Virus record (IMG/VR): IMGVR_UViG_3300036853_000096 | Span: 1-44,877 of that record | Direction: 5' to 3' (one strand) | DNA length: 44,877 nucleotides | Origin: a virus | Shown: in pieces, positions 1-44,877 of the stretch | How positions within the stretch are numbered: the first letter of the stretch is position 1 | Layout: each line of letters starts with the position of its first letter | Notes under the pieces: generated by a model | The model's input: the letters and a program-made list of their open reading frames with translations, nothing else | Databases searched by the model: none | Told to the model about the DNA's origin: nothing | Program-made: the position numbers and the translations under genes

Positions 1-121
1 GGACGTCGAGGCGCTGAAGGAAACAGTCGCCTACGAGTACATGGGTGAGGACGCAGGCTCTCTCTGCCAGATCATGACCGATGCCCAGAAGAAGGCGGGC
101 GACCGCATTCGCTGGGGCATC
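1..121. repeat. Terminal direct repeat, copy 1 (circular genome overlap)
   Basis: Bases 1-121 are identical to 44757-44877. Joining the copies restores one uninterrupted coat-protein reading frame, so the repeat marks a circular or circularly permuted molecule of 44,756 bp. Because the cut falls inside an essential gene, this is more likely an assembly overlap than a true fixed phage terminus, and it fits headful packaging by the Sf6/P22-type terminase. Confidence 0.95.
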
Positions 122-1018
122 CGCATGCTTCCGACCGGCGAAGGCACGACGGAAAACCAGACGCAGGAAGGCAACGAAGAGTCGCTGACCCGCTACTACG
201 ACGAGATGCTGATCAACGAGCTCGGACATGCGCACCGTGTGCGCAACGAGGGCACGATCGACCGGCAGCGCGTTCCCTACGACATGCGCGAGGAGTGCTA
301 TCAGTCCCTCAAGGACTGGGCCGCCGACCGCATCGATACGTGGTTTTTCAACCAGCTCGCCGGCAACGTCGCCCAGTCCAACACGAAATACACCGGGTTC
401 AATGCGACCATCGCGCCGTCATCGACCCGCATCTTTCGTGGCGCGGCCTCGGCCGACGACCAGACGATGACGACCACCACCTACCGCTTGACGCTGAGCC
501 TGATCGACAACTGCGTCAACCGTGCCAAGACAACCTCGCCGATGATCCGCCCCATCAAGGGGCTTGGCAAGGACATCGACTATGTCATGTTCATCCACCC
601 GGACCAGACGCTGTCGCTGCGGGCAGATACCGCAACGGCCGGCAACTGGTTCGACCTGCAGGGCAAGCGTCTGCAGGGCGGCGAGCGGGACAGCAACAAC
701 CTCTACACCGGCATGCTCGGTATCTACAACCGCACGCTGATCGTGGAGAACACCCGCGTTCCGCAAGGCCTGAACTCCACCTCTTCGGTGGCGGTCAGCA
801 ACACCCGTCGCGCGATCTTCTGTGGCGCGCAGGCGGCTGCCTGGGCCTACGGCAAGGGCGGCGGCAAGAGCAAGTACACGTGGAAGGAACAGCTCTTCGA
901 CTACGACCGGGAGCTGGGCGTCCGCACAAGCTGGATCGGTGGCGTGAAGAAGTCGGTCTACAATTCCGTGGATTACGGAACGATCGTCGTCTCCACCTAC
1001 GCCGCGCCGGCCTCTTAA
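1..1018 (+). CDS. Major capsid protein, N4-gp56 family (3' part)
   Basis: This is the C-terminal part of the coat protein whose start codon lies at 44695, at the other end of the window. Across the junction the gene is 1,080 nt and encodes 359 aa. The N-terminus (MATHTIGVNDALAVKLWS) and the following DVEALKET and RIRWGIRMLPTGEG stretches are typical of the N4-gp56/DUF4043 coat family as I recall it, and the length fits. It follows the portal and scaffold genes, the usual place for a coat gene. The product assembles the icosahedral head on the scaffold. The gene appears split only because of where the circle was opened. Confidence 0.9.
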   Translation, partial: DVEALKETVAYEYMGEDAGSLCQIMTDAQKKAGDRIRWGIRMLPTGEGTTENQTQEGNEESLTRYYDEMLINELGHAHRVRNEGTIDRQRVPYDMREECYQSLKDWAADRIDTWFFNQLAGNVAQSNTKYTGFNATIAPSSTRIFRGAASADDQTMTTTTYRLTLSLIDNCVNRAKTTSPMIRPIKGLGKDIDYVMFIHPDQTLSLRADTATAGNWFDLQGKRLQGGERDSNNLYTGMLGIYNRTLIVENTRVPQGLNSTSSVAVSNTRRAIFCGAQAAAWAYGKGGGKSKYTWKEQLFDYDRELGVRTSWIGGVKKSVYNSVDYGTIVVSTYAAPAS

Positions 1019-1031
1019 GGGAGTAACGGAC

Positions 1032-1448
1032 ATGGCAACTGGAACACTCGCCACTACCGCCCGTCAGGCCCATGTGCAGCAGGTTGGTTACTGCCGCTTC
1101 GTGGTCAACTACAACGACCCGGGCATTTCGGTCGGCGTCGGCAAGCAGTATCTGCCTGCCGGTGCCATCATCATCGGCACCGACGTGCTGGTGACGGCCT
1201 CGTTCAACGCGAACTCGACCAACGTCCTGACCGTGGGTGTCAACGGCACTACGGCCAACAACATCGTTGGCTCGGCGGACGTGAATGAGGCGTCGGTGCA
1301 GATTTTTCAGAATATCTCTGCATCGGCGACTCTTCCGCTCACCGCTGACACGCAGGTTTACGCGAAGTTCGCGCAGACCGGCGCCACGGCGGCCACGAGC
1401 GGCAAGGCGTACGTCATCATCAAGTACATTCCCGACAACGATCTCTGA
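1032..1448 (+). CDS. Small virion protein, possible head decoration protein
   Basis: The 138-aa product starts 14 nt after the coat gene, behind a GGAG-like site (AAGGGAGTAACGGAC). It is rich in Thr, Ala, Val and Gly, with alternating hydrophobic residues that suggest beta structure, and it has no signal peptide or membrane segment. A gene of this size directly after the coat gene is often a decoration or head-stabilising protein, but I recognise no family. A stem-loop lies shortly after its stop codon, so it may be expressed together with coat protein at high level. Confidence 0.55.
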   Translation: MATGTLATTARQAHVQQVGYCRFVVNYNDPGISVGVGKQYLPAGAIIIGTDVLVTASFNANSTNVLTVGVNGTTANNIVGSADVNEASVQIFQNISASATLPLTADTQVYAKFAQTGATAATSGKAYVIIKYIPDNDL

Positions 1449-1476
1449 TGTCGGCAAAGCCCAACAAACGGGCAAA

Positions 1477-1510
1477 GGGACGGCGCCTCGGTGCCGTCCC
1501 CATTTCTTCA
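1477..1510 (+). terminator. Stem-loop after the coat/decoration pair (terminator or attenuator)
   Basis: GGGACGGC (1477-1484) pairs with GCCGTCCC (1493-1500). One wobble and one further pair extend the stem to 10 bp around a four-base loop. The downstream tract (CATTTCTTC) is only weakly T-rich, so it may terminate partially or protect the 3' end of the coat mRNA. It argues against starting the next gene at 1448, because such a gene would be translated through the stem. Confidence 0.55.
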
Positions 1511-1519
1511 GGAGAGCGA

Positions 1520-3184
1520 ATGAAGCTGACGGTGAACATCGCCACTCGCGGCCGTCCTGAACAGTTGCGCGCCACGCTGGAGCGCACACTTCCCAACATG
1601 GTGCGCGACGATACCGTGCTGCTGGTGGCGATCGATGACGACGACGCCGAGACCATTGCGGCGATCGACACGTTTCCGATCGATCCGCGACTGAAATATT
1701 CCGTAAAACCGCGTGAGGACACGCGCGGTCCCAAGCATGACCGGTGCCTTACCGAGGCGCCCGCCGATGTCTATCTCGTCGGCCACGATTGCGCCCCGTT
1801 CATCACTCCCGGCTTCGACCAGATGGTGGTGGATGCCGCGGCTCGATTCCCCGATGGGATCGGCTGTGTTTACGGCCAGATGGCGAACGCTTCGTTCCCG
1901 CAATTCCAGGCTCCGACTGCCAAAATGGTCGAGCTGATGGGCTACATCTACCCTGGACATTTTCCATTCTGGTTCATCGATCACTGGCTGGACGATCTCG
2001 CCCGTATGATCGGGCGCTTTTGGGTGGTTCCGGTCGAGATGGACCACCAGGCGACCCGCCCGCAAAAGACGATCGGGCTCAATGACCTCGTCTTCTGGTG
2101 CAACTTCTATGACGCCCTGGCGGTCGAGCGCCGGCAGGTAGCCGAGCGCATCCTCAAGGAGATGCAGGAGCCGGCATGGCGCAAGAAGATGCTGCGCGAC
2201 GGCTGGGATTCGATCGATTACCGCTCGCGCTGGGTGAACAACACCGTTCGCGTCAATGCGGAGGCCCTCGAGGCAGATCGGGGCGGCAGCCCGCGCGATG
2301 CCCGCTATGGCCGGGCCAAGCTGGCGGCTCGCCAACACCTTTGGAACATCAAGAAGAGAGGTCGCATGAAAGTCGGACTGTGCATTCCCTGCTACGAGGC
2401 CAAGGTCAGTGATTCAACCATGTCCTCGGTCGCCCGTACGATGGTGCTGGCAGCCGAACAGGACATCGAAATCATGCTCATCGTCGGCCGCGGCAATCCG
2501 GTCCTGCCCGATGTCCGCAACTGGTGCGTTGCGCAGGCTCTCGCGCTCGGCTGCGACAAGGTATGGTTCGTCGACTCTGATATCGCATGGGATGCGAGCG
2601 TTCCGCAGGTGTTGAACATGCTTCGCGCGCCGGTGGACATCGTCGCGGCGGTTCATCAGGCCCGGAATGTGCGGTGGAACGATCCTGCCCGGATGGTGGT
2701 CTACTGGGACAAGATTCCGCCCGAGCTCGAGCCGAAATCAGGCCTCTATAAGGTCAAGAAGGTGGCGACCGCCTTCGTGTGCATCGATCGGTCGGTGTTC
2801 GAACGGCTGGCGGAAGCGGGGATTGCCAGGAATTATCTGCCCAGCCAGGTGGTGGCGGAGGGTGACTATTACCCGTATCTCCGCAACTATTTCTGGTACG
2901 ATTTCATGCCGGTCAGCGAAGAGTTTCCGGAGAACCTGAAGGAGTATCTCGCCGGTGTAGGCTATGAGGGCGAGCTTCAAAAAATCCAGGGCGAGGACTA
3001 TTATTTCTGCACAAAAGCGCGTGAGATCGGCTGCGACATCGTCATCGATCCGCGCATCTCGCTCGTCCACTTCGACGGCTGCATCGCGCACGACATGAGC
3101 ATGGCGGACGTGCGGTTCCAGCCGGTCGACAAGGTGAACGACAATCCCGAAGAAATGCCGCCAATGGCTGAGGCTGCCGAGTGA
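1520..3184 (+). CDS. Tandem glycosyltransferase-like protein (two GT-A domains)
   Basis: The 554-aa product starts at the ATG at 1520, behind AGGAGAG. The first half looks like a family-2-type GT-A glycosyltransferase: a TVNIATRGRPEQLRATL opening, then AIDDDD at about residue 40 and YLVGHDC at about 95. A second GT-A-like unit begins at residue 283 (MKVGLCIPCYEAKVSDSTM) and contains a DxD-type motif in VWFVDSDIAWD. The internal ATG at 2366 has its own purine-rich ribosome-binding site (AAGAAGAGAGGT), which suggests a fusion of two genes or an alternative start. Such enzymes transfer sugars from activated donors; here the target could be a virion protein, phage DNA or the host surface. The target is inference. 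Confidence 0.65.
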   Translation: MKLTVNIATRGRPEQLRATLERTLPNMVRDDTVLLVAIDDDDAETIAAIDTFPIDPRLKYSVKPREDTRGPKHDRCLTEAPADVYLVGHDCAPFITPGFDQMVVDAAARFPDGIGCVYGQMANASFPQFQAPTAKMVELMGYIYPGHFPFWFIDHWLDDLARMIGRFWVVPVEMDHQATRPQKTIGLNDLVFWCNFYDALAVERRQVAERILKEMQEPAWRKKMLRDGWDSIDYRSRWVNNTVRVNAEALEADRGGSPRDARYGRAKLAARQHLWNIKKRGRMKVGLCIPCYEAKVSDSTMSSVARTMVLAAEQDIEIMLIVGRGNPVLPDVRNWCVAQALALGCDKVWFVDSDIAWDASVPQVLNMLRAPVDIVAAVHQARNVRWNDPARMVVYWDKIPPELEPKSGLYKVKKVATAFVCIDRSVFERLAEAGIARNYLPSQVVAEGDYYPYLRNYFWYDFMPVSEEFPENLKEYLAGVGYEGELQKIQGEDYYFCTKAREIGCDIVIDPRISLVHFDGCIAHDMSMADVRFQPVDKVNDNPEEMPPMAEAAE

Positions 3185-3426
3185 TGCTTGGCCGGCTTAA
3201 ACGGAATGGCTTCACCGAGGCTACCCGGGTAGGGAGGGTCATCGGTGGTCCGGATAAGGGAAAGACCATCGTGCGCGCCCTGGATCCTGCCCATGGTTGG
3301 GCGTACGAGAAGATCGACGAGACTGACGAGGCGGCCAGTGACGCGGCCGTGGATGCGTGGGCGGCGCGGGTCGGCGAGCCGGTGATCAATCCTCGGAATC
3401 TTCGCATCGGGGTGGTGAAGCCATGA
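3184..3426 (+). CDS. Hypothetical protein, 80 aa
   Basis: It overlaps the stop of the glycosyltransferase gene in a TGATG junction and ends overlapping the next start by 4 bp, so it is translationally coupled in the head operon. The product (MLGRLKRNGFTEATRVGRVI) is soluble and mixed-charge, with the segment GGPDKGKTIVRALDPAHGWAYEKIDETDEA. I recognise no family. A GTG at 3181 is an alternative start. Confidence 0.55.
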   Translation: MLGRLKRNGFTEATRVGRVIGGPDKGKTIVRALDPAHGWAYEKIDETDEAASDAAVDAWAARVGEPVINPRNLRIGVVKP

Positions 3427-3617
3427 ACCCTTCGCAAGGTGCTGACGATCTTGCCTACGCTGCCGAAAATTATGCGGCGTCATTACGCGAGTTGCCGGGG
3501 CGCGATCCTGAAGCTGCGCATGTGCAAGCCGATGCTTTAATTGTGGCATTTCTGCGTGAAGGTGGGTTTACCGAATTGGCTGATGCGTTTGAAGCCGTCA
3601 GGAAGTGGTATGCCTGA
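3423..3617 (+). CDS. Hypothetical protein, 64 aa
   Basis: This short, acidic, helix-rich protein (MNPSQGADDLAYAAENYAAS) starts in an ATGA overlap with the gene before it and ends in a TGATG overlap with the adaptor gene after it. The tight overlaps on both sides support a real gene. No family is recognised. The Asp/Glu/Ala-rich helices might pack against another head protein, but that is a guess. Confidence 0.55.
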   Translation: MNPSQGADDLAYAAENYAASLRELPGRDPEAAHVQADALIVAFLREGGFTELADAFEAVRKWYA

Positions 3618-4258
3618 TGACGACGCTGGCTGATCTTACCGCCGACATTGCCGACGACATCGACGACACGGCCAGCGAGTACGGCGCGGCTATTCTGAAG
3701 GCCGTGCAGGGCGCGCAGCGGGATTGCGAGCGCTTCACGTTCTATTTCAACGAGACGCGCGACAAGACGTTCAGCACGGTTGCAAGCCAACAGACCTACA
3801 CCTCGGCAGACCTCGCGGACATCCCGACGCTGGTCCACATCCAATCGGCCTATTTCCGCGATACCGGCGGCAACGTCATCGAAATGGGGCGGATGACGCC
3901 GGAGGACATGGAAGTCCTCTCCGACACCACGGCGGCGACAGGGCAGCCAATCAGCTTCACGTACTTCAACCAGCAGATCAAGCTCTATCCCATTCCGAAC
4001 ACGGTCTACACGATCCGCTTACAGCTCGGGCCGTATCGGCTCAGCGCGCTCGCCAATCCGGCCGATACCAATGCCTGGCTGACCGAGGCCTACGACATGA
4101 TGAAGGCGCGGGCGAAGTATCGGGTCTACAAGAACACGCTGAAGGATGTGGGCCTGGCCGGCGAGGCGCTGAACGACTGGAACGATCAGTTCGCGCTGCT
4201 GAAGGCTGAGACCTCCAAGCGCAACGGGACTGGCTACATCCGGGCGACTGAGTTTTGA
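3617..4258 (+). CDS. Head-tail connector adaptor protein (SU10 adaptor/P22 gp4-like)
   Basis: The 213-aa product starts at the ATG overlapping the preceding stop (TGATG). Features shared with phage adaptor proteins are the helical N-terminus (MTTLADLTADIADDIDD), the YFNETRDKTFSTVASQQTYT segment with aromatic residues before a beta region, and the QPISFTYFNQQIKLYPIP strand pair. Adaptors form a dodecameric ring under the portal and receive the tail nozzle. The gene lies between the coat protein and the gp10-like nozzle, the order expected in P22-like phages. The family call rests on pattern recognition and gene order. Confidence 0.7.
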   Translation: MTTLADLTADIADDIDDTASEYGAAILKAVQGAQRDCERFTFYFNETRDKTFSTVASQQTYTSADLADIPTLVHIQSAYFRDTGGNVIEMGRMTPEDMEVLSDTTAATGQPISFTYFNQQIKLYPIPNTVYTIRLQLGPYRLSALANPADTNAWLTEAYDMMKARAKYRVYKNTLKDVGLAGEALNDWNDQFALLKAETSKRNGTGYIRATEF

Positions 4259-4271
4259 ATAAGGTAACCAA

Positions 4272-4481
4272 ATGAGCGACTACGATCTGAGCATTCATAC
4301 AAACCCAGACGCAATGGCGTGGGTAAAGTTCTTCCGCGAATGCAACCCTGACTGCAACGTCGATGATGACGTGATGCTGGGCTGGTTCGCCAACGCCATG
4401 ATGGCGATGCACGACCATTTGACGGGCGGTCCTATCGTGCTGCCGGATGGCTCGGCGCATTTCGTTGCAACGATAGGCTGA
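4272..4481 (+). CDS. Hypothetical protein, 69 aa
   Basis: This small acidic protein (MSDYDLSIHTNPDAMAWVKF) is rich in Trp, Met and Asp, and starts behind AAGGTAACC. It ends in a TGATG overlap with the nozzle gene, so it is coupled to the tail module. The sequence resembles small accessory proteins usually found in early phage regions, which makes its place between adaptor and nozzle odd. No membrane segment or known motif is visible. Confidence 0.5.
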   Translation: MSDYDLSIHTNPDAMAWVKFFRECNPDCNVDDDVMLGWFANAMMAMHDHLTGGPIVLPDGSAHFVATIG

Positions 4482-6313
4482 TGCCCTACGCGCCTTTCGC
4501 CCGCTGGCGCCCCGATGTGTCGGCGCTGAACAGCGACTATGCGGCCGACATCATGAACGTGCTGCTGTCGGCGGACGGCAACATTCCGTTCCCGAAGCTG
4601 GCGCCCTTTTCGACGGCTGTCTCGGGCACGATCACAGGCGGCTTTTCGGCCCGCAGCGCGTCGGGCACCATCGTGATTTTCGTCGGGACCACCACGAAGC
4701 TCTACAAGCTGAACGGCACCACGCTCGGCTGGGATCCTGTCTCGAAGCTCGGCGCCGAGACGATCCTGACGGGCGATTTCGCGGCCGACGTGAACTGGAC
4801 GAAGGGAGCCGGATGGACGATCTCTGGCGGCAAGGCGCACGCAACCGCGGTTGCCAACGGCGTCACGCTCTCGCAGGCGCAGGCGCTCACCGCGGGCACC
4901 GTCTACAAGATCGTTTATACCGTCTCGAGCAGGACCGCGGGCGGCGTCCGGGCCACGTTCACGGGCGGCACAACGGTCACCGGCACGACCAACTCGGCGA
5001 ACGGGACGTATACCGATTACCTGACCGCGGTCGCCGGCAACAATACGCTGGCTTTCGAGGCTGTCGGTTCAACCACGCTCGACCTGGACGACGTGTCGAT
5101 CAAGGCGCTGGCGAACTACGGCTCGACCACGGACGAAAGGTGGCGTTTCGCACAGTTCGGCAACGATGTCATCGCGGTCAACATCAACGACAATCCGCAA
5201 GTCTACACCATCGGCTCGTCGACCGAGTTCGCGGATCTCGCCGGCAGCCCTCCTCGAGCGCGATACATCAACACATGGGGCAGCTTTGTTGCCCTGATGA
5301 ACCTGGCCGGCAGCCTGGAGAAGCGCGTTCACTGGTCCGGACTGGAAAACGACACGCAGTGGACGCCCGGCGTCAATAGCTGCGACTTCCAGGATTTCCC
5401 CGACGGCGGCAGCGTGCAGGGCTCGAGCTCGGCGACTAATCCGTTCATCCTGATGAAGCGGGCCATCTATGCCGGGACGTTCATCCCGGGCTCGACCTCG
5501 GTTTTCAGCTTCACCAAGATCCACGACAAGCGCGGTGCCGCGGCGCCGTACTCGATCGCCTCACGCGGGGCGTTGACGTTCTTCGCCGACAGCGGCGGGC
5601 TGTTCCAACTCAATGCGGATGGCAGCATTGCACCGATCGGCTTCGAGAAGATCGACAGGACGATTTTCAGCCAGATCAGCGGTCCGAACCTGGCTGGAAT
5701 CTTGGGTGAGATAGATCCGTTTTTCAACCGCTACTACATGGCGGTCAAAATCTCGTCGACGACGACCTATGACCGGCTTGTGATCTACGATTGGGGCCTT
5801 GGCGAGTTCACGCAGCAATCGGATTCGGTCGGCATCCTGTTCCCGCTCGGATCGGGGACGTTGGGTTACACGCTGGAGGGGCTGAGCGCGGTTTCGGCCA
5901 GCATTGACGCGCTGCCCTTCTCGCTGGATTCGAAGGTGTGGCAGGGCGGCGCGCCGGTCATGGCGGCGATCGACGCGAACAACATGCTCGGCTTCTATTC
6001 CGGGGCCAACGCCGAGGCGACGATCACCACCCAGGAGTTCGGTGCGACGGACGGGCAGTTGACGCGCATCACCGAGATTGTCCCGGCTGTCGATACGCAG
6101 ACGCTCTATGTGTCGATCGGGGCGAGGAAGCTGCGCTCGGCCACGGATGTTCCGGTCTACACGGCAGAGGCGCCGCGCTCGACGAATACGGGCGTCGTGC
6201 ACAAGCGAAGCCGGGCCAGGTTCACGCGGATCAAGATCAGGATACCGGACAGCACGGTGTGGACGAAGGCCCAGGGCGTCAATCACAACGGCGTGCCGGC
6301 GGGGCTGCGATGA
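4481..6313 (+). CDS. Tail nozzle protein (P22 gp10-like) with an inserted carbohydrate-binding-like domain
   Basis: The 610-aa, beta-rich product has repeated short strands (for example TTKLYKLNG and RLVIYDWGLGEFTQ) typical of P22 gp10-like nozzle proteins, which close the tail tube and hold packaged DNA. Residues about 98-210 break this pattern. The stretch from GDFAADVNWTKGAGWTISGG to LDLDDVSIKAL has the jelly-roll signature of CBM4/9-like sugar-binding modules, and the propeller-like pattern resumes afterwards (WRFAQFGNDVIAVNI). The inserted module may contact cell-surface glycans. The next gene overlaps its stop codon by 4 bp. The nozzle role follows from family resemblance and position. 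Confidence 0.7.
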   Translation: MPYAPFARWRPDVSALNSDYAADIMNVLLSADGNIPFPKLAPFSTAVSGTITGGFSARSASGTIVIFVGTTTKLYKLNGTTLGWDPVSKLGAETILTGDFAADVNWTKGAGWTISGGKAHATAVANGVTLSQAQALTAGTVYKIVYTVSSRTAGGVRATFTGGTTVTGTTNSANGTYTDYLTAVAGNNTLAFEAVGSTTLDLDDVSIKALANYGSTTDERWRFAQFGNDVIAVNINDNPQVYTIGSSTEFADLAGSPPRARYINTWGSFVALMNLAGSLEKRVHWSGLENDTQWTPGVNSCDFQDFPDGGSVQGSSSATNPFILMKRAIYAGTFIPGSTSVFSFTKIHDKRGAAAPYSIASRGALTFFADSGGLFQLNADGSIAPIGFEKIDRTIFSQISGPNLAGILGEIDPFFNRYYMAVKISSTTTYDRLVIYDWGLGEFTQQSDSVGILFPLGSGTLGYTLEGLSAVSASIDALPFSLDSKVWQGGAPVMAAIDANNMLGFYSGANAEATITTQEFGATDGQLTRITEIVPAVDTQTLYVSIGARKLRSATDVPVYTAEAPRSTNTGVVHKRSRARFTRIKIRIPDSTVWTKAQGVNHNGVPAGLR

Positions 6314-6732
6314 GGGTCGAGCTCACGTCGGACTGGTCCCCGGAGCAGTTCGCCCCTTATGGCCCCGCAATCACGGCAGCCATGCACAAGCTGCGGGATC
6401 GGTTTCCGCGAGAGGTGACCGTCGAGCATCTGGCCGAAGAGATCATCACCGGCAAGCGGCAGCTCTGGCTCGTCCTCGAGGATGATCGCTTCGTCGCCTT
6501 CGTGCTTACCGAAATCCAGACCAACGATGCGACCGGACTGAAGACGCTACTTATCCCCGATTTTGCCGGCGAGCATGGAGCAAGCACCGTTCATCTTATT
6601 GGCGCAATCGAAGACTGGGCTCGCTCCCAGGGCTGTGACGAAGTGACCGTCGCCGGTCGAATGGGCTGGAAAAAAGTTCTGGCACGCGAAGGCTACGGCC
6701 TTGACATAGCAATTTACCGCAAGGCGCTCTGA
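6310..6732 (+). CDS. GNAT-like phage protein
   Basis: The 140-aa product starts in an ATGA overlap with the nozzle gene. The pattern ITGKRQLWLVLEDDRFVAFV, then LKTLLIPDF, then ATVHLIGAIEDWARSQGC and a C-terminal GWKKVLAREGYGL resembles the core of the GNAT acetyltransferase fold. The usual acetyl-CoA loop (Q/RxxGxG/A) is not clearly present, so catalysis is uncertain. GNAT-like proteins are common in the tail modules of short-tailed phages, where their role is poorly understood. Confidence 0.6.
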   Translation: MRVELTSDWSPEQFAPYGPAITAAMHKLRDRFPREVTVEHLAEEIITGKRQLWLVLEDDRFVAFVLTEIQTNDATGLKTLLIPDFAGEHGASTVHLIGAIEDWARSQGCDEVTVAGRMGWKKVLAREGYGLDIAIYRKAL

Positions 6733-7775
6733 TGGGCAGCAAGACCAGCAAATCGACTCAGACCAACAGTCCGCCTGCATGGGCCGAGCCGCTGTTCAAA
6801 ACGTCGGCAACCGACGCGATGAACCTCTACAAGTCGGGTGCTGGGGGCAACACCTACACCGGTTCGACGGTCGCCCCGCTGTCGGGCACGACCATGGGCG
6901 GCATCAACCAGCTCGCCAATGCGGGGCAGGCATGGGACACGTCGGGCACCCGCCCGCTCTATCAAGGCCTCGGCGCCGCGGCCGTTTCCAATCCGGCGAC
7001 GAATCGGCTGTTCAATGCGGCGAACGACTCCGGCGCGGTCGGCGGACAGTTCGGCGATATCTATAACCGGGCCGGCGCGCCGAGTTCATCGGAATCGAAC
7101 CTCTCGGGCTATGCCTCCGGGCAATATCTGGACCCAGCCCATAATCCATATTTTTCGAAGGCTTTACAGAACCAACTCGACAACACGGCGTCCACCGTGC
7201 AGTCGCAGTTCGCCGGCATGGGCCGCTACGGCTCGGGTGCCGATACCGGGGAGCTGACCAGGCAGCTCGGACAGCTCTCGACATCGGCGATGTCCGATCA
7301 GTTCAACCGCGAACAGCAGAACCAGTTTGCGGCGAACCAGATGATCGACGCCGCCCGGCAGGCCGGATTTGGAACGCAGCTCGGCGCGGCGCAGGGCCAG
7401 CTTGGCAGCATCGGCCAGGAAGGCAATATGCTGTCGAACGCCGGGCAGTTGTACTCGACCGGAATCGGGCAGGGCCTCACGGCAGCCGATCAGATGGGGA
7501 ACCTCGACCAGCGCAATTTCCAGAACCAACTCACTGGCGCCGGCGCGACATTGCAGGCGGGCGGCCTGATCGATCAGCAAGCCCAGAAGCAACTCGCTGA
7601 CGAAGTCGCCAAGTGGTACTCGCTCGATAACCAGGACTGGACGCGGCTCGGCATGTTGCAGAGCGCGGCCGCGGGGGCGGCAGGACCATACGGAACGCAG
7701 ATTGCGACCTCGCGCCAGCCGGTTCAACTCGGCGGAGTTCTCGGCAGCCTGTTTGGCGGAAAAGGCGGAGCTTAA
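6732..7775 (+). CDS. Putative ejection (internal virion) protein
   Basis: The 347-aa product is rich in Gln, Gly, Ala and Ser (for example QAGFGTQLGAAQGQLGSIGQ) and starts MGSKTSKSTQTNSPPAWAEP. The middle is strongly helical with few charged residues, a composition common among podovirus ejection proteins, which leave the head and help form the channel through the cell envelope. It is the first of four such genes (6732-12126) between nozzle and fibres, matching the place of P22 gp7/gp20/gp16. The specific role is inferred from composition and order. Confidence 0.6.
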   Translation: MGSKTSKSTQTNSPPAWAEPLFKTSATDAMNLYKSGAGGNTYTGSTVAPLSGTTMGGINQLANAGQAWDTSGTRPLYQGLGAAAVSNPATNRLFNAANDSGAVGGQFGDIYNRAGAPSSSESNLSGYASGQYLDPAHNPYFSKALQNQLDNTASTVQSQFAGMGRYGSGADTGELTRQLGQLSTSAMSDQFNREQQNQFAANQMIDAARQAGFGTQLGAAQGQLGSIGQEGNMLSNAGQLYSTGIGQGLTAADQMGNLDQRNFQNQLTGAGATLQAGGLIDQQAQKQLADEVAKWYSLDNQDWTRLGMLQSAAAGAAGPYGTQIATSRQPVQLGGVLGSLFGGKGGA

Positions 7776-7778
7776 ACA

Positions 7779-8246
7779 ATGCTCGGAATGATGCCTCAAA
7801 AAGGCGGCGGCTCGACCAACGTCCCCGGAAATCCGATGAACTCGGGTGGCATGGCGCCGCAGATAGGCCAGGCTCCGCCGATGCAACAGGCGGGCGGTAT
7901 GCCGTCGAAGGGCGGCGGCATGACCAACATGCCTATGGGCCAGGGGGGTGGCGCCGGTCTCGCCTCGCTGTTCATGAACAACCGGCCGGCAATGCCGGGC
8001 GCGGGCCAGCCGGGGCAGCAGCTTCCGCAGATCACCCAGCCGCCCCCGCCGGTCATCCAGGACCCGGTTCGGCGCATGCCGGAGCAGCCTCCTGTTGCGC
8101 AGCGGCCAGCGACGCCGATGCCGATTAGAACCCTCGCCGATTTGTATGGGTTCATGAATGCCAACCCGAACGACACCACTGCGGAAACGAACTGGATACG
8201 CACCCACAATTACGCTAACCGCAACAATACGCCAGGCCGTCGTTAA
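7779..8246 (+). CDS. Met/Gly/Pro-rich virion-module protein
   Basis: The 155-aa product begins MLGMMPQKGGGSTNVPGN. About two thirds is low complexity, dominated by Gly, Pro, Met and Gln with short repeats such as GGGSTNVP and GGGMTNMP. Only the last 45 residues (from TPMPIRTLADLYGFMNANPN) look folded. It lies between two ejection-type genes with almost no spacing and ends one base before the next start. It is probably a flexible virion or assembly protein; no family is recognised. Confidence 0.5.
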   Translation: MLGMMPQKGGGSTNVPGNPMNSGGMAPQIGQAPPMQQAGGMPSKGGGMTNMPMGQGGGAGLASLFMNNRPAMPGAGQPGQQLPQITQPPPPVIQDPVRRMPEQPPVAQRPATPMPIRTLADLYGFMNANPNDTTAETNWIRTHNYANRNNTPGRR

Positions 8247-10073
8247 ATGACCATCGACGATCTCCTCCGCTCGCTGCTGAACCCCAATCCGGGCGGCAAT
8301 CAGCTTGCCCAGGCCGGGCAGGGCTATCTGCCGCAGACCGGCTTGAGCCCGGACATGGTCGCGAGGTTCCATGCCATGAGCGGGCTGAGCGGGCCACAGG
8401 CAGCACTGCAGACGAGCGCTGCGCCTCAGGGGGCTCCACAGGTCGCTCCGATGCCGCAAGCCGCTCCAGCCGCCCCGCAGCCGGCGCCGCAGGTATCCGG
8501 CAACGGTATCCTCTCCCGGCTGTTTGGCGGCGGGCGCTCGGATACCAATCCGGCGCTGAATGAAACTGCGGCATGGCTGGAGAAGCAGGGCTATGATCCG
8601 GCCACGGCAATGGCGCTCGCCGGCAACAAGGAGGCGATGCAGAAAATCCTTGTCGGGCAGGTTGGCAGTAATAAGCCGGTCGAGGTCAACGGCCGGCTGG
8701 TCGATCCGCGTACCGGCCAAGTGGTTGCCGATTTCAGCACGCCGCAGCATCGCCAGACGACAGTGGTCAACGGCAAGGTGGTGGATACCGACACCGGTAA
8801 GGTCATTGGCGATTATGGCTCGACGCCGCAGCATCGTCAGACGGCAGTAATTGACGGCAAGCTCGTAGACACCGACACAGGCAAGGTCATTGGCGAATAT
8901 GGCGCGGCCAAGCCGATCGAGGTCAATGGCCGGCTGCTCGATCCGCGTGATTATCATGTGCTGGCAGATTTCAGCACGCCGCCGAACCGGCAGACGGCGA
9001 CCATCAACGGCAAACTCGTGGACACCAACACAGGGAATGTGATCGGCGATTACGGCACGGCCAACAATCTGCAATCAGTCGGCAAGGACAGTTCGCTTTA
9101 CGATCCCAAGACAGGGAAATGGATTACGCCGCCAGCACAAAACCAAAGCGGCGGCTTCCGCTTTGACAGCACCTCAGTTGAGGGGCAGGCTCTCAATGGT
9201 CTGATAGACAGCGGCCAGCTCACCGCCGAGCAGGCGCAGCAACTCGCTGCCGGCAAGATGGTTACCAATCCAGCCGATGGCTCAATCATCTTCATGACGC
9301 CGCAGGGCATCTTCGGCAAATCGCCGAACGGCGGTCCAGCGCAGCCCTCACCGTTTACGCAGGCGCCGGGCCAGCCGGTCCAGCCGGGAGCAAATGCACC
9401 CATTCCCACACAGTCATCTGCCGTGCCGCCGCCGACCGTTCCACCTGTTGGCATATCGAAGGATCCTAACGGAGGTCTCATAGTCACGCCGCCGCCAGAT
9501 AATGCGGCCGGTCCTGCTGCCCAAGTTCCGGGGGCTAATCCGGGCGCGATACAGGTCACCGGGGCGAAGCCTTCGGGCAAGAAGACGGAATCCGAGGAAC
9601 GCTACAGCACGATCAGCACTGTCCTGCTTAATGAAGTGCCGACGCTGGGGGCCAATTTCAAGGCGATGGCCGATCCGACAAGCCAGCTTTTGAGCAAACT
9701 TGGCCCGCTCGGCAATTATTGGCAGTCTGAGGAATATCAGCGCGCCGCCTATTCCGTTACAACGTCAGTTTCCAACATCCTCTATGCGTTGTCGGGGTCC
9801 AGTTCCAATCCCGGCGAGGTGATCAAGCAGATTGGCGTGCTGACTCCAGAATTTGGCGATAAGCCCGGTGCGATCGCTGACAAGCTTCAGCGGTTCAAGA
9901 CCTATGTTCGCGCAGTCGCTGCCAGTTCCGGCGATCCTAAGATCAAGCAGATGGTGGACGACGCGCTAACCAAGATGGATGCACCCTCTCCGAATGGTGC
10001 GCCAGCGGCTCAGCCGTCAGGCGATGGTTGGAAGCAGGTCGCTCCCGGCCTTCGTATCCGCAGGGTGAACTGA
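8247..10073 (+). CDS. Putative ejection protein with five internal repeats
   Basis: The 608-aa product starts right after the preceding stop. Residues about 1-110 are Ala/Pro/Gln-rich. Residues about 144-275 hold five imperfect 25-28-residue repeats built around NGKLVDTDTGKVIGDYG. A Pro-rich linker follows at about 360-430. The C-terminus is a helical domain (from ESEERYSTISTVLL) ending GWKQVAPGLRIRRVN. Proteins with this plan occur among ejected virion proteins of podoviruses. The repeats look like short beta-hairpin units. No enzymatic motif is seen. Confidence 0.6.
   Translation: MTIDDLLRSLLNPNPGGNQLAQAGQGYLPQTGLSPDMVARFHAMSGLSGPQAALQTSAAPQGAPQVAPMPQAAPAAPQPAPQVSGNGILSRLFGGGRSDTNPALNETAAWLEKQGYDPATAMALAGNKEAMQKILVGQVGSNKPVEVNGRLVDPRTGQVVADFSTPQHRQTTVVNGKVVDTDTGKVIGDYGSTPQHRQTAVIDGKLVDTDTGKVIGEYGAAKPIEVNGRLLDPRDYHVLADFSTPPNRQTATINGKLVDTNTGNVIGDYGTANNLQSVGKDSSLYDPKTGKWITPPAQNQSGGFRFDSTSVEGQALNGLIDSGQLTAEQAQQLAAGKMVTNPADGSIIFMTPQGIFGKSPNGGPAQPSPFTQAPGQPVQPGANAPIPTQSSAVPPPTVPPVGISKDPNGGLIVTPPPDNAAGPAAQVPGANPGAIQVTGAKPSGKKTESEERYSTISTVLLNEVPTLGANFKAMADPTSQLLSKLGPLGNYWQSEEYQRAAYSVTTSVSNILYALSGSSSNPGEVIKQIGVLTPEFGDKPGAIADKLQRFKTYVRAVAASSGDPKIKQMVDDALTKMDAPSPNGAPAAQPSGDGWKQVAPGLRIRRVN
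8680..9070 (+). repeat. Five tandem in-frame repeats coding for NGKLVDTDTGKVIGDYG-type units
   Basis: Five consecutive coding repeats of about 75-85 bp lie inside the ejection-type gene. Units 2, 3 and 5 share VDT(D/N)TG(K/N)VIG; units 1 and 4 share the variant VNGRL(V/L)DPR and ADFSTP. The alternation suggests duplication of a two-unit block. Confidence 0.75.
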
Positions 10074-10074
10074 A

Positions 10075-12126
10075 ATGCCGACGTGGCAGACCGATATTTT
10101 CGGTGACGTTTACGAGATAGACGCGCCTGACGAAGGCCAGGCAGCTACGCAGGCGCTGAAGCTACGTCAGCAGGCAGCACAGGCCGATCCGAAGAAGGCG
10201 GCTGCATATGCCGCAACACTTCCCGCAGACCAGCGTGAGCAGCCTTCGCCGATGGCTGCCCAGTCACCAATCTATCAGGCAGTTGGTAATTCCACGCTGG
10301 GGGATTGGGCCGGCTCTGTCGTGACAGGTACAAGAGATATCGCCGCTGGCGCGGCGGGTCAATTCGGCGACGTGCTCAATCTCGGCACGAAAGCCGCGAA
10401 TTGGCTGACGGGCGCTTCTCCTGAGCGTGCGGCGGAACTCGAGGCTGTGCGGCAGAAATCGTGGCAGGGTTATGTCCCGACCTCATCGGATGTGAACAAT
10501 TTGATAAGCCAATACGCCGGCCCGCCTTATCAGCCGCAGAGCACAACTGGTAAGGTCTTAAGGACTGGAACAGCTCTTTTGCCGGCTGTGCTGTCCCCCG
10601 GCAGCACCGGTCAGAAGCTGGCGACCTGGGGCGGCGCCTGGGCAGGCAATGAACTCGGCGGTCGCGGCGCCGCGCTCGTCAATCCGAAATGGGAGCCATA
10701 CGGGCGAGCGGCCGGAACCATCCTCGGCGGCGGTTTCGGCTCATATCTGACTGCCGAGCCTTCGCCAATTTCGTCCGCTGCGAAGGATCTGGGCGTCCAG
10801 TCGAAGGACATGACCCGCATCATCAAGCGAATGCAGCAGGACGGCATGACGCCGGAACAGATCAACGCCGAGCTGCAACGGCTTGGGCCGGATGCCACGC
10901 TGATGGATGTCGGGCCAAATCTGCGGCAGGAAGGCCAGCGCATCGTTGCCCAGGGCGGCGAAGGGCGAGCGACGATTTCCGATGCGCTGACCGCGCGAGA
11001 TGCCGGCGCCAATGCTCGCATTCGTGGCGAGGTCGATGCTGCTTTGGGGCCTGCCCCGATTCCGTCTCACATTGACGCGCAGATCACGGAAGGACAGGGA
11101 GCGCTCGGCCCGGCCTATGAGACGGCCTTGCAGAACGGTTGGGCTGTGGATACGACCCCAATTGCCCAGCAGTTGGAGGGCGATGCGGTCAACCTGAGGG
11201 GTCGGGCACAGCAGGCGGTCCAACGCGTTCGCGGAATGCTCAATGTCACCGGAACGGATCATCTCGACCCGAACCCGCGCACGCTTTTCGAGACGCGCAA
11301 GGCAATCGACGGCATGATTGCCACGGAGACCGATCCTAATGCGCTTCGTGTGCTGAGCCGAACTCGTGCGCAAGTCGATACAGCGCTTGCTGACGCTGTT
11401 CCTGGCATCAAGGATGTTGACGCTCAGTTCGCAGAATTGGCCCGCCAGCGCGAGGCTCTTACGCGCGGTCAACAGGTTCTCGATAGCGGACGAACGGCAC
11501 CACGCCCGCAGGAACTGGCGGCCGATTTTCAGGAGGGTGCGTTACCGCAGGGAACCCAAGTTGGTCCTTCAGCCGCCCCGCTGCGTCTGCGTCAGGGTGC
11601 GCGAGCTGACATCGAACGCATTATCGGCACGAATGCCAATGATCGTGTTGCGTTGCAACGTCTGATCAAAGGCGAGGGGGATTGGAATCGCGAACGGCTT
11701 GCAACTCTGTTCGGACAGGATCGGGCCGACCAGATAATTTCCGTGCTTGATCGCGAGCGGACCTTCGACCTCACCAGTAATCGCGTCATTAAGAACAGCG
11801 CAACGGCTGAACGGCTGCCCGAAAGCACAGGGCCGTCCTTTGGAGTTCGTGAAGCCGTGATGAGTGGCGGCCCGAAGTCGGCTCTCTATGCCGGCGCGAT
11901 CAAGGGCATGGAGTGGCTTGCCGACAAAGTACGTTCACGCGCCGCCAGTGCCCGGGATGCCAATGTAGCCGATCTGCTCACGCAGACCGACAGGAACCGT
12001 CTCGTCACAGCCTTGATGAAGGCCAATGGCGGGAAGGCTGTCGGGGCAGGGGATATCGACGGAGCAGTGCGGATGATGCTGCTATTGTCTGGGTCTACGC
12101 AGCCACTTCGCCAGGTCAATCAGTGA
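10075..12126 (+). CDS. Large putative ejection protein
   Basis: The 683-aa product begins MPTWQTDIFGDVYEIDAPDE. After a short N-terminal beta segment, a Gly/Ala-rich stretch (ITGTRDIAAGAAGQFGDVLN-like, residues about 78-220) resembles a membrane-active region. The remainder is long, amphipathic and helical with many Arg/Glu pairs. Length, position as the last gene before the virion muralytic enzyme, and composition fit the largest ejected protein of a podovirus. Its 3' end overlaps a small minus-strand membrane gene by 45 bp. Confidence 0.6.
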   Translation: MPTWQTDIFGDVYEIDAPDEGQAATQALKLRQQAAQADPKKAAAYAATLPADQREQPSPMAAQSPIYQAVGNSTLGDWAGSVVTGTRDIAAGAAGQFGDVLNLGTKAANWLTGASPERAAELEAVRQKSWQGYVPTSSDVNNLISQYAGPPYQPQSTTGKVLRTGTALLPAVLSPGSTGQKLATWGGAWAGNELGGRGAALVNPKWEPYGRAAGTILGGGFGSYLTAEPSPISSAAKDLGVQSKDMTRIIKRMQQDGMTPEQINAELQRLGPDATLMDVGPNLRQEGQRIVAQGGEGRATISDALTARDAGANARIRGEVDAALGPAPIPSHIDAQITEGQGALGPAYETALQNGWAVDTTPIAQQLEGDAVNLRGRAQQAVQRVRGMLNVTGTDHLDPNPRTLFETRKAIDGMIATETDPNALRVLSRTRAQVDTALADAVPGIKDVDAQFAELARQREALTRGQQVLDSGRTAPRPQELAADFQEGALPQGTQVGPSAAPLRLRQGARADIERIIGTNANDRVALQRLIKGEGDWNRERLATLFGQDRADQIISVLDRERTFDLTSNRVIKNSATAERLPESTGPSFGVREAVMSGGPKSALYAGAIKGMEWLADKVRSRAASARDANVADLLTQTDRNRLVTALMKANGGKAVGAGDIDGAVRMMLLLSGSTQPLRQVNQ

Positions 12127-12267
12127 ACTGACGATCACGGTAGCGAGGAGCGCGCCGAAAATAGCGATTGTTCCTATCGCTGTCCCGCTGCCCTTCGGCG
12201 CTCCGATGTAGATGAAAAACCACGAAACGAGGATGGCAACCGCCATCTGGAAAATCGTCCAGCGCAT
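12082..12267 (-). CDS. Small membrane protein on the opposite strand
   Basis: The 61-aa product (MRWTIFQMAVAILVSWFF...) has two clear membrane segments, residues about 7-23 and 29-50, and a basic tail ending LAKWLRRPRQ. It occupies the only sizeable gap between the ejection genes and the virion transglycosylase, reads against all its neighbours, and its 3' end runs into the upstream virion gene. No strong ribosome-binding site is visible. A small membrane protein inserted antisense into a late operon would fit a lysogenic-conversion or superinfection-exclusion gene, but that is inference. Confidence 0.5.
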   Translation of the reverse strand: MRWTIFQMAVAILVSWFFIYIGAPKGSGTAIGTIAIFGALLATVIVSSLIDLAKWLRRPRQ

Positions 12268-12301
12268 CCGCGCAACATAGACACGCTGAGGCCAATCCGC
12301 A

Positions 12302-13102
12302 ATGCAGCCTGATCTTCGTGGCCTGATCATCAGCACGGCCAACAGTCTCGGCATCTCGCCGCTCGACCTCGCGACGGCGATCTCCTACGAGACTGCCGGC
12401 ACGTTCGACCCCATGAAGAAGGGGCCGACGACGCAATGGGGCCAGCATGAGGGGCTGATCCAGTTCGGCCAGCCGCAGCAGCGGCAGTTCGGCGTTGATC
12501 TGTCCAACCCGCAGGCGGCGGTATCGTCGCAGCTCGGGCCGCAAGGTGCCGTGGCGAAGTACCTCAAGGCAACAGGCGTTCGGCCGGGCATGGGGATGCT
12601 CGACATCTACAGCGCCATCAATGCCGGCGGCGTTGGCCGATACGGCGCGAGCGATGCCAACAACGGCGGCGCTCCGGGCACGGTGATGGACAAGGTTAAC
12701 AACCAGATGGCAGGGCATCGCGCCAATGCCGAACGGTTGCTCGGCAGCGATAGCGGACTTCCGCCGGCCGCCTCGATCCTGCATCCCGAAATAGATCCGA
12801 CGCCGCGCGCGGACACCCTGACCAGCCAGCCTGTCTTTGGCTCCATGTCGCCGGGCGGCCCGCCAGCTTCAATGGTGGGCTGGGCTCATCCTGAACTATA
12901 CGGCCAGACGCAGACCAAGAAGCCAACTATCGGCGATCGAATCGCAGCAGCGGGGCAGGCGCTCGACAATTCGGTCATGCCGGCGGCCCAGATCGATCAT
13001 CCCTTCGGTGGCGATGCGCGGCAGGGCATGCCCGATCTCATGAAGCTGCTCGGCAATCCGAACGCCTATGCGCAAGCCCTGCTGCAACGGAGGATGGCAT
13101 AA
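12302..13102 (+). CDS. Virion-associated lytic transglycosylase
   Basis: The 266-aa product has an SLT-type fold at its N-terminus. LAGLIIS-like helices lead to LATAISYETAGTF, where Glu30 is the likely catalytic acid, followed by TTQWGQHEGLIQFGQPQQ, the usual G-L-x-Q-F strand. Such enzymes open a local hole in peptidoglycan during DNA entry. It follows the ejection genes, as expected for an entry enzyme, and is distinct from the lysis enzyme at 15726. The C-terminal third is Gly/Pro-rich and looks disordered. It is followed by a TAATG-type junction with the fibre gene. Confidence 0.75.
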   Translation: MQPDLRGLIISTANSLGISPLDLATAISYETAGTFDPMKKGPTTQWGQHEGLIQFGQPQQRQFGVDLSNPQAAVSSQLGPQGAVAKYLKATGVRPGMGMLDIYSAINAGGVGRYGASDANNGGAPGTVMDKVNNQMAGHRANAERLLGSDSGLPPAASILHPEIDPTPRADTLTSQPVFGSMSPGGPPASMVGWAHPELYGQTQTKKPTIGDRIAAAGQALDNSVMPAAQIDHPFGGDARQGMPDLMKLLGNPNAYAQALLQRRMA

Positions 13103-14028
13103 TGTCCAGCCTATATGACTGGTCGAGAACGGCCGCCACCAACGCGACCGCCGATAGCCTTATCAACTGGGCCGAGGGGCAAGATCCCGGCAGCGTGAAC
13201 GACAGCGCGCGGCAGGTGATGGGCCGTATCGCTGAGCTCCGCGACGACATAACCGGCACGATCACGGCCGGCGGCACAGCGAACGCACTCACGGTCACGG
13301 CCTTCAGCAGTTTCACAACGCTGGCGAATGGTCGGATGGTGGCGTTCATCGCGGCGAGCGACAACACGGCAGCCGCAACGCTGAACGTCAATGGCATCGG
13401 CGCGAAGTCGATCCGCAAGACAAACACGACCGGCGATGTCCCGCTGGTCGGTGCGGAAATCCAAGCCGGTGGCGTTTATCTCGTCGCGTACAACACAGCG
13501 CTAAATGGCGCTGCCGGCGGCTGGCTTCTGGTTAACCCGACGCCGATCAACTCAATGACGCTCGCGACAAGTGTCGCAGCAAGCGGGGCTACTGTCGATT
13601 TCACCGGACTTCCGGTCGGCATAAAGCGTCTCACTATTGGGTTGCAAAATATAACGACAGCATCGACCGGAGTGTTAGCTGTCCAGCTTGGAGATAGCGG
13701 AGGGATCGAGGCCAGCGGGTATTCATCCGAGACCTTTCAGTTTCAGGTTGGTGTTCCAACTTTCCAGGCAACGATTGGCACTACAGGATTCCTCGTTAGT
13801 GCCGGTGGCGGCGGGTCAAGCATTGTATACAATGGAACGTTTACGATTACGCGCCAGAGCTTGGCAAGCAGCACTTGGCTGGCACATTCTACGATCTACA
13901 TGAGCAACGACAATGGTGCGTTTTGCGCCGGGTACAAAGCGACTTCTGCGGAACTGGATAGGGTACGACTTACTGCTAACGGTGACACCTTCTCTCTTGG
14001 CGTAGTTAGCTTGATGTACGAGTTATAG
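13102..14028 (+). CDS. Tail fibre protein
   Basis: The 308-aa product starts within the stop of the transglycosylase gene. Its N-terminus contains WAEGQDPGSVNDSARQVMGR, a segment I recognise from many phage fibres where it precedes the virion-attachment part. TAGGTANALTVTA and VNGIGAKSIRK repeat-like beta segments follow. The last 140 residues are Ser/Gly/Thr-rich beta structure, suited to receptor contact. The GC content falls toward the 3' end, suggesting exchange of the receptor-binding tip. Its stop overlaps the convergent minus-strand gene by 6 bp. Confidence 0.75.
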   Translation: MSSLYDWSRTAATNATADSLINWAEGQDPGSVNDSARQVMGRIAELRDDITGTITAGGTANALTVTAFSSFTTLANGRMVAFIAASDNTAAATLNVNGIGAKSIRKTNTTGDVPLVGAEIQAGGVYLVAYNTALNGAAGGWLLVNPTPINSMTLATSVAASGATVDFTGLPVGIKRLTIGLQNITTASTGVLAVQLGDSGGIEASGYSSETFQFQVGVPTFQATIGTTGFLVSAGGGGSSIVYNGTFTITRQSLASSTWLAHSTIYMSNDNGAFCAGYKATSAELDRVRLTANGDTFSLGVVSLMYEL

Positions 14029-14577
14029 GATGATGAAATCGCCCGGTGTCAATTCCGGCGTATCGCCATCGCTGGCGAAATTGACCAGGAAGCCGGGGCC
14101 ATTGTCCATCACGACGGACAAATTGCCATCCTCATAGGTGGCATTGCCCTGGAGGATAGTGTCACCGTCTTCGGTGGTGACTGCGTGCTGGAACTCGACG
14201 TGGTCGAAGCCCGCCGCCGTCGCATCAATTACCAGCTTGTCCACACCATGCTGGAAGTTGAGCACCGTGTAGGCGCTGTCGTAGCCACTTTCGAAGGTGA
14301 AACGATCGGCGCTATCGGTGCCGGTGAGCGTATAGGGATCGGTGCCAGTATCATCATCGGAGTTGGTTGGATCGGTCGGCTGGGTGTCATCTGTCGTCGG
14401 CGAGTTCGGCTCATCGACAGCCGCCGGAACGGACGACTCGGGCGCCGCTGAAACGTTGGGCACCGGGTCGATTTCGACGTGATGGAAGATGAATTCGGTA
14501 GCGTGGAAGGGCGTCCACTGGATAGGGTCGGCCAGTTGGATTCTGGCGTAGTCGAATGTATCGGTGAGGTCAGCCAT
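14023..14577 (-). CDS. Acidic RTX-like protein, probable lysogenic-conversion gene
   Basis: The 184-aa product is very acidic. It has an N-terminal unit (MADLTDTFDYARIQLADP), an Asp/Pro/Thr/Ser-rich linker (residues about 50-80) and a C-terminal domain with GTDSADRFTFESG and VLNFQHGVDKLVID. The latter matches the I-x-D/N-F-x-x-G-x-D-K-I/L pattern of RTX calcium-binding proteins exported by type I secretion. Its ribosome-binding site (AGGAGATCGAA) is strong. It reads against the fibre genes on both sides and has its own 130-bp leader, so it is probably cargo expressed in the lysogen. No toxin domain is visible. Confidence 0.7.
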   Translation of the reverse strand: MADLTDTFDYARIQLADPIQWTPFHATEFIFHHVEIDPVPNVSAAPESSVPAAVDEPNSPTTDDTQPTDPTNSDDDTGTDPYTLTGTDSADRFTFESGYDSAYTVLNFQHGVDKLVIDATAAGFDHVEFQHAVTTEDGDTILQGNATYEDGNLSVVMDNGPGFLVNFASDGDTPELTPGDFIIL

Positions 14578-14706
14578 TTCGATCTCCTGTGGTCGAGGTG
14601 GTTAGGGCTGGCAGAGCGTTACCGCGCTCTGTCGGCCCGACATATAGCTTAATTCTTCGTCTCTTTCTAGGCCGTCGCCTTCCTCCATCCATTCCTACGG
14701 TAGTTT
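14578..14706 (-). promoter_or_regulatory. Leader/promoter region of the RTX-like cargo gene
   Basis: On the minus strand this gap holds an AT-rich patch (GAATTAAGCTATATG) that could be a -10 region. A stem-loop follows (CAGAGCG pairing with CGCTCTG around a six-base loop) and then the ribosome-binding site. No good -35 match is visible. An independent promoter is expected because no other leftward transcript is nearby. Confidence 0.4.
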
Positions 14707-15378
14707 ATGGTTGACATCCCGGCAATCGACGGCCTGGTCGACGCATCAGATGCGCGCGTCATGCTGTGGCAGAACCAGCGCCAGGTTCACGCGCCGGTGC
14801 TCGGCATCGGCCTGCAGGCAGCGGGCAGTTACCAGCCGCTCGACGCGGATCTGACTTCCTGGGCGGCAATCACCCGCGCGTCCGGTTTCGACACGTTCGT
14901 CGCAACGCCTTCGTCTGCCAATCTGGCGGCCTTGGTCACTGATGAAAGTGGTTCCGACAAGCTGCTGTTCGGCACGCCATGGGTCACATATACCCCGACG
15001 TTCACCGGCTTTGGTACGCCGACCGGCGTTTCGGTCTGGTCAAGGCGGATTGGCGATACGCTGTGGATGCGCGGCTCGTTCACGGGTGGGACTTCTACGG
15101 CTACTGAAGCGCGCATGACGCTTGGCTTCAACGGCACGAACGCCAACGTCAATTCCGATGCTACGAAGGTGCCGTTCCTGATACTCGCGGGCACCGGCGC
15201 ATACAACGTGGCGTCAGCAACGATGGCGACCATCCTGATTGAGAGCAACGTAGGCTACATCACCTTCGGCAGTCAGCAGGCTGGCACCGCCGGCCTTGCC
15301 AAAAAGAACGGTGATGTTTTCCTGTCGTCGGGTCAGCAATTCTCCTTCACGGCGCAAGTGCCGATCTCGGGGTGGTAA
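14707..15378 (+). CDS. Second tail fibre/receptor-binding protein
   Basis: The 223-aa product contains QPLDADLTSWAAITRASGFD and TPSSANLAALVTDESGSD near residues 38-80, a junction segment widely shared among phage fibres. A beta-rich C-terminal domain follows (FTGFGTPTGVSVWSRRIGD onward) and ends QVPISGW. The shared junction usually marks the boundary between a conserved stalk and an exchangeable tip. It starts 130 bp after the divergent cargo gene, and its stop overlaps the next start (TAATG). Confidence 0.75.
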   Translation: MVDIPAIDGLVDASDARVMLWQNQRQVHAPVLGIGLQAAGSYQPLDADLTSWAAITRASGFDTFVATPSSANLAALVTDESGSDKLLFGTPWVTYTPTFTGFGTPTGVSVWSRRIGDTLWMRGSFTGGTSTATEARMTLGFNGTNANVNSDATKVPFLILAGTGAYNVASATMATILIESNVGYITFGSQQAGTAGLAKKNGDVFLSSGQQFSFTAQVPISGW

Positions 15379-15710
15379 TGCGCGCGACCTATGCCGATCT
15401 GAACGGCCTCACCGTAAATCTGTTTCTCGACGCCGCCGACACGGTTCGGCCTGGCTTGCCGATCGGCAGCGACGAGGTGCTGGCGTTCCTGGCCGGCGGC
15501 GGCAGCATCGGGCCATACGAGCCGCCTCCGCCTCCGCCGACGCTGGATCAAATGGATACCGCATCCCTGAACGATGCGCTCACGGCTCCGGGCACGTTCA
15601 CCCGCGCGCTCGGCGAGATCCTTTTCGGCGTGATCAAGGGCACGATTCCGGTGACGCCAGCGCTCACCAAGCCGCAGTTCGTGGCGATGCTCAAAGCCAA
15701 GATGCGCTGA
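15378..15710 (+). CDS. Small protein after the tail fibre, possible fibre accessory
   Basis: The 110-aa product starts in a TAATG overlap with the fibre gene. It has a folded N-terminal part (MRATYADLNGLTVNLFLDAA), a run of prolines (YEPPPPPPTLDQ, residues about 49-60) and a helical C-terminus ending KPQFVAMLKAKMR. Its place and Pro-hinged plan resemble small fibre chaperone or tail-accessory proteins, but no family is recognised. It is followed by a 15-bp gap and the lysozyme gene. Confidence 0.55.
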   Translation: MRATYADLNGLTVNLFLDAADTVRPGLPIGSDEVLAFLAGGGSIGPYEPPPPPPTLDQMDTASLNDALTAPGTFTRALGEILFGVIKGTIPVTPALTKPQFVAMLKAKMR

Positions 15711-15725
15711 AAGGACCACAACACG

Positions 15726-16454
15726 ATGTCTGCTACGGAAACCTTCCGCGCGAAGGCTCCATGGATCATGGCGCTTTTGATGCGTGATTTCGATCTCGAC
15801 GTGGTCGGCGCCGCCGCCATATGCGGCAATTTGGGGCACGAGAGCGGCGGACTCGCTTCGCTGCAGGAATTGAACCCGACCGTCAAGAACTCCAAGGGCG
15901 GCTATGGCTGGGCCCAGTGGACCGGGCCGCGCCGCCGCGACTTCTTCGCCTACTGCGATCGCAACCACCTCAATCCGTCGAGCGATGAGGCCAATTACAA
16001 ATGGCTCTTCCTCGACCTGTCGGGCGATTACAAATCATCCATCGTCGCAGTGAAGCGCGCACCGGATCTCTATGCCAAGGTCGAGGCGTTCGAGAAGACT
16101 TTCGAGCGCGCCGGCATCAAGCACTACGAGAGCCGCAATGCGTGGGCCGACCAGGCGCTCACCGCCTACCGGGACGCCAACGGGCACATCATACTGCCCT
16201 CGTGGGCGTTCGCCGGCACGCATCCGCCCATTCCGTCCACCCGGCCTCCAGCGCCCGCCCAGGAGGCCGACAAGCCCAACGTGGTGCTGGTCGAGGGGAC
16301 GAAGCCTGACGAAACCCAGGTCGTCATCGTCAAGACGCCGCAGAACCCGCCGGCCAGTCATCCGCTGCCGAGCAATGCGGCGGGGTTCGCTGCGTTCGGA
16401 GCGATGATCATCGCGCTTGGCTACGGCGCCCTCAAATGGCTTGGAGTAATGTGA
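15726..16454 (+). CDS. Endolysin, phage tail lysozyme family, with C-terminal membrane anchor
   Basis: The 242-aa product has AAICGNLGHESGGLASLQEL near the N-terminus, with Glu39 as the probable catalytic residue, then GGYGWAQWTGPRRRDFFAYC, the core of the Phage_lysozyme2 (PF18013) muramidase family. After a Pro-rich linker (residues about 165-215) comes one hydrophobic segment, residues about 219-239 (GFAAFGAMIIALGYGALKWL). There is no N-terminal signal. A single C-terminal anchor on a lysis muramidase is unusual: SAR endolysins carry theirs at the N-terminus. It heads the lysis cassette and its stop overlaps the holin start. Confidence 0.75.
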   Translation: MSATETFRAKAPWIMALLMRDFDLDVVGAAAICGNLGHESGGLASLQELNPTVKNSKGGYGWAQWTGPRRRDFFAYCDRNHLNPSSDEANYKWLFLDLSGDYKSSIVAVKRAPDLYAKVEAFEKTFERAGIKHYESRNAWADQALTAYRDANGHIILPSWAFAGTHPPIPSTRPPAPAQEADKPNVVLVEGTKPDETQVVIVKTPQNPPASHPLPSNAAGFAAFGAMIIALGYGALKWLGVM

Positions 16455-16684
16455 TGACGACGACGGTCAACCAGCCCTCTGCCAATCCGACCAACAAGCT
16501 GTCGGCCGCAACCGTGGCCGCGGCGCTCATGGGCGTCGTCGGGCTCGCGCTCAAGAACCTCGCGCCGCAATGGTACGATCAGGACGTGCTGCTCGGGTTG
16601 CTGCCGGTTGTGGTCTATTTCGCCGGCTGGTTCATCAGCGATGCTCCCAATATTACAGTCGTCACGACGGACCCCAAGCCGTGA
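16454..16684 (+). CDS. Putative holin, two membrane segments
   Basis: The 76-aa product starts in a GTGATG overlap with the endolysin gene. A polar N-terminus (MTTTVNQPSANPTNKL) is followed by membrane segments at about residues 18-37 and 45-64 and a short tail ending TTDPKP. Size, topology and position directly after the endolysin fit a class II-type holin, which makes holes in the inner membrane. No family name can be given from sequence alone. Confidence 0.6.
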   Translation: MTTTVNQPSANPTNKLSAATVAAALMGVVGLALKNLAPQWYDQDVLLGLLPVVVYFAGWFISDAPNITVVTTDPKP

Positions 16685-16893
16685 CGCGCCGGATGCGCCC
16701 TCCTCTTCCCGGAGAGCGGTTTATAGATGTGCATCCCAAAATCACCCTGTCGGCGGAGGTGTGGAAAAAGCTCACTCGTCATGCCCACCGCCGTGACATG
16801 AGCGAAGGCAAATTGATGGCCCTGATCATTCAGACTGTCCTCAACGACGAGCTCGTCAACGCCGTCATCGACGACATAGAGGCCACGTCATGA
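16681..16893 (+). CDS. Small ribbon-helix-helix-like protein in the lysis cassette
   Basis: About 70 aa from the GTG at 16681, or 66 aa from the ATG at 16693. The segment PKITLSAEVWKKLTRHAHRR, then MSEGKLMALIIQTVLND, resembles the strand-helix-helix of RHH/CopG DNA-binding proteins. It lies between the holin candidate and the Rz-like gene and overlaps both by 4 bp. A DNA-binding protein here is unexpected. It could autoregulate the cassette, or the resemblance may be superficial. Confidence 0.5.
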   Translation: MTRRMRPPLPGERFIDVHPKITLSAEVWKKLTRHAHRRDMSEGKLMALIIQTVLNDELVNAVIDDIEATS

Positions 16894-17123
16894 CCGCGCT
16901 GCTTTCCGGGATCTGGCCTTACATCCTCATAGCCGGTGCAGCGATCGGTGCGGCGTGGGCGGCGCTGGCGAGCGCTCGACGGACTGGCCGGCAGGAGCAG
17001 GCAGCCAAGCAAGCAGAGGCTGACAAGCGCGCTGCGGACACCGCGCACCGGATCGATACCGAAGTCGACGCGATGAAGCCTGGGAATGCTCGAGAGGAAC
17101 TGAAGAAATGGTCGCGCGACTAG
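16890..17123 (+). CDS. Rz-like inner-membrane spanin
   Basis: The 77-aa product has one N-terminal membrane segment (residues about 7-27, IWPYILIAGAAIGAAWAAL) followed by a charged, helical periplasmic part (QEQAAKQAEADKRAADTAHR) typical of i-spanins. The Rz1-like lipoprotein gene starts inside its 3' end in another frame. Spanin pairs fuse inner and outer membranes in the last step of lysis of Gram-negative hosts. It is shorter than lambda Rz but similar to other compact spanins. Confidence 0.75.
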   Translation: MTALLSGIWPYILIAGAAIGAAWAALASARRTGRQEQAAKQAEADKRAADTAHRIDTEVDAMKPGNAREELKKWSRD

Positions 17124-17305
17124 CCCTGCTCTGCCTGCTGCTCGCCGGCTGCGCAACCACCACCGGCGGCGACTTTTGTCAGGTCGAGCACCCGATACGG
17201 CCGACCAGGGCGACGATCAACGCCATGAGCGATTCGGAAATCAGGGATGCGCTCGCCCATAATCTCAAGGGCGTCAAGCTCTGCGGGTGGAAGACGAATG
17301 GCTGA
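17108..17305 (+). CDS. Rz1-like outer-membrane lipoprotein spanin
   Basis: The 65-aa product starts MVARLALLCLLLAGCATTT, with a clear lipobox (LLAGC), so Cys15 would become the lipidated N-terminus after signal peptidase II cleavage. It overlaps the Rz-like gene by 16 bp in a different frame, the classic overlapping Rz/Rz1 arrangement. The mature protein contains two further Cys residues (DFCQVEH and KLCGWK), which could form a disulfide. Confidence 0.8.
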   Translation: MVARLALLCLLLAGCATTTGGDFCQVEHPIRPTRATINAMSDSEIRDALAHNLKGVKLCGWKTNG

Positions 17306-17699
17306 AATCTCGCTGCGCGAGCACGTCGACCAGCGGTTCATGGATTTCGACCGCCGGCTGACCGAGGCGCGCACAGCCGATCGTGACAGAGTGCAGCTCG
17401 CGCTGACATCGGCCAAGGAAGCCGTCGACAAGGCAGAGCAGGCCAACGAGCGACGGCTATCCCTGCTTAACGAGTTCCGTTCGCAGCAGGCGGAAGAGGC
17501 CAGGAAATATGTCCCTCGCGAAACTTACGACCTGGCGCTTGGGCAGATACTCGCTCGCATCGCAGCGCTCGAGACATCCAGCGCCGCGAACGCCGGCCAG
17601 GGGGCGGGGATGTCCAAGTTCTGGGGCATCATCGTTAGTGCAGTCGGTGTCGTCGGCATCATCGCAACCATCGTCATCAGCACGCTGCTAAGGAGCTGA
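17298..17699 (+). CDS. Coiled-coil protein with C-terminal membrane anchor
   Basis: The 133-aa product starts at the ATG overlapping the Rz1-like stop by 8 bp. Residues about 5-85 are highly charged with heptad spacing (REHVDQRFMDFDRRLTEART), consistent with a coiled coil. A single membrane segment lies at about residues 107-130, followed by LLRS. It resembles tail-anchored coiled-coil proteins seen in lysis cassettes of rhizobial prophages, possibly a holin regulator. The function is inferred only from context. Confidence 0.6.
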   Translation: MAEISLREHVDQRFMDFDRRLTEARTADRDRVQLALTSAKEAVDKAEQANERRLSLLNEFRSQQAEEARKYVPRETYDLALGQILARIAALETSSAANAGQGAGMSKFWGIIVSAVGVVGIIATIVISTLLRS

Positions 17700-17702
17700 C
17701 CA

Positions 17703-17915
17703 ATGATCGAGTCCATCATAATGCTGCTGATCTACCTGTGCGTGCTCGCGCTGGTGATCTATCTCGTCATCTACGTCCTCGGCGTGATCGGGGTGCCGCT
17801 GCCGCCCAAGGTCATGCAGATCCTGTGGGTTATCTTCGGCCTGATCGTCCTGCTGCTTGTGGTGCGTATGCTCCTGAGCGGCGGCGGCAGTCTCTCGCTA
17901 CCCGGATTTCACTGA
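17703..17915 (+). CDS. Small two-span membrane protein, holin candidate
   Basis: The 70-aa product is almost entirely hydrophobic, with segments at about residues 3-28 and 37-58 and a short GGGSLSLPGFH tail. It follows the coiled-coil membrane protein by 3 bp. This is the second holin-like product in the cassette, so this one or the gene at 16454 may be the antiholin. Confidence 0.55.
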   Translation: MIESIIMLLIYLCVLALVIYLVIYVLGVIGVPLPPKVMQILWVIFGLIVLLLVVRMLLSGGGSLSLPGFH

Positions 17916-17955
17916 ACGCGCTATCCTCCTGTCGTTCAACGGCAAGGAGGAACCA

Positions 17956-18288
17956 ATGCTGGACCGAGTGAAGGGAAAGAAAATGACCGTCGAAGAAGCC
18001 GTCAAAGCCGGCATGAAGATCATTGCCGACATCAAGGCCCGCGCGAGCGAAAACAAGGACGACGCGCTCGGGTTTATTCCGGTATTCGAGGCCGTGCGCG
18101 ACGCCAACGTGATCGGCAAGCAGGAGTGCCAGGCGCTGAGCATGCGGGTCAAGACGCTCGCCGCCCGCCAGCTGGCCGAGTGGTGGGAACTGCACTCGCA
18201 CCTGACGCTGCGCTGCGAGGCCAAGGGGATTGACATCCCCGACGTTCCGGACGGCGGCGTGCATCCGCTGGACGGCGGACCGCGCTGA
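17956..18288 (+). CDS. Hypothetical protein, 110 aa
   Basis: It starts behind a very strong ribosome-binding site (AAGGAGGAACC). The product is soluble and helical, beginning MLDRVKGKKMTVEEAVKAGM and ending in a Pro/Gly-rich tail. It contains two cysteines but no known motif. It overlaps the next start (GATGCC) by one base. The strong ribosome-binding site implies high expression relative to neighbours. Confidence 0.55.
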   Translation: MLDRVKGKKMTVEEAVKAGMKIIADIKARASENKDDALGFIPVFEAVRDANVIGKQECQALSMRVKTLAARQLAEWWELHSHLTLRCEAKGIDIPDVPDGGVHPLDGGPR

Positions 18289-18782
18289 TGCCGTGGTACG
18301 ACGCAGCGCTTCTGGCGGGGGCCGTCGTAGCCATGGCTCTGTCGTGGAAACTACCTAGAGCCAGATTGTGGATAATCCTGGGTGCGCTGTCCTTCTTCCT
18401 GTCTTATCAATGGCATGTGGCTGGCTGGCCCTACCCGGCGGTGTTTGGGGCATCGACTAATTTAGCTGTATGTTTCGCTATTTATGCGAAAGCCGAGCTA
18501 AAATACGAAATGCGCGTATGGAACTGCTTCCACCTCATGATCGTGATCGATCTGCTGTACTTGTCTGGTTGGATAAAATCGCGCTATGATTTCGCAGTCG
18601 GGCTTGAGCTTGCTAATTGGTTGGGGATTCTTGTCATCGGGGTTGCAGGCCTTGCCGACCGGGCGGGCTATGGACATAATTGGCTGCTTTCTCACCGCCG
18701 CCGTTCTGGCTGGGTTCATGATATCTTTGCGCGCCTATGGGAGACGCGAGAGCGCCCTCCGTTCTGGCACGCCAACGAATGA
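18288..18782 (+). CDS. Polytopic membrane protein, 164 aa
   Basis: About five hydrophobic segments are visible, at residues roughly 6-22, 27-42, 50-66, 78-98 and 108-125, separated by short loops. A basic, aromatic C-terminal tail ends RPPFWHANE. Codon use and GC content are lower from about 18450 to 18680 than in the flanking genes, hinting at acquired sequence. Its place in the lysis region could mean a holin-related or superinfection-exclusion role; no family is recognised. Confidence 0.55.
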   Translation: MPWYDAALLAGAVVAMALSWKLPRARLWIILGALSFFLSYQWHVAGWPYPAVFGASTNLAVCFAIYAKAELKYEMRVWNCFHLMIVIDLLYLSGWIKSRYDFAVGLELANWLGILVIGVAGLADRAGYGHNWLLSHRRRSGWVHDIFARLWETRERPPFWHANE

Positions 18783-19075
18783 GCGACCCCGCATTCCTAC
18801 TACTTTATAAAGTGGTAGGAGCAACAGCCGGCGCCGTCCTGGCACTGGTATTCGTCCCGCCGCGTACTCTCCAGGGTTTCTTCAGGAGAGGCGCGGCGGC
18901 TCTCATTTCCGGGCCGATCTTCGCGCCTTTCGTCCAGACCTGGGCCGGCTTTTCAAATGATGCCGATGGCCTGATCTCCGCAGCCTGTCTCACCGCCTTC
19001 GGGAGCTGGTGGCTGATGGGGACTGCAGTCCGGATCATCCGGGGCTGGCAGTCCAAGGAACTGAGCGAAGATTGA
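18779..19075 (+). CDS. Small membrane protein, 98 aa
   Basis: It starts in an ATGA overlap with the preceding membrane protein. Hydrophobic segments are at about residues 5-25, 33-52 and 62-80, joined by basic loops such as PPRTLQGFFRRGAA. It resembles small membrane proteins of rhizobial prophage lysis regions. Together with its neighbour it makes at least four membrane proteins after the endolysin, more than a minimal holin/spanin set needs. Confidence 0.55.
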   Translation: MSDPAFLLLYKVVGATAGAVLALVFVPPRTLQGFFRRGAAALISGPIFAPFVQTWAGFSNDADGLISAACLTAFGSWWLMGTAVRIIRGWQSKELSED

Positions 19076-19163
19076 GCAATTCAGTCTCAGAATCCCCATA
19101 TACGAACCACGGTTTTAGTACCGCGTTTCCTGCGTTTCCCCCGCCCTACTCGGAGCGTCCATT

Positions 19164-19460
19164 ATGGAGCGAAGAGATCACACCGAGCTTGGCCGAAAGC
19201 TGGACCACCAGCACGCGCACTTGCTTGATATCATCGAAAGGTTGAAAGCCATGTCCGCAGAACTCGACCGCCTGACCGCCTCTGTCGCGGCCCTCAAGAC
19301 GAAGGAGCAGTCGCTCATCGCCCTCGTGAAGGGCCTCGCGCAGCTCATCCGCGACAACGTCAACAATGGCCCGGCTCTCACCGCACTCGCCGACGAGATC
19401 GACGCCGATGCCGGTGAGATGCAGGCCGCGGTAGACGAGAACACGCCGCCGACGCCCTGA
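19164..19460 (+). CDS. Coiled-coil hypothetical protein, last gene of the late operon
   Basis: The 98-aa product is helical with heptad-like Leu spacing (LDHQHAHLLDIIERLKAM, then LTASVAALKTKEQSLIALVK) and an acidic C-terminus ending ENTPPTP. Translation could instead start at the Met at residue 30 (MSAELDRLTASV). A strong terminator follows its stop codon by 54 bp, which makes it the end of the rightward late transcript. No family is recognised. Confidence 0.55.
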   Translation: MERRDHTELGRKLDHQHAHLLDIIERLKAMSAELDRLTASVAALKTKEQSLIALVKGLAQLIRDNVNNGPALTALADEIDADAGEMQAAVDENTPPTP

Positions 19461-19514
19461 ACCATCACCGCAATTCCAAAGGCCTCAACTCCTCCTTCAG
19501 GCCTCGGAATGATC

Positions 19515-19546
19515 GGCCGCTCGGTGAAAGCCGGGCGGCCTTTTTT
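19515..19546 (+). terminator. Rho-independent terminator of the late operon
   Basis: GGCCGCTCGG (19515-19524) pairs with CCGGGCGGCC (19531-19540), including one G-U wobble, around a six-base loop. Six T residues follow (19541-19546). The T-run lies on the + strand side only, so it serves rightward transcription and separates the late genes from the converging leftward genes. Confidence 0.9.
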
Positions 19547-19565
19547 GTTGCCCTCGAGGGCCTCA

Positions 19566-19742
19566 TCAATCAAATCTCGGATCGCCAGTCGGGCGGCATG
19601 ATCGCGCCCAGCTTTCAGCCTGTACTCTGTACTCTTCCGGCGTCATTTCGTGAATCCATGCGGCGTCGAGCAGTTCAGTCAATGTCGGTTCGCGACCAAG
19701 TGCCTTGCGAAGGTTCTCAAGCCGCTGTTTCCATGTGATCAT
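19566..19742 (-). CDS. Hypothetical protein, 58 aa
   Basis: The product begins MITWKQRLENLRKALGREPT, and a second part reads MTPEEYRVQAESWARSC. It is charged, helical and without membrane segments. It starts 9 nt after the upstream minus-strand gene ends. The start was chosen because it gives a full-length helical N-terminus and sits at the end of the preceding gene. It is the most distal gene of the leftward group, lying between attP and the late terminator. Confidence 0.5.
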   Translation of the reverse strand: MITWKQRLENLRKALGREPTLTELLDAAWIHEMTPEEYRVQAESWARSCRPTGDPRFD

Positions 19743-19751
19743 CGCGGGGCC

Positions 19752-19973
19752 TCATTTGAGCAAAGCGCGGATGGCGGTGGCGATGCTGTAACGAGGCGTA
19801 GTTATATGGATTGTCGCTCGCATCGCAATCATAGCGCATTCTTCGATAGTCCGGTTGCGCTCGGCTAGGAGGGCTCGGGCGCATCGTTCTTCAAGTTCGT
19901 CCAGGCCGGTGAACGGCAGCATCACATTCTGCGCCACTTCTCGGAAGTGGTCCGGTATCTCAGGCTGTGTCAT
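19752..19973 (-). CDS. Hypothetical protein, 73 aa
   Basis: The product starts MTQPEIPDHFREVAQNVMLP and continues with ELEERCARALLAERNRTIEE, resembling small phage accessory proteins of the MTxxIPxxxxxxAxxV type. It has no membrane segment or catalytic motif. It lies 6 bp after the 19980 gene and 9 bp before the 19566 gene, so the three form one unit. Confidence 0.55.
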   Translation of the reverse strand: MTQPEIPDHFREVAQNVMLPFTGLDELEERCARALLAERNRTIEECAMIAMRATIHITTPRYSIATAIRALLK

Positions 19974-19979
19974 GGGCGG

Positions 19980-20189
19980 TCAGTCTCCTTCAGCAGAGGG
20001 TGGCGGAACAGCCAGATCGTCAATGAACTGCCCCTGCTGCTTGATCGCGTCGAGAATGCCGATAAAGTCGTCGACACTCTCTTGGTCGCGAAACGCAAAA
20101 GTCCCGCCCAGCCATTTCCCCTCATTAAGCCAGACGATGGAAATGTTCGCCCAGTTGCGGGCCGGTTGACTGGCTGACACGTCATTCAT
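19980..20189 (-). CDS. Hypothetical protein, 69 aa
   Basis: Starting at the ATG at 20189 (MNDVSASQPARNWANISIVW), it is a small mixed alpha/beta protein with FAFRDQESVDDFIGILDAIK and an acidic Pro-rich end. It is the first gene left of attP. In an integrated prophage, attP recombination would separate it and its two downstream neighbours from int, so they need their own promoter or read-through from host DNA. Confidence 0.55.
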   Translation of the reverse strand: MNDVSASQPARNWANISIVWLNEGKWLGGTFAFRDQESVDDFIGILDAIKQQGQFIDDLAVPPPSAEGD

Positions 20190-20230
20190 CGCGCTTCTCC
20201 ATCCTTCGGCGCCGGGGGAACGGAATTTAC

Positions 20231-20455
20231 GAAGTTCCCTCTGGTGCGCGTGAACCTGATCGCGTGAACGCAAAGGGAACATGGTGCCGGATAAGCCCTT
20301 GTACGAAGTACTCTTTTCCCGGCATTCTGCGGCTTGCAGTGGGGATGATTTCGTTTACACCGAAGATGTCGGGAGTTCGAGTCTCTCATCGCCCACCAGC
20401 ATTTGCAAGGCTTCCAGCCGATTTTGCGAAGTTCCCGCCAAGTTCCGTGAACCTG
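20231..20455. other. attP: Phage attachment site attP with flanking arm-type repeats
   Basis: The centre is a 50-bp tRNA-Val 3' half (20349-20398). On each side lies a direct repeat built as GAAGTTCCC, 10 variable bases, GTGAACCTG: 20231-20258 on the left and 20428-20455 on the right. The two parts start exactly 19 bp apart in both copies. Paired repeats around a tRNA-derived core next to a tyrosine integrase gene are what arm-type integrase sites look like. The right arm is also coding sequence, near residue 335 of the integrase. Confidence 0.8.
20349..20398 (+). other. tRNA-Val(UAC) 3' half (att core, not a full tRNA)
   Basis: Visible parts are the anticodon stem TTTCG (20349-20353) pairing with CGAAG (20361-20365), the seven-base loop TTTACAC with anticodon TAC (20356-20358), a five-base variable region, the T stem GGGAG/CTCTC with loop TTCGAGT (20376-20382), acceptor strand ATCGCCC, discriminator A and CCA (20396-20398). 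No D-arm and no matching 5' acceptor GGGCGAT occur upstream. It is therefore the tRNA segment carried by a phage to restore the host gene on integration. Confidence 0.85.
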
Positions 20456-21444
20456 TCCAATTCCAAAGCCGCCGCCGCATTGCGCAGGTATGACGGGCTA
20501 TAGCGGGCATAGACGCGGATCGTGATGGAGATATTTGAGTGCCCCAGGTACTGGCTGATTTCAGCCATCGGAACGCCAGCCTCGGCCATCCAAACGGCGG
20601 CCGTGTGGCGAAAGACGTGCGGCGACACATCGGGCACCCCAGCACGGGCCGCCGCAGAGCCTATGGCGCGTTTCACGCTCGCCACCTTCTCCCCGGCCCA
20701 CTCCACCACGTAATCGCTCATGGCCTCGTTCTTGGCCGTTCTAAGGGCGGCCATCAGCGTGTCGTTGATCGGAACGGTCGCCCTGCCTTTTCTGCGCTGC
20801 GTATCTTTGGGGTCGCGAAGGTGGAGAAGTCTTCGGTCAAGATCGACACGATCCCATGTGAGTTCCAGCAGGGCAGAGATTCTCGCCGCTGTCGCCAGCA
20901 TGAGGTGGATCGCAATCCGTACATGGGGCAGAATGACAGCACGCATAATCGCTTGGACTTCATCGCGGGTCAGGTGCCTAGTTTTCGGTTCCGGCTTTTG
21001 CGGACGGTCTATGTCGGGGGCTCGGTTGATGAGCCGTCGTTTTTCTGCCCATTTAACAACAGTTCGAAGGTGCCCCAATTCAGTGTGAATTGAACCGTCA
21101 CTTCGTCCGGCTGCCCGTCTCTGCCGAACGTAATGTCGGCAATCATCAAGGGTAATTGTATCGGCATCCCGTTGGGCAAAATGAGGTGAAAGTGCCTTCC
21201 AAGTGTACCGCATCGTTGTGACCACTGATCGCCCGTCCTTCTCAATGCAGTACCCTTTCCATAGGTCGGCTACGGTCGTACCCTTCGGCCGATTCACCTC
21301 GGCATAGAGGGCCGGCGCAAGCTGGAGAGCCTGGCTCTTGTCAGCGGTTCCAGTCGCGACACGGTGGCGCTTTCCTGTGTCATCGTTCCATGTGACGGCG
21401 AGCCCGCCTCTGAATTTGGTGAGCCGCCACGCTGCTGCCGACAT
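20386..21444 (-). CDS. int: Tyrosine-type integrase
   Basis: The 352-aa product starts at the ATG at 21444. The N-terminal part (MSAAAWRLTKFRGGLAVTWN) looks like an arm-binding domain and residues about 57-140 like a core-binding SAM-like domain. The catalytic domain shows Arg188 (ATAARISALLEL), His276 and Arg279 (SPHVFRHTA), His302 (YLGHSN) and the nucleophile Tyr312 (RVYARY). It integrates the phage into host DNA at a tRNA-Val. Its last 13 bp, including the stop, lie inside the tRNA-derived att core, so integration could alter the C-terminus or stop codon. Confidence 0.93.
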   Translation of the reverse strand: MSAAAWRLTKFRGGLAVTWNDDTGKRHRVATGTADKSQALQLAPALYAEVNRPKGTTVADLWKGYCIEKDGRSVVTTMRYTWKALSPHFAQRDADTITLDDCRHYVRQRRAAGRSDGSIHTELGHLRTVVKWAEKRRLINRAPDIDRPQKPEPKTRHLTRDEVQAIMRAVILPHVRIAIHLMLATAARISALLELTWDRVDLDRRLLHLRDPKDTQRRKGRATVPINDTLMAALRTAKNEAMSDYVVEWAGEKVASVKRAIGSAAARAGVPDVSPHVFRHTAAVWMAEAGVPMAEISQYLGHSNISITIRVYARYSPSYLRNAAAALELDRFTELGGNFAKSAGSLANAGGR

Positions 21445-21608
21445 TCGTATTCCTCCACGTCTGATCCCCAGATGCGGATCAGCTTGCCGCCCGCGCGCCA
21501 GGATGGCAATTCGCCACGGTCGATCATATTGCGAACGTGACGCTCGGAGCACAGCCAGTGCTCGGCTACCATGCGCGGCGTCATCACGCGGGGCAGCGCT
21601 CTGCTCAT
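21294..21608 (-). CDS. xis: Excisionase-like HTH protein
   Basis: The 104-aa product starts at 21608. Residues about 9-55 (MTPRMVAEHWLCSERHVRNM, then DRGELPSWRAGGKLIRI) form a winged-helix/AlpA-type domain like those of phage excisionases, followed by WGSDVEEYEC. The C-terminal half is Ser/Arg-rich and probably disordered. It directly precedes int, and its frame runs 151 bp into int in a different phase. Excisionases bend attP DNA and bias recombination toward excision. Confidence 0.75.
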   Translation of the reverse strand: MSRALPRVMTPRMVAEHWLCSERHVRNMIDRGELPSWRAGGKLIRIWGSDVEEYECRQQRGGSPNSEAGSPSHGTMTQESATVSRLEPLTRARLSSLRRPSMPR

Positions 21609-21799
21609 GTTGCCTTCCCGGCCTCGCGAAGAAACACGCGACGTACTCTCCAGCCGCTTTTCTTGGCGATTTCGTAACCGCCGTCGCCCTCCCAATTCTG
21701 ATCGGCCCATTCGCGAACCTGATAGGCATACGTCCGCACGGACACCTCAAGTATCCAGCCTCGTCGGCTAACCAATGCAAAGGCGATCTGTGCTCTCAT
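21605..21799 (-). CDS. Hypothetical protein, 64 aa
   Basis: It starts in a 4-bp overlap with the gene before it and overlaps the start of xis by 4 bp, so it is coupled within the leftward operon. The basic, aromatic-rich product (MRAQIAFALVSRRGWILEVS, then ADQNWEGDGGYEIAKKSGW) may bind nucleic acid, but no family is recognised. Confidence 0.55.
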   Translation of the reverse strand: MRAQIAFALVSRRGWILEVSVRTYAYQVREWADQNWEGDGGYEIAKKSGWRVRRVFLREAGKAT

Positions 21800-22476
21800 G
21801 TTGTCGCCTTCCCGGCCTGATCGAGAGCGCGGATACGCTTCAATGCTCGGTCAACTACTTTCTTGACGGCCTGACACGTTGCGCTACCTCCATTCTCGCC
21901 TTCGTCCTCCTCGTCCATTGAGACGATGCCGTCGAGGCATTGGGAAGCGTGGGTGAGCGGTGTTTCCGTCGAGCGCAGCCCTTCCCTAAGCCGGTCAATC
22001 TCAGCGCGGGCTGCGGCGAGGTCAGCTTCAGCCTGCTCGGCTCGGGCTTGCCATGATTTCTCTTTCGGCCAACCATCGCCAATGACAGCCCGTAGCTTGC
22101 TCACCTCTGCCGCGAAATTGTGCTTCCCTTCCAAGGCTTCGTCCCGTTCTGCCTCTGCCGCCTTGAGAGCTGCGACGAGATCGCGAACCACGCCTTCGAC
22201 AAGCGCTGCGAAGTCGTCGCCTTGCATGGCTTTGCATTGATCTAGGACGATACCCGTAAGCACATCGCGCCGGCTGTCTGGCGAGGGGCTGGATGGGGCG
22301 GGGGCGCTGCCATCACTTGTCCGCTGTCCTAGGACAATCCTGAGCAATTCGACCGGCACTTCGATTTCCGACCACAGGTCAGCACGTTCACCCTCGCGCG
22401 AAAGTTCGTCTGCGACCTCGGCATCGAACGCAGCGAGGATTCCGCGCAATTTTGCTGCTGCAAGTGCTTTACGCAT
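21796..22476 (-). CDS. Coiled-coil hypothetical protein, 226 aa
   Basis: The start at 22476 is chosen for its ribosome-binding site GGAGAATATC. The product begins MRKALAAAKLRGILAAFDAE. A charged coiled-coil region at about residues 95-175 (LVAALKAAEAERDEALEGKH, ARAEQAEADLAAARAEIDRL) is followed by an acidic stretch (DGIVSMDEEDEGENGG) and a basic end. Similar modular proteins with Ala/Glu coiled coils are frequent in leftward early operons of rhizobial phages. The function is unknown. Confidence 0.6.
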   Translation of the reverse strand: MRKALAAAKLRGILAAFDAEVADELSREGERADLWSEIEVPVELLRIVLGQRTSDGSAPAPSSPSPDSRRDVLTGIVLDQCKAMQGDDFAALVEGVVRDLVAALKAAEAERDEALEGKHNFAAEVSKLRAVIGDGWPKEKSWQARAEQAEADLAAARAEIDRLREGLRSTETPLTHASQCLDGIVSMDEEDEGENGGSATCQAVKKVVDRALKRIRALDQAGKATT

Positions 22477-23302
22477 GATATTCTCCTGGCCGCTGAGATC
22501 GGCACGTTTCTCCCTGCTCCGCATTGCAATGCAGACACTCGCCCGAGGCACCCACTTGGTTGGTTTCACAGCGGCGAGAACGAGCCTCCGCTTCCGCGAC
22601 GGCTTTCTCGGCAAGTTCAACAGCCCTCCAGTAGCTGTTATCGCCGGGGTGATCTGACGACATGCTTTCGATGCAGGCTTTGAGCGCCGCCAGAATACGC
22701 GGTTGCCTTGGTTCAGGCTGCGTGCCGAGCGGCGGCATTATTGCAGCCTCTAAAGCCGCGTATGCTATGCTGCGCCAGCCCTCTCGAATGCTTTCTGTCG
22801 TTGTCTCCCACGTATGCTTGAGCGGGAAGTGATCGTGATCCGCCCGGTAAACGCTCTGCGCCTTGATGAAAGCTGCCTTCGCCGCGTCTTCCAAGGCGTT
22901 CTCAAAAGACGGGTCGCCCTCCGCCACAGGCACCGCAGTCTGACCCAACAGCGCGGCGGTGAGAGCCTCCTCAGCGGCATTGATAGCTTCGAGGGCAACG
23001 GTTGTCGTGCCGTATGGTTCGCCGTTCTCATCGAGCATAGCATCAAGCCTGAGCGCTCCTCTGGCCTGCACCAGAGCTTGTCTCATCAGCATGACCATCT
23101 CCTCGCTCGCCACAGGCACAGAGCGGCGGGCAAGCATGACGGCTACTTTCAGCCAATCGTCGCACATGTCGGCCCAATATTCGGCCGGCATTTCAATGGC
23201 GTCGCCTTTGCGTTGATCTTCCGCGAGCTCGTCGCAATCGGCGGCATATTTCCTTGCGCGCTCGGCGAGCGCGTCGTCAGGCTTGAGTTCGGGTGTGGTC
23301 AT
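22469..23302 (-). CDS. Hypothetical protein, 277 aa, Cys-containing C-terminus
   Basis: The product begins MTTPELKPDDALAERARKYA and is mostly helical and acidic. Its last 40 residues contain a Cys/His cluster (ECLHCNAEQGETC, preceded by RRCET) that could bind a metal. Segments such as AALEAAIMPPLG and AELAEKAVAEAEA resemble modular early-operon proteins that share exchangeable pieces among phages. It overlaps the next gene by 8 bp. No catalytic motif is seen. Confidence 0.6.
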   Translation of the reverse strand: MTTPELKPDDALAERARKYAADCDELAEDQRKGDAIEMPAEYWADMCDDWLKVAVMLARRSVPVASEEMVMLMRQALVQARGALRLDAMLDENGEPYGTTTVALEAINAAEEALTAALLGQTAVPVAEGDPSFENALEDAAKAAFIKAQSVYRADHDHFPLKHTWETTTESIREGWRSIAYAALEAAIMPPLGTQPEPRQPRILAALKACIESMSSDHPGDNSYWRAVELAEKAVAEAEARSRRCETNQVGASGECLHCNAEQGETCRSQRPGEYHA

Positions 23303-23619
23303 TGACTTGCCTCCAGAGCGGCGTCAATAACTGCTGGAATTTTCAGGAACATTTCAAATTCCGCCAAATCAATAAGAGTGAGAGCCGGGTGACGTTTCAC
23401 AAATTCGCGCGCGGCATTCAGCTCTTCGCGCATCGCCTTCTCTAGTCGCTCTGCTGCTTCTAGACGATCCAGCAAGGCGGAAAGTGCAGCGGCTGCTTCA
23501 GCCATAGTGTCCGACGCCCCTTCGACATCGTAAAGCTCAACACCGGGATTGTCCTCGTCTGACCCGATGCAGACGCAACCGGTCTTTAGCCGCTCAATCA
23601 GGTCTGCCAGGTCAGCCAT
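23299..23619 (-). CDS. Hypothetical protein, 106 aa
   Basis: Translation from 23619 is supported by GGAGGAATACG just upstream. The product (MADLADLIERLKTGCVCIGS) is helical, with EGASDTMAEAAAALSALLDR and a second helix pair rich in Glu/Leu. The pattern of a short N-terminal DLIERL helix and an AAAALxALL helix is common in small phage early proteins. No function is recognised. It overlaps the next gene by 4 bp. Confidence 0.6.
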   Translation of the reverse strand: MADLADLIERLKTGCVCIGSDEDNPGVELYDVEGASDTMAEAAAALSALLDRLEAAERLEKAMREELNAAREFVKRHPALTLIDLAEFEMFLKIPAVIDAALEASQ

Positions 23620-23648
23620 CGTATTCCTCCGGGGTGTTGCCGGTACGC

Positions 23649-23858
23649 TCATGACCACCACCAGAACACTGCCGCGCCTACGATCAGCTCCAGGCCGAAC
23701 AGGAAGATGATCAGCCGCAACAGGCCGACCGAAATGCCGGGGCGAAGCGAGCGCCGAGCCTGGATCTTGGCGTCGATGATGGGATGCCGAAGGCCGATCA
23801 TGATCAGCTCGTTGCGCTCGCGATTGTCAGGGTAGGGCCAGAGGAGGGGAGTGCTCAT
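23649..23858 (-). CDS. Small single-span membrane protein
   Basis: The 69-aa product has a polar, basic N-terminal part (MSTPLLWPYPDNRERNELIM) and a strongly hydrophobic C-terminus, residues about 46-68 (LLRLIIFLFGLELIVGAAVF), ending WWWS. It is C-tail anchored. It overlaps the upstream gene by 4 bp. It may act on the host envelope or on superinfection, but the sequence does not say. Confidence 0.55.
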   Translation of the reverse strand: MSTPLLWPYPDNRERNELIMIGLRHPIIDAKIQARRSLRPGISVGLLRLIIFLFGLELIVGAAVFWWWS

Positions 23859-24052
23859 GACCGTCCCTTTGCCTTACGCACTTTCCATGCCTTCTTGGCG
23901 GCGCGGCTGCGCTTCTTGTGGTCAGCGACGTCCTTGGCCAGCCGCTCGCGAAAATAGACAAAGCTCCTGGCCGACTGGTATGCTGCGGCTGCCGGGTAAA
24001 GCGGGTTGTTCGCGCGAAATTTGCGGTAGTAGTGGGCAACTGCGGTGTTCAT
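23855..24052 (-). CDS. Basic hypothetical protein, 65 aa
   Basis: It is coupled to both neighbours by 4-bp overlaps. The product starts MNTAVAHYYRKFRANNPLYP and ends with a Lys/Arg-rich helix (DHKKRSRAAKKAWKVRKAKG), a charge pattern consistent with nucleic-acid binding. No family is recognised. Confidence 0.55.
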   Translation of the reverse strand: MNTAVAHYYRKFRANNPLYPAAAAYQSARSFVYFRERLAKDVADHKKRSRAAKKAWKVRKAKGRS

Positions 24053-24450
24053 TTCATCCTCCGATAGCGCCGTGCCAGCACTTCCTCGATGTCACGCCAT
24101 AAACCGTACTCGGCATACTGGACGGTCAGCGCGATTGCGGCCTGCTCGTTGAGCGGAACCAGCGTGTCGAGTGCAGCGATGTAGTCGCCGCCGCGCCAGA
24201 TCATCTTCAGTGCCCTGGGCAGCGGCATCTCGTGCACGGCGACCTGAAGCGCGCAGGCCTTCTGGCTATGATAACCGGCCGTGGTCCAGTAAGCCGGCCG
24301 GTCCTGCTCGAATGCAGCGATCGCCTTGCGGCGGGCCAGCGCGTCCTCGTTGTCGTAGAGGTCGATCGCATCCTCGACGGCGAGCTTGGCCGCCGAGGCT
24401 AGGCTGAGCGATCCGGTGAGGGCTTCTTTGAGGTGAAGGGTCATCTTCAT
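24049..24450 (-). CDS. Hypothetical protein, 133 aa
   Basis: The product begins MKMTLHLKEALTGSLSLASA and is helical, with LYDNEDALARRKAIAAFEQD in the first half and ALTVQYAEYGLWRDIEEVLA near the end. It has several aromatic residues and no membrane segment. It is the second gene of the leftward operon, 6 bp after the first. A second Met two codons in is an equally good start. Confidence 0.55.
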   Translation of the reverse strand: MKMTLHLKEALTGSLSLASAAKLAVEDAIDLYDNEDALARRKAIAAFEQDRPAYWTTAGYHSQKACALQVAVHEMPLPRALKMIWRGGDYIAALDTLVPLNEQAAIALTVQYAEYGLWRDIEEVLARRYRRMK

Positions 24451-24456
24451 GGGCTT

Positions 24457-24690
24457 TCAGAAGAGCCGCGCGAACTGGAAATCGCAGAGAACGCGCATCT
24501 CGATATTGGGGCCGGTATCATCGGCATAGTCGGCATTGGCTTTGCAAAAGGCCTCAACTTCCGGCCAGCCGTTGAAAACACCGAGCTTCTCGCCGTAGGC
24601 GTCGAACCACTCACGCTTGTGGGTGCCGGGAAGTGCGGGGCCAAAGCCGATGCCGGCCTTTGTGAGGATTTCGGTGAGGGTCTGTGCCAT
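24457..24690 (-). CDS. First gene of the leftward operon, 77 aa
   Basis: The ATG at 24690 is preceded by GGAGAAAAGAG and lies about 19 bp after the predicted start of transcription from the operator-containing promoter. The product (MAQTLTEILTKAGIGFGPAL) carries EWFDAYGEKLGVFNGWPEVE and an acidic patch DYADDTGPNIE. It is small, soluble and aromatic. Being first under the leftward promoter, it could be an early regulator or anti-host protein; this is inferred only from position. Confidence 0.6.
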   Translation of the reverse strand: MAQTLTEILTKAGIGFGPALPGTHKREWFDAYGEKLGVFNGWPEVEAFCKANADYADDTGPNIEMRVLCDFQFARLF

Positions 24691-24715
24691 CTCTTTTCTC
24701 CGTTCGATGAGAGCC

Positions 24716-24769
24716 AACCTATTTCATGCGCCATGAAAGGTCAACAGCTTTCTTTCATATTTTGTGAAA
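24716..24769 (-). promoter_or_regulatory. Leftward early promoter with operator in its spacer, plus an upstream operator
   Basis: On the minus strand a -35 box TTGACC (24739-24744) and a -10 box TAGGTT (24716-24721) are separated by exactly 17 bp. Those 17 bp are the perfect palindrome TTTCATG-GCG-CATGAAA as read on this strand (24722-24738). A second imperfect copy (TTTCATA-TTT-TGTGAAA on the + strand) lies at 24753-24769, 31 bp away, about three helical turns. A repressor bound in the spacer would block the polymerase directly. Confidence 0.8.
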
Positions 24770-24900
24770 AAGACGGACGCGGCTCATCCGGCGCCTACCT
24801 CAGCGGCATGATCAAATTTAGCGTTGAGCGATAGACAAACTGCTTGGCCGTATTATCATAAGATAAGCTGCGCCCTTTGCGGGCCGGGCGGAGGAACTCC

Positions 24901-25134
24901 ATGCAGGCTGAGAGGGAGACAACCGAGGTTCTCGGTCGAATTGCGTGTCAAATCGTAACAATGCTGCCGGATAACCACGACGACGCATTGCGAGTGCTGG
25001 ATATGGTGCGGGACGTGCGAGCGTGCCTGGCTCGGTATCAGCGCAATTCGCGCACTGACGCTCTCTCAGCGGTGCAGGCTAACCCGATTTCCGCTGTTGT
25101 TCTTCCAATTCGGCGCGACGGCGAATCCGCGTAG
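24901..25134 (+). CDS. Hypothetical protein, 77 aa, opposite the repressor
   Basis: It starts behind GGAGGAACTCC. The product (MQAERETTEVLGRIACQIVT) is helical and charged, with VLDMVRDVRACLARYQRNSR. Its 3' end overlaps the convergent repressor gene by 56 bp, so transcription of either could interfere with the other. It lies between the leftward operators and the repressor, a place where a regulator or antirepressor might sit; no domain supports that. Confidence 0.5.
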   Translation: MQAERETTEVLGRIACQIVTMLPDNHDDALRVLDMVRDVRACLARYQRNSRTDALSAVQANPISAVVLPIRRDGESA

Positions 25135-25366
25135 CCAGCGCGTCATTGGTGCTGGACAGATCCCCACGCAGTATGAAGTCGAGGCCGACCAGGGTCTCCC
25201 GGTGCAGCTTCTCGAGCTGGTCCATGCGCGGGTACTGGTCGCCGGCCTCGTAGTTCTTGAGCTGCGAGGGCGTCCAGCCGACGCGCCGGCCGAATTCCGA
25301 AGCGTTTTCATAGCCCATGGCAAGGCGTAGCAGCCTGAGTCGGGCCCCCACATTTTCCTTCGCCAT
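25079..25366 (-). CDS. Short XRE-family repressor (CI-like)
   Basis: From the Met at 25366 the product is 95 aa. MAKENVGARLRLLRLAMGYE opens a standard XRE helix-turn-helix with ASEFGRRVGWTPSQLKNYEA as the recognition region. A short second half carries LHRETLVGLDFILRGD and a basic tail. There is no peptidase domain, so it would not respond to RecA cleavage as CI does. Earlier in-frame Mets at 25381 and 25429 would place an operator-like sequence inside the coding region. It probably binds the 17-bp palindromes here and at 24722-24769. Confidence 0.75.
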   Translation of the reverse strand: MAKENVGARLRLLRLAMGYENASEFGRRVGWTPSQLKNYEAGDQYPRMDQLEKLHRETLVGLDFILRGDLSSTNDALATRIRRRAELEEQQRKSG

Positions 25367-25416
25367 GCCGATCGGGATCATGCGGACAGATATCCCACTA
25401 TCCCCGTTCGAATAAA

Positions 25417-25458
25417 ATTCATGCGTCATGCCCTTGCGTTCTTTCATGGAACGTGAAA
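25417..25458. promoter_or_regulatory. Operator region between repressor and Cro-like gene
   Basis: 25442-25458 reads TTTCATG-GAA-CGTGAAA, a 17-bp inverted repeat with the same half-sites and spacing as the two copies near 24722-24769. A weaker copy (ATTCATG-CGT-CATGCCC) is at 25417-25433. They lie just before the Cro-like gene and next to or over the repressor start, as in divergent lysogeny switches. No clear -35/-10 pair could be picked out here. Confidence 0.7.
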
Positions 25459-25468
25459 AGAATGCGGC

Positions 25469-25690
25469 ATGAGCGACGAGATCCACACGCCGGCCGACCT
25501 GATCAAAGCTATCGGCGGCGTCTCCAGAGCCGCGATAGTCCTCGGGGAGAAATACCCGTCGACCATCAGCAACTGGATCCGGGCCGGGACGATGCCGGCC
25601 AGCAAATATCTGCGGCACCAGGCCACGCTGAAGAAGCTGGGCATCAAGGCCCCGGCGAAGCTGTGGTTCGGCGAGGAAGCTGCAGCATGA
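25469..25690 (+). CDS. Cro-like HTH protein
   Basis: The 73-aa product (MSDEIHTPADLIKAIGGVSR) has a helix-turn-helix: AAIVLGEKYPSTISNWIRAG, then TMPASKYLRHQATLKKLG. It resembles the YdaS/Cro-like proteins encoded opposite phage repressors. It begins 11 bp after an operator copy and is divergent from the repressor. It would repress the repressor gene and favour early lytic transcription. The ribosome-binding site is weak. Confidence 0.7.
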   Translation: MSDEIHTPADLIKAIGGVSRAAIVLGEKYPSTISNWIRAGTMPASKYLRHQATLKKLGIKAPAKLWFGEEAAA

Positions 25691-25856
25691 GACGCCGTCT
25701 CCTCTCCCTCCATTGGCGGACGGCGCGACTGGCGGCGGAGCGCTTCCATGCCGCGTAACCCGAGCGCTCCGCCGTCTTTTCCCTTGTTGGTCATGGTTAA
25801 CAGCATGAGCGGCAAAGCCTGCTTTGTCCGTCAATCCTTTTGAAAAGGGCAACAAA

Positions 25857-26195
25857 GTGTCTGTCGAGTACATAAACGAATCCAAGCGGATGGCGGACCT
25901 CATCGTCCGTTCCGTGCATCGCGGTCCTGGAGACACGGTGGATGCGGCGATGCACCGCGCGGAACGCGAATATGGGGCGCCAGCGAAATGGCTGCACAGG
26001 CTTCGATACCGTCATGATCTCAGGGACATGCCGGTGTCGGCATTTTTCGCGCTGTTGGCCGCCTTCATGGCGGTGATCAAGGCGGGAGAGAAATACGAAC
26101 AGGAAAAGGCTTTGGCGGATGCGAGGAATTCGAAAGTTCTTTGGTTGGCTGATCTTGTACACGGCCCGCAAGATCTGGGAAGCGACCGGCCGTGA
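25857..26195 (+). CDS. Hypothetical protein, 112 aa
   Basis: The GTG at 25857 follows AAAAGGGCAACAAA; a TTG at 25824 is the alternative. The product has HRAEREYGAPAKWLHRLRYR in the middle and a hydrophobic stretch (VSAFFALLAAFMAVIKAG) that may be a buried helix or a weak membrane segment. It overlaps the RusA-like gene by 4 bp and is the first gene of the rightward replication run. No family is recognised with confidence. Confidence 0.55.
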   Translation: MSVEYINESKRMADLIVRSVHRGPGDTVDAAMHRAEREYGAPAKWLHRLRYRHDLRDMPVSAFFALLAAFMAVIKAGEKYEQEKALADARNSKVLWLADLVHGPQDLGSDRP

Positions 26196-26641
26196 ACGCG
26201 ATCAATACACGGAATAAGGCCACGGTGAGGCCACAACAGACCGGCGGTGCCGCCCTGGCGGACCCGGTATCGCCGGTCACAATCTCCATAAACCTTCCAT
26301 GGCCTCCGAGCGAGTTGCACCCGAATGCTCGCGTGCACTGGGCGAAGAAAGCAAAAATCACAAAGCGGTGCCGGCAATTCGCATGGGCAAAAACGCTAAC
26401 GCTAAGCATCGCTGACCGGCGCAGAGGCGCTGACGCATCGCGATCGCTGACGGTTACTGCCGTATTCTGTCCACCCGACGCCAGGCGCCGCGATACCGAT
26501 GGGATGCTGAGCGCCTGCAAGGCCTATTTCGACGGCATCGCCGATGCCCTGGGTGTCGATGACAGCCGTTGGCAGCTCTCGCTTCGTCGCGAAGCGCCCG
26601 TCAAGAACGGCTTGGTTCGTATCGAGCTGGGGGCGGCGTGA
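26192..26641 (+). CDS. rusA: RusA-family Holliday junction resolvase
   Basis: The 149-aa product begins at a GTG overlapping the previous stop. [20 protein letters not shown] is the usual RusA N-terminal strand and loop. [20 protein letters not shown] with the following DALGVDDS matches the RusA active-site pattern D-x-D-(N/G)-x-x-K-x-x-x-D-x-x-x-DD, providing metal-binding Asp residues. RusA cuts branched DNA arising during replication and recombination. The family is common next to phage replication genes. Confidence 0.85.
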
Positions 26642-26642
26642 C

Positions 26643-28076
26643 GTGGCCGCTTACTACAATGAACACGATCCGTTCGCTGCGGCGTGGCTGCGCGAACTCG
26701 TCAGGGAAGGACTCATCGCCCATGGCGTCGTTGACGAACGGTCAATTATCGATGTTCCCGCCTCCGATCTCAGAGGCTTCACCCAGTGCCATTTCTTCGC
26801 CGGCATCGGAGGCTGGAGCTACGCTCTTCGGCTCGCCGGATGGCCCGACGATCGAGCGGTCTGGACCGGCTCCTGTCCATGTCAGCCGCTTTCGAGCGCG
26901 GGCAAGCGGAAAGGCCATGCCGACGAACGACACCTCTGGCCCGCTTTTCACCGCCTCATCGCCGAGTGCCGCCCTGCAACGGTCTTTGGAGAGCAGGTTG
27001 CGAGCAAGGATGGAAGGGAATGGTTTTCTGCTGTACGCGCTGACCTGGAAGCAGATGGATATGCCTGCGGGGGTGCCGATATGCCGGCTGCGGGCATCGG
27101 CGCACCGCACAAAAGGCAAAGGCTCTGGTGGGTTGCGCAAAGGATGGCCGACGCCAACCACGCGCGACTGGAAGGACGGCAAGGAACAGCCAAACGTGCC
27201 GCTGAACTCGCTGCTCGGCAGGGAGGCATGGCTGGCCGGCTGGGGCACCCCGAACGCCTCGGCGCCGGGCGGGACGCCGGAACAGGCATTGGCCCGCAAG
27301 GAGGGTCTGTCCTGCGGCCAGAGTGTGACGACGCTGGATCATCAGGTGCAGTTGGCCGGCTGGAGCACGCCAACGGTAGCGGAGCGCGACCGCAGCCCGG
27401 AGATCATCGCGAAACTGGCGAAGAAGCGGCTCGACGAGCACGGCCAGACGACGGTGCCGCTGTACGTGACGGAGCAGGTGCAGTTGGCCGGCTGGCCGAC
27501 GCCGGCGTCTCGAGCGGACAGTTCGAATGCTCGGAACAATGGAGCGACGAGGCACAACCCGCAGAGCAACCACCATGCTGGGACGACGCTGGTGGACGCG
27601 ACGGACTTGGCCGGCTGGCCGAGCCCAACTGTCGGCAACGCAATGGGCTCCCAGATGGCCAAGGACGCGTCGGCGACGGGCCGGCGACCGGATGGCAGCA
27701 AGGCCACGGTGAGCCTGAACCACGTCGGGAGCTTGGCGGGGTGGCCGACGCCACGACAGGCGGACGGCGAGAAGAACGTGCGCACGCTGGACGGCAGCTT
27801 GTCGGAGATCGAGCGCAAGGGCAGCCCACAGGACTTGGCGCAAGCGGCAGCGATCACAGGCCCAGCCCGACTAACGGCTTCTGGCGAGATGCTGACTGGC
27901 TCTTCTGCACAGACCACAAGTGGCGGCCAGTTGAACCCGGCACATTCCCGCTGGTTGATGGGGCTCCCGCCCGAGTGGGACGCCTGCGCGGTTATGGCAA
28001 TGCCATCGTACCGGCTGTCGCAGCGACGTTCATCGAAGCGTATCTCGACATCCAGACGATCGAGGTGATGCCGTGA
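26643..28076 (+). CDS. C5-cytosine DNA methyltransferase
   Basis: The 477-aa product starts at the GTG 2 bp after the RusA stop. FFAGIGGW (residues 51-58) is the S-adenosylmethionine motif I. SCPCQP holds the catalytic Cys80. FGEQV is motif VI, RQRLWWV motif VIII, and [19 protein letters not shown] the C-terminal motifs IX/X region. Between motif VIII and the C-terminus lies about 250 residues of Gly/Arg/Ala-rich, repetitive sequence ([22 protein letters not shown]). Methylation would protect phage DNA from host restriction. Almost the whole gene also carries a second open frame. Confidence 0.85.
26722..28068 (+). CDS. Long open frame overprinted on the methyltransferase gene
   Basis: The ATG at 26722 opens 448 codons in another frame, closing 8 bp before the methyltransferase stop. 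The product has five (Q/W/D/S)LAGW(P/G/S)(T/S)P repeats about 125 bp apart, [39 protein letters not shown], and a C-terminal [21 protein letters not shown] recognise these segments from many phage proteins annotated on their own, so conservation in this frame appears real rather than chance. A GGAAGG lies 11 bp before the ATG. Whether it is translated or reflects constraint from the methyltransferase frame is unknown. Confidence 0.5.
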
Positions 28077-28816
28077 ACCCCTTCTCGGCCTACGGCATCG
28101 ATCACATTTCGGTCTCGCAGCTCAATCTGTGGGCTGCGGCGCCCGGCGTCTACGTCATGGAGCGGCTGCTCAAGCGCAGCGCGCCCGTTGGCGCCGCCGC
28201 GCACCGCGGCGCTGCGGTCGAGGCAGGCATCATCGCCGGCCTCGAGGGCGCCCCCCTCAACGAGGCGATCGACATCGCCAACGCCATCTTCACCGAACGC
28301 ACCGCGATGTCGTCGGACCCGCGCCGCGGCAAGGAACGCGAAAGCCTGGCCGGCATGGTCGAGCAGGGCATCAGCCTTCTCGCGCCATGGGGCAGGCCCG
28401 ATCGCACGCAGCAGCGCAAGGACTGGCAGATGGACGGCATCGCTGTTCCCATGCTCGGCTATAGCGACCTCGAATACGACGGGCACGGCCTGATCGTCGA
28501 CATCAAGTCGACACACGCGCTGCCGTCCGAGATCAAGACGCCGCATGCGCGCCAGGTGGCGAGCTACCTCGGCCCCGGCGCCAACATGACCGGCGGCGTC
28601 GCCTACGTAACCGGCAAAAAGGCCACGCTCTACCAAGTCGAGAATACAGCCGAGCACGTCACGGCGCTGGTGCGCATTGCGCTCTCGCTGCAGCGGTTTC
28701 TCGCGATCAGCGCCGACGCCCACGAGCTGGCGGCGCTGCTGTCGATCGACACCGAAAGCTTCTATCTCGCCGACCCGCGCGCGCGACAGCACGCGTTCGA
28801 GGTGTTCGGCGTCTAG
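28073..28816 (+). CDS. PD-(D/E)XK nuclease, RecB/Cas4-like
   Basis: The 247-aa product starts at a GTG overlapping the methyltransferase stop. RVSQLNLW-like opening residues (HISVSQLNLWAAAPGVYVME), HRGAAVEAGI, GYSDLEYDGHGLIVDIKSTH with the D-(x)n-D-I-K core, and HARQVASYLG form the standard order of a PD-(D/E)XK nuclease of the Cas4/RecB type. It has no Cys cluster. Phage members usually act as exonucleases in recombination or replication. Prim-Pol/helicase and resolvase genes nearby support that role. Confidence 0.75.
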   Translation: MNPFSAYGIDHISVSQLNLWAAAPGVYVMERLLKRSAPVGAAAHRGAAVEAGIIAGLEGAPLNEAIDIANAIFTERTAMSSDPRRGKERESLAGMVEQGISLLAPWGRPDRTQQRKDWQMDGIAVPMLGYSDLEYDGHGLIVDIKSTHALPSEIKTPHARQVASYLGPGANMTGGVAYVTGKKATLYQVENTAEHVTALVRIALSLQRFLAISADAHELAALLSIDTESFYLADPRARQHAFEVFGV

Positions 28817-28830
28817 TGGGAAAGCGATAG

Positions 28831-29367
28831 ATGAAAATAGGTTATGCCGATCCGCCATACATTGGTTGCGCGCACCTCTATCGCGACCATGCTGACTTTG
28901 CCGGCGAAGTTGACCACGCCGTTCTCATAGAACGCCTGCAGAGCGAGTTTGGCGGTTGGGTTCTCCATGCATCAGCAACACCAATTTCGCTCGCCACTCT
29001 GGCGCCGCTCGTCGAGAAAACCGGCGCGCGATGGATGTCGTGGGTGAAAGGCTTCGCCGCTTTCAAGCGGAACGTCTCCGTCGCCTACGCATGGGAGCCG
29101 GTAATCGTGAAGGCGGCTCGCAAGCCGGTTGTCTCAAAACGGCTAGTCATGCGCGACTGGATCGAGTGCCCGATTACGCTGAAGCGTGGGCTGACCGGCG
29201 CAAAACCAGAGGCTGTCTGCCACTGGGCTTTCGAGATGCTCGGTGCGCGGCCAGAAGATGATCTGCACGACCTATTCCCCGGCACAGGTGCCGTAAGCAA
29301 GGCTTGGCAGACGTGGCGACTGAAATTCGCCCTGCCCAATGAGTTCAAACTCGAGGCGGCTGAATGA
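28831..29367 (+). CDS. Amino-type DNA methyltransferase with permuted motifs
   Basis: The 178-aa product has ADPPYIG (residues 6-12) at its N-terminus, the catalytic DPPY motif IV of N6-adenine/N4-cytosine methyltransferases. At its C-terminal side is DLFPGTGAV (from residue 147), the FxGxG S-adenosylmethionine motif I. This order, catalytic motif first, marks a permuted (beta-type) enzyme, small and with no separate recognition domain. It would modify phage DNA, probably against host restriction. Target sequence unknown. Confidence 0.75.
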   Translation: MKIGYADPPYIGCAHLYRDHADFAGEVDHAVLIERLQSEFGGWVLHASATPISLATLAPLVEKTGARWMSWVKGFAAFKRNVSVAYAWEPVIVKAARKPVVSKRLVMRDWIECPITLKRGLTGAKPEAVCHWAFEMLGARPEDDLHDLFPGTGAVSKAWQTWRLKFALPNEFKLEAAE

Positions 29368-29457
29368 CACGCGATTTTCAGCGTTTAAAGGAATCTCCGC
29401 AACGGAGGATGGCAGGCCGCAGGCCAGATTGCGGCACAACGTAGAAGGAAAACGGAA

Positions 29458-30102
29458 ATGGGCTTCGGTCTTCAGAATACTGGTACTTTTCTACCCATCA
29501 TCAAGATCAACGGCAAGGAAGGCGGTGTCTCCCGCTCGACCTATGACGGCACCAACCGCGGCGAAGAGATCATCGAGGATTTCGTCGCGCTGTTCGATTT
29601 CGCGACCCTGAAAGTCGGCTGGATCGAATTCGGCGACAAGGGCCCCGACAAGCGCCTCGTCGCGCTCGGCGATCCGCTCCCGGACTGCCCCGGCGAGAAG
29701 TTCAAGCAGGGCATCGAGGTCATCGTGTACCTGCCGGGCGGACTCGGCGCGCATGAACTCTGCACCACGGCCGGCGGAACCCTGTCGGCACTCGAGCAGA
29801 TCTACGACGCCGCGCTGAGCTCGGTCGAGTGGACGCAGAACATGGTGCCGGTCGTCAGGCTGACCCATTTCACAAAAGAGAAGACCAAACATGGCGGCCG
29901 CGCCATCCCGAGCTTCGAAATCCTCGACTGGAAGCCCCGGCCGGCCGAGATGGAGCAGTACAGGGCCGTTCCGAAGCCGCGGGCCACACTGCCGTCGCAG
30001 CAGGCACAAGGAAATGACAAGTCCGTCAGGCCGGCCACCGGCTCGACGCAGATAACGCCGCCCGCGGCTGCGGCGAAGAAGCCTGTTCCCGAATTCGGTT
30101 GA
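29458..30102 (+). CDS. Putative ssDNA-binding or recombination accessory protein
   Basis: The 214-aa product begins MGFGLQNTGTFLPIIKINGK. About 160 residues look like a beta-rich fold (GWIEFGDKGPDKRLVALG, EVIVYLPGGLG, MVPVVRLTHF). A disordered Gln/Pro/Ala tail ends VPEFG, a hydrophobic-acidic tip similar in kind to the C-termini of ssDNA-binding proteins. It is flanked by nuclease, methyltransferase and primase-helicase genes. I do not recognise the family; the role is inferred from plan and neighbours. Confidence 0.5.
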   Translation: MGFGLQNTGTFLPIIKINGKEGGVSRSTYDGTNRGEEIIEDFVALFDFATLKVGWIEFGDKGPDKRLVALGDPLPDCPGEKFKQGIEVIVYLPGGLGAHELCTTAGGTLSALEQIYDAALSSVEWTQNMVPVVRLTHFTKEKTKHGGRAIPSFEILDWKPRPAEMEQYRAVPKPRATLPSQQAQGNDKSVRPATGSTQITPPAAAAKKPVPEFG

Positions 30103-30166
30103 GATTGCGGTGGGCTGAGACGAGGCGGCGGCTCCGTCCCAGCCCTTCGCATCGACCAATTACCGG

Positions 30167-32245
30167 ATGGGTTTCATGACGAGGCGAGACTTGAACATAA
30201 AAGCGCCCGACGATTTTGCAAGTGCCGCCGAGTGGGCCAACGCTTACCGCGCTCTCGGCCTCGCCGTCATCCCCGCCAGCGGCAACAAGAAAATCCCGCT
30301 GGGCGAGTGGAAGGAATTCCAGGGCGGCATCCCCCAGCCCGTGCACGACCGCTGGTACGGCGCCGGCGGCGACAACCTCTCGAATTACCGCATGGGCTTC
30401 CTGACCGGCGCCGCGTCGATCGGCGACGGATGGAAGCTGCTTCTCATAGACCTCGACGAAAAGGGCGCCATCTCCGGCAACGCGACGTGGGATCACTGGA
30501 TCGGCGAGAACGAGCTCGGCGTCGATCCCGAGACATGGCGCGCCAGGACCGGCGGCGGCGGCCAGCACATCTATTTCAAATACCCGGCAGACCTTCACAT
30601 CAGGAACACCCAGGAGACGATCGCCGGCATCGACGTTCGCGCCGAAGGCGGATTCGTGATCGCCCCGCCATCACTCCACGCGAGCGGCCGGCCGTATACG
30701 TGGCTCTATTCCCCATTCGAGACGGAACTCGCCGAGGCGCCGCAATGGCTGCTCGACAAGGTCGGCGCGTCGGCGCGGCCGTTCGATGCATCGCCGCGGG
30801 AGAAGGGCACCACGCCGGAACATGCCACGGATACGTGGGGCAACATTGTCGACGGCCGCGACGCTTACATGCGCGATGTCGTGTGGGCGGCCGTGGTCGA
30901 CCTCTATCGGGAATGCCCGATCCAGCCTCCAGAGCGCGAATCCGAAACTAAGTGTCTGGAGGCATATGCCACCTACTTGCGCCGCGTGCGACCGCAGGAA
31001 CTGGGCAAGTCTCTTGAGGACGAGGGGCGTGGCATTACCGCATTTCGCCAGAAATGGGCTTACGCAATGCGGCAGTGGGACGGCAAGGTCCACGAAGCCG
31101 CCGGCTATCCTTCGTTCAAGGATCGGCAGCCCACCTGGGATTTCGATGACGAGCTGATCGCACGCAGGGTTGACCCTGTGGCGTCAGCGCCAGCGTTGGT
31201 GCCGCCAGTCCGCTTCGTTTTCGAGACCATAGGCGATCTCCGCAAACGCCCGCCGGCCAAGTGGCTTGTCGACGGCTGGATACCGGAAGGCGCCATGGGA
31301 ATATTCTACGGCAAGTGGGCCGCAGGGAAATCGTTCATCGCCTTCGATCTCGGCCTGCACATTGCCTACAGCATGGAGACCTGGCACGGGGTCAAGCTGC
31401 CGGAAGGCGGTGCCGACGTGCTGGTGATCGCACGCGAAGGCCACCAGGGGTTCGTCCAGCGCATAGACGCCTTCAAGCAGCACTATGGCCTCGTCGACGA
31501 CACCGATCGCATCTTTTTCATGCGCGCGTCGGTGTCGTTCCAGAACGCTGACGATTTCAAGGCGCTGTGCACGGCCATACAGGCCCAGGGAAGAGCCTAC
31601 CGGCTTGTCCTGATCGATACCGTCGCCCGGGTTCTGCCAGGCGCGGATATGAACACCCAGGAGACGGCAACGGCGTTCATGGAGCGCTGCGCATACATCT
31701 CCCAGATCACGACTGCGGCGACGATCGGCGTCCACCACCAGAACAAGTCGGGCGGCATGATGGGCTCGACCTATTTCGAGGCCAACGCCGATTTCGTGTT
31801 CGAGGTCGAGCGGCACAATCCGGACGAAACGTCGCTGCAGTCCGGCGAGATCACATGCACGAAAATGAAGGACGGCGAGGACAACTGGAAGCGCGCCGTC
31901 CGCTACGAAAAGATCGCTACCGGGCCGACAGAGAGCAGCCTCGTCGTCAAGTCGATCGGTGGACCGGCGGCGGAAACGACGAGCAATCTACCCCCACGTG
32001 AAACGTGTCGCGCCATCCTGGATATGGTCCGCCGGCACTGGGACGAGAAGCATCCACTCAACCATACCGCGCAGGCCAAGGCTTCCGGCAAGTACGCGCC
32101 CCGGATCATCGGCAAAGCGTTCGGGCTCGAGCCGAAGGTTGTCGACAGGCTGATTCTCGAGTGGATCGATAACGACATCCTGCGTCTCGAAATATTTAAC
32201 ACAAATACCAAAGCCAAGGGGCTTCGGGTGATCGGGAGCATCTGA
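30167..32245 (+). CDS. Bifunctional primase-polymerase / RepA-type helicase
   Basis: The 692-aa product has a Prim-Pol domain at residues about 20-210: LAVIPASGNKKIPLGEWKEF, LLIDLDEKG with catalytic acids, GGGGQHIYF, and GIDVRAEGGFVIAPPS. A RepA/AAA_25-type ATPase follows, with Walker A GKWAAGKS at residues 382-389 and a Walker B-like RLVLIDTVARV. The C-terminal 90 residues resemble a winged domain. It would open DNA and prime synthesis for phage replication. An iteron array lies directly downstream. A Met three codons later is an alternative start. Confidence 0.88.
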   Translation: MGFMTRRDLNIKAPDDFASAAEWANAYRALGLAVIPASGNKKIPLGEWKEFQGGIPQPVHDRWYGAGGDNLSNYRMGFLTGAASIGDGWKLLLIDLDEKGAISGNATWDHWIGENELGVDPETWRARTGGGGQHIYFKYPADLHIRNTQETIAGIDVRAEGGFVIAPPSLHASGRPYTWLYSPFETELAEAPQWLLDKVGASARPFDASPREKGTTPEHATDTWGNIVDGRDAYMRDVVWAAVVDLYRECPIQPPERESETKCLEAYATYLRRVRPQELGKSLEDEGRGITAFRQKWAYAMRQWDGKVHEAAGYPSFKDRQPTWDFDDELIARRVDPVASAPALVPPVRFVFETIGDLRKRPPAKWLVDGWIPEGAMGIFYGKWAAGKSFIAFDLGLHIAYSMETWHGVKLPEGGADVLVIAREGHQGFVQRIDAFKQHYGLVDDTDRIFFMRASVSFQNADDFKALCTAIQAQGRAYRLVLIDTVARVLPGADMNTQETATAFMERCAYISQITTAATIGVHHQNKSGGMMGSTYFEANADFVFEVERHNPDETSLQSGEITCTKMKDGEDNWKRAVRYEKIATGPTESSLVVKSIGGPAAETTSNLPPRETCRAILDMVRRHWDEKHPLNHTAQAKASGKYAPRIIGKAFGLEPKVVDRLILEWIDNDILRLEIFNTNTKAKGLRVIGSI

Positions 32246-32251
32246 GATGCG

Positions 32252-32431
32252 TTGCGGAGGTCTTGCGGAAGTCTGCGGAACTACCCCTGAAAAACTCAAT
32301 GAAATCAATGCGGAACTCATTTGCGGAAGTGCGGAACTAGCATCAAAAAACTCAATGAAATCAATGCGGAGGTTGCGGAACTCACCACCCCCATACTTCG
32401 TATGGATGCTGCGCTGCTCCGCAAGCAGCGC
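32252..32431. other. Putative replication origin: iteron array and hairpin
   Basis: In the 210-bp gap after the primase-helicase gene, TGCGGA occurs eight times in the same orientation (starting 32253, 32264, 32274, 32309, 32322, 32330, 32365, 32374). A 25-bp direct repeat beginning AAAAACTCAATG is found at 32290-32314 and 32346-32370. The palindrome CATAC-TTC-GTATG lies at 32392-32404. An 8-bp stem (GCGCTGCT/AGCAGCGC, 32411-32431) has a loop that carries the reverse element. Iterons, A-rich repeats and hairpins next to replication genes are typical of origins. Confidence 0.65.
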
Positions 32432-32454
32432 GCATCGGAAGGAGATTCGTCCTC

Positions 32455-33021
32455 ATGGCCTATGACTTCGATAACGCGACCGTAGCGTCGAAATCCAAAA
32501 CTGACTTAGCCGTCGAGATGGTGGCAGCCCTCAACAAGCTCGACGCCACCGCACGCGCCATGGAGCGAAAATGGGGCGCTGCCCGATTGCCCTCCCTCCT
32601 CCCCGACGAATTGGCAGCCAGGTTCTACAACCAACACCGGAAGGTTGCAGAGGCCAGCCATGCCCATGACGACAGGCTGACCGTCGTCGAGGCTGGCAAG
32701 ATGCTCTCGGCATGGCAGTACCTCGACGCCGAGGCTGCCCGTCTCGGCGCCGAGCCGATCCATCCCAGCGTTTGGGAAGTAGTCTCTGACGGCAAGGTGA
32801 TCGCCATTGTCCGCGACGAGGACGAGGCAGCCGCGGTCGATCCCGGCGATCGCTACGTCACGGTCTACACCCTGGCCGAAATTGCCCGCCTGCTCGAAGC
32901 CAATCCAACCGTCGCCGCGATCAAGGAAAAATTCCCCGGCGCCCAGGTGGTCGAGCCGAGGACGCGACCTCCGGACACATTCTGGGAGCGAGGCGACGAC
33001 ATCCCGTTTTTCAATCTGTGA
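32455..33021 (+). CDS. Hypothetical protein, 188 aa
   Basis: It starts behind AAGGAGATTCGTCCTC. The product (MAYDFDNATVASKSKTDLAV) has a helical N-terminal half (AEMVAALNKLDATARAMERK-type) and a mixed second half with a VWEVVSDGKVIAIVRDEDEA strand pair. It lies between the iteron array and the DnaA-like gene, so a replication role is possible. No family is recognised. Confidence 0.6.
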   Translation: MAYDFDNATVASKSKTDLAVEMVAALNKLDATARAMERKWGAARLPSLLPDELAARFYNQHRKVAEASHAHDDRLTVVEAGKMLSAWQYLDAEAARLGAEPIHPSVWEVVSDGKVIAIVRDEDEAAAVDPGDRYVTVYTLAEIARLLEANPTVAAIKEKFPGAQVVEPRTRPPDTFWERGDDIPFFNL

Positions 33022-33042
33022 ACGAGTAAAGGAACTACCAAA

Positions 33043-33531
33043 GTGGCAAAAGTGATCTACGCACCGGAGAACGATTCGCCGGGGAATTTCGAAAGGGGGC
33101 TGCCGCGGATCGACGTGCTCGCCCATCGCGTGCTCGCCATGCACCGGGACATGACACCGCGCGGGGACAAGCCAGTCCTGCCCGAACGGCAGACCATGCG
33201 CCAGATCAAAATTCGCTCGGAAAAAGCCAGCCGCTGGCTCAATCGCCAGGGATTGGAACGGCTTGCCGCCGAGCGTGATGCCTACGGCACTCCCACATGG
33301 CGAGCCGTGGCCGCAGCCGCCGTGCTCGAGACCGGGTTGCCCATCTCGTGGAGCGATATCGTGGGGCCTAGCCGCAAGCGGCATATCGTCCATGCGCGCG
33401 GCATGGCGATCTGCTCCGTTCGCAGGCAAAAGCCCCATTTGTCGCTCTGCAAGATCGGAAAGCTGTTCGGCGGGCGTGACCGCACGACGGTCCTGAATTC
33501 CCTCCAGAAACACGGCGCGGTGCAGCCATGA
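33043..33531 (+). CDS. DnaA domain IV-like DNA-binding protein
   Basis: Residues about 85-157 of this 162-aa protein match the C-terminal DNA-binding domain of DnaA. ISWSDIVGPSRKRHIVHARG aligns with the basic loop and ARQ/AM helix, and IGKLFGGRDRTTVLNSLQKH aligns with the DnaA signature I-G-x-x-F-G-G-R-D-H-T-T-V-L. The ATPase domain is absent. The first 80 residues are unrelated (MAKVIYAPENDSPGNFERGL). It lies 0.6 kb from the iterons and probably binds DnaA-box-like sites to start phage replication or to regulate genes. Confidence 0.8.
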   Translation: MAKVIYAPENDSPGNFERGLPRIDVLAHRVLAMHRDMTPRGDKPVLPERQTMRQIKIRSEKASRWLNRQGLERLAAERDAYGTPTWRAVAAAAVLETGLPISWSDIVGPSRKRHIVHARGMAICSVRRQKPHLSLCKIGKLFGGRDRTTVLNSLQKHGAVQP

Positions 33532-33845
33532 TTTGCCCTTGCTGCGGCCAGGCTTTAAACAACCGTGCCTCCCTTGAAAGTCTCGCCAGCGCACCGCTCG
33601 CCAAGTTGGAACACCGCATCATCGATGCAATGGTGCGCGCCTATCCGCGCTCCGTCACCCGCGCCGGTCTCGTCGACGTGCTCTACTTTGACGATCCGGA
33701 TGGCGGGCCTGACAGCGCCGAGAACATCGTCGCCGTCATGATGGTGCGGCTGCGCAAGAAGTTGCCGCCCTATGGCTGGACCATCCCCAACTGTCGCTCG
33801 GGTTCCGGCAACTATGGTCGATACAAGCTGGAACCGTTGCCATGA
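33528..33845 (+). CDS. Winged-helix regulator with N-terminal Cys cluster
   Basis: The 105-aa product overlaps the DnaA-like gene by 4 bp. It opens MICPCCGQAL, a compact Cys cluster that could be half of a zinc site. A winged helix-turn-helix of the OmpR/response-regulator effector type follows: KLEHRIIDAMVRAYPRSVTR, then SAENIVAVMMVRLRKKLPPY and a wing with YGRYKLEPLP. It has no receiver domain. It is the second of a run of DNA-binding proteins ahead of the late genes and may regulate late transcription. Confidence 0.65.
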   Translation: MICPCCGQALNNRASLESLASAPLAKLEHRIIDAMVRAYPRSVTRAGLVDVLYFDDPDGGPDSAENIVAVMMVRLRKKLPPYGWTIPNCRSGSGNYGRYKLEPLP

Positions 33846-34399
33846 CGACTTGCCCGTCGCCCGCAAATCAGTTACGCATGGCCTCGCCTCACCGTGGCTT
33901 TTCCCCATCAGGTCCGCCAGACCGGGGTGAAGCCTTGAAACAACAAATCGACCTTGCCGGTTACGACGGCAACGTTCTCGTCCGCGTCTCAACGCGCATT
34001 ACCAGTCATCGCGTCGACCATCGCATCATGCGATGCCGGCCAGGATCGTTCGACTGGCGCTACGCCAAGCGGCAATCAGCCCTCTACCACGCCGGCAACC
34101 AGTTCAGGCTGCTCTGGGAGAAGGCAGGCATCGCCCTTGCCAGCTCGGTCGACTTCATGCGCGGCACCAAGTCGGGCAGCCAGATGGGAATTTCTGAAAG
34201 TCGCCTGCATGCCCTCCAGAGCCTCAGCTGCGTCGTAACCGACCTCGGCAGGTTTTCCACAGAGCGGCTGATCGATTATTGCGTGCTCGGTCACACGACA
34301 GCTGAGCTGGCAAACAAGCACGCGCTGCCCGATCGTGATATGGCCGCCGTGCTCGACAAGGATTTGCGGTCGTGTGCCGATGCAATGAGGTATTCGTGA
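33842..34399 (+). CDS. Putative late regulator, 185 aa
   Basis: It overlaps the winged-helix gene by 4 bp. After a Pro-rich N-terminus, residues about 70-185 read ALYHAGNQFRLLWEKAGIAL and SRLHALQSLSCVVTDLGRFS, ending in an HTH-like pair (LIDYCVLGHTTAELANKHAL). The pattern resembles DUF6456-type proteins and other small phage regulators encoded just before late genes. An antiterminator or activator role is inferred from that position, next to a promoter-terminator arrangement. Confidence 0.55.
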   Translation: MTTCPSPANQLRMASPHRGFSPSGPPDRGEALKQQIDLAGYDGNVLVRVSTRITSHRVDHRIMRCRPGSFDWRYAKRQSALYHAGNQFRLLWEKAGIALASSVDFMRGTKSGSQMGISESRLHALQSLSCVVTDLGRFSTERLIDYCVLGHTTAELANKHALPDRDMAAVLDKDLRSCADAMRYS

Positions 34400-34704
34400 T
34401 GAGCGAAACATTAGTGGAGCGGATGGCTCGCGCGATGTGGGTTGCGCTCGAAAATGACACGCTTACCGGAACTTGGGACGAAACGCACGAAGATGGCGGG
34501 CTGAAACAGCGGCTTACGCGCATGGCCCTTGCTGCTCTCGAAGCATTCAAGGCCATGAAGCCGACGCCGAAAATGGAACACGCAGCGCTCGTTGCCTACG
34601 AGATGGTCGCGGGTATCATCCCAAACACCGCTGAGCGGCATTGTTGCCTCATACTCGAAGCGTATCTCGACGCCGCTATCGCGGAAGCAGAGCGCAAGCC
34701 ATGA
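34399..34704 (+). CDS. Hypothetical protein, 101 aa
   Basis: It starts in a TGATGAGC overlap with the preceding gene. The product (MSETLVERMARAMWVALEND) resembles small phage proteins beginning with a METLVERxARAxW helix, with KQRLTRMALAALEAFKAMKP following. It has three Cys residues. It is the last gene before the putative late promoter and terminator. Function unknown. Confidence 0.6.
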   Translation: MSETLVERMARAMWVALENDTLTGTWDETHEDGGLKQRLTRMALAALEAFKAMKPTPKMEHAALVAYEMVAGIIPNTAERHCCLILEAYLDAAIAEAERKP

Positions 34705-34710
34705 AACCGC

Positions 34711-34738
34711 TTGACATTCTGCCAAATTGCCCGATGCT
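34711..34738 (+). promoter_or_regulatory. Candidate late promoter
   Basis: A perfect TTGACA (34711-34716, within CTTGACA) is followed by poor -10 choices (GATGCT with a 16-bp spacer is the best). Transcription would start near 34745 and meet a terminator about 20 bp later, an arrangement like lambda pR'/tR'. The -10 is weak, so the call is tentative. Confidence 0.35.
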
Positions 34739-34765
34739 AGCAGGCAGATCACGAACTGCGACCGC

Positions 34766-34792
34766 AACCCGCCCGCCCGAGGCGGGTTTTTT
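34766..34792 (+). terminator. Rho-independent terminator before the packaging genes
   Basis: AACCCGCC (34766-34773) pairs with GGCGGGTT (34781-34788) around a seven-base loop and runs into TTTTTT (34787-34792). It separates the early/regulatory operon from the terminase genes. The next gene starts only 17 bp after it, so late transcription must pass it or begin within it. Confidence 0.9.
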
Positions 34793-34808
34793 GTTGGAGC
34801 AATCCACC

Positions 34809-34940
34809 ATGCCGCTGAAATCCGGTTCCTCCAAAGCCACCATCTCCAAGAACATCAAAACCGAGATGTCCGCCGGCAAGCCGCAAAAGCAGGCTGTCGC
34901 GATCGCTCTGAGTAAGGCTCGTGGCGGGAAAAAGCGTTAA
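34809..34940 (+). CDS. Small basic protein (DUF6496-like)
   Basis: The 43-aa product (MPLKSGSSKATISKNIKTEM, then KPQKQAVAIALSKARGGKKR) matches the short Lys/Ser-rich proteins grouped as DUF6496 and often found beside phage packaging genes. The spacing KSGSSKATISKNI and KQAVAIAL are the recognisable parts. Its high positive charge suggests contact with nucleic acid. It overlaps the small terminase start by 20 bp. Confidence 0.7.
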   Translation: MPLKSGSSKATISKNIKTEMSAGKPQKQAVAIALSKARGGKKR

Positions 34941-35340
34941 ACTCGGTCGTCCCTCCAAATACAGCGAGGACATCGTCGGGGAAATCTGCGAGCGGATCGG
35001 TGAAGGCGAAAGCCTGAGGTCGATCTGCCTCGACGAGAAAATGCCCGACTTGCGTAACGCCATGCGCTGGCTGGTTGTGCGCGAAGATTTCCGCCAACGA
35101 TACGCGCTCGCGCGCGAAACCCAAGCTGATACCTTCGTCGACGACATCGTTCGGATTGCGGACACCGAGACCGATCCGAATGTGGCGCGTGTCAGGATCG
35201 ATGCGCGCAAGTGGGTTGCCGGCAAGATGCGGCCGAAGAAATATGGCGAGAAGCTTGAGCTCGAGCACGGTAGCGATCCGAACAAGCCGGTTGTCCAGCG
35301 TATCGAACGAGTGATCGTGGATCCGAAGAAGGAATCCTGA
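34921..35340 (+). CDS. terS: Terminase small subunit (Sf6-type)
   Basis: The 139-aa product starts at a GTG. GRPSKYSEDIVGEICERIGE and ESLRSICLDEKMPDL form the N-terminal HTH used to recognise packaging DNA. RYALARETQADTFVDDIVRI is the central oligomerisation helix pair, and KWVAGKMRPKKYGEK is the usual C-terminal segment. TerS rings select concatemeric phage DNA and stimulate TerL. The Sf6-type assignment predicts headful packaging, consistent with a circular map. Confidence 0.88.
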   Translation: MAGKSVKLGRPSKYSEDIVGEICERIGEGESLRSICLDEKMPDLRNAMRWLVVREDFRQRYALARETQADTFVDDIVRIADTETDPNVARVRIDARKWVAGKMRPKKYGEKLELEHGSDPNKPVVQRIERVIVDPKKES

Positions 35341-35341
35341 C

Positions 35342-35599
35342 ATGACCAAGCACCCCACCAAGGGCAGCCCTGTCCACATCAACCGAGACGGCAAACCTGC
35401 CACTGCATCTGATCCGGTGCTCGACGAAGCCGCCGCCGAGGCAAAGCGTCCTCTGACAGAGGATGAGGCCGCCATGAAGCTGAAGGAAGATCAGAAAGCC
35501 TTCATGGAAAGCACAGACGACGATCACAAGCTGCTGCAGATTCTGTTCCGGCGCCGTGTGATCAATTGGGAAGACGTTACGTCGATCCTCGATCTGTAA
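35342..35599 (+). CDS. Hypothetical protein between the terminase subunits, 85 aa
   Basis: The acidic, Lys-rich product (MTKHPTKGSPVHINRDGKPA) is probably disordered at its N-terminus and helical at the end (DHKLLQILFRRRVINWEDVT). It is separated from TerS and TerL by one base on each side. A role in packaging is possible only by position. Confidence 0.6.
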   Translation: MTKHPTKGSPVHINRDGKPATASDPVLDEAAAEAKRPLTEDEAAMKLKEDQKAFMESTDDDHKLLQILFRRRVINWEDVTSILDL

Positions 35600-35600
35600 C

Positions 35601-36932
35601 GTGATTCCGCTTACGATCGAAACAGCCCGCGTCTTTCTGCCGCTCCTGACGCCAGCTCGCGATAAGGGAGCCTGGGGCGGCCGCGGCAGCGGCAAGTCGC
35701 ATTTCTTCGCAGGATTGATGGTCGAGGACGCCGTTCGCTTTCCAGGCGAGGCCGGCGAGGGGCTGCGGGCCATCTGCGGCCGTGAAATCCAGAAGAGCCT
35801 GAAGGACTCGGCCAAGCATCTAATCGAAGCCAAGCTGGCGGAATGCCGTCTGGGCGAGGCGGACGGTTTTCGCGTCTTCGAGAAACAGCTCGAGACGCCC
35901 GGCGACGGGCTGATCGTCTTCCAGGGCCTGCAGGACCACACCACGGACTCGATCAAGTCGTTTGAAGGCTTCCATCGGTTCTGGGGTGAGGAAGCGCATA
36001 GCATCAGGCAGCGCTCGCTCAACCTCATCCGCCCGACAATCCGATGGGAGAACAAGCGGCTCGGCCTCTCGTCGGAATTGTGGTGGAGCTGGAACCCGCT
36101 GCGCAAGAACGATCCGGTCGACGTGATGCTGAGAGGCGACAGCCAGCCGACCAATGCGGTCGTGGTGCATGCCAACTGGTCGGACAATCCGTGGTTTCCC
36201 GACGTGCTCGAGCAGGAGCGCCAGGACTGCCTGCGGGTGACGCCCGACCAGTACGATCACATCTGGGAAGGCGGCTATGCCTCGGTGCTGGCCGGCGCCT
36301 ACTACGCGCAGAGCCTGGCACAGGCGAAGCTGGAGAAGCGGATTACGCGCGTTGCCTTCGATCCGCTCATGCGCGTGCGCATCTTCTGCGATCTCGGCGG
36401 GACTGGGGCCAAAGCTGACGCCTTCGCAATGTGGCCGGCGCAGTTCGTTGGTCGTGAGATCAGGACGCGGGATTATTACGAGGCTGTAGGGCAGCCGCTC
36501 GCAACGCATCTGGGCTGGCTGCACGAGCATGGCTATTCGCCGGCCCGAGCCGACATTTACCTACCGCACGATGGCGTAAAGCATGATGGCGTCTACGACG
36601 TGACGTTCGAGAGCGCATTTAGTCAGGCCGGGTATGACGTGACGGTCATTCAGAATCAGGGGGCAGGTGCGGCCAAGATGCGTGTGGAAGCGGCCCGCCG
36701 GCTATTCCCGAGCATCTGGTTCGACGAAGAGACGACTGACGCCGGTCGGGCTGCCCTCGGCTGGTATCACGAGAACATCGACGAAAAGCGCAACGTTGGG
36801 CTTGGCCCGCTTCATGACTGGTCGTCGAACGGCGCTGATGCCTTTGGCCTGATGTGCGTTGCGTACGAGGCACCGAAGGTGAAGCGCAGCAGCAGCCCGC
36901 CGCCTCGCCGCGGCAGTTCGATGGCCGCTTAA
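35601..36932 (+). CDS. terL: Terminase large subunit
   Basis: The 443-aa product starts at a GTG. The ATPase has Walker A GGRGSGKS at residues 26-33 and a Walker B-like FHRFWGEEAH, with Glu as the catalytic residue. The nuclease half has DLGGTGAKADAFAMWP and later acidic positions (HDWSSNGADAFGL) in the order of P22/Sf6-type TerL nucleases (Terminase_3/6). It cuts concatemers and pumps DNA through the portal. The last 20 residues are Ser/Pro/Arg-rich. Confidence 0.92.
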   Translation: MIPLTIETARVFLPLLTPARDKGAWGGRGSGKSHFFAGLMVEDAVRFPGEAGEGLRAICGREIQKSLKDSAKHLIEAKLAECRLGEADGFRVFEKQLETPGDGLIVFQGLQDHTTDSIKSFEGFHRFWGEEAHSIRQRSLNLIRPTIRWENKRLGLSSELWWSWNPLRKNDPVDVMLRGDSQPTNAVVVHANWSDNPWFPDVLEQERQDCLRVTPDQYDHIWEGGYASVLAGAYYAQSLAQAKLEKRITRVAFDPLMRVRIFCDLGGTGAKADAFAMWPAQFVGREIRTRDYYEAVGQPLATHLGWLHEHGYSPARADIYLPHDGVKHDGVYDVTFESAFSQAGYDVTVIQNQGAGAAKMRVEAARRLFPSIWFDEETTDAGRAALGWYHENIDEKRNVGLGPLHDWSSNGADAFGLMCVAYEAPKVKRSSSPPPRRGSSMAA

Positions 36933-36954
36933 GCTTTCAAGGGAAACAACTGAC

Positions 36955-37344
36955 ATGACGATTGGCGCAAGTGGCGACACTGTTGGCTATGACGCCGGTA
37001 ACGGGCGTTATCAGACTGCTGCTTTGGTCGTTTCCGTCGACCGCAGCGGTAATCCTACAGGCGCAGCTCCGCTCGGCGCCGGCACCGATCGTTCGGGCTC
37101 GATCACGCTCGGCGGCACGGCGCAGGTGCTCGCGGCTGCCAACACATCGCGGCTTACACTCGTCGGGCAGAACATAGATCCCGCTGAGGATATGTGGATC
37201 AACGAAGTCGGCGGCACGGCGACGGCCAACACGGCCGGCTCGACGCTGGTTCCGGCAAAAGCAACGTTTTCGATTGATACCACCCGCGCAATCAGCATCG
37301 TGGCGGCGACGACCGGCCACAAGTTCACGGCGGTCGAACTCTGA
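36955..37344 (+). CDS. Small beta-rich virion protein
   Basis: The 129-aa product (MTIGASGDTVGYDAGNGRYQ) is Gly/Thr/Ala-rich, with SGSITLGGTAQVLAAANTSR and a run of alternating hydrophobic residues. It looks like a small structural protein that decorates heads or tails. It follows TerL and overlaps the propeller-like gene in TGATG. I do not recognise a named family. Confidence 0.5.
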   Translation: MTIGASGDTVGYDAGNGRYQTAALVVSVDRSGNPTGAAPLGAGTDRSGSITLGGTAQVLAAANTSRLTLVGQNIDPAEDMWINEVGGTATANTAGSTLVPAKATFSIDTTRAISIVAATTGHKFTAVEL

Positions 37345-38930
37345 TGCGGGTCAATTCGCCAAGACCGAGGCCGGGCGGCGGGCACGCCTCGCTGCTGTGG
37401 ACGCCGCAGTACGACATCGACACGTACGGCGGCCTATGGTGGGACTACCGCGACATCGTCGACGGCACGGTCTCGGCCTGGGTGTCGCGCTGCGGCAAGG
37501 GGCAGCAGGCGCTGCTCACTGGCGCCGGCCCGACCAAGGACGTGAATGGCGTCGCATTCAACGGCACTACGCAGGCGCTTTCCCGATCGACGGCAACCAA
37601 CGCAGCAGTGCATCTGCGGTCGAACACGGTCCCTGACAGCACCTATGGCATGTCGTCGGACGGAGCTGGAAAAGGCTTCACCTGCACCGGGCTCACGCGC
37701 GTAAACGGCAGCGACATATACTGGCTGGGCAACCATGGAGACGCGAGCGCCGCGCATGACGGTAGCGGTGCATGGGATCCATCACTGATCAAGGTTCGCC
37801 GCGATCCGGTAACAGGCGCATTGACCAAGATCGGAGAGATCAGGGTAAAGCCTCTCCTCGGCGCCAGTGTCCAATCGATCCAGGACGTGACGTTCGACAG
37901 TTCCGACAATACGCTTTGGTTTGCTGTCGCAACCGGCTCTCTCTTGGGCGTTTATCACGTCACGCAGGACGGCGTGCTCCTGTCGGACACGATCACGGCG
38001 AGTTGGGCGCCGAATGGCTTGGCCTATGATCCTCGCGACGACGGGATTTTCATCAATCGCGAGTCGAGCTCCGGAAACGGATTGGAGAAGCGCTCCTGCG
38101 CGACCGGCGCAGTCACGATGGCGTCGATCAATCCGTCCGTGACGGCTGCGGATCAGCTCAGTTTCGACAGCACCACGCACGAACTGTTGCTTAGCTACGG
38201 CACCAATTCTCCGCCCGGCAGCGTCCAGGTTTATGACGCCGAGACGCCTACGACGCTGGTATTGGCGGGAAACATACAGTTGCCGGCGCAGTGCAATGCG
38301 ACAGAGGGCATTTACCGCGAAGGCGACCGGATCATCAACCTCAACGACGACTGGTATCACCCGGCTGGCTCTTTGCTTAACCAGAGCGTCGAAGTCCGCT
38401 GCTGCCCGCCGCTGCCGAAGATCGTATCCGTCCACATGACGGCTCTCGTCTCGGCGACGACCGGCACCGACTGCCTGATTGAGTTCGGGGCACCGCTCGG
38501 CGGCTCCGGCAATGGCTGGGGCATCTATCCGACCTCGACAACCGCGCTCAACCTGATCGTCAACACCGGAGCGAGCGGCACAGGCCAGCAGTCGACCGTC
38601 TCGAGCGGCGCCATCTCGGCGCTCACCTCCATGCGGCTGATCGATGTCGTCTTCAACATGAGCGCCAAGTCGGCATCGCTGCGGATTGATGGGACAGCCG
38701 TTACCACGGGCATTCTGACGAACTGCATCGGGAGCCTGACCCTGGCGCAGATCATGCGGCTGGGCACATCAGCCGATAGCCGGTTCGCGTCCTGCGTGCT
38801 CAAGGATGTGATTATCGTGGCCGGCGCTTCTGACGTTCAGCGGATGGAAGGCTGGCGCGCATGGCAGCATGGCCTCACGGGGCAGTTGCCGGCCAACCAT
38901 CCATACAAGAACGCCGCGCCGACGCCGTAA
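37344..38930 (+). CDS. Beta-propeller / lectin-like surface protein
   Basis: Residues about 100-330 of this 528-aa protein read like blades of a propeller: IQDVTFDSSDNTLWFAVATG, GVYHVTQDGVLLSDTI, GLAYDPRDDGIFINRE. Residues about 350-510 look like a concanavalin-type jelly roll, and the C-terminus (EGWRAWQHGLTGQLPANHPY) is one I know from phage proteins with LamG-like domains. It is probably exposed on the virion and may bind a cell-surface glycan. No signal peptide. It lies between TerL and portal, an unusual place for a receptor-binding protein. Confidence 0.6.
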   Translation: MRVNSPRPRPGGGHASLLWTPQYDIDTYGGLWWDYRDIVDGTVSAWVSRCGKGQQALLTGAGPTKDVNGVAFNGTTQALSRSTATNAAVHLRSNTVPDSTYGMSSDGAGKGFTCTGLTRVNGSDIYWLGNHGDASAAHDGSGAWDPSLIKVRRDPVTGALTKIGEIRVKPLLGASVQSIQDVTFDSSDNTLWFAVATGSLLGVYHVTQDGVLLSDTITASWAPNGLAYDPRDDGIFINRESSSGNGLEKRSCATGAVTMASINPSVTAADQLSFDSTTHELLLSYGTNSPPGSVQVYDAETPTTLVLAGNIQLPAQCNATEGIYREGDRIINLNDDWYHPAGSLLNQSVEVRCCPPLPKIVSVHMTALVSATTGTDCLIEFGAPLGGSGNGWGIYPTSTTALNLIVNTGASGTGQQSTVSSGAISALTSMRLIDVVFNMSAKSASLRIDGTAVTTGILTNCIGSLTLAQIMRLGTSADSRFASCVLKDVIIVAGASDVQRMEGWRAWQHGLTGQLPANHPYKNAAPTP

Positions 38931-38939
38931 GGAGCCGAG

Positions 38940-39329
38940 ATGCAAGTCTTTATGAGCCAGGCGGCAAAGCAGGAAATCGTCCTGTTTCAGCTTCTCACGG
39001 CGAACATGAACATCACGACGGACCAGTCATTCGTGAAGTTGCTGGGCTTCACGAATTACCTGATCACGCGCATCAGGGCGGCCAACTCGTCGGGCAGCCT
39101 GACAACGGCGGCCGGCGGCATTTACACGGCTGCCACAAAGGGCGGCAACGCGCTTGTGGCCGCGGCGCAGGCCTACTCCACGCTGACGGGTTCGACCATC
39201 GGCCTTGACCTTACGCTGGCCGCTGTCGGCGCCGGCGTGCAGACGGTTACGCCGATCCTGTCGCTTACGACCGGCCAGGGCTCGGCGATGACGTGCGATA
39301 TGTACATCATCGGGGTGCCGCTGACGTGA
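38940..39329 (+). CDS. Small structural protein, 129 aa
   Basis: The product (MQVFMSQAAKQEIVLFQLLT) is Ala/Thr/Gly-rich with TNYLITRIRAANSSGSLTTA and a C-terminal beta region ending YIIGVPLT. It resembles in composition the product at 36955 and the one at 1032, so these may be related decoration-type proteins. Its stop overlaps the GTG start of the glycanase gene. Confidence 0.5.
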   Translation: MQVFMSQAAKQEIVLFQLLTANMNITTDQSFVKLLGFTNYLITRIRAANSSGSLTTAAGGIYTAATKGGNALVAAAQAYSTLTGSTIGLDLTLAAVGAGVQTVTPILSLTTGQGSAMTCDMYIIGVPLT

Positions 39330-40573
39330 AGCGCCTGATTTCCCTTGCGTTCCTGCTGATAACCGGCGTTGCGCGCGCCGGAACGGCCGAAGATATATTG
39401 ACCTTGATGGATCAGCAGATGAAGGACGCAGCCGGCAAGGTGGCGACCTCGCGGGCCTATATCGCGCAGGAAAGCACAGCTATCGCCGCGCTCAACGCTC
39501 AGATTCTCTCTGGTCAGACGGCACTCGCTGCCTCTCAGGCCGCGCTTACAACCGCACAGGCGCAGCTTGCCGCAGTGCAAGCCGATTTCGATGCCTACAA
39601 GGCGATGATCCTTCAAAAGTTCGGCCCGCTTGGCTTGGTCGACTGGCAGAAGACCGAGTATCGAGGCTATCCGCTTGACCTGACCGGATTCACCGAGGCG
39701 TTCAGCAGCGATTTCAGCGACCTTTCGCAGATCAGCGGGCCGACCGGCGTCGGTCCCTGGTACTCGAGCGTGCACAGCGGTTTCGGTGGCGCTGGCTTCG
39801 TGCCGATCGGCGGGGCCAACGATCCTTACTCGATCGTCAACGGAGCGTTGCAGATACGCGTTTCGCATGTCGGCACAGTCACCAACGCCGGCTGGTACGG
39901 CGGCATCATCCAGACGATGAAAGCCGATGGCACCGGCTTCGCGCTCGGTCTCGATGCAGAACCGGGCGTCAGCACTGCGCATCAGGCGATCGCTTTCGAG
40001 GCGAGGATAAAGCTGCCACCGGCCGATCCGGCGTATGTGCCATGCTGTGGTGGACCGCTGATGTATACAGCCGGCAGTCCAGCGCACGGCCATTGGGGCT
40101 CGTTCTGGCTGCTCAGCGCCGCCGACTTCCACAGCGAGATCACCGACTTCCTGATCGAGCAGGACGTGATCGAGAGCTACGGCGACGACAAGGGCGACCA
40201 CTCGACGGTTCATATCAAGTCGCGAAAGGTGCCGCAGGCCGGCGACTATCTGTATCCGACTGGCGGCTGGCGTGCCAGCAAAGCGCTCTACACCGACCCG
40301 CAGACGGTCAAGAATACAGTAGGCGGCGCGCAGACCTTCCCGGCCGGCGTCACGCTTGGGGACGGGCAGTTCCACACCTACACCCAGGTGATGGACGATC
40401 AGTGGATCACGGAATACATTGACGGGCTCTCGATCGGCCGCTTTCCAATGCTGCCTGAGTTCCGCACGCCGCTCTACATGCTCGTCAACCACACGACCTA
40501 CGCCGACAAGGTGTCGTCGATCCCGGCGCAACTCGACATGCAGGTCGACTATGTGAAGGCGTACGCGCGATGA
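39326..40573 (+). CDS. GH16-like glycanase with signal peptide (putative depolymerase)
   Basis: The 415-aa product starts at GTG. Residues 1-18 (MKRLISLAFLLITGVARA) form a signal peptide, followed by a coiled coil (about 40-100: LAASQAALTTAQAQLAAVQA). The main domain has HWGSFWLLS, then FLIEQDVIESYG with E278-x-D280-x-x-E283, the ExDxxE catalytic motif of GH16 glycoside hydrolases, and QFHTYTQVMDDQWITEYIDG, the usual GH16 strand pair. GH16 enzymes cut beta-glucans and related polymers such as rhizobial succinoglycan. The export signal suggests a secreted enzyme as well as, or instead of, a virion part. Confidence 0.75.
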   Translation: MKRLISLAFLLITGVARAGTAEDILTLMDQQMKDAAGKVATSRAYIAQESTAIAALNAQILSGQTALAASQAALTTAQAQLAAVQADFDAYKAMILQKFGPLGLVDWQKTEYRGYPLDLTGFTEAFSSDFSDLSQISGPTGVGPWYSSVHSGFGGAGFVPIGGANDPYSIVNGALQIRVSHVGTVTNAGWYGGIIQTMKADGTGFALGLDAEPGVSTAHQAIAFEARIKLPPADPAYVPCCGGPLMYTAGSPAHGHWGSFWLLSAADFHSEITDFLIEQDVIESYGDDKGDHSTVHIKSRKVPQAGDYLYPTGGWRASKALYTDPQTVKNTVGGAQTFPAGVTLGDGQFHTYTQVMDDQWITEYIDGLSIGRFPMLPEFRTPLYMLVNHTTYADKVSSIPAQLDMQVDYVKAYAR

Positions 40574-40592
40574 TCGGTGAGAGCCGTTAACC

Positions 40593-42596
40593 ATGGCCGG
40601 TAATTATCAACGCGGAGAGCAGGACGCCGCATCGGGCGCCGATCCGGAGCTATTGAAATATCAGCAGTGGTTTCGTCCCGACCTCGTCAAAGCCCAGAAA
40701 TGGCGCAAGGAGGCGAAGGAGGATTTCAAGTTCCGCGACGGCGATCAGTGGTCGGATGACGACAAGCGCGTCCTCGAGGAACAGGGCCGCTATCCCTTCA
40801 CGTTCAACCGAACCGGCGTGCTGGTCGACGCCGTGGTCGGCGCCGAAAGCTCCAATCGCCGTGAGGTGCGCTACATCCCACGCGAGACCGGCGACAGTTT
40901 GCCCAACGAGCTGCTGACCTCGGCTGCCGAATGGTTCCGTGACCAATGCAACGCCGAGGACGAGGAATCGACCGCCTTCAAGGATGTCGTTACTTCGGGC
41001 ATGGGCTGGACGGAAACCAGGCTCGACAGGACGAACAACCCGGCCGGCGACCCGAAGATCGAGCAGATCAGCCCGTTCGAGATGGTTTGGCATTGCGATG
41101 CGATGAAGCCGAACCTGACGGATGCCAAGCGGCTCTGGCGCGTTCGCAAGGTCGATACCGAGGAAGCCGAAAAGCAGTTCCCCGGCTTTGAGCCGAGCGA
41201 ACTCAATGCTGCATGGGCAGATGAGGACAGCACGGACGCCGAGGCGACCGTGAACGATCCGACGGCCCGCTACACGGTCGACGGGAAGGACCGGAAGCCG
41301 AAGAAGGTGACGATCGTCGCCTGCCAGTACGTGGAAGAGGAGACCTACTACAAGACGGCGATGCTTCAGCCCGGCATGATGCAGCCGACCGTGGTCGACC
41401 TGGACGAGAAGAAGCACAAGATCGCCCAGAAGGCCGGCGTCGTGCTGCAGTCCGCCAAGATGAAGCGCGAGACCGTCATGCAGTGCATCCTCGGCTCGAA
41501 GGTGCTGGTAAAGCCGACGCCGACGCAGACTGGCGGTTTTTCGTGGATCTGCATGACCGGCCTGAAGGACAACGACAACGGCATCTTCTATGGCATCGTG
41601 CGGCGTGCAAAAGACCCGCAGCGCTGGGCCAACAAGTGGCTATCGCAGATTGTCCATATCCTGAATTCGCAGGCCAAGGGCGGCGTCATGATGGAGCGCG
41701 GCGCCGCTGAAGATGACCGCGAATTCGAAGCGAGCTGGGCTCGCTCTGATCGTATTTCCTACTTGGAAAAGGGCACACTTTCCAACCCGAACGGGGCGAA
41801 GATCCAGCCCAAACCAGTGGCTCAGTTCCCGGCCGGATTCGATCGGCTGCTGCAGTACGCCGATGACATGATCATCAAGGCGACCGGCATCAACATGGAA
41901 CTCCTGGGGATGAGGGAGGTCAACCAGCCCGGCGTGCTGGAGTATCAGCGCAAGCAGTCGGGCATGGGCATTCTCGCCAGCTTCTTCGACAGCCTGAAGC
42001 GCTATCGCAAGATCCAGGGCAAGGGCATGCTGAGGCTGATCCAGGATTATCTGTCGGACGGCCGCATGGTGCGCATTGTCGGGCAGGATCGCGCCCAGTA
42101 CGTGCCGCTGACCAAGCCAGAAAACGCCGACATCGAGTACGACATCATCGTCGACGACGCGCCGACCAGCCCGAACGAGAAGGAGCGGACGTTCCAGCTT
42201 CTCACCAACCTGCTGCCGATGTTCAAGGATGCGATCGGGCCGCAGGAAATCGCGCTCATCGCCGAATATTCGCCGCTTCCGGCATCGTTCGTCGAGAAGC
42301 TGAAGCAGGGTATGGCCCAGAAGGCCGCACAGCCGCCACAGCCTGATCCGGCCGTGCAGGCGCAGATGCAGACCGAGGCGCTGAAGCAGCAGTCGGAGCA
42401 GGCCAAATATCAGGTGGAAATGGAGAAAATCCAGCTCCAGCGCGAGGAGATGGCGCAACAGCAGCAGCAGAACGTGCACGATTATCAAATGGCGCTCGTT
42501 CAGCAGGAGATTGAGAAGATCAAGGCCAGCGCGGCGATTGCACAGGCCACGAGGCCGCAGCCGATCTCGCCACCGTCCAGCTCGAGGATGAATTGA
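40593..42596 (+). CDS. Portal protein (P22-like)
   Basis: The 667-aa product matches P22-type portals: AKEDFKFRDGDQWSDDDKRV at the N-terminus, PFTFNRTGVLVDAVVGAESS, and IEQISPFEMVWHCDAMKPNL in the wing/stem region. RADYMI-type LLQYADDMIIKATGINMELL precedes the crown. The last 110 residues are Gln/Glu-rich coiled coil, like the long barrel helix of P22 portal. It forms the dodecameric DNA channel at one head vertex. It follows the surface-protein block and precedes scaffold and coat genes. Confidence 0.9.
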   Translation: MAGNYQRGEQDAASGADPELLKYQQWFRPDLVKAQKWRKEAKEDFKFRDGDQWSDDDKRVLEEQGRYPFTFNRTGVLVDAVVGAESSNRREVRYIPRETGDSLPNELLTSAAEWFRDQCNAEDEESTAFKDVVTSGMGWTETRLDRTNNPAGDPKIEQISPFEMVWHCDAMKPNLTDAKRLWRVRKVDTEEAEKQFPGFEPSELNAAWADEDSTDAEATVNDPTARYTVDGKDRKPKKVTIVACQYVEEETYYKTAMLQPGMMQPTVVDLDEKKHKIAQKAGVVLQSAKMKRETVMQCILGSKVLVKPTPTQTGGFSWICMTGLKDNDNGIFYGIVRRAKDPQRWANKWLSQIVHILNSQAKGGVMMERGAAEDDREFEASWARSDRISYLEKGTLSNPNGAKIQPKPVAQFPAGFDRLLQYADDMIIKATGINMELLGMREVNQPGVLEYQRKQSGMGILASFFDSLKRYRKIQGKGMLRLIQDYLSDGRMVRIVGQDRAQYVPLTKPENADIEYDIIVDDAPTSPNEKERTFQLLTNLLPMFKDAIGPQEIALIAEYSPLPASFVEKLKQGMAQKAAQPPQPDPAVQAQMQTEALKQQSEQAKYQVEMEKIQLQREEMAQQQQQNVHDYQMALVQQEIEKIKASAAIAQATRPQPISPPSSSRMN

Positions 42597-42895
42597 TCAG
42601 GTCGTACCATAGGAAAAAGCCGCTTCCGGAGAAGGGAACACCTGAATACGCGGCGCGGTATAAGCCTGGAGTGCCGAGGCCAAGCAAACCAAAGCCACGG
42701 TTTAATGGGCTAACGTGTAGAGCGGCGAATGTCATCGAGGCTGTTGGGTGGTCTGCTGCCGCACATTACGATAACCCCGCCTCTGTCGCTGGTTTGACGG
42801 CTTCACAGTTGCTGGCTGACTATCGCTGCGGGAAGAAGACATTGGCCGAAATTCAGGCGTGGCTCGCTGGTTACGGAATGAGCCTTAGAGATTGA
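42593..42895 (+). CDS. RNA polymerase alpha-CTD-like protein
   Basis: The 100-aa product from the TTG at 42593 (overlapping the portal stop) has a basic N-terminal part followed by LTCRAANVIEAVGW (40-53) and DYRCGKKTLAEIQAWLAGYG (76-95). This matches the alpha-CTD pattern LSVRAANCL and FGRKSLNEIKEVLASMG. Arg43, Asn46, Gly80, Lys82, Thr83 and Glu86 line up with E. coli alpha R265, N268, G296, K298, S299 and E302, of which R265 to S299 contact UP-element DNA. There is a six-residue insertion between the two motifs. It may bind promoter DNA or compete with host alpha. Confidence 0.75.
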   Translation: MIRSYHRKKPLPEKGTPEYAARYKPGVPRPSKPKPRFNGLTCRAANVIEAVGWSAAAHYDNPASVAGLTASQLLADYRCGKKTLAEIQAWLAGYGMSLRD

Positions 42896-42985
42896 CCGAT
42901 CGCCGGCCGGAAGCCGGTGCTCGCCTTCATGCCGGCGCAAGGCATGCTCGCAAGCGACAGCGCACGTCGCAAACCAGGGTGAAAC

Positions 42986-43174
42986 ATGACCGAAAAGGGA
43001 AAGGCGGACTTTGTCCGCGATGGGTACAGCGTACAAATTATGGGGGACGGCAGGTGGTTTGTCTCTTCTCATAATCGAAATCTGGGGTTTCCCCCTCCCT
43101 TCGCTACCAGCGAACAGCTCCTTACGTGGCTCACAGAAGCTCATGCAGCCTTTGACAAGGAGGCCGCACGATGA
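42986..43174 (+). CDS. Hypothetical protein, 62 aa
   Basis: The small product (MTEKGKADFVRDGYSVQIMG) has a beta-hairpin-like DGRWFVSSHNRNLGF and a helical end (SEQLLTWLTEAHAAFDKEAA). It overlaps the scaffold start by 4 bp. The preceding 90 bp contain several GC-rich inverted repeats but no gene. No family is recognised. Confidence 0.5.
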   Translation: MTEKGKADFVRDGYSVQIMGDGRWFVSSHNRNLGFPPPFATSEQLLTWLTEAHAAFDKEAAR

Positions 43175-44103
43175 TCCCCGAAAACGACCTCGACGCGGAA
43201 ACTGCGGCCTATTTCGAGAGCGGCGGCGACAAGCTGCCGACTGAGAAGCCGGAGAAACAGCTCGATGCGCCGGAAGCCAAGCCCGCTGAGAGCGATCCGG
43301 CCCTCAAGACGCCTGATCCTGTGGCAGAAGGCGACAAACAGCCTACGACCGTCCCTATCCGGGCGTTGCACGAGGAGCGCGAGGAGAAGAAGGCGCTTCG
43401 GGCCGAACGCGAGGAGATGTCGCGCAAGCTGGCGGTGCTTGAGGACCGCTGGGCAACGCTGCTTCAGATGCAGCAGGACCAGCCCAGGGCGGACGAAGAC
43501 CCGGAACCCGATCCGAACAAGGACATTTTCGCTCACAACGCCTGGCTGAAACGCCAGTTCGACAAGCTCAACGGCACGCTCACCGAGCGGCAGCAGCAGG
43601 AACAGCAGGCGCGGCAGGCCGCCGAGGGCGAACAGCGCGTATGGGGCTTCTGGCACCAGGACGCTGCAGCCTACAAGGCGCAGGCGCCGGAATTCGACGA
43701 TGCCGTGAAGTGGGCGTCGGAATACCGGTCCAACCAGCTCAAGGCGATGGCGAACCTCTATCCGCAATTCGCCAACGAACAGGGCGTTGTGCAGCAGATC
43801 AACACGGAGCTGCGCGATCTGGTCCTTACCGCAGCCAAGAACGGCATTTCGCCGGCGAAGGCCGTGCACGACCTGGCGAAAAGTTGGGGCTTCAAGGGCA
43901 AGGTTCCCGAGCCCGATCCGGCCAAGGTTATCGAACAGGCTAACAAGGGTGCCGATGCGGAGAAGTCGCTTTCGGCCATGGGCGGCTCGGCGGCTTCGGG
44001 ACCGAAGTCGGCCGAGGAAGTCGCCAGCATGTCGGATTCGGACTTCGCGGCCTGGCTGGAGAAGAACCCGAAGGGCTTCAAGCGCCTGATGGGAGTCGGC
44101 TGA
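43171..44103 (+). CDS. Head scaffolding protein
   Basis: The 310-aa product is highly acidic and helical. The N-terminus (MIPENDLDAETAAYFESGGD) is disordered. A coiled-coil centre (REEKKALRAEREEMSRKLAV, LTERQQQEQQARQAAEGEQR) follows, and the C-terminal region ends FAAWLEKNPKGFKRLMGVG, a helix-loop-helix of the type that binds coat protein in P22-like scaffolds. Position between portal and coat fits. It directs procapsid assembly and leaves before maturation. Confidence 0.85.
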   Translation: MIPENDLDAETAAYFESGGDKLPTEKPEKQLDAPEAKPAESDPALKTPDPVAEGDKQPTTVPIRALHEEREEKKALRAEREEMSRKLAVLEDRWATLLQMQQDQPRADEDPEPDPNKDIFAHNAWLKRQFDKLNGTLTERQQQEQQARQAAEGEQRVWGFWHQDAAAYKAQAPEFDDAVKWASEYRSNQLKAMANLYPQFANEQGVVQQINTELRDLVLTAAKNGISPAKAVHDLAKSWGFKGKVPEPDPAKVIEQANKGADAEKSLSAMGGSAASGPKSAEEVASMSDSDFAAWLEKNPKGFKRLMGVG

Positions 44104-44351
44104 TGGACCCGCTACAGAAAGCCATGCACGATGGCGGGCCGGCGTTCCCTACGCTGGTTTCACATCCAATGGAGCGCGGCATGTCCCTGCGCGACTGGTT
44201 CGCGGGGCAGGTCATGATAGGCGCGATGACCAACATTGAACTCATGCACGAGGCTCAGAAGATTGTAGGGAAAAAGGGCACTCTGCAGGCCTTCGTCGCC
44301 GACTACTGCTACACGTTTGCCGATGCCTTGCTCGCCGAGAAGGCCAAATGA
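44103..44351 (+). CDS. Small conserved phage protein, 82 aa
   Basis: The product contains GGPAFPTLVSHPMERGMSLR then DWFAGQVMIGAMTN, a GMSLRDWFAGQ-type segment found in many small phage proteins, and a C-terminal helix (YCYTFADALLAEKAK). Such proteins usually sit in early regions; here it lies between scaffold and coat. It overlaps both neighbours. Function unknown. Confidence 0.6.
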   Translation: MDPLQKAMHDGGPAFPTLVSHPMERGMSLRDWFAGQVMIGAMTNIELMHEAQKIVGKKGTLQAFVADYCYTFADALLAEKAK

Positions 44352-44551
44352 TGGACCTCACCCAGATCGTCGCCGAGATGAAGAAGGACGCGCGTCAGCC
44401 GGCCATTGTCATCGCCGCACACGAACAGACGCTTGCCGCTCTGGTCGAGTTGGCAAATCGCCTCGAGGCGCTGGAAGCGGAAATTCCTGGTGAGAACGCC
44501 GAGCCCGTCAGACGCGGGCCGGGCAGGCCGCGCAAAGAGGCCTTTCGCTAG
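44348..44551 (+). CDS. AT-hook-containing small protein
   Basis: The 67-aa product (MMDLTQIVAEMKKDARQPAI) has a helical middle (HEQTLAALVELANRLEALEA) and a C-terminus with RRGPGRPRKEAFR, a canonical AT-hook core (GRPRK flanked by basic residues) that binds the minor groove of AT-rich DNA. It overlaps the preceding gene by 4 bp and is the last gene before the coat leader. It might bind packaged DNA or regulate coat expression. Confidence 0.6.
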   Translation: MMDLTQIVAEMKKDARQPAIVIAAHEQTLAALVELANRLEALEAEIPGENAEPVRRGPGRPRKEAFR

Positions 44552-44694
44552 CATAAGCCGCCCGGGGCCGGTCAAAGCCCTGCTCGCCTGCGGCTGAGCG
44601 TATCAGCCGCCGTACCTTTCTGAACGACACCAGATAGCTCGCCCGCTCGCGGCGCACGCGCAGCACCTCTCAACCCCATCCAAAGGACAATCAG
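44552..44694 (+). promoter_or_regulatory. Coat gene leader with stem-loop
   Basis: In this 143-bp non-coding gap, GCGGCTGA (44590-44597) pairs perfectly with TCAGCCGC (44603-44610) around a five-base loop. It is followed by a short pyrimidine tract but no long T-run. The ribosome-binding site AAAGGACAATCAG precedes the coat ATG. No clear sigma-70 promoter is visible. The stem-loop could be a weak terminator or an RNA-processing site that raises coat mRNA relative to upstream genes. Confidence 0.5.
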
Positions 44695-44877
44695 ATGGCT
44701 ACCCACACCATTGGCGTCAATGACGCCTTGGCGGTGAAGCTCTGGTCCTCGCGCATGGACGTCGAGGCGCTGAAGGAAACAGTCGCCTACGAGTACATGG
44801 GTGAGGACGCAGGCTCTCTCTGCCAGATCATGACCGATGCCCAGAAGAAGGCGGGCGACCGCATTCGCTGGGGCATC
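44695..44877 (+). CDS. Major capsid protein, N4-gp56 family (5' part)
   Basis: This is the start of the coat gene, which continues at position 1 across the circular junction. The ATG at 44695 has an AAAGGAC ribosome-binding site. The first 61 codons end inside the repeated 121 bp. The opening residues (MATHTIGVNDALAVKLWSSR) are missing from the other end of the window, so the full 359-aa protein is seen only by joining the two parts. Confidence 0.9.
   Translation, partial: MATHTIGVNDALAVKLWSSRMDVEALKETVAYEYMGEDAGSLCQIMTDAQKKAGDRIRWGI
44757..44877. repeat. Terminal direct repeat, copy 2 (circular genome overlap)
   Basis: Identical to bases 1-121. It begins at codon 21-22 of the coat gene. 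Confidence 0.95.

Follow-up and report, generated by a model that had tools for sequence, protein, structure and literature searches.

The attachment site (attP) of the phage studied here is ordinary in kind: it is built on the 3′ half of a tRNA-Val(UAC) gene and lies beside a tyrosine integrase gene (int). The part worth following is its polarity relative to int, which is the reverse of that in the closest relatives of the integrase. An earlier note had raised the possibility that a switch between the free and the integrated form is built into this site; such a switch is not supported.

Taken as a whole, the following explanation is very probably correct. This temperate phage would integrate by means of a lambda-type tyrosine integrase (Int) at the anticodon loop of tRNA-Val(UAC), supplying the 3′ half that restores the gene. 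Two matched repeats are predicted to serve as the outer P-arm and P′-arm binding sites of Int, and integration would leave the integrase unaltered. In the lineage of the window, attP appears to have been inverted in place relative to int. We propose that this inversion is the reason why int overlaps the P′ arm and the tRNA in so unusual a way: int would have lost its old end, would now read through the P′ arm and would use the first in-frame stop codon, which by chance lies within the tRNA half.

The phage genome and the core of its attachment site

The window, by which we mean the whole stretch of DNA analysed (44,877 bp), has a 121-bp direct terminal repeat and thus reads as a circular phage genome in its free form. 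It encodes a terminase, a portal protein, a primase and a methyltransferase, as a complete-looking phage would. Between the terminase and the portal lies a 528-aa ORF (37344–38930) with no matches in PHROGs. A search for a sister phage by means of the portal protein gave a single distant match (46%), which was unhelpful for attP.

The integrase gene occupies positions 20386–21447 on the minus strand, and its 353-aa translation matches PF00589 (E 1.8e-25) and phrog_1 (E 1.3e-61). Upstream of it, on the same strand, a small HTH protein (21294–21710) matches HTH_17 (E 1.1e-7) and, over part of its length, phrog_66 (E 1.3e-5), which is annotated as 'excisionase and transcriptional regulator'. These matches point to an excisionase-like role.

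The attP core was found at 20350–20398 on the plus strand. Its 49 nt correspond to positions 28–76 of tRNA-Val(UAC), CCA included, and are 100% identical to the tRNA-Val(TAC) of locus L163. The anticodon TAC falls at 20356–20358, and the anticodon stem is fully paired (5/5). ARAGORN detected no complete tRNA in the window, only this 3′ part, so the earlier description of an attP based on a 3′ half without its 5′ half holds. With a tyrosine recombinase gene adjacent to it, the site has the layout of a tyrosine-integrase attP of the anticodon class. The half tRNA folds no better than shuffled sequences (z 0.08), a result that bears on RNA only, and the idea that it is a stable RNA was rejected. 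Rfam gave no matches in 14 loci, although half tRNAs were recognized in them both by eye and by motif; a half scores too low.

In the window, identity between phage and host starts at tRNA position 28; in L003, L013 and others it starts at about positions 31–33. Because it begins there in both the window and its relatives, strand exchange would most plausibly take place within the anticodon loop, at about 20354–20360.

The exact 47-nt core occurs in 6 stretches of 5 other IMG/VR contigs. Each of these contigs has one complete tRNA-Val(TAC) whose 3′ half is identical to that of the phage, and one of them has a second, 3′-half copy at its opposite end. The exact 49-mer was absent from all 289 sampled Alphaproteobacteria, and no lysogen of the window phage was found. 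With up to 3 mismatches allowed, it was found in none of 5 bacterial genomes, and the 3 matches obtained were virus records already known.

Relatives of the integrase and their targets

Integrase scans covered 80 loci from bacterial genomes (of 86 found), mostly alphaproteobacterial as judged by their titles, and 80 from viral contigs (of 133 found). The best identity to the window integrase among the sampled loci was 63–64%. The catalytic tyrosine region was present in 158 of the 160 loci, which together with the window gave 159 integrases.

For 91 of the 159, a tRNA 3′ end was located within −150 to +420 nt of the int stop. Of these loci, 60 are 'convergent', with the tRNA directed against int (48 complete tRNAs and 12 halves), and 31 are of the 'same' class, with the tRNA and int directed alike (28 halves and 3 complete tRNAs). 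The other 68 lacked a tRNA end recognizable by motif, many of them because the contig stops at int; in L031, L032, L054 and L069 an end missed by motif was found by ARAGORN or BLAST. In three same-direction loci (L136, L155 and L026) a complete tRNA, Val (CAC) or Thr (GGT), lies about 168–273 nt past the int stop and is possibly carried whole by the phage. In L092 and L097, by eye, a short HNH-endonuclease-like ORF begins right after int, at the place expected for attP, and no tRNA half was found within 420 nt.

The targets include tRNA-Val (TAC, GAC and CAC), Arg, Thr, Pro, Met, Ala and Gly, among others. The three closest relatives, L003 and L004 (Mesorhizobium elements) and L085 (a viral record), are all integrated in tRNA-Val(TAC), and they display the integrated form with a restored tRNA and a displaced 3′ fragment. 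The complete tRNA and the 3′-half copy are 18.1 kb apart on one contig in L003 and 17.9 kb apart in L085.

Elements of only about 18 kb, as bounded by these tRNA-Val(TAC) copies, are far below the size of the window phage and are perhaps satellites or islands with a phage-type integrase. The L004 contig (C24) holds three 3′-half copies of tRNA-Val(TAC), at 225905, 238008 and 255550 (spacings of 12.1 and 17.5 kb), that is, two elements in tandem at one tRNA.

Candidate arm-type sites on both sides of the core

The window contains two copies of the motif GAAGTTCCC-N10-GTGAACCTG, and no more than two, placed as direct repeats at 20231 and 20428. This agrees with the matched, equally spaced repeats described before, and a repeat search recovered the same pair as 17-nt (88%) and 12-nt (83%) repeats 197 nt apart. 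The left copy belongs to the candidate outer Int arm-type site of the P arm (TACGAAGTTCCC..GTGAACCT, 20228–20257, plus strand), situated 122 nt from the core, which scored 21/25 against 17 for the best of 20 shuffles. The right copy belongs to the candidate site of the P′ arm (TGCGAAGTTCCC..GTGAACCT, 20425–20454, plus strand), 27 nt from the CCA end, with a score of 20/25 against 15. As previously claimed, it lies within int, which the translation of the gene bears out. A second, inner P-arm element (TACGAAGTACTCTTTTCCC, 20302–20320, plus strand) was identified by eye, not by statistical scoring, and appears at the same place in L003, L101 and L099, among others. The P arm overlaps at most the start of a short minus-strand ORF, while the core and the P′ arm overlap int, the only ORF in the attP region with a family match.

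Alignment of the relatives on the tRNA showed that an element TACGAAGTGCTC-(gap)-GGTTCA-n-TGAACCT flanks the core on either side and points the same way relative to it. Scores were compared with dinucleotide shuffles for the window sites and with mononucleotide shuffles for the P arms of the non-redundant set. The best match lay 119–123 nt before the 49-nt core in 30 of the 42 P arms of this set, namely 22 of 30 from 'same' loci and 8 of 12 from 'convergent' ones, compared with 11 of 420 shuffles; in the other 12 arms it lay outside this interval. P′ matches scoring at least 18 were present in 33 of 69 arms and in 3 of 690 shuffles. Their distances from CCA fall at 26–29 nt (20 arms), 37–40 nt (7), 48–50 nt (4) and 62 nt (2). 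These steps of about 11 nt, with a broad best period of 11–12 nt in a simple test, are only suggestive of helical phasing of the P′ sites. The consensus was drawn after viewing the same sequences, so the scores are not independent of it, while the spacing is.

Because the same layout recurs in relatives with a related integrase, with the direct repeat at nearly the same distance from the tRNA, we read the repeats as beyond chance. Conserved in both sequence and spacing on either side of the core, they resemble the arm-type sites of a lambda-type intasome, and we infer from this that Int would bind them as the outer P-arm and P′-arm sites. An IHF-like AATCAAnnnnTTA was seen by eye in the P′ arms of relatives; it is poor in the window.

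Alternatively, the two repeats might be a duplicated int 3′ end left by a rearrangement and not protein-binding sites. The left arm does share an unbroken 22-nt stretch, GGAATTTACGAAGTTCCCTCTG, with the 3′ coding end of the L003 int, and part of this arm may be old int sequence. Such an origin of the repeats is nevertheless unlikely, as the same element stands at a fixed distance in phages whose arms are noncoding, where it flanks the core on either side and keeps one orientation relative to it, and the P′ copy of L003 lies in non-int DNA at the other end.

Inversion of attP relative to int

In L003, L004 and L085, int is placed on the opposite side of attP from that in the window and runs with the tRNA. 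In a blastn comparison of the window with L003, int aligned on the same strand (65.5% over 1143 columns), whereas the P arm and the core (20217–20399, 183 bp) aligned on the opposite strand (76.8% over 185 columns, E 2.5e-34). The same picture, with int collinear and the P arm and core inverted, was obtained for L004 and L085. Between the window and L003 P arms, 111 of 137 columns match, the most matching positions among the 42 P arms compared.

A 31-row int tree joins the window with L003, L004 and L085 at a support of 91/94, below the tool's starred level, and a tree joining it instead with L006, which has the same polarity, was not rejected (p-AU 0.146). A second pair gives a comparable picture. 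L024 and L117 are sisters at 100/99, both at tRNA-Arg(CCT), and in blastn their int genes are collinear while the tRNA core lies on opposite strands (98% over 51 nt).

A larger int tree, of 78 rows, requires a minimum of 10 changes in attP polarity, and starred (well-supported) branches force 6 of them. With shuffled labels the mean was 22.7 changes, and 0 of 500 shuffles were as low as observed. The tree derives from the 91 loci, from which 3 were left out for int fragments shorter than 150 aa and 10 more for a short or distant int or a complete tRNA in the 'same' class. The arm spacing remains fixed across the polarity changes.

Past attP, on the side that does not carry int, the genes matched between convergent and same-direction phages are homologous and share their strand in 10 of 10 matches; few phages take part in these (L112, L118 and L119 against L089, L093, L101, L134, L148, L150 and L153). 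In these phages, thus, the flanking genes keep their place and it is attP that turns.

Exchange of whole int-attP modules between phages, with no inversion of attP, might also produce the polarity differences. Phages are mosaic, and most polarity changes on the tree coincide with a change of tRNA target. We consider this possible but doubtful, given that the window and L003/L004/L085 differ in polarity while int lineage and target (tRNA-Val TAC) are kept, and that L024 and L117 do so at tRNA-Arg(CCT); in these cases int did not bring its own attP polarity. It is also conceivable that attP alone was replaced by an inverted relative.

Inversion in place also offers an account of the unusual end of the window integrase. 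Its similarity to the L003 integrase stops at ...ALEL. Beyond this point the L003 tail is encoded by the P arm of that element, while the window tail, DRFTELGGNFAKSAGSLANAGGR, differs from it and is encoded by the P′ arm and the tRNA half. Many convergent relatives have as their int stop a TAG that the arm site itself supplies (TAGGTTC); the window has CAGGTTC at this position and int reads on to the tRNA. The tail is most readily explained as a side effect of the flip of attP. The presence of GGAATTTACGAAGTTCCCTCTG in both the left arm and the L003 int coding end is a faint hint that the L003 arrangement came first.

On balance, we lean towards the view that attP is a self-contained cassette that has inverted in place repeatedly within one tRNA-targeting integrase family, keeping the order and spacing of P arm, core and P′ arm, so that int moves from beside the P arm to beside the P′ arm. 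If so, a flip would swap the prophage end that carries int (beside the restored tRNA or beside the displaced fragment) and force new C-terminal tails of int out of arm and tRNA DNA, and the control of int in the lysogen may change with it. The polarity of attP relative to int is usually regarded as a fixed part of the integration module; repeated inversion with the arm spacing kept would mean that it is the core, not the gene, around which the intasome is constrained. The window with L003, and L024 with L117, are natural pairs for asking whether the position of int in the prophage affects the control of excision. Arm sites can also be predicted from the comparison for a large and mostly alphaproteobacterial family of integrases, which might serve as integration tools at many tRNA genes.

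Relation to known integration systems

The mycobacteriophage BPs is reported to have its attP in the repressor gene, with integration truncating the repressor. The window shares with such systems an attP that overlaps a coding sequence near int. The overlapped genes differ: in the window attP overlaps int, and it does not lie inside a repressor gene, as integration-dependent immunity of this type would have it.

The fragment itself, running from the anticodon loop to CCA beside a PF00589 integrase, resembles Islander class A and the sublocations of Williams. Islander lists 2083 islands whose sites are centred on the anticodon and 3760 that have 3′ fragments (PMC4383910). Unlike that class, the window int reads across the entire P′ arm and ends within the tRNA half, and attP polarity relative to int varies within its integrase family.

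Orientations of tRNA and integrase are divided into the classes STI, SIT, OC and OD, a scheme reportedly due to Panis and co-workers. As a lysogen, the window would belong to class OC (opposite, convergent). The census gives 438 OC and 736 STI pairs and states that convergent pairs were not autoregulated in the cases tested (PMC2951348). It compares integrases overall, and repeated inversion within one fixed-arm family is not described in the part consulted (PMC2951348). Our literature search on attP polarity found no title or opening of an abstract describing repeated attP inversion within one integrase family, which is weak evidence of novelty, as subscription journals were for the most part not covered.

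Predicted effect of integration on int

The int stop codon, TGA, lies at 20388–20386 on the minus strand. The claim that attP overlaps int is therefore right, since the gene ends inside the half tRNA. The stop had been assigned to the acceptor strand; it is indeed within the tRNA half but spans the last two bases of the T stem and the first acceptor base.

From this overlap the earlier note argued that recombination could change the end of the integrase. Such a swap of the C-terminus, as a switch between free and integrated forms, has been described for Myxococcus phage Mx8, whose attP is situated inside int and in which integration provides this gene with a new 3′ end (PMC6070905). The integrases of Mx8 and SSV extend across attP (PMC4383910), and the window resembles them in that int overlaps attP and the end of the tRNA gene. 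Besides the window, L057 is the only one of the 60 convergent loci in which int ends in the tRNA.

In contrast to Mx8, the window int stops before the likely crossover, at 20386 as against about 20354–20360, so that nothing would be swapped. The stop is about 26–34 nt 3′ of this point, on the int side. Since all int codons, the stop included, stay joined to the phage-derived tRNA half, integration should leave the end of int as it is: if strands are exchanged in the anticodon loop, int remains on phage-derived DNA past its stop codon, whether it is read from attP or from the junction on the tRNA side. Strand exchange at a more 3′ position would also be without effect as long as the host tRNA equals the phage half, as it does exactly in 5 of 5 contigs with a complete tRNA. 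Finally, int tails are alike in the free-form relative L089 and the prophage records L087 and L088. These observations make an integration-dependent switch of the C-terminus highly improbable.

Integration could instead act on the mRNA. Everything downstream of int past the crossover is replaced, and the loss of this DNA might alter int mRNA stability. Retroregulation of int by sib in phage lambda is the precedent. In the window, no terminator-like hairpin was found at 19900–20700 on either strand, which makes this mode of control improbable here. The sib element is also mentioned in the orientation census (PMC2951348).

An apparent overlap of int with the tRNA in L032, L063 and L159 proved to be an artefact of reading frames extended past earlier stops, and after correction only the window and L057 remained. 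In the latter, an Acidiphilium integrase, the last codons lie 29 nt deep in tRNA-Val(CAC), an independent case of an int gene that ends inside its target tRNA.

Follow-up and report, generated by a model that had tools for sequence, protein, structure and literature searches.

A second, selected reading frame inside a phage C5-cytosine methyltransferase gene probably encodes the target-recognition half of the enzyme

The stretch of DNA analysed here (the window) comprises 44,877 nucleotides of a viral record in IMG/VR. After a RusA-type resolvase gene (26192-26641), the plus strand carries an ORF with a GTG start (alpha, 26643-28076, 477 aa), which encodes the catalytic subunit of a C5-cytosine methyltransferase (MTase). 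A second plus-strand ORF lies within the same DNA in the +1 frame (beta, 26917-28068, 383 aa from ATG 26917) and is predicted to encode a subunit that contains the target-recognition domain (TRD) and motif IX. Beta was assigned on the basis of matches to phrog_1008 (E 5e-35) and phrog_31772 (E 1e-35), stop suppression, and a codon-position test, and its start position was taken from the homologues. In the window, the +1 frame is also open upstream of ATG 26917, with 448 codons from ATG 26722 and 499 codons from TTG 26569, and its stop at 28068 lies 8 bp before the alpha stop at 28076; the length of 448 codons and the 8-bp offset given in an earlier sequence-only reading of this DNA are thus correct. 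That reading let the second frame run over nearly the same DNA as the MTase gene, which is true of the open frame but not of its conserved and selected part, which begins only at about MTase codon 91 (ATG 26917). The gene downstream of the MTase (28073-28816) starts at GTG 28073 with a 4 bp overlap with the alpha stop, and its product matches phrog_10230, a family of unknown function.

Alpha matches Pfam PF00145 (E 4.8e-14) and phrog_363 (E 1.5e-83), and its family profile aligns with residues 5-174 of M.HhaI, corresponding to motifs I-VIII, with an E-value of 2e-17. The motifs that define a C5 MTase are present in the expected order. Motif I (FAGIGGW, 26796-26816) is followed by motif IV with the catalytic PCQ (GSCPCQP, 26868-26888), together spanning 26796-26888 on the plus strand, and the segment from a motif VI-like sequence (VFGEQVA, where E-Q-V is a variant of ENV) to motif VIII (GAPHKRQR) spans 26982-27137 on the same strand, where it overlaps the N-terminal domain of beta and is dual coding. 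The conserved C-terminal part of alpha (27876-28013, plus strand), which is dual coding with beta as well, extends from GFWRDADW to GYGNAIVP, the GN-containing motif X at the end of the profile. Motif IX is absent from alpha in the profile alignments to M.HhaI and canonical C5 MTases, and no conserved TRD was found in this protein. The closest relative of the window alpha is only about 47% identical over the whole ORF; because the window has no close relative, selection was measured across the family and not in the window gene itself. In two loci, L098 (Plautia stali symbiont) and L165 (Consotaella), a stop interrupts the alpha frame while beta stays open.

Beta begins with a conserved N-terminal domain (26983-27111, plus strand) that ends with LRASAHRT and follows the family pattern SLESRLRAR...GSTLYKLTWK...LRASxRRT. 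According to the alignments and the AF2 model of the beta homologue from L021, this domain consists of a helix (residues 15-34) and a hairpin (strands within residues 40-62), modelled with a pLDDT of up to 88, and it is probably the part that binds alpha. It is followed by an array of six cassettes (27142-27861, plus strand), predicted TRD modules that open with GW-P/G/S-T/S-P throughout the family. The cassettes in the window start at 27142, 27238, 27358, 27490, 27613, and 27739 with a spacing of 96-132 bp; five of them are the LAGW repeats reported by the sequence-only reading, and a first unit with GWPTP makes six. Among 140 non-redundant betas, the number of cassettes ranges from 1 to 7 and is mostly 3. 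Cassette types recur in differing combinations among phages and some of them cross phyla, as judged from a comparison in which alpha identities below 30%, which are alignment artefacts of one locus, were left out. The window cassette at 27490, for example, is 51% identical over 39 residues to a cassette of Rhodococcus phage ReT1v-2. The array is followed by a highly conserved end segment (27922-27981, plus strand), which matches motif IX in register with residues 273-293 of M.HhaI (compare LHPRECARVMGYPDSY). The protein segments that the sequence-only reading had named are present at 26983 and 27922. Searches of beta against Pfam, NCBIfam, PADLOC, and PDB sequences yielded nothing meaningful. 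The AF2 model of beta alone has low confidence (pLDDT 60.6), as might be expected for a subunit modelled without its partner, and a structure search with this model returned no fold match, the best hit being an unrelated 60-residue protein with a Z score of 3.2.

A long open frame in such DNA could result from GC-rich codon usage and repeated DNA and not be translated. At 65% GC and with short repeats, an open frame is favoured, the region contains other chance ORFs, and shuffling the synonymous codons of the window gene alone gives an expectation of only 2.0 stops and a probability of about 0.01 of finding none, so that the proof has to come from the family rather than from this single sequence. 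We therefore counted stops in 89 homologues (80 relatives retrieved with the MTase frame as query, 8 retrieved with the second frame, and the window; 76 kb in total) and compared them with a null in which synonymous codons were shuffled within each gene. The +1 frame contains 1 stop against 218 expected. The third frame of the same homologues contains 1087 against 983 expected, with 5-31 per homologue, and 256 control genes located elsewhere on these contigs contain 2280 against 2367 expected. The single stop in the +1 frame belongs to L041; in all other relatives this frame is stop-free from about nucleotide 130 of the MTase gene to near its end, and within the initial 130 nucleotides or so stops are frequent among the homologues. 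The frame also stays open at 47-59% GC; a Paenibacillus phage of about 50% GC has it, as do enterobacterial phages including K1H.

The substitution pattern provides a second line of evidence. In the +1 arrangement, position 3 of an MTase codon is position 2 of a second-frame codon, and the two frames consequently predict different patterns. Substitutions were counted in 85 independent close pairs, with a smaller version of 33 pairs; the counts were identity-filtered, as the unfiltered count over the repeats is blurred by repeat misalignment. Before codon 85 or so, substitutions fall on MTase positions 1:2:3 in a ratio of 415:298:1446, which is the ordinary periodicity of alpha. Across the cassettes in the middle of the gene, the ratio is 720:212:133, which is the periodicity of the second frame, and the difference between the middle and the leader region is highly significant (Fisher p 7e-64, 33 pairs). 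The codon changes in the cassette region comprise 668 synonymous and 240 non-synonymous changes when read in beta, and 76 synonymous and 836 non-synonymous changes when read in alpha. This result, together with the periodicity, indicates that the cassette region functions as a gene solely in the second frame, and that the alpha frame across the cassettes is an unconstrained passenger, a tolerated linker. The proposal of the sequence-only reading that one DNA repeat serves both frames therefore fails, as purifying selection in the repeats acts on the second frame alone. Mixed patterns, as predicted for dual coding, were found at codons 103-165 or so (517:253:668) and in the C-terminal 52 codons (358:192:410). 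Dual selection is thus limited to alpha codons of about 100-165 and the C-terminal part, and the middle is constrained in beta alone.

Two outcomes had been set beforehand as refuting a coding second frame, namely stops in this frame in the majority of homologues that have an intact MTase, and neutral substitution within it, and we observed neither. Both frames are intact in 76 of the 80 loci retrieved with the MTase as query, the exceptions being two loci at contig ends, one with a frameshift that affects both frames, and one that fell a few residues short of the coverage cut-off (the genome figure of this check covers 70 loci, with L090-L099 left out), and the second frame is under strong purifying selection across the 85 pairs. 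The family-wide deficit of stops, the persistence of the open frame at 47-59% GC, and the flip of the substitution periodicity to the second frame leave practically no room for an untranslated by-product, a refutation that holds for the family and not for the window copy taken alone. At the family level, a chance open frame is thus ruled out by stop suppression and the codon-position counts, and it is essentially proven that the second frame is genuinely coding, old, and selected sequence.

The start of beta was examined in the homologues. Most of them have +1-frame stops upstream of about codon 91, and synonymous change in the MTase gene is depressed around this codon. In 183 non-redundant genes, we searched for a Shine-Dalgarno core 4-11 nt upstream of the start codon; a core of at least 4 nt precedes the beta-frame start in 72% of the genes versus 34% under synonymous resampling, and a core of at least 5 nt in 36% versus 9%. 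Most often, the start is a TTG located three codons ahead of ERHLW, a motif of the MTase. The start codon is not universal, as in some homologues the usual position is occupied by CTG or lacks a start codon, and ATG 26917 of the window has a poor Shine-Dalgarno sequence. The lack of a universal start and the conservation of part of the initiation region at synonymous sites would also fit programmed ribosomal frameshifting, by which ribosomes would reach the +1 frame from alpha and produce a fusion of the N-terminal part of alpha with beta but no free beta. However, the selected part of beta begins near codon 91 and overlaps motifs VI-VIII, which such a fusion would lose; the combination of a Shine-Dalgarno sequence and a start codon is about twofold above the null; and visual inspection of the start region revealed no conserved slippery sequence. 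We consider frameshifting very unlikely and favour initiation of beta at an internal start.

As alpha lacks motif IX, we looked at how well this motif can be assigned to beta. Compared with a profile of 29 canonical C5 MTases, the best local match of beta is motif IX of M.HhaI (KLHPRECARVMGYPDSY), but with an E-value of 0.044 this direct similarity is weak, and the identification rests on a bridge provided by single-chain relatives. In the actinophage loci L337 and L344, one frame encodes the whole series, from motifs I-VIII through four or five PTP cassettes to motif IX (RLTAAFPEWMMGWPAGW) and motif X. The beta profile matches the cassette and motif IX region of single-chain actinophage MTases with an E-value of 1.2e-7, and these in turn match canonical C5 MTases in motifs I-VIII (2e-37) and in motifs IX-X (0.001). 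By itself, L337 hits the PHROG of alpha (2.4e-78) as well as that of beta (4.2e-80). Of the single-chain set, for which only IMG/VR rows served as AF2 input, the model of L332 has a pTM of 0.71 and superposes on M.HhaI over 231 residues with a Z score of 21 and an rmsd of 3.2, although the cassettes are of low confidence there too. Through this strong bridge, motif IX is found in beta and not in alpha, and we strongly infer from the sequence comparisons that the second ORF encodes the recognition half of the MTase, that is, the TRD and motif IX. The cassettes, 1-7 per gene, occupy the place between motifs VIII and IX and are predicted recognition units on the grounds of position and sequence rather than structure.

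The sequence-only reading suggested an overprinted gene pair. In its strict form, beta would be a separate protein without functional relation to the MTase, such as an anti-restriction or DNA-binding protein, and would have originated de novo over a gene for a complete MTase. Two long frames do overlap, each is selected across parts of the overlap, and searches of Pfam, NCBIfam, and PADLOC assign no domain to beta. But alpha is not a complete MTase, as it has no motif IX; beta aligns with the cassette and motif IX region of single-chain enzymes, and fusions of both families into one chain exist; and alpha is unconstrained in the cassettes, which leaves no functional overprinting there. The locus thus differs from a pair of unrelated products that are both selected over their overlap, and overprinting of this kind is very improbable. 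What stands of the suggestion is a genuine, long overlapping gene pair; what does not stand is an extra, unrelated protein, in place of which the second frame holds the putative TRD array and motif IX. The same reading likened segments of the second frame to independently annotated phage proteins, whereas all the copies examined in detail, except L264, are in the +1 frame of an MTase or fused to it. All 168 loci retrieved by searching with beta, either alone or as alignment A2, overlap an MTase frame, which is broken in a few of them (L098, L149, and L165), and no stand-alone beta was found among them. In a profile search of genomes, L264 was the only beta-like region without a recognisable MTase hit. 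Its beta-like region (L264:1-1329, WQTPTSSATKG ... LNPEFVCWLMGFPKEW) ends an ORF that begins with an HNH-like protein, and the MTase frame is broken; this looks like a degraded copy.

Because beta contributes what alpha lacks, namely motif IX and the putative TRD array, the pair resembles two subunits of one enzyme. We consider it very probable that the locus encodes a naturally split C5 MTase of the M.EcoHK31I kind, in which the subunits share the same DNA and beta is started inside alpha. On one transcript, ribosomes would use the alpha start for alpha and an internal start, just past the catalytic PCQ loop, for beta. Alpha (26643-28076) would bind AdoMet and provide the catalytic cysteine with motifs I-VIII as well as the closing motif X; beta (about 26917-28068) would dock through its N-terminal domain and supply six target-recognition cassettes and motif IX. 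Together they would rebuild the usual order of motifs I-VIII, TRD, IX, and X, and the complex would methylate the phage DNA at one or more motifs, allowing the phage to evade host restriction. In the multispecific C5 MTases of Bacillus phages (the SPbeta and phi3T family), several consecutive TRDs of about 40 aa are located between motifs VIII and IX in a single chain and one frame. By analogy with these enzymes, each cassette would be a target-recognition unit and the array is probably multispecific; the variable, shuffled cassettes probably let one enzyme protect the phage DNA at several restriction targets. The window family differs from them in having the TRD array in another frame and cassettes with a W/L-P-T-P signature. 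Subunit assembly, target recognition by the cassettes, multispecificity, and a role against restriction are thus predicted features of the complex.

In M.EcoHK31I, the beta gene was reportedly described in 1995 in an alternative frame inside the alpha gene, and such nesting was found for the window family as well. M.EcoHK31I is a two-polypeptide C5 MTase that recognizes YGGCCR (Lee, Kam & Shaw 1995, as cited in PMC3404938). In the account given in PMC3404938, its larger subunit contains motifs I-VIII and X, its smaller subunit contains motif IX, both are needed, and the TRD is assigned to the larger subunit. The window family resembles this motif layout as described there, with motifs I-VIII and X in alpha and motif IX in beta. 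It differs in the position of the TRD: the TRD-like cassettes, and all selection detectable across them, are in beta, and alpha shows 76 synonymous and 836 non-synonymous changes in this region. As its TRD is not in alpha, the window family is classed as working like M.EcoHK31I and not as a member of its type. Furthermore, M.EcoHK31I is a bacterial restriction-modification enzyme with one target, whereas the window family consists mainly of phage and prophage genes with 1-7 cassettes. A second known split enzyme, M.AquI, is described as having motifs I-VIII in alpha, and the distal part of the variable region and motifs IX-X in beta (PMC3404938). The actinophage loci L353 and L364 look similar in being split after motif VIII, with overlapping ORFs; in contrast, window-type genes keep motif X in alpha and have a fully nested beta.

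Among the relatives, the order of the modules (motifs I-VIII, cassettes, IX, and X) is constant and their frame varies. Nearly all of 249 loci are of the window type, with the cassettes and motif IX in beta and motif X in alpha. The cassettes are in beta and motif IX is in alpha in L320, L327, and L328; in the actinophages Neville, Papez, and ReT1v-2, the cassettes are in beta and both motifs IX and X are in alpha; and in L353 and L364, alpha ends after motif VIII and an overlapping ORF contains the cassettes and motifs IX and X. In gp70 of the Mycobacterium phage ShiLan (L319:1309-2478), some of the LLPTP cassettes lie in the +1 frame and the others share frame 0 with motifs IX and X, which looks like a frame change between cassettes, and several other loci also have cassettes split between both frames. 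Frame-shifting indels in an ancestral single-chain gene would produce such architectures, and with its steps from single-chain to nested split genes this family offers a natural example for studying how split genes and overlaps evolve. Because the frame of the cassettes, alpha or beta, differs among relatives, and ShiLan gp70 has cassettes in both, the frame position might also serve as a specificity switch, with small indels between cassettes shifting TRD modules between subunits or silencing them; we regard this as a speculative idea with a rather low probability. If it were true, frame position and cassette shuffling would change which restriction sites the phages protect. In L075, L084, and L172, the beta frame extends at least 565 nt beyond the alpha stop, and beta may be fused to downstream sequence.

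Beta is matched by 212 phage records, and the family is also found in many bacterial genomes. The families phrog_363, phrog_1008, and phrog_31772 are all labelled just 'DNA methyltransferase', and their nested two-subunit relation is not stated. In GenBank, phage K1H (L324) has both ORFs annotated, as 'putative C-specific methylase' and 'putative Mte8-like protein'; both are also annotated in K1ind1 (L326) and PhiXhv-5 (L330), and in PMG1 (L331), a protein annotated as hypothetical resembles the Mte8-like (beta) ORF. Most records keep one ORF, and phage MTase annotation is inconsistent as to which frame is kept. Within the collection of papers searched, none was found on nested TRD subunits in phage MTases; the ShiLan-domain paper concerns an out-of-frame HNH in a different gene, gp65 (PMC11855218). 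The nested two-subunit arrangement, known from one or two bacterial enzymes, seems to be common among phages, where it has largely gone unnoticed. It is rare for long overlaps on the same strand to show clean evidence of selection in both frames, and of two such frames gene callers typically retain one. In this MTase family, which occurs in hundreds of phage records, the sequence-recognition half seems to be encoded by the hidden frame, so that phage MTases annotated from alpha alone are described without their TRD and motif IX. Where activity is missing or specificity is wrongly predicted, the cause may be that half an enzyme was cloned. Through the shuffled cassettes, restriction evasion by these phages becomes directly testable.

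Elsewhere in the window, two long antiparallel ORFs occupy the same DNA, one on the minus strand (39173-40594, 473 aa), which has no PHROG match, and one on the plus strand (39293-40573, 426 aa). The ORF at 30167-32245 encodes a 692-aa primase/polymerase-helicase-like protein (phrog_906 and phrog_1156), which is probably a phage replication protein.

Follow-up and report, generated by a model that had tools for sequence, protein, structure and literature searches.

P4 alpha unites a primase, a helicase and a C-terminal winged-helix origin-binding domain in one protein, which binds repeats, unwinds and primes (PMC4234260). In SaPI Rep and SCCmec Cch2, the iterons lie directly downstream of the helicase gene and are read by the C-terminal domain of the helicase (PMC7581432). 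pRN1 ORF904 joins a Prim-Pol domain, a helicase and a C-terminal winged helix, with its origin in a non-coding stretch just downstream, and RSF1010 oriV combines a RepA-type helicase with iterons and hairpin priming sites, RepA, RepB' and RepC being separate proteins (both PMC4234260). Mobile elements commonly encode proteins in which a Prim-Pol domain is joined to a RepA-type helicase and a winged helix; Kazlauskas et al. 2018 suggested, as a suspicion only, that the winged helix reads the origin (PMC5862659). The parts of that study available to us give neither a DNA element nor a specificity residue, both of which we propose here for a protein with the same kind of domain order.

The window that we analysed, 44,877 nucleotides long, is the whole of IMG/VR virus record IMGVR_UViG_3300036853_000096 and carries P22-like portal, capsid, terminase and integrase genes. 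Its primase-helicase resembles P4 alpha in being a multi-domain protein with a C-terminal winged helix, but the primase is of the Prim-Pol type (PF09250) rather than the Toprim type of P4, the helicase is a RecA/RepA-type AAA_25 domain, and no second crr-like array was seen in the window. Iterons directly downstream of the helicase gene recall SaPI Rep; unlike in SaPI Rep and Cch2, however, the protein families are others, the primase is fused, the iterons form three groups, the spacer motif between them is conserved, and across the family the repeat sequence follows a wing-tip residue. In pRN1 the helicase is of the SF3 type and the origin is a large stem-loop that lacks iterons, whereas the window has iterons and short hairpins. 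The RepA-type helicase and the iterons are shared with RSF1010, to whose priming sites the short hairpins may correspond, but what RSF1010 distributes over three proteins is here one polypeptide with a Prim-Pol domain. Because its primase and helicase families differ, the window protein falls outside membership of both P4 alpha and SaPI Rep. By analogy, nevertheless, it may work as they do, the helicase C-terminal domain reading iterons beside its own gene.

Our analysis indicates that the array beside the primase-helicase gene, together with the hairpins that trail it (32253-32435), is very probably a replication origin, read by the C-terminal winged helix of the primase-helicase. In that protein the Prim-Pol domain (residues 25-194) is followed by the helicase (355-529) and then by the C-terminal domain, for which AlphaFold2 predicts helices at domain residues 3-18, 36-44 and 48-60, strands at 64-70 and 75-80, and a wing between the strands. 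No Pfam family is assigned to the window's copy of this domain, but related copies weakly match, among others, the winged-helix families FtsK gamma and FeoC. A Foldseek search against the PDB returned winged-helix proteins, at class level only and none significant, and against a viral library the C-termini of other phage primases matched the winged-helix domain. From the structural model, we are confident in predicting that the primase-helicase C-terminus folds as a winged helix.

The array itself consists of eight TGCGGA elements on the plus strand, spanning 32253-32382, the first of which begins 8 bp past the primase-helicase stop codon, as also in relatives. The full box is the 9-bp TGCGGA[A/G][C/G]T. 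All eight copies reported in the first-pass annotation, which had read this gap as an iteron origin with altered DnaA boxes, are present, and the spacings of 11, 10, 35, 13, 8, 35 and 9 bp are exact. The boxes fall into groups of three, three and two, starting at 32253, 32309 and 32365 with a period of exactly 56 bp, and within groups they lie about one helical turn apart. This is the strongest 6-mer cluster of the window, no other 6-mer forming a comparable one; in 40 order-2 Markov simulations of the window, the maximum was 6 copies of any 6-mer per 180 bp. Coordinates are collected in Table 1.

Table 1. Coordinates of the proposed origin, its putative initiator and the nearby DnaA-like gene
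Feature	Position	Strand	Evidence or remark
Primase-helicase gene, 692 aa	30167..32245	+	Pfam PF09250 E=1e-24, PF13481 E=8.4e-29
C-terminal winged helix (residues 609-692), proposed to recognise the origin	31991..32242	+	AlphaFold2 pLDDT 92
Codon for N680 at the wing tip, the residue proposed to read box positions 1-2	32204..32206	+	covariation z=13.2
Iteron 1 TGCGGAGGT	32253..32261	+	
Iteron 2 TGCGGAAGT	32264..32272	+	
Iteron 3 TGCGGAACT	32274..32282	+	
A+T-rich spacer element TCAATGAAATCAAT, candidate unwinding element	32296..32309	.	motif kind in 39/61 homologous arrays
Iteron 4 TGCGGAACT	32309..32317	+	
Iteron 5 TGCGGAAGT	32322..32330	+	
Iteron 6 TGCGGAACT	32330..32338	+	
Second spacer element TCAATGAAATCAAT	32352..32365	.	
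Iteron 7 TGCGGAGGT	32365..32373	+	
Iteron 8 TGCGGAACT	32374..32382	+	
Hairpin 1 CCATAC-TTC-GTATGG	32391..32405	.	
Hairpin 2, including GCGCTGCT-CCGCA-AGCAGCGC	32406..32435	.	8-bp hairpin at 32411-32431
Inverted box core TCCGCA in hairpin loop	32418..32423	-	
Stand-alone DnaA domain-IV-like HTH protein	33043-33531		PF08299, E = 4.5e-13

In A+T content, the spacers between the groups belong to the top 0.1-0.8% of 25-mers in the window. A 25-bp A-rich repeat with a 56-bp period had been noted before and is indeed there, in the form of a 41-nt repeat that is 88% identical; its proposed role as an unwinding element is plausible, the spacer motif being conserved in 39 of 61 arrays. The 8-bp hairpin carrying TCCGCA was likewise found where it had been placed. 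Folded together as DNA, the two hairpins (32383-32460) give z = -3.5. An Rfam search gave no match. Cumulative GC skew of the window, which had been suggested as a check on the origin, has no clear turning point at the array and is uninformative.

Does the array belong to the primase-helicase, or does it merely lie beside it? A search with the primase-helicase returned 13 viral loci, and those with a homologous C-terminus (L145, L146, L148, L150, L155 and L156) have the same array in three groups, beginning from a few bases to about 20 bp past the stop codon, with spacers such as TCATTGAAATCATT. The box is TGCGGA in L146, L147 and L155, TACGGA in L145, L148 and L150, and GGCGGA in L156. Rhizobium phage RHph_N65 and EBPR siphovirus 5 carry the array too, and it stands behind homologous primase-helicases in many phages and prophages and in one phage-plasmid, its spacing, spacer motif and trailing hairpin being retained. 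Loci that share the Prim-Pol half (62-70% identical) and the 188-aa gene but have another helicase half show different repeats at this place (TGTCACCATTCGCGAC, TTGTCACCACTTGTCG), and thus the array travels with the helicase C-terminus. These other repeats lie at L151:9470-9680, L152:9515-9670 and L153:6750-6935, and an inverted copy precedes the next gene.

A wider survey with a profile of helicase plus C-terminus yielded 80 viral and 68 genome loci. Counting complete genes with enough downstream DNA, we found at least three copies of CGGA[AG][ACG]T no more than 500 bp past the stop codon in 40 of 102 loci with the C-terminal domain and in none of 54 without it. In many of the remaining domain-bearing loci the array lies another 0.5-4 kb downstream, or the box at this place has drifted (as in GGCGAGGGTT or TGGCGTAGGT); some have no CGGA-type array within the DNA covered, and among 83 non-redundant domain-bearing loci, 11 are without any repeat family of at least five copies and several others have repeats unlike the box. 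Helicases that lack the winged-helix domain often have repeats of their own directly past the stop codon, such as the lineage-specific ones, in 8-9 copies, behind RepA-type helicases in L259, L268, L290 and L257. In L224, an array of TGCGGATAA, which resembles the DnaA box even more than the boxes of the window do, lies 1.8-2.0 kb past a winged-helix-bearing helicase, and no DnaA_C gene was detected at that locus.

In the 61 arrays, the distances between boxes have peaks at 9-12 and 33-36 bp, and about 122 kb of control DNA does not contain the spacer motif. Past the arrays, the DNA has more structure than expected (mean z -2.0 vs -0.1 in controls), with z below -2 at 30 of the 61 loci. Within 100 bp past the array, a full inverted box occurs at 23 of the 61 loci against 1.9 expected, and the TCCGC core at 35 against 7.9 expected; the window's TCCGCA is of the core type, not a full inverted box.

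Over about 60 related loci, the first two letters of the box can largely be predicted from one residue in the primase-helicase tail. With K at position 680 the box tends to begin with GG, with N or H it tends to begin with TG, and with D it tends to begin with TA. Among 50 representatives, the residue-680 column scores z=13.2 and the next column 5.7; when box positions 7, 8 and 10 were scanned for covariation, the signals were weaker and bound to lineages. A prediction fixed beforehand was correct for 7 of 8 later loci: K with GG in 5/5 (two of these five being close relatives of the training set), N with TG in 1/1, H with TG in 1/1 (the Caenibius phage-plasmid), and D with TA in 0/1 (L435, whose boxes are mixed). 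On a tree of the helicase domains, from which the winged helix was excluded, K and GG agree in 6/6 phylogenetically independent pairs; the test for D and TA agrees but is not significant, the pairs being too few, and K/GG and D/TA each have only a few independent origins. Nature also supplies a near-isogenic comparison, with D and TACGGA in L145, L148 and L150 vs H and TGCGGA in L146 and L155, and the window itself (N, TG) has a sister, L159, with K and GG. Exceptions are L172 (D, TCCGGA), L435 and L189 (N, with mixed boxes among which TG is most frequent), and the lineage that has S, A or V here carries boxes that are mixed, AC or TA. For the broader claim, we find our judgement evenly divided between acceptance and rejection: that a single wing-tip residue of the PrimPol-RepA initiator would set the first two iteron bases in a large family of phage origins that has not been described before (K for GG, N or H for TG, D for TA, small residues relaxed), that neighbouring lineages would switch origin specificity by changing residue and repeat, and that a conserved inverted box would lie in the adjacent hairpin.

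How, then, should the likeness of the repeats to DnaA boxes be read? TCCGCA is similar to the DnaA-box core TCCACA, and 0.7 kb from the array lies the gene at 33043, whose DnaA domain, claimed in the first-pass annotation, we confirm as a domain-IV-like HTH. Its product has the rare GGRDRTTV motif, an H-to-R change in the DNA-reading motif that we found in one other DnaA-like protein in IMG/VR (L015). It might be supposed that the array is bound by this protein, the arginine reading G for A, or by host DnaA opening the origin, but we consider this highly improbable. A DnaA_C-domain gene was found at just 4 of the 61 array loci and is missing from the DNA covered at the other 57, so that no cognate DnaA-type protein is seen to be inherited with the boxes, although some loci are short fragments and a missing gene is therefore no proof locus by locus. 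L254, the only DnaA_C-bearing array locus with both a cleanly aligning domain and TGCGGA boxes, keeps the canonical histidine, and hence the H-to-R change does not track the box; with the arginine variant also nearly absent elsewhere, we dropped the idea that H434R reads the altered box. DnaA boxes are taken to be TTA-TnCACA 9-mers (PMC5742627), whereas the window boxes on the other strand read A[CG][CT]TCCGCA, without the TTA half, and the TACGGA and GGCGGA boxes of relatives have lost invariant DnaA-box bases. The sole perfect DnaA box of the window, TGTGGATAA, lies at 18367-18375, far from the array. A search for the same core beside DnaA-domain phage genes, also proposed earlier, found no comparable TGTGGA or TGCGGA clusters among the loci listed, about 120 with a canonical DnaA HTH. 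Relatives of the 33043 protein were not found in IMG/VR, and among GenBank phages only in RHph_N28_2, where the DNA covered contains no such array. Given the covariation, the C-terminal domain of the primase-helicase is the better-supported reader of the box. Thus, of the earlier interpretation, the iteron-type origin stands, on position, architecture, spacers, hairpins and the tie to the replication protein, and is the best reading of the array; the altered DnaA boxes are not supported, given the 4 loci and the drift of the core.

The array also stands upstream of 32455-33845 and could regulate the operon instead of, or besides, starting replication. Past the array come the gene for the 188-aa protein of unknown function, the 33043 gene, an OmpR-like wHTH gene at 33528, a gene at 33842 whose DUF6456 match is weak (E=0.023, below the curated cut-off), and then the terminase. 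Initiators often autoregulate, which counts in favour of an operator. So does the role of GafA/GafY-type proteins, which have a DnaA-like HTH, in activating GTA operons (PMC9638019, PMC11150451). A small DnaA-like gene preceding a DUF6456 gene is the layout of Hyphomicrobiales GafA homologues (PMC9638019), and 33043-34399, with its DnaA-like HTH, OmpR-like wHTH and weak DUF6456 match before the terminase, resembles the GafY/GafZ late-activator layout. From this GafA-like gene layout, the 33043 protein may by analogy act as a late regulator rather than as an initiator. That the array is purely an operator, bound by the primase-helicase winged helix, the OmpR-like 33528 protein or the GafY-like 33043 protein and controlling the late operon while replication starts elsewhere, nonetheless seems to us unlikely: there is no sigma-70-like promoter in 32100-32600, in L145, L146, L148, L150, L155, L156, RHph_N65 and EBPR siphovirus 5 the array stays with the helicase C-terminus, and neither the 33528 nor the 33043 protein turned up in the close relatives L145-L157. 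That the repeats are simply part of a coding sequence is scarcely credible. An open frame of 72 aa (32247-32465) does cover the array, but it has no family match, the box spacings are not multiples of three and differ among relatives, and the frame is not conserved in the sequences of L145 and L148; we rejected the coding reading on these grounds.

How might an iteron origin of this kind work? As inferred from sequence, the C-terminal winged helix of the primase-helicase would bind the 9-bp iterons, and origin activity, with melting and priming, would follow. Since the iterons are grouped and about one helical turn apart, several initiator subunits would be aligned along the same face of the DNA. 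Melting of the A+T-rich TCAATGAAATCAAT spacers that separate the groups would follow and let the helicase ring assemble. Synthesis on the exposed strand would be primed by the Prim-Pol domain, with the trailing hairpins as possible sites. The same helicase, winged helix and array occur on the circular plasmid p1 of Caenibius sp. WL (L449, NZ_CP081845.1; 38,127 bp), which resembles a phage-plasmid in having capsid, terminase and integrase genes. No other replication gene is annotated on p1 in the PLSDB gene table, which can be incomplete, and the module fits a self-sufficient replicon.

More generally, our analysis carries the caution that a DnaA-like repeat near a DnaA-domain gene can be a coincidence. 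For the PrimPol-RepA-winged-helix initiators, a site, a domain and a residue are now proposed, together with natural pairs of proteins that differ at residue 680, and thus origin recognition and replicon compatibility become directly testable.

Follow-up and report, generated by a model that had tools for sequence, protein, structure and literature searches.

The window analysed here, the whole 44,877-base stretch of DNA, contains a gene for a GH16 protein between its genes for the terminase large subunit (TerL) and the P22-type portal protein, with a predicted Sec signal peptide and a long helix preceding the enzyme domain (Table 1). The length of the window is that of virus record IMGVR_UViG_3300036853_000096, and an exact terminal direct repeat of 121 bases (1-121 and 44757-44877) makes it probable that this record is a complete circular genome. 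The gene content (integrase, repressor, P22-type portal, terminase, major head protein and lysozyme) is that of a temperate podophage. Its portal has relatives in Rhizobium phage RHph_Y1_10, Paracoccus phage KLEP18-1, the Microcystis-labelled record Mae-JY35 and one Methylobacterium prophage, and the host call is therefore limited to an alphaproteobacterium, the probable host. The lysis set, which comprises endolysin, holin-like and both spanin-like genes, is complete and located away from the GH16 gene. Directly 3' of the head genes, a 578-aa protein (1448-3184) with a glycosyltransferase-like N-terminal match (phrog_14945, 7e-5) could serve to modify host or virion sugars.

Table 1. Features of the window and GH16 genes with predicted export signals in other phages; positions refer to the sequence named in the first column.
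Sequence	Feature	Position	Strand	Basis or context
Window	lysozyme-type endolysin gene	15726-16454		lysis cassette (15726-17305)
Window	holin-like gene	16436-16684		lysis cassette
Window	i-spanin-like gene	16890-17123		lysis cassette
Window	o-spanin-like lipoprotein gene	17108-17305		overlaps i-spanin-like gene; passes signal-peptide rule
Window	terminase large subunit (TerL), upstream	35601-36932	+	Pfam Terminase_3 5e-18
Window	129-aa protein, phrog_22789, first gene in TerL-portal insert	36955-37344	+	PHROG 1e-22
Window	528-aa protein, probable virion appendage	37344-38930	+	blastp 5e-8 to 716-aa protein of L126
Window	129-aa gene, stop overlapping GH16 start	38940-39329	+	
Window	GH16 gene, 415 aa	39326-40573	+	GTG 39326 to TGA 40573; start overlaps upstream stop
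Window	Sec signal peptide, residues 1-18, predicted signal peptidase I cut between ARA and G	39326-39379	+	own rule; N-terminal hydrophobicity
Window	long helix, residues 21-102, probable coiled-coil stalk	39386-39631	+	AlphaFold2 model; a/d heptad content
Window	GH16 jelly-roll domain, residues 115-415	39668-40570	+	tblastn 1e-9; VIA-align Z 24.9
Window	catalytic motif E278-Q-D280-V-I-E283	40157-40174	+	invariant in 38 sequences
Window	P22-type portal protein, downstream	40593-42596	+	Pfam P22_portal 6e-122
L018	signal-GH16	2085-3269		between TerL and portal of unrelated uncultured phage; relatives in L266, L131
L266	signal-GH16			after TerL and portal
L131	signal-GH16, 62% relative of L266			among structural-looking genes
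L156	signal, coiled-coil-like heptads and GH16 (EMDPLE)	630-1568		upstream of baseplate wedge and tail fibre genes
L255	signal-GH16			among probable structural genes
L164	lipoprotein GH16			adjoins endolysin

Four genes (36955-40573), the last of which is the GH16 gene, separate TerL and portal in the window. The two are adjacent in RHph_Y1_10, Mae-JY35 and L002; two short genes lie between them in KLEP18-1, and a methyltransferase gene plus small genes in ctDrO704. Within the insert of the window, the C-terminal 100 residues of the 528-aa protein show similarity to a LamG-like protein encoded by the related Methylobacterium prophage (L126; blastp 5e-8). A previous sequence-only reading of the window had given the GH16 gene its correct ends and frame and had rightly placed it in the packaging operon. 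The overlap of its GTG start with the preceding stop codon fits translational coupling. Starts at M28 or M32, with which the signal would be lost, are disfavoured: neither has an evident ribosome site, and they would leave a gap of at least 77 nt after a gene that otherwise overlaps.

Membership of the protein in GH16 is well supported by the agreement of sequence, predicted fold and an invariant catalytic triad. Pfam and PHROGs did not recognise the 415-aa product, PF00722 being below threshold for it and above threshold for its relatives, and NCBIfam gave a weak match to the endo-1,3-1,4-beta-glycanase EglC (1.2e-6). With tblastn, the GH16 domain matched over its whole length annotated GH16 proteins on Rhizobium plasmids (1e-9). 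Residues E278, D280 and E283, which the sequence-only reading had numbered correctly as the ExDxxE motif, align with the EIDVIE of relatives, and when loss of the motif in close homologues was looked for, the triad proved invariant across 38 aligned sequences. In an AlphaFold2 model (mean pLDDT 78.9) for which 34 window and locus sequences were used, the C-terminal jelly roll matches laminarinases both by Foldseek (E 1.6e-14) and by VIA-align (Z 23-25; best 24.9 to 6jh5, 215 residues at 2.6 A). A family profile search matched 59 solved sequences, the top ones being GH16 enzymes (best 6e-34). The nearest solved enzymes cut beta-1,3-glucan and share only about 20% identity with the window protein, whose domain most likely hydrolyses a beta-linked glucan or an exopolysaccharide (EPS).

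The protein begins with MKRLISLAFLLITGVARA, followed by GTAED. This N-terminus comprises a basic n-region, a short hydrophobic core (h-region) and an A-x-A cleavage site (ARA) without a lipobox, i.e. all the features expected of a substrate of Sec and signal peptidase I according to our own rule, which together with inspection was used here instead of SignalP. Its hydrophobic 12-mer ranks highest among the N-termini of the 42 phage genes, and the rule picks out just 7 of the 1,764 open start codons in the window, the GH16 start included, and 0.2% of composition shuffles. The Sec signal noted in the sequence-only reading was thereby upheld, and we infer that the protein is exported via Sec and cleaved by signal peptidase I after residue 18. 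In the model, the signal helix is followed by an unbroken helix of 82 residues (21-102, pLDDT about 80) and then by the jelly roll. This helix, for which a coiled coil had already been claimed, is probably a coiled-coil stalk and may oligomerise the enzyme. Searches with the whole protein against annotated phages, IMG/VR and GTDB contigs, and with the N-terminal 115 residues against annotated phages and IMG/VR, returned no match, and the signal-helix part is thus without detectable relatives in these collections. Matches to the tail-needle protein gp26 (E 0.016) and to a tape-measure protein reflect coiled-coil composition and are not evidence of homology. A spanin-like role, which might be read from an N-terminal hydrophobic segment plus a coil, is ruled out by the i-spanin/o-spanin-like pair at 16890-17305 and by the intact C-terminal enzyme.

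GH16 domains with an export signal recur in other phages. When IMG/VR was scanned with two general GH16 alignments, 93 distinct GH16 frames were obtained, 86 of them with an intact 5' end. A signal-like start, called by the same kind of rule, is present in 12 of the 93, including one 5'-cut frame and a few low-confidence cases. Gene contexts were assigned by eye and with PHROGs on contigs that are short and in some cases may hold host DNA. Judged by gene content, the signal-GH16 arrangement occurs in about four phage lineages, represented by the window, by L018/L266/L131, by L156 and by L255. In L156, an uncultured phage of contractile-tail type, the order of signal, coil and GH16 domain is the same as in the window protein. 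Other viral GH16 domains (L010, L011, L017, L101) sit inside larger virion-type or tail proteins, of which L010, L011 and L101 have no signal at their start.

Signals were also seen on other genes in relatives of the window phage. The Methylobacterium prophage encodes a tail-fibre-like protein of 569 aa with a Sec-like signal at its start (L126:3506-5215, minus strand) and carries a second, small signal-bearing gene (L126 381-899, minus strand). A gene at the end of the late region of Mae-JY35, which among annotated phages is the closest relative, specifies a 252-aa protein with a Sec signal (L128:22373-23131) that, judged by eye, looks like a trypsin-like serine protease; this candidate exported protease would fit an enzyme-exporting habit in this phage group.

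In a maximum-likelihood tree, the window domain is located inside a nine-row clade with support of 100/97. Membership in this clade is all that is taken from the tree, as the window sequence sits on a long end branch (1.9) that leaves its exact sister uncertain. Its other rows are Asticcacaulis enzymes whose N-termini are Tat/lipoprotein-like or Sec-like (L099, L100, L020), a protein of Caulobacteraceae that has a membrane segment (L019), a lipoprotein-like Parvibaculum enzyme (L021) whose gene lies in an apparent glycosyltransferase/EPS cluster, the domains of two uncultured phages (L010, L011) and the tail protein of an Asticcacaulis prophage (L101; PHROG tail N-terminus 2e-29). In the latter (L101:2665-5499, minus strand) the GH16 domain is C-terminal, and the Tat/lipoprotein-type paralogues L099 and L100 are encoded in the same genome. 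Grouping of the window domain with the EglC clade was rejected (p-AU 0.0003); EglC, a close paralogue 79% identical to annotated ExsH, was used for the ExsH test in a tree that does not include ExoK. Grouping with the phiM12-type phage beta-glucanases (phrog_17064), here the proteins of phiN3, phiM9 and RHph_X3_15, was likewise rejected (p-AU 0.001), and the window protein matched no PHROG. A grouping with L010 and L011 was not rejected (p-AU 0.52).

The derivation from ExsH-type enzymes considered in the sequence-only reading is thus not supported, whereas the broader notion of a host-derived gene stands as plausible. Of the 51 relatives counted as bacterial, among them the viral contig L018, 48 have an export-like hydrophobic segment ahead of the domain, which makes the capture of an exported bacterial enzyme together with its signal plausible, although no relative of the intervening helix was detected. 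Traffic between bacteria and phages appears to have been repeated within the nine-row clade, and its direction can be read either way.

We favour, with a probability of roughly 0.58, the interpretation that the window gene encodes a Sec-exported phage exoenzyme which most likely is free, presumably absent from virions, and degrades EPS or beta-glucan around the lysed cell. The enzyme would be made late in infection along with the packaging genes, exported by the infected cell to the periplasm via Sec, and relieved of residues 1-18 by signal peptidase. Lysis, or export by the host across the outer membrane, would then free it to cut exopolysaccharide or beta-linked glucan surrounding the lysed cell and neighbouring cells, which might help the progeny to escape and adsorb. 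In a Gram-negative (diderm) host, Sec delivers proteins to the periplasm and does not by itself cross the outer membrane. Release at lysis is therefore simpler and likelier than secretion before lysis. The earlier proposal that the enzyme leaves infected cells before lysis to strip their neighbours is not implied by a Sec signal, and the lysis genes present would release the enzyme.

A point against the exoenzyme interpretation is the position of the gene amid structural genes, the expected place of virion proteins. This position speaks for the main rival, which we regard as unlikely: that the protein is a virion depolymerase, a tail appendage which is oligomerised by the helix and docked on the particle by its N-terminal hydrophobic stretch, with the signal-like appearance being incidental or tolerated. 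Related GH16 domains in L010, L011, L017 and L101 indeed belong to virion-type proteins. Moreover, a signal may not exclude use in the virion because the tail-fibre-like protein of the related Methylobacterium prophage bears one that is Sec-like; to presume that phage structural genes lack signals, as the sequence-only reading had called normal for virion depolymerases, is too strong. However, the signal is absent in L010, L011 and L101 and present in the window protein, L018, L156, L266, L131 and L255. In addition, Pfam, PHROGs and NCBIfam gave no match to an N-terminal module for virion binding in the window protein, whose N-terminus consists of signal and helix.

The destination of Sec is also compatible with an enzyme that remains a periplasmic helper, acting on periplasmic glucans or nascent exopolysaccharide during infection, for example by easing lysis or virion exit, and whose release is incidental. 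We consider this improbable. The lipoprotein GH16 gene of L164 does adjoin an endolysin gene, and long helices after a signal are also known from periplasmic stalk proteins, but the window gene lies outside the complete lysis cassette, and several bacterial relatives occur in EPS or glycan-degradation settings. Even a temperate phage with integrase and repressor seems very unlikely to use the enzyme for lysogenic conversion or carbon acquisition, in which the prophage-expressed protein would remodel host EPS or digest environmental beta-glucan to the benefit of the living host. Bacterial GH16 enzymes fill such roles, and GH16 occurs among the auxiliary genes of mangrove soil viruses (PMC6460857); yet the window gene forms part of the packaging/structural operon, with overlapping ends, and is not set apart as a moron unit, and expression in the lysogen is therefore not expected.

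Returning to the Sec-exported free exoenzyme, it is tempting to extend this interpretation beyond the window. We tentatively propose, at odds that we judge a little short of even, that several unrelated phage lineages independently placed a Sec-exported, matrix-degrading GH16 enzyme in their structural operon, the free enzyme released by the infected cell being a shared good for the progeny. Such delivery would differ from that of tailspike depolymerases and has no name as yet, and members of the same clade would serve elsewhere as virion domains. The open-access papers searched yielded no description of an exported phage GH16 enzyme or of a recurrent signal-GH16 gene inside a structural operon. 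To our knowledge, nearly all work on phage depolymerases treats them as virion parts. According to our analysis, some phages may have the infected cell send out an enzyme that dissolves slime rather than carry it on the particle. If such an exported class is real, particle proteomics misses part of the phage arsenal, halo formation and loss of biofilm can stem from a released public good, and enzymes of a single catalytic clade switch between being mounted on the particle and being shipped out. This switch could be compared in paired proteins, i.e. the window protein, L156 and L018 versus L010, L011 and L101.

GH16 enzymes as such are already known in phages, for example in those of Sinorhizobium. 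The beta-glucanases of the Sinorhizobium and Rhizobium phages phiN3, phiM9, RHph_X3_15 and RHph_X2_24 are, like the window protein, phage-encoded GH16 proteins of about 400 aa; they differ from it by the absence of a signal, a Calx-beta-like N-terminus and affiliation with another clade. Tailspike or virion depolymerases with a GH16 domain (L010, L011, L017, L101), three of which (L010, L011 and L101) share the clade of the window protein, are fused to virion-type modules and lack a signal, whereas the window protein stands alone and has one. The jelly roll with ExDxxE is common to laminarinase-type endo-beta-glucanases (6jh5, 4crq, 2vy0, 3azx), from which the window protein is set apart by being phage-encoded, by its long N-terminal helix, by inserts at about 205-255 and 300-345, and by an identity of about 20%. 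The exported enzymes of Caulobacteraceae, Parvibaculum and Rhizobium (L099, L100, L020, L021, L003) have the GH16 group, an intact triad and an export signal in common with it; they are, however, without the 82-residue helix and are encoded by chromosomal or plasmid genes, some of them in EPS or glycan-degradation loci. ExsH and EglC of S. meliloti are GH16 enzymes that act outside the cell, as proposed here for the window protein, but are of RTX type without an N-terminal signal and belong to a separate clade; ExsH leaves the cell by the PrsDE type I system (PMC1403797).

With respect to delivery, phage GH32 enzymes are without a signal (PMC4595243). Lys44, the endolysin of phage fOg44, has a typical signal peptide and is exported via Sec (PMC6116005), yet unlike the window protein it cuts peptidoglycan, serves lysis and acts in a Gram-positive host. 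WceF of Pantoea, a bacterial EPS glycanase with a tailspike beta-helix fold that is exported by Tat (PMC7949094), represents a kind of enzyme common to phages and bacteria and is likewise exported by means of a signal; it may be regarded as the mirror image of the window case. Measured against these systems, the catalytic part of the window protein is ordinary, and it is the delivery that is unusual.
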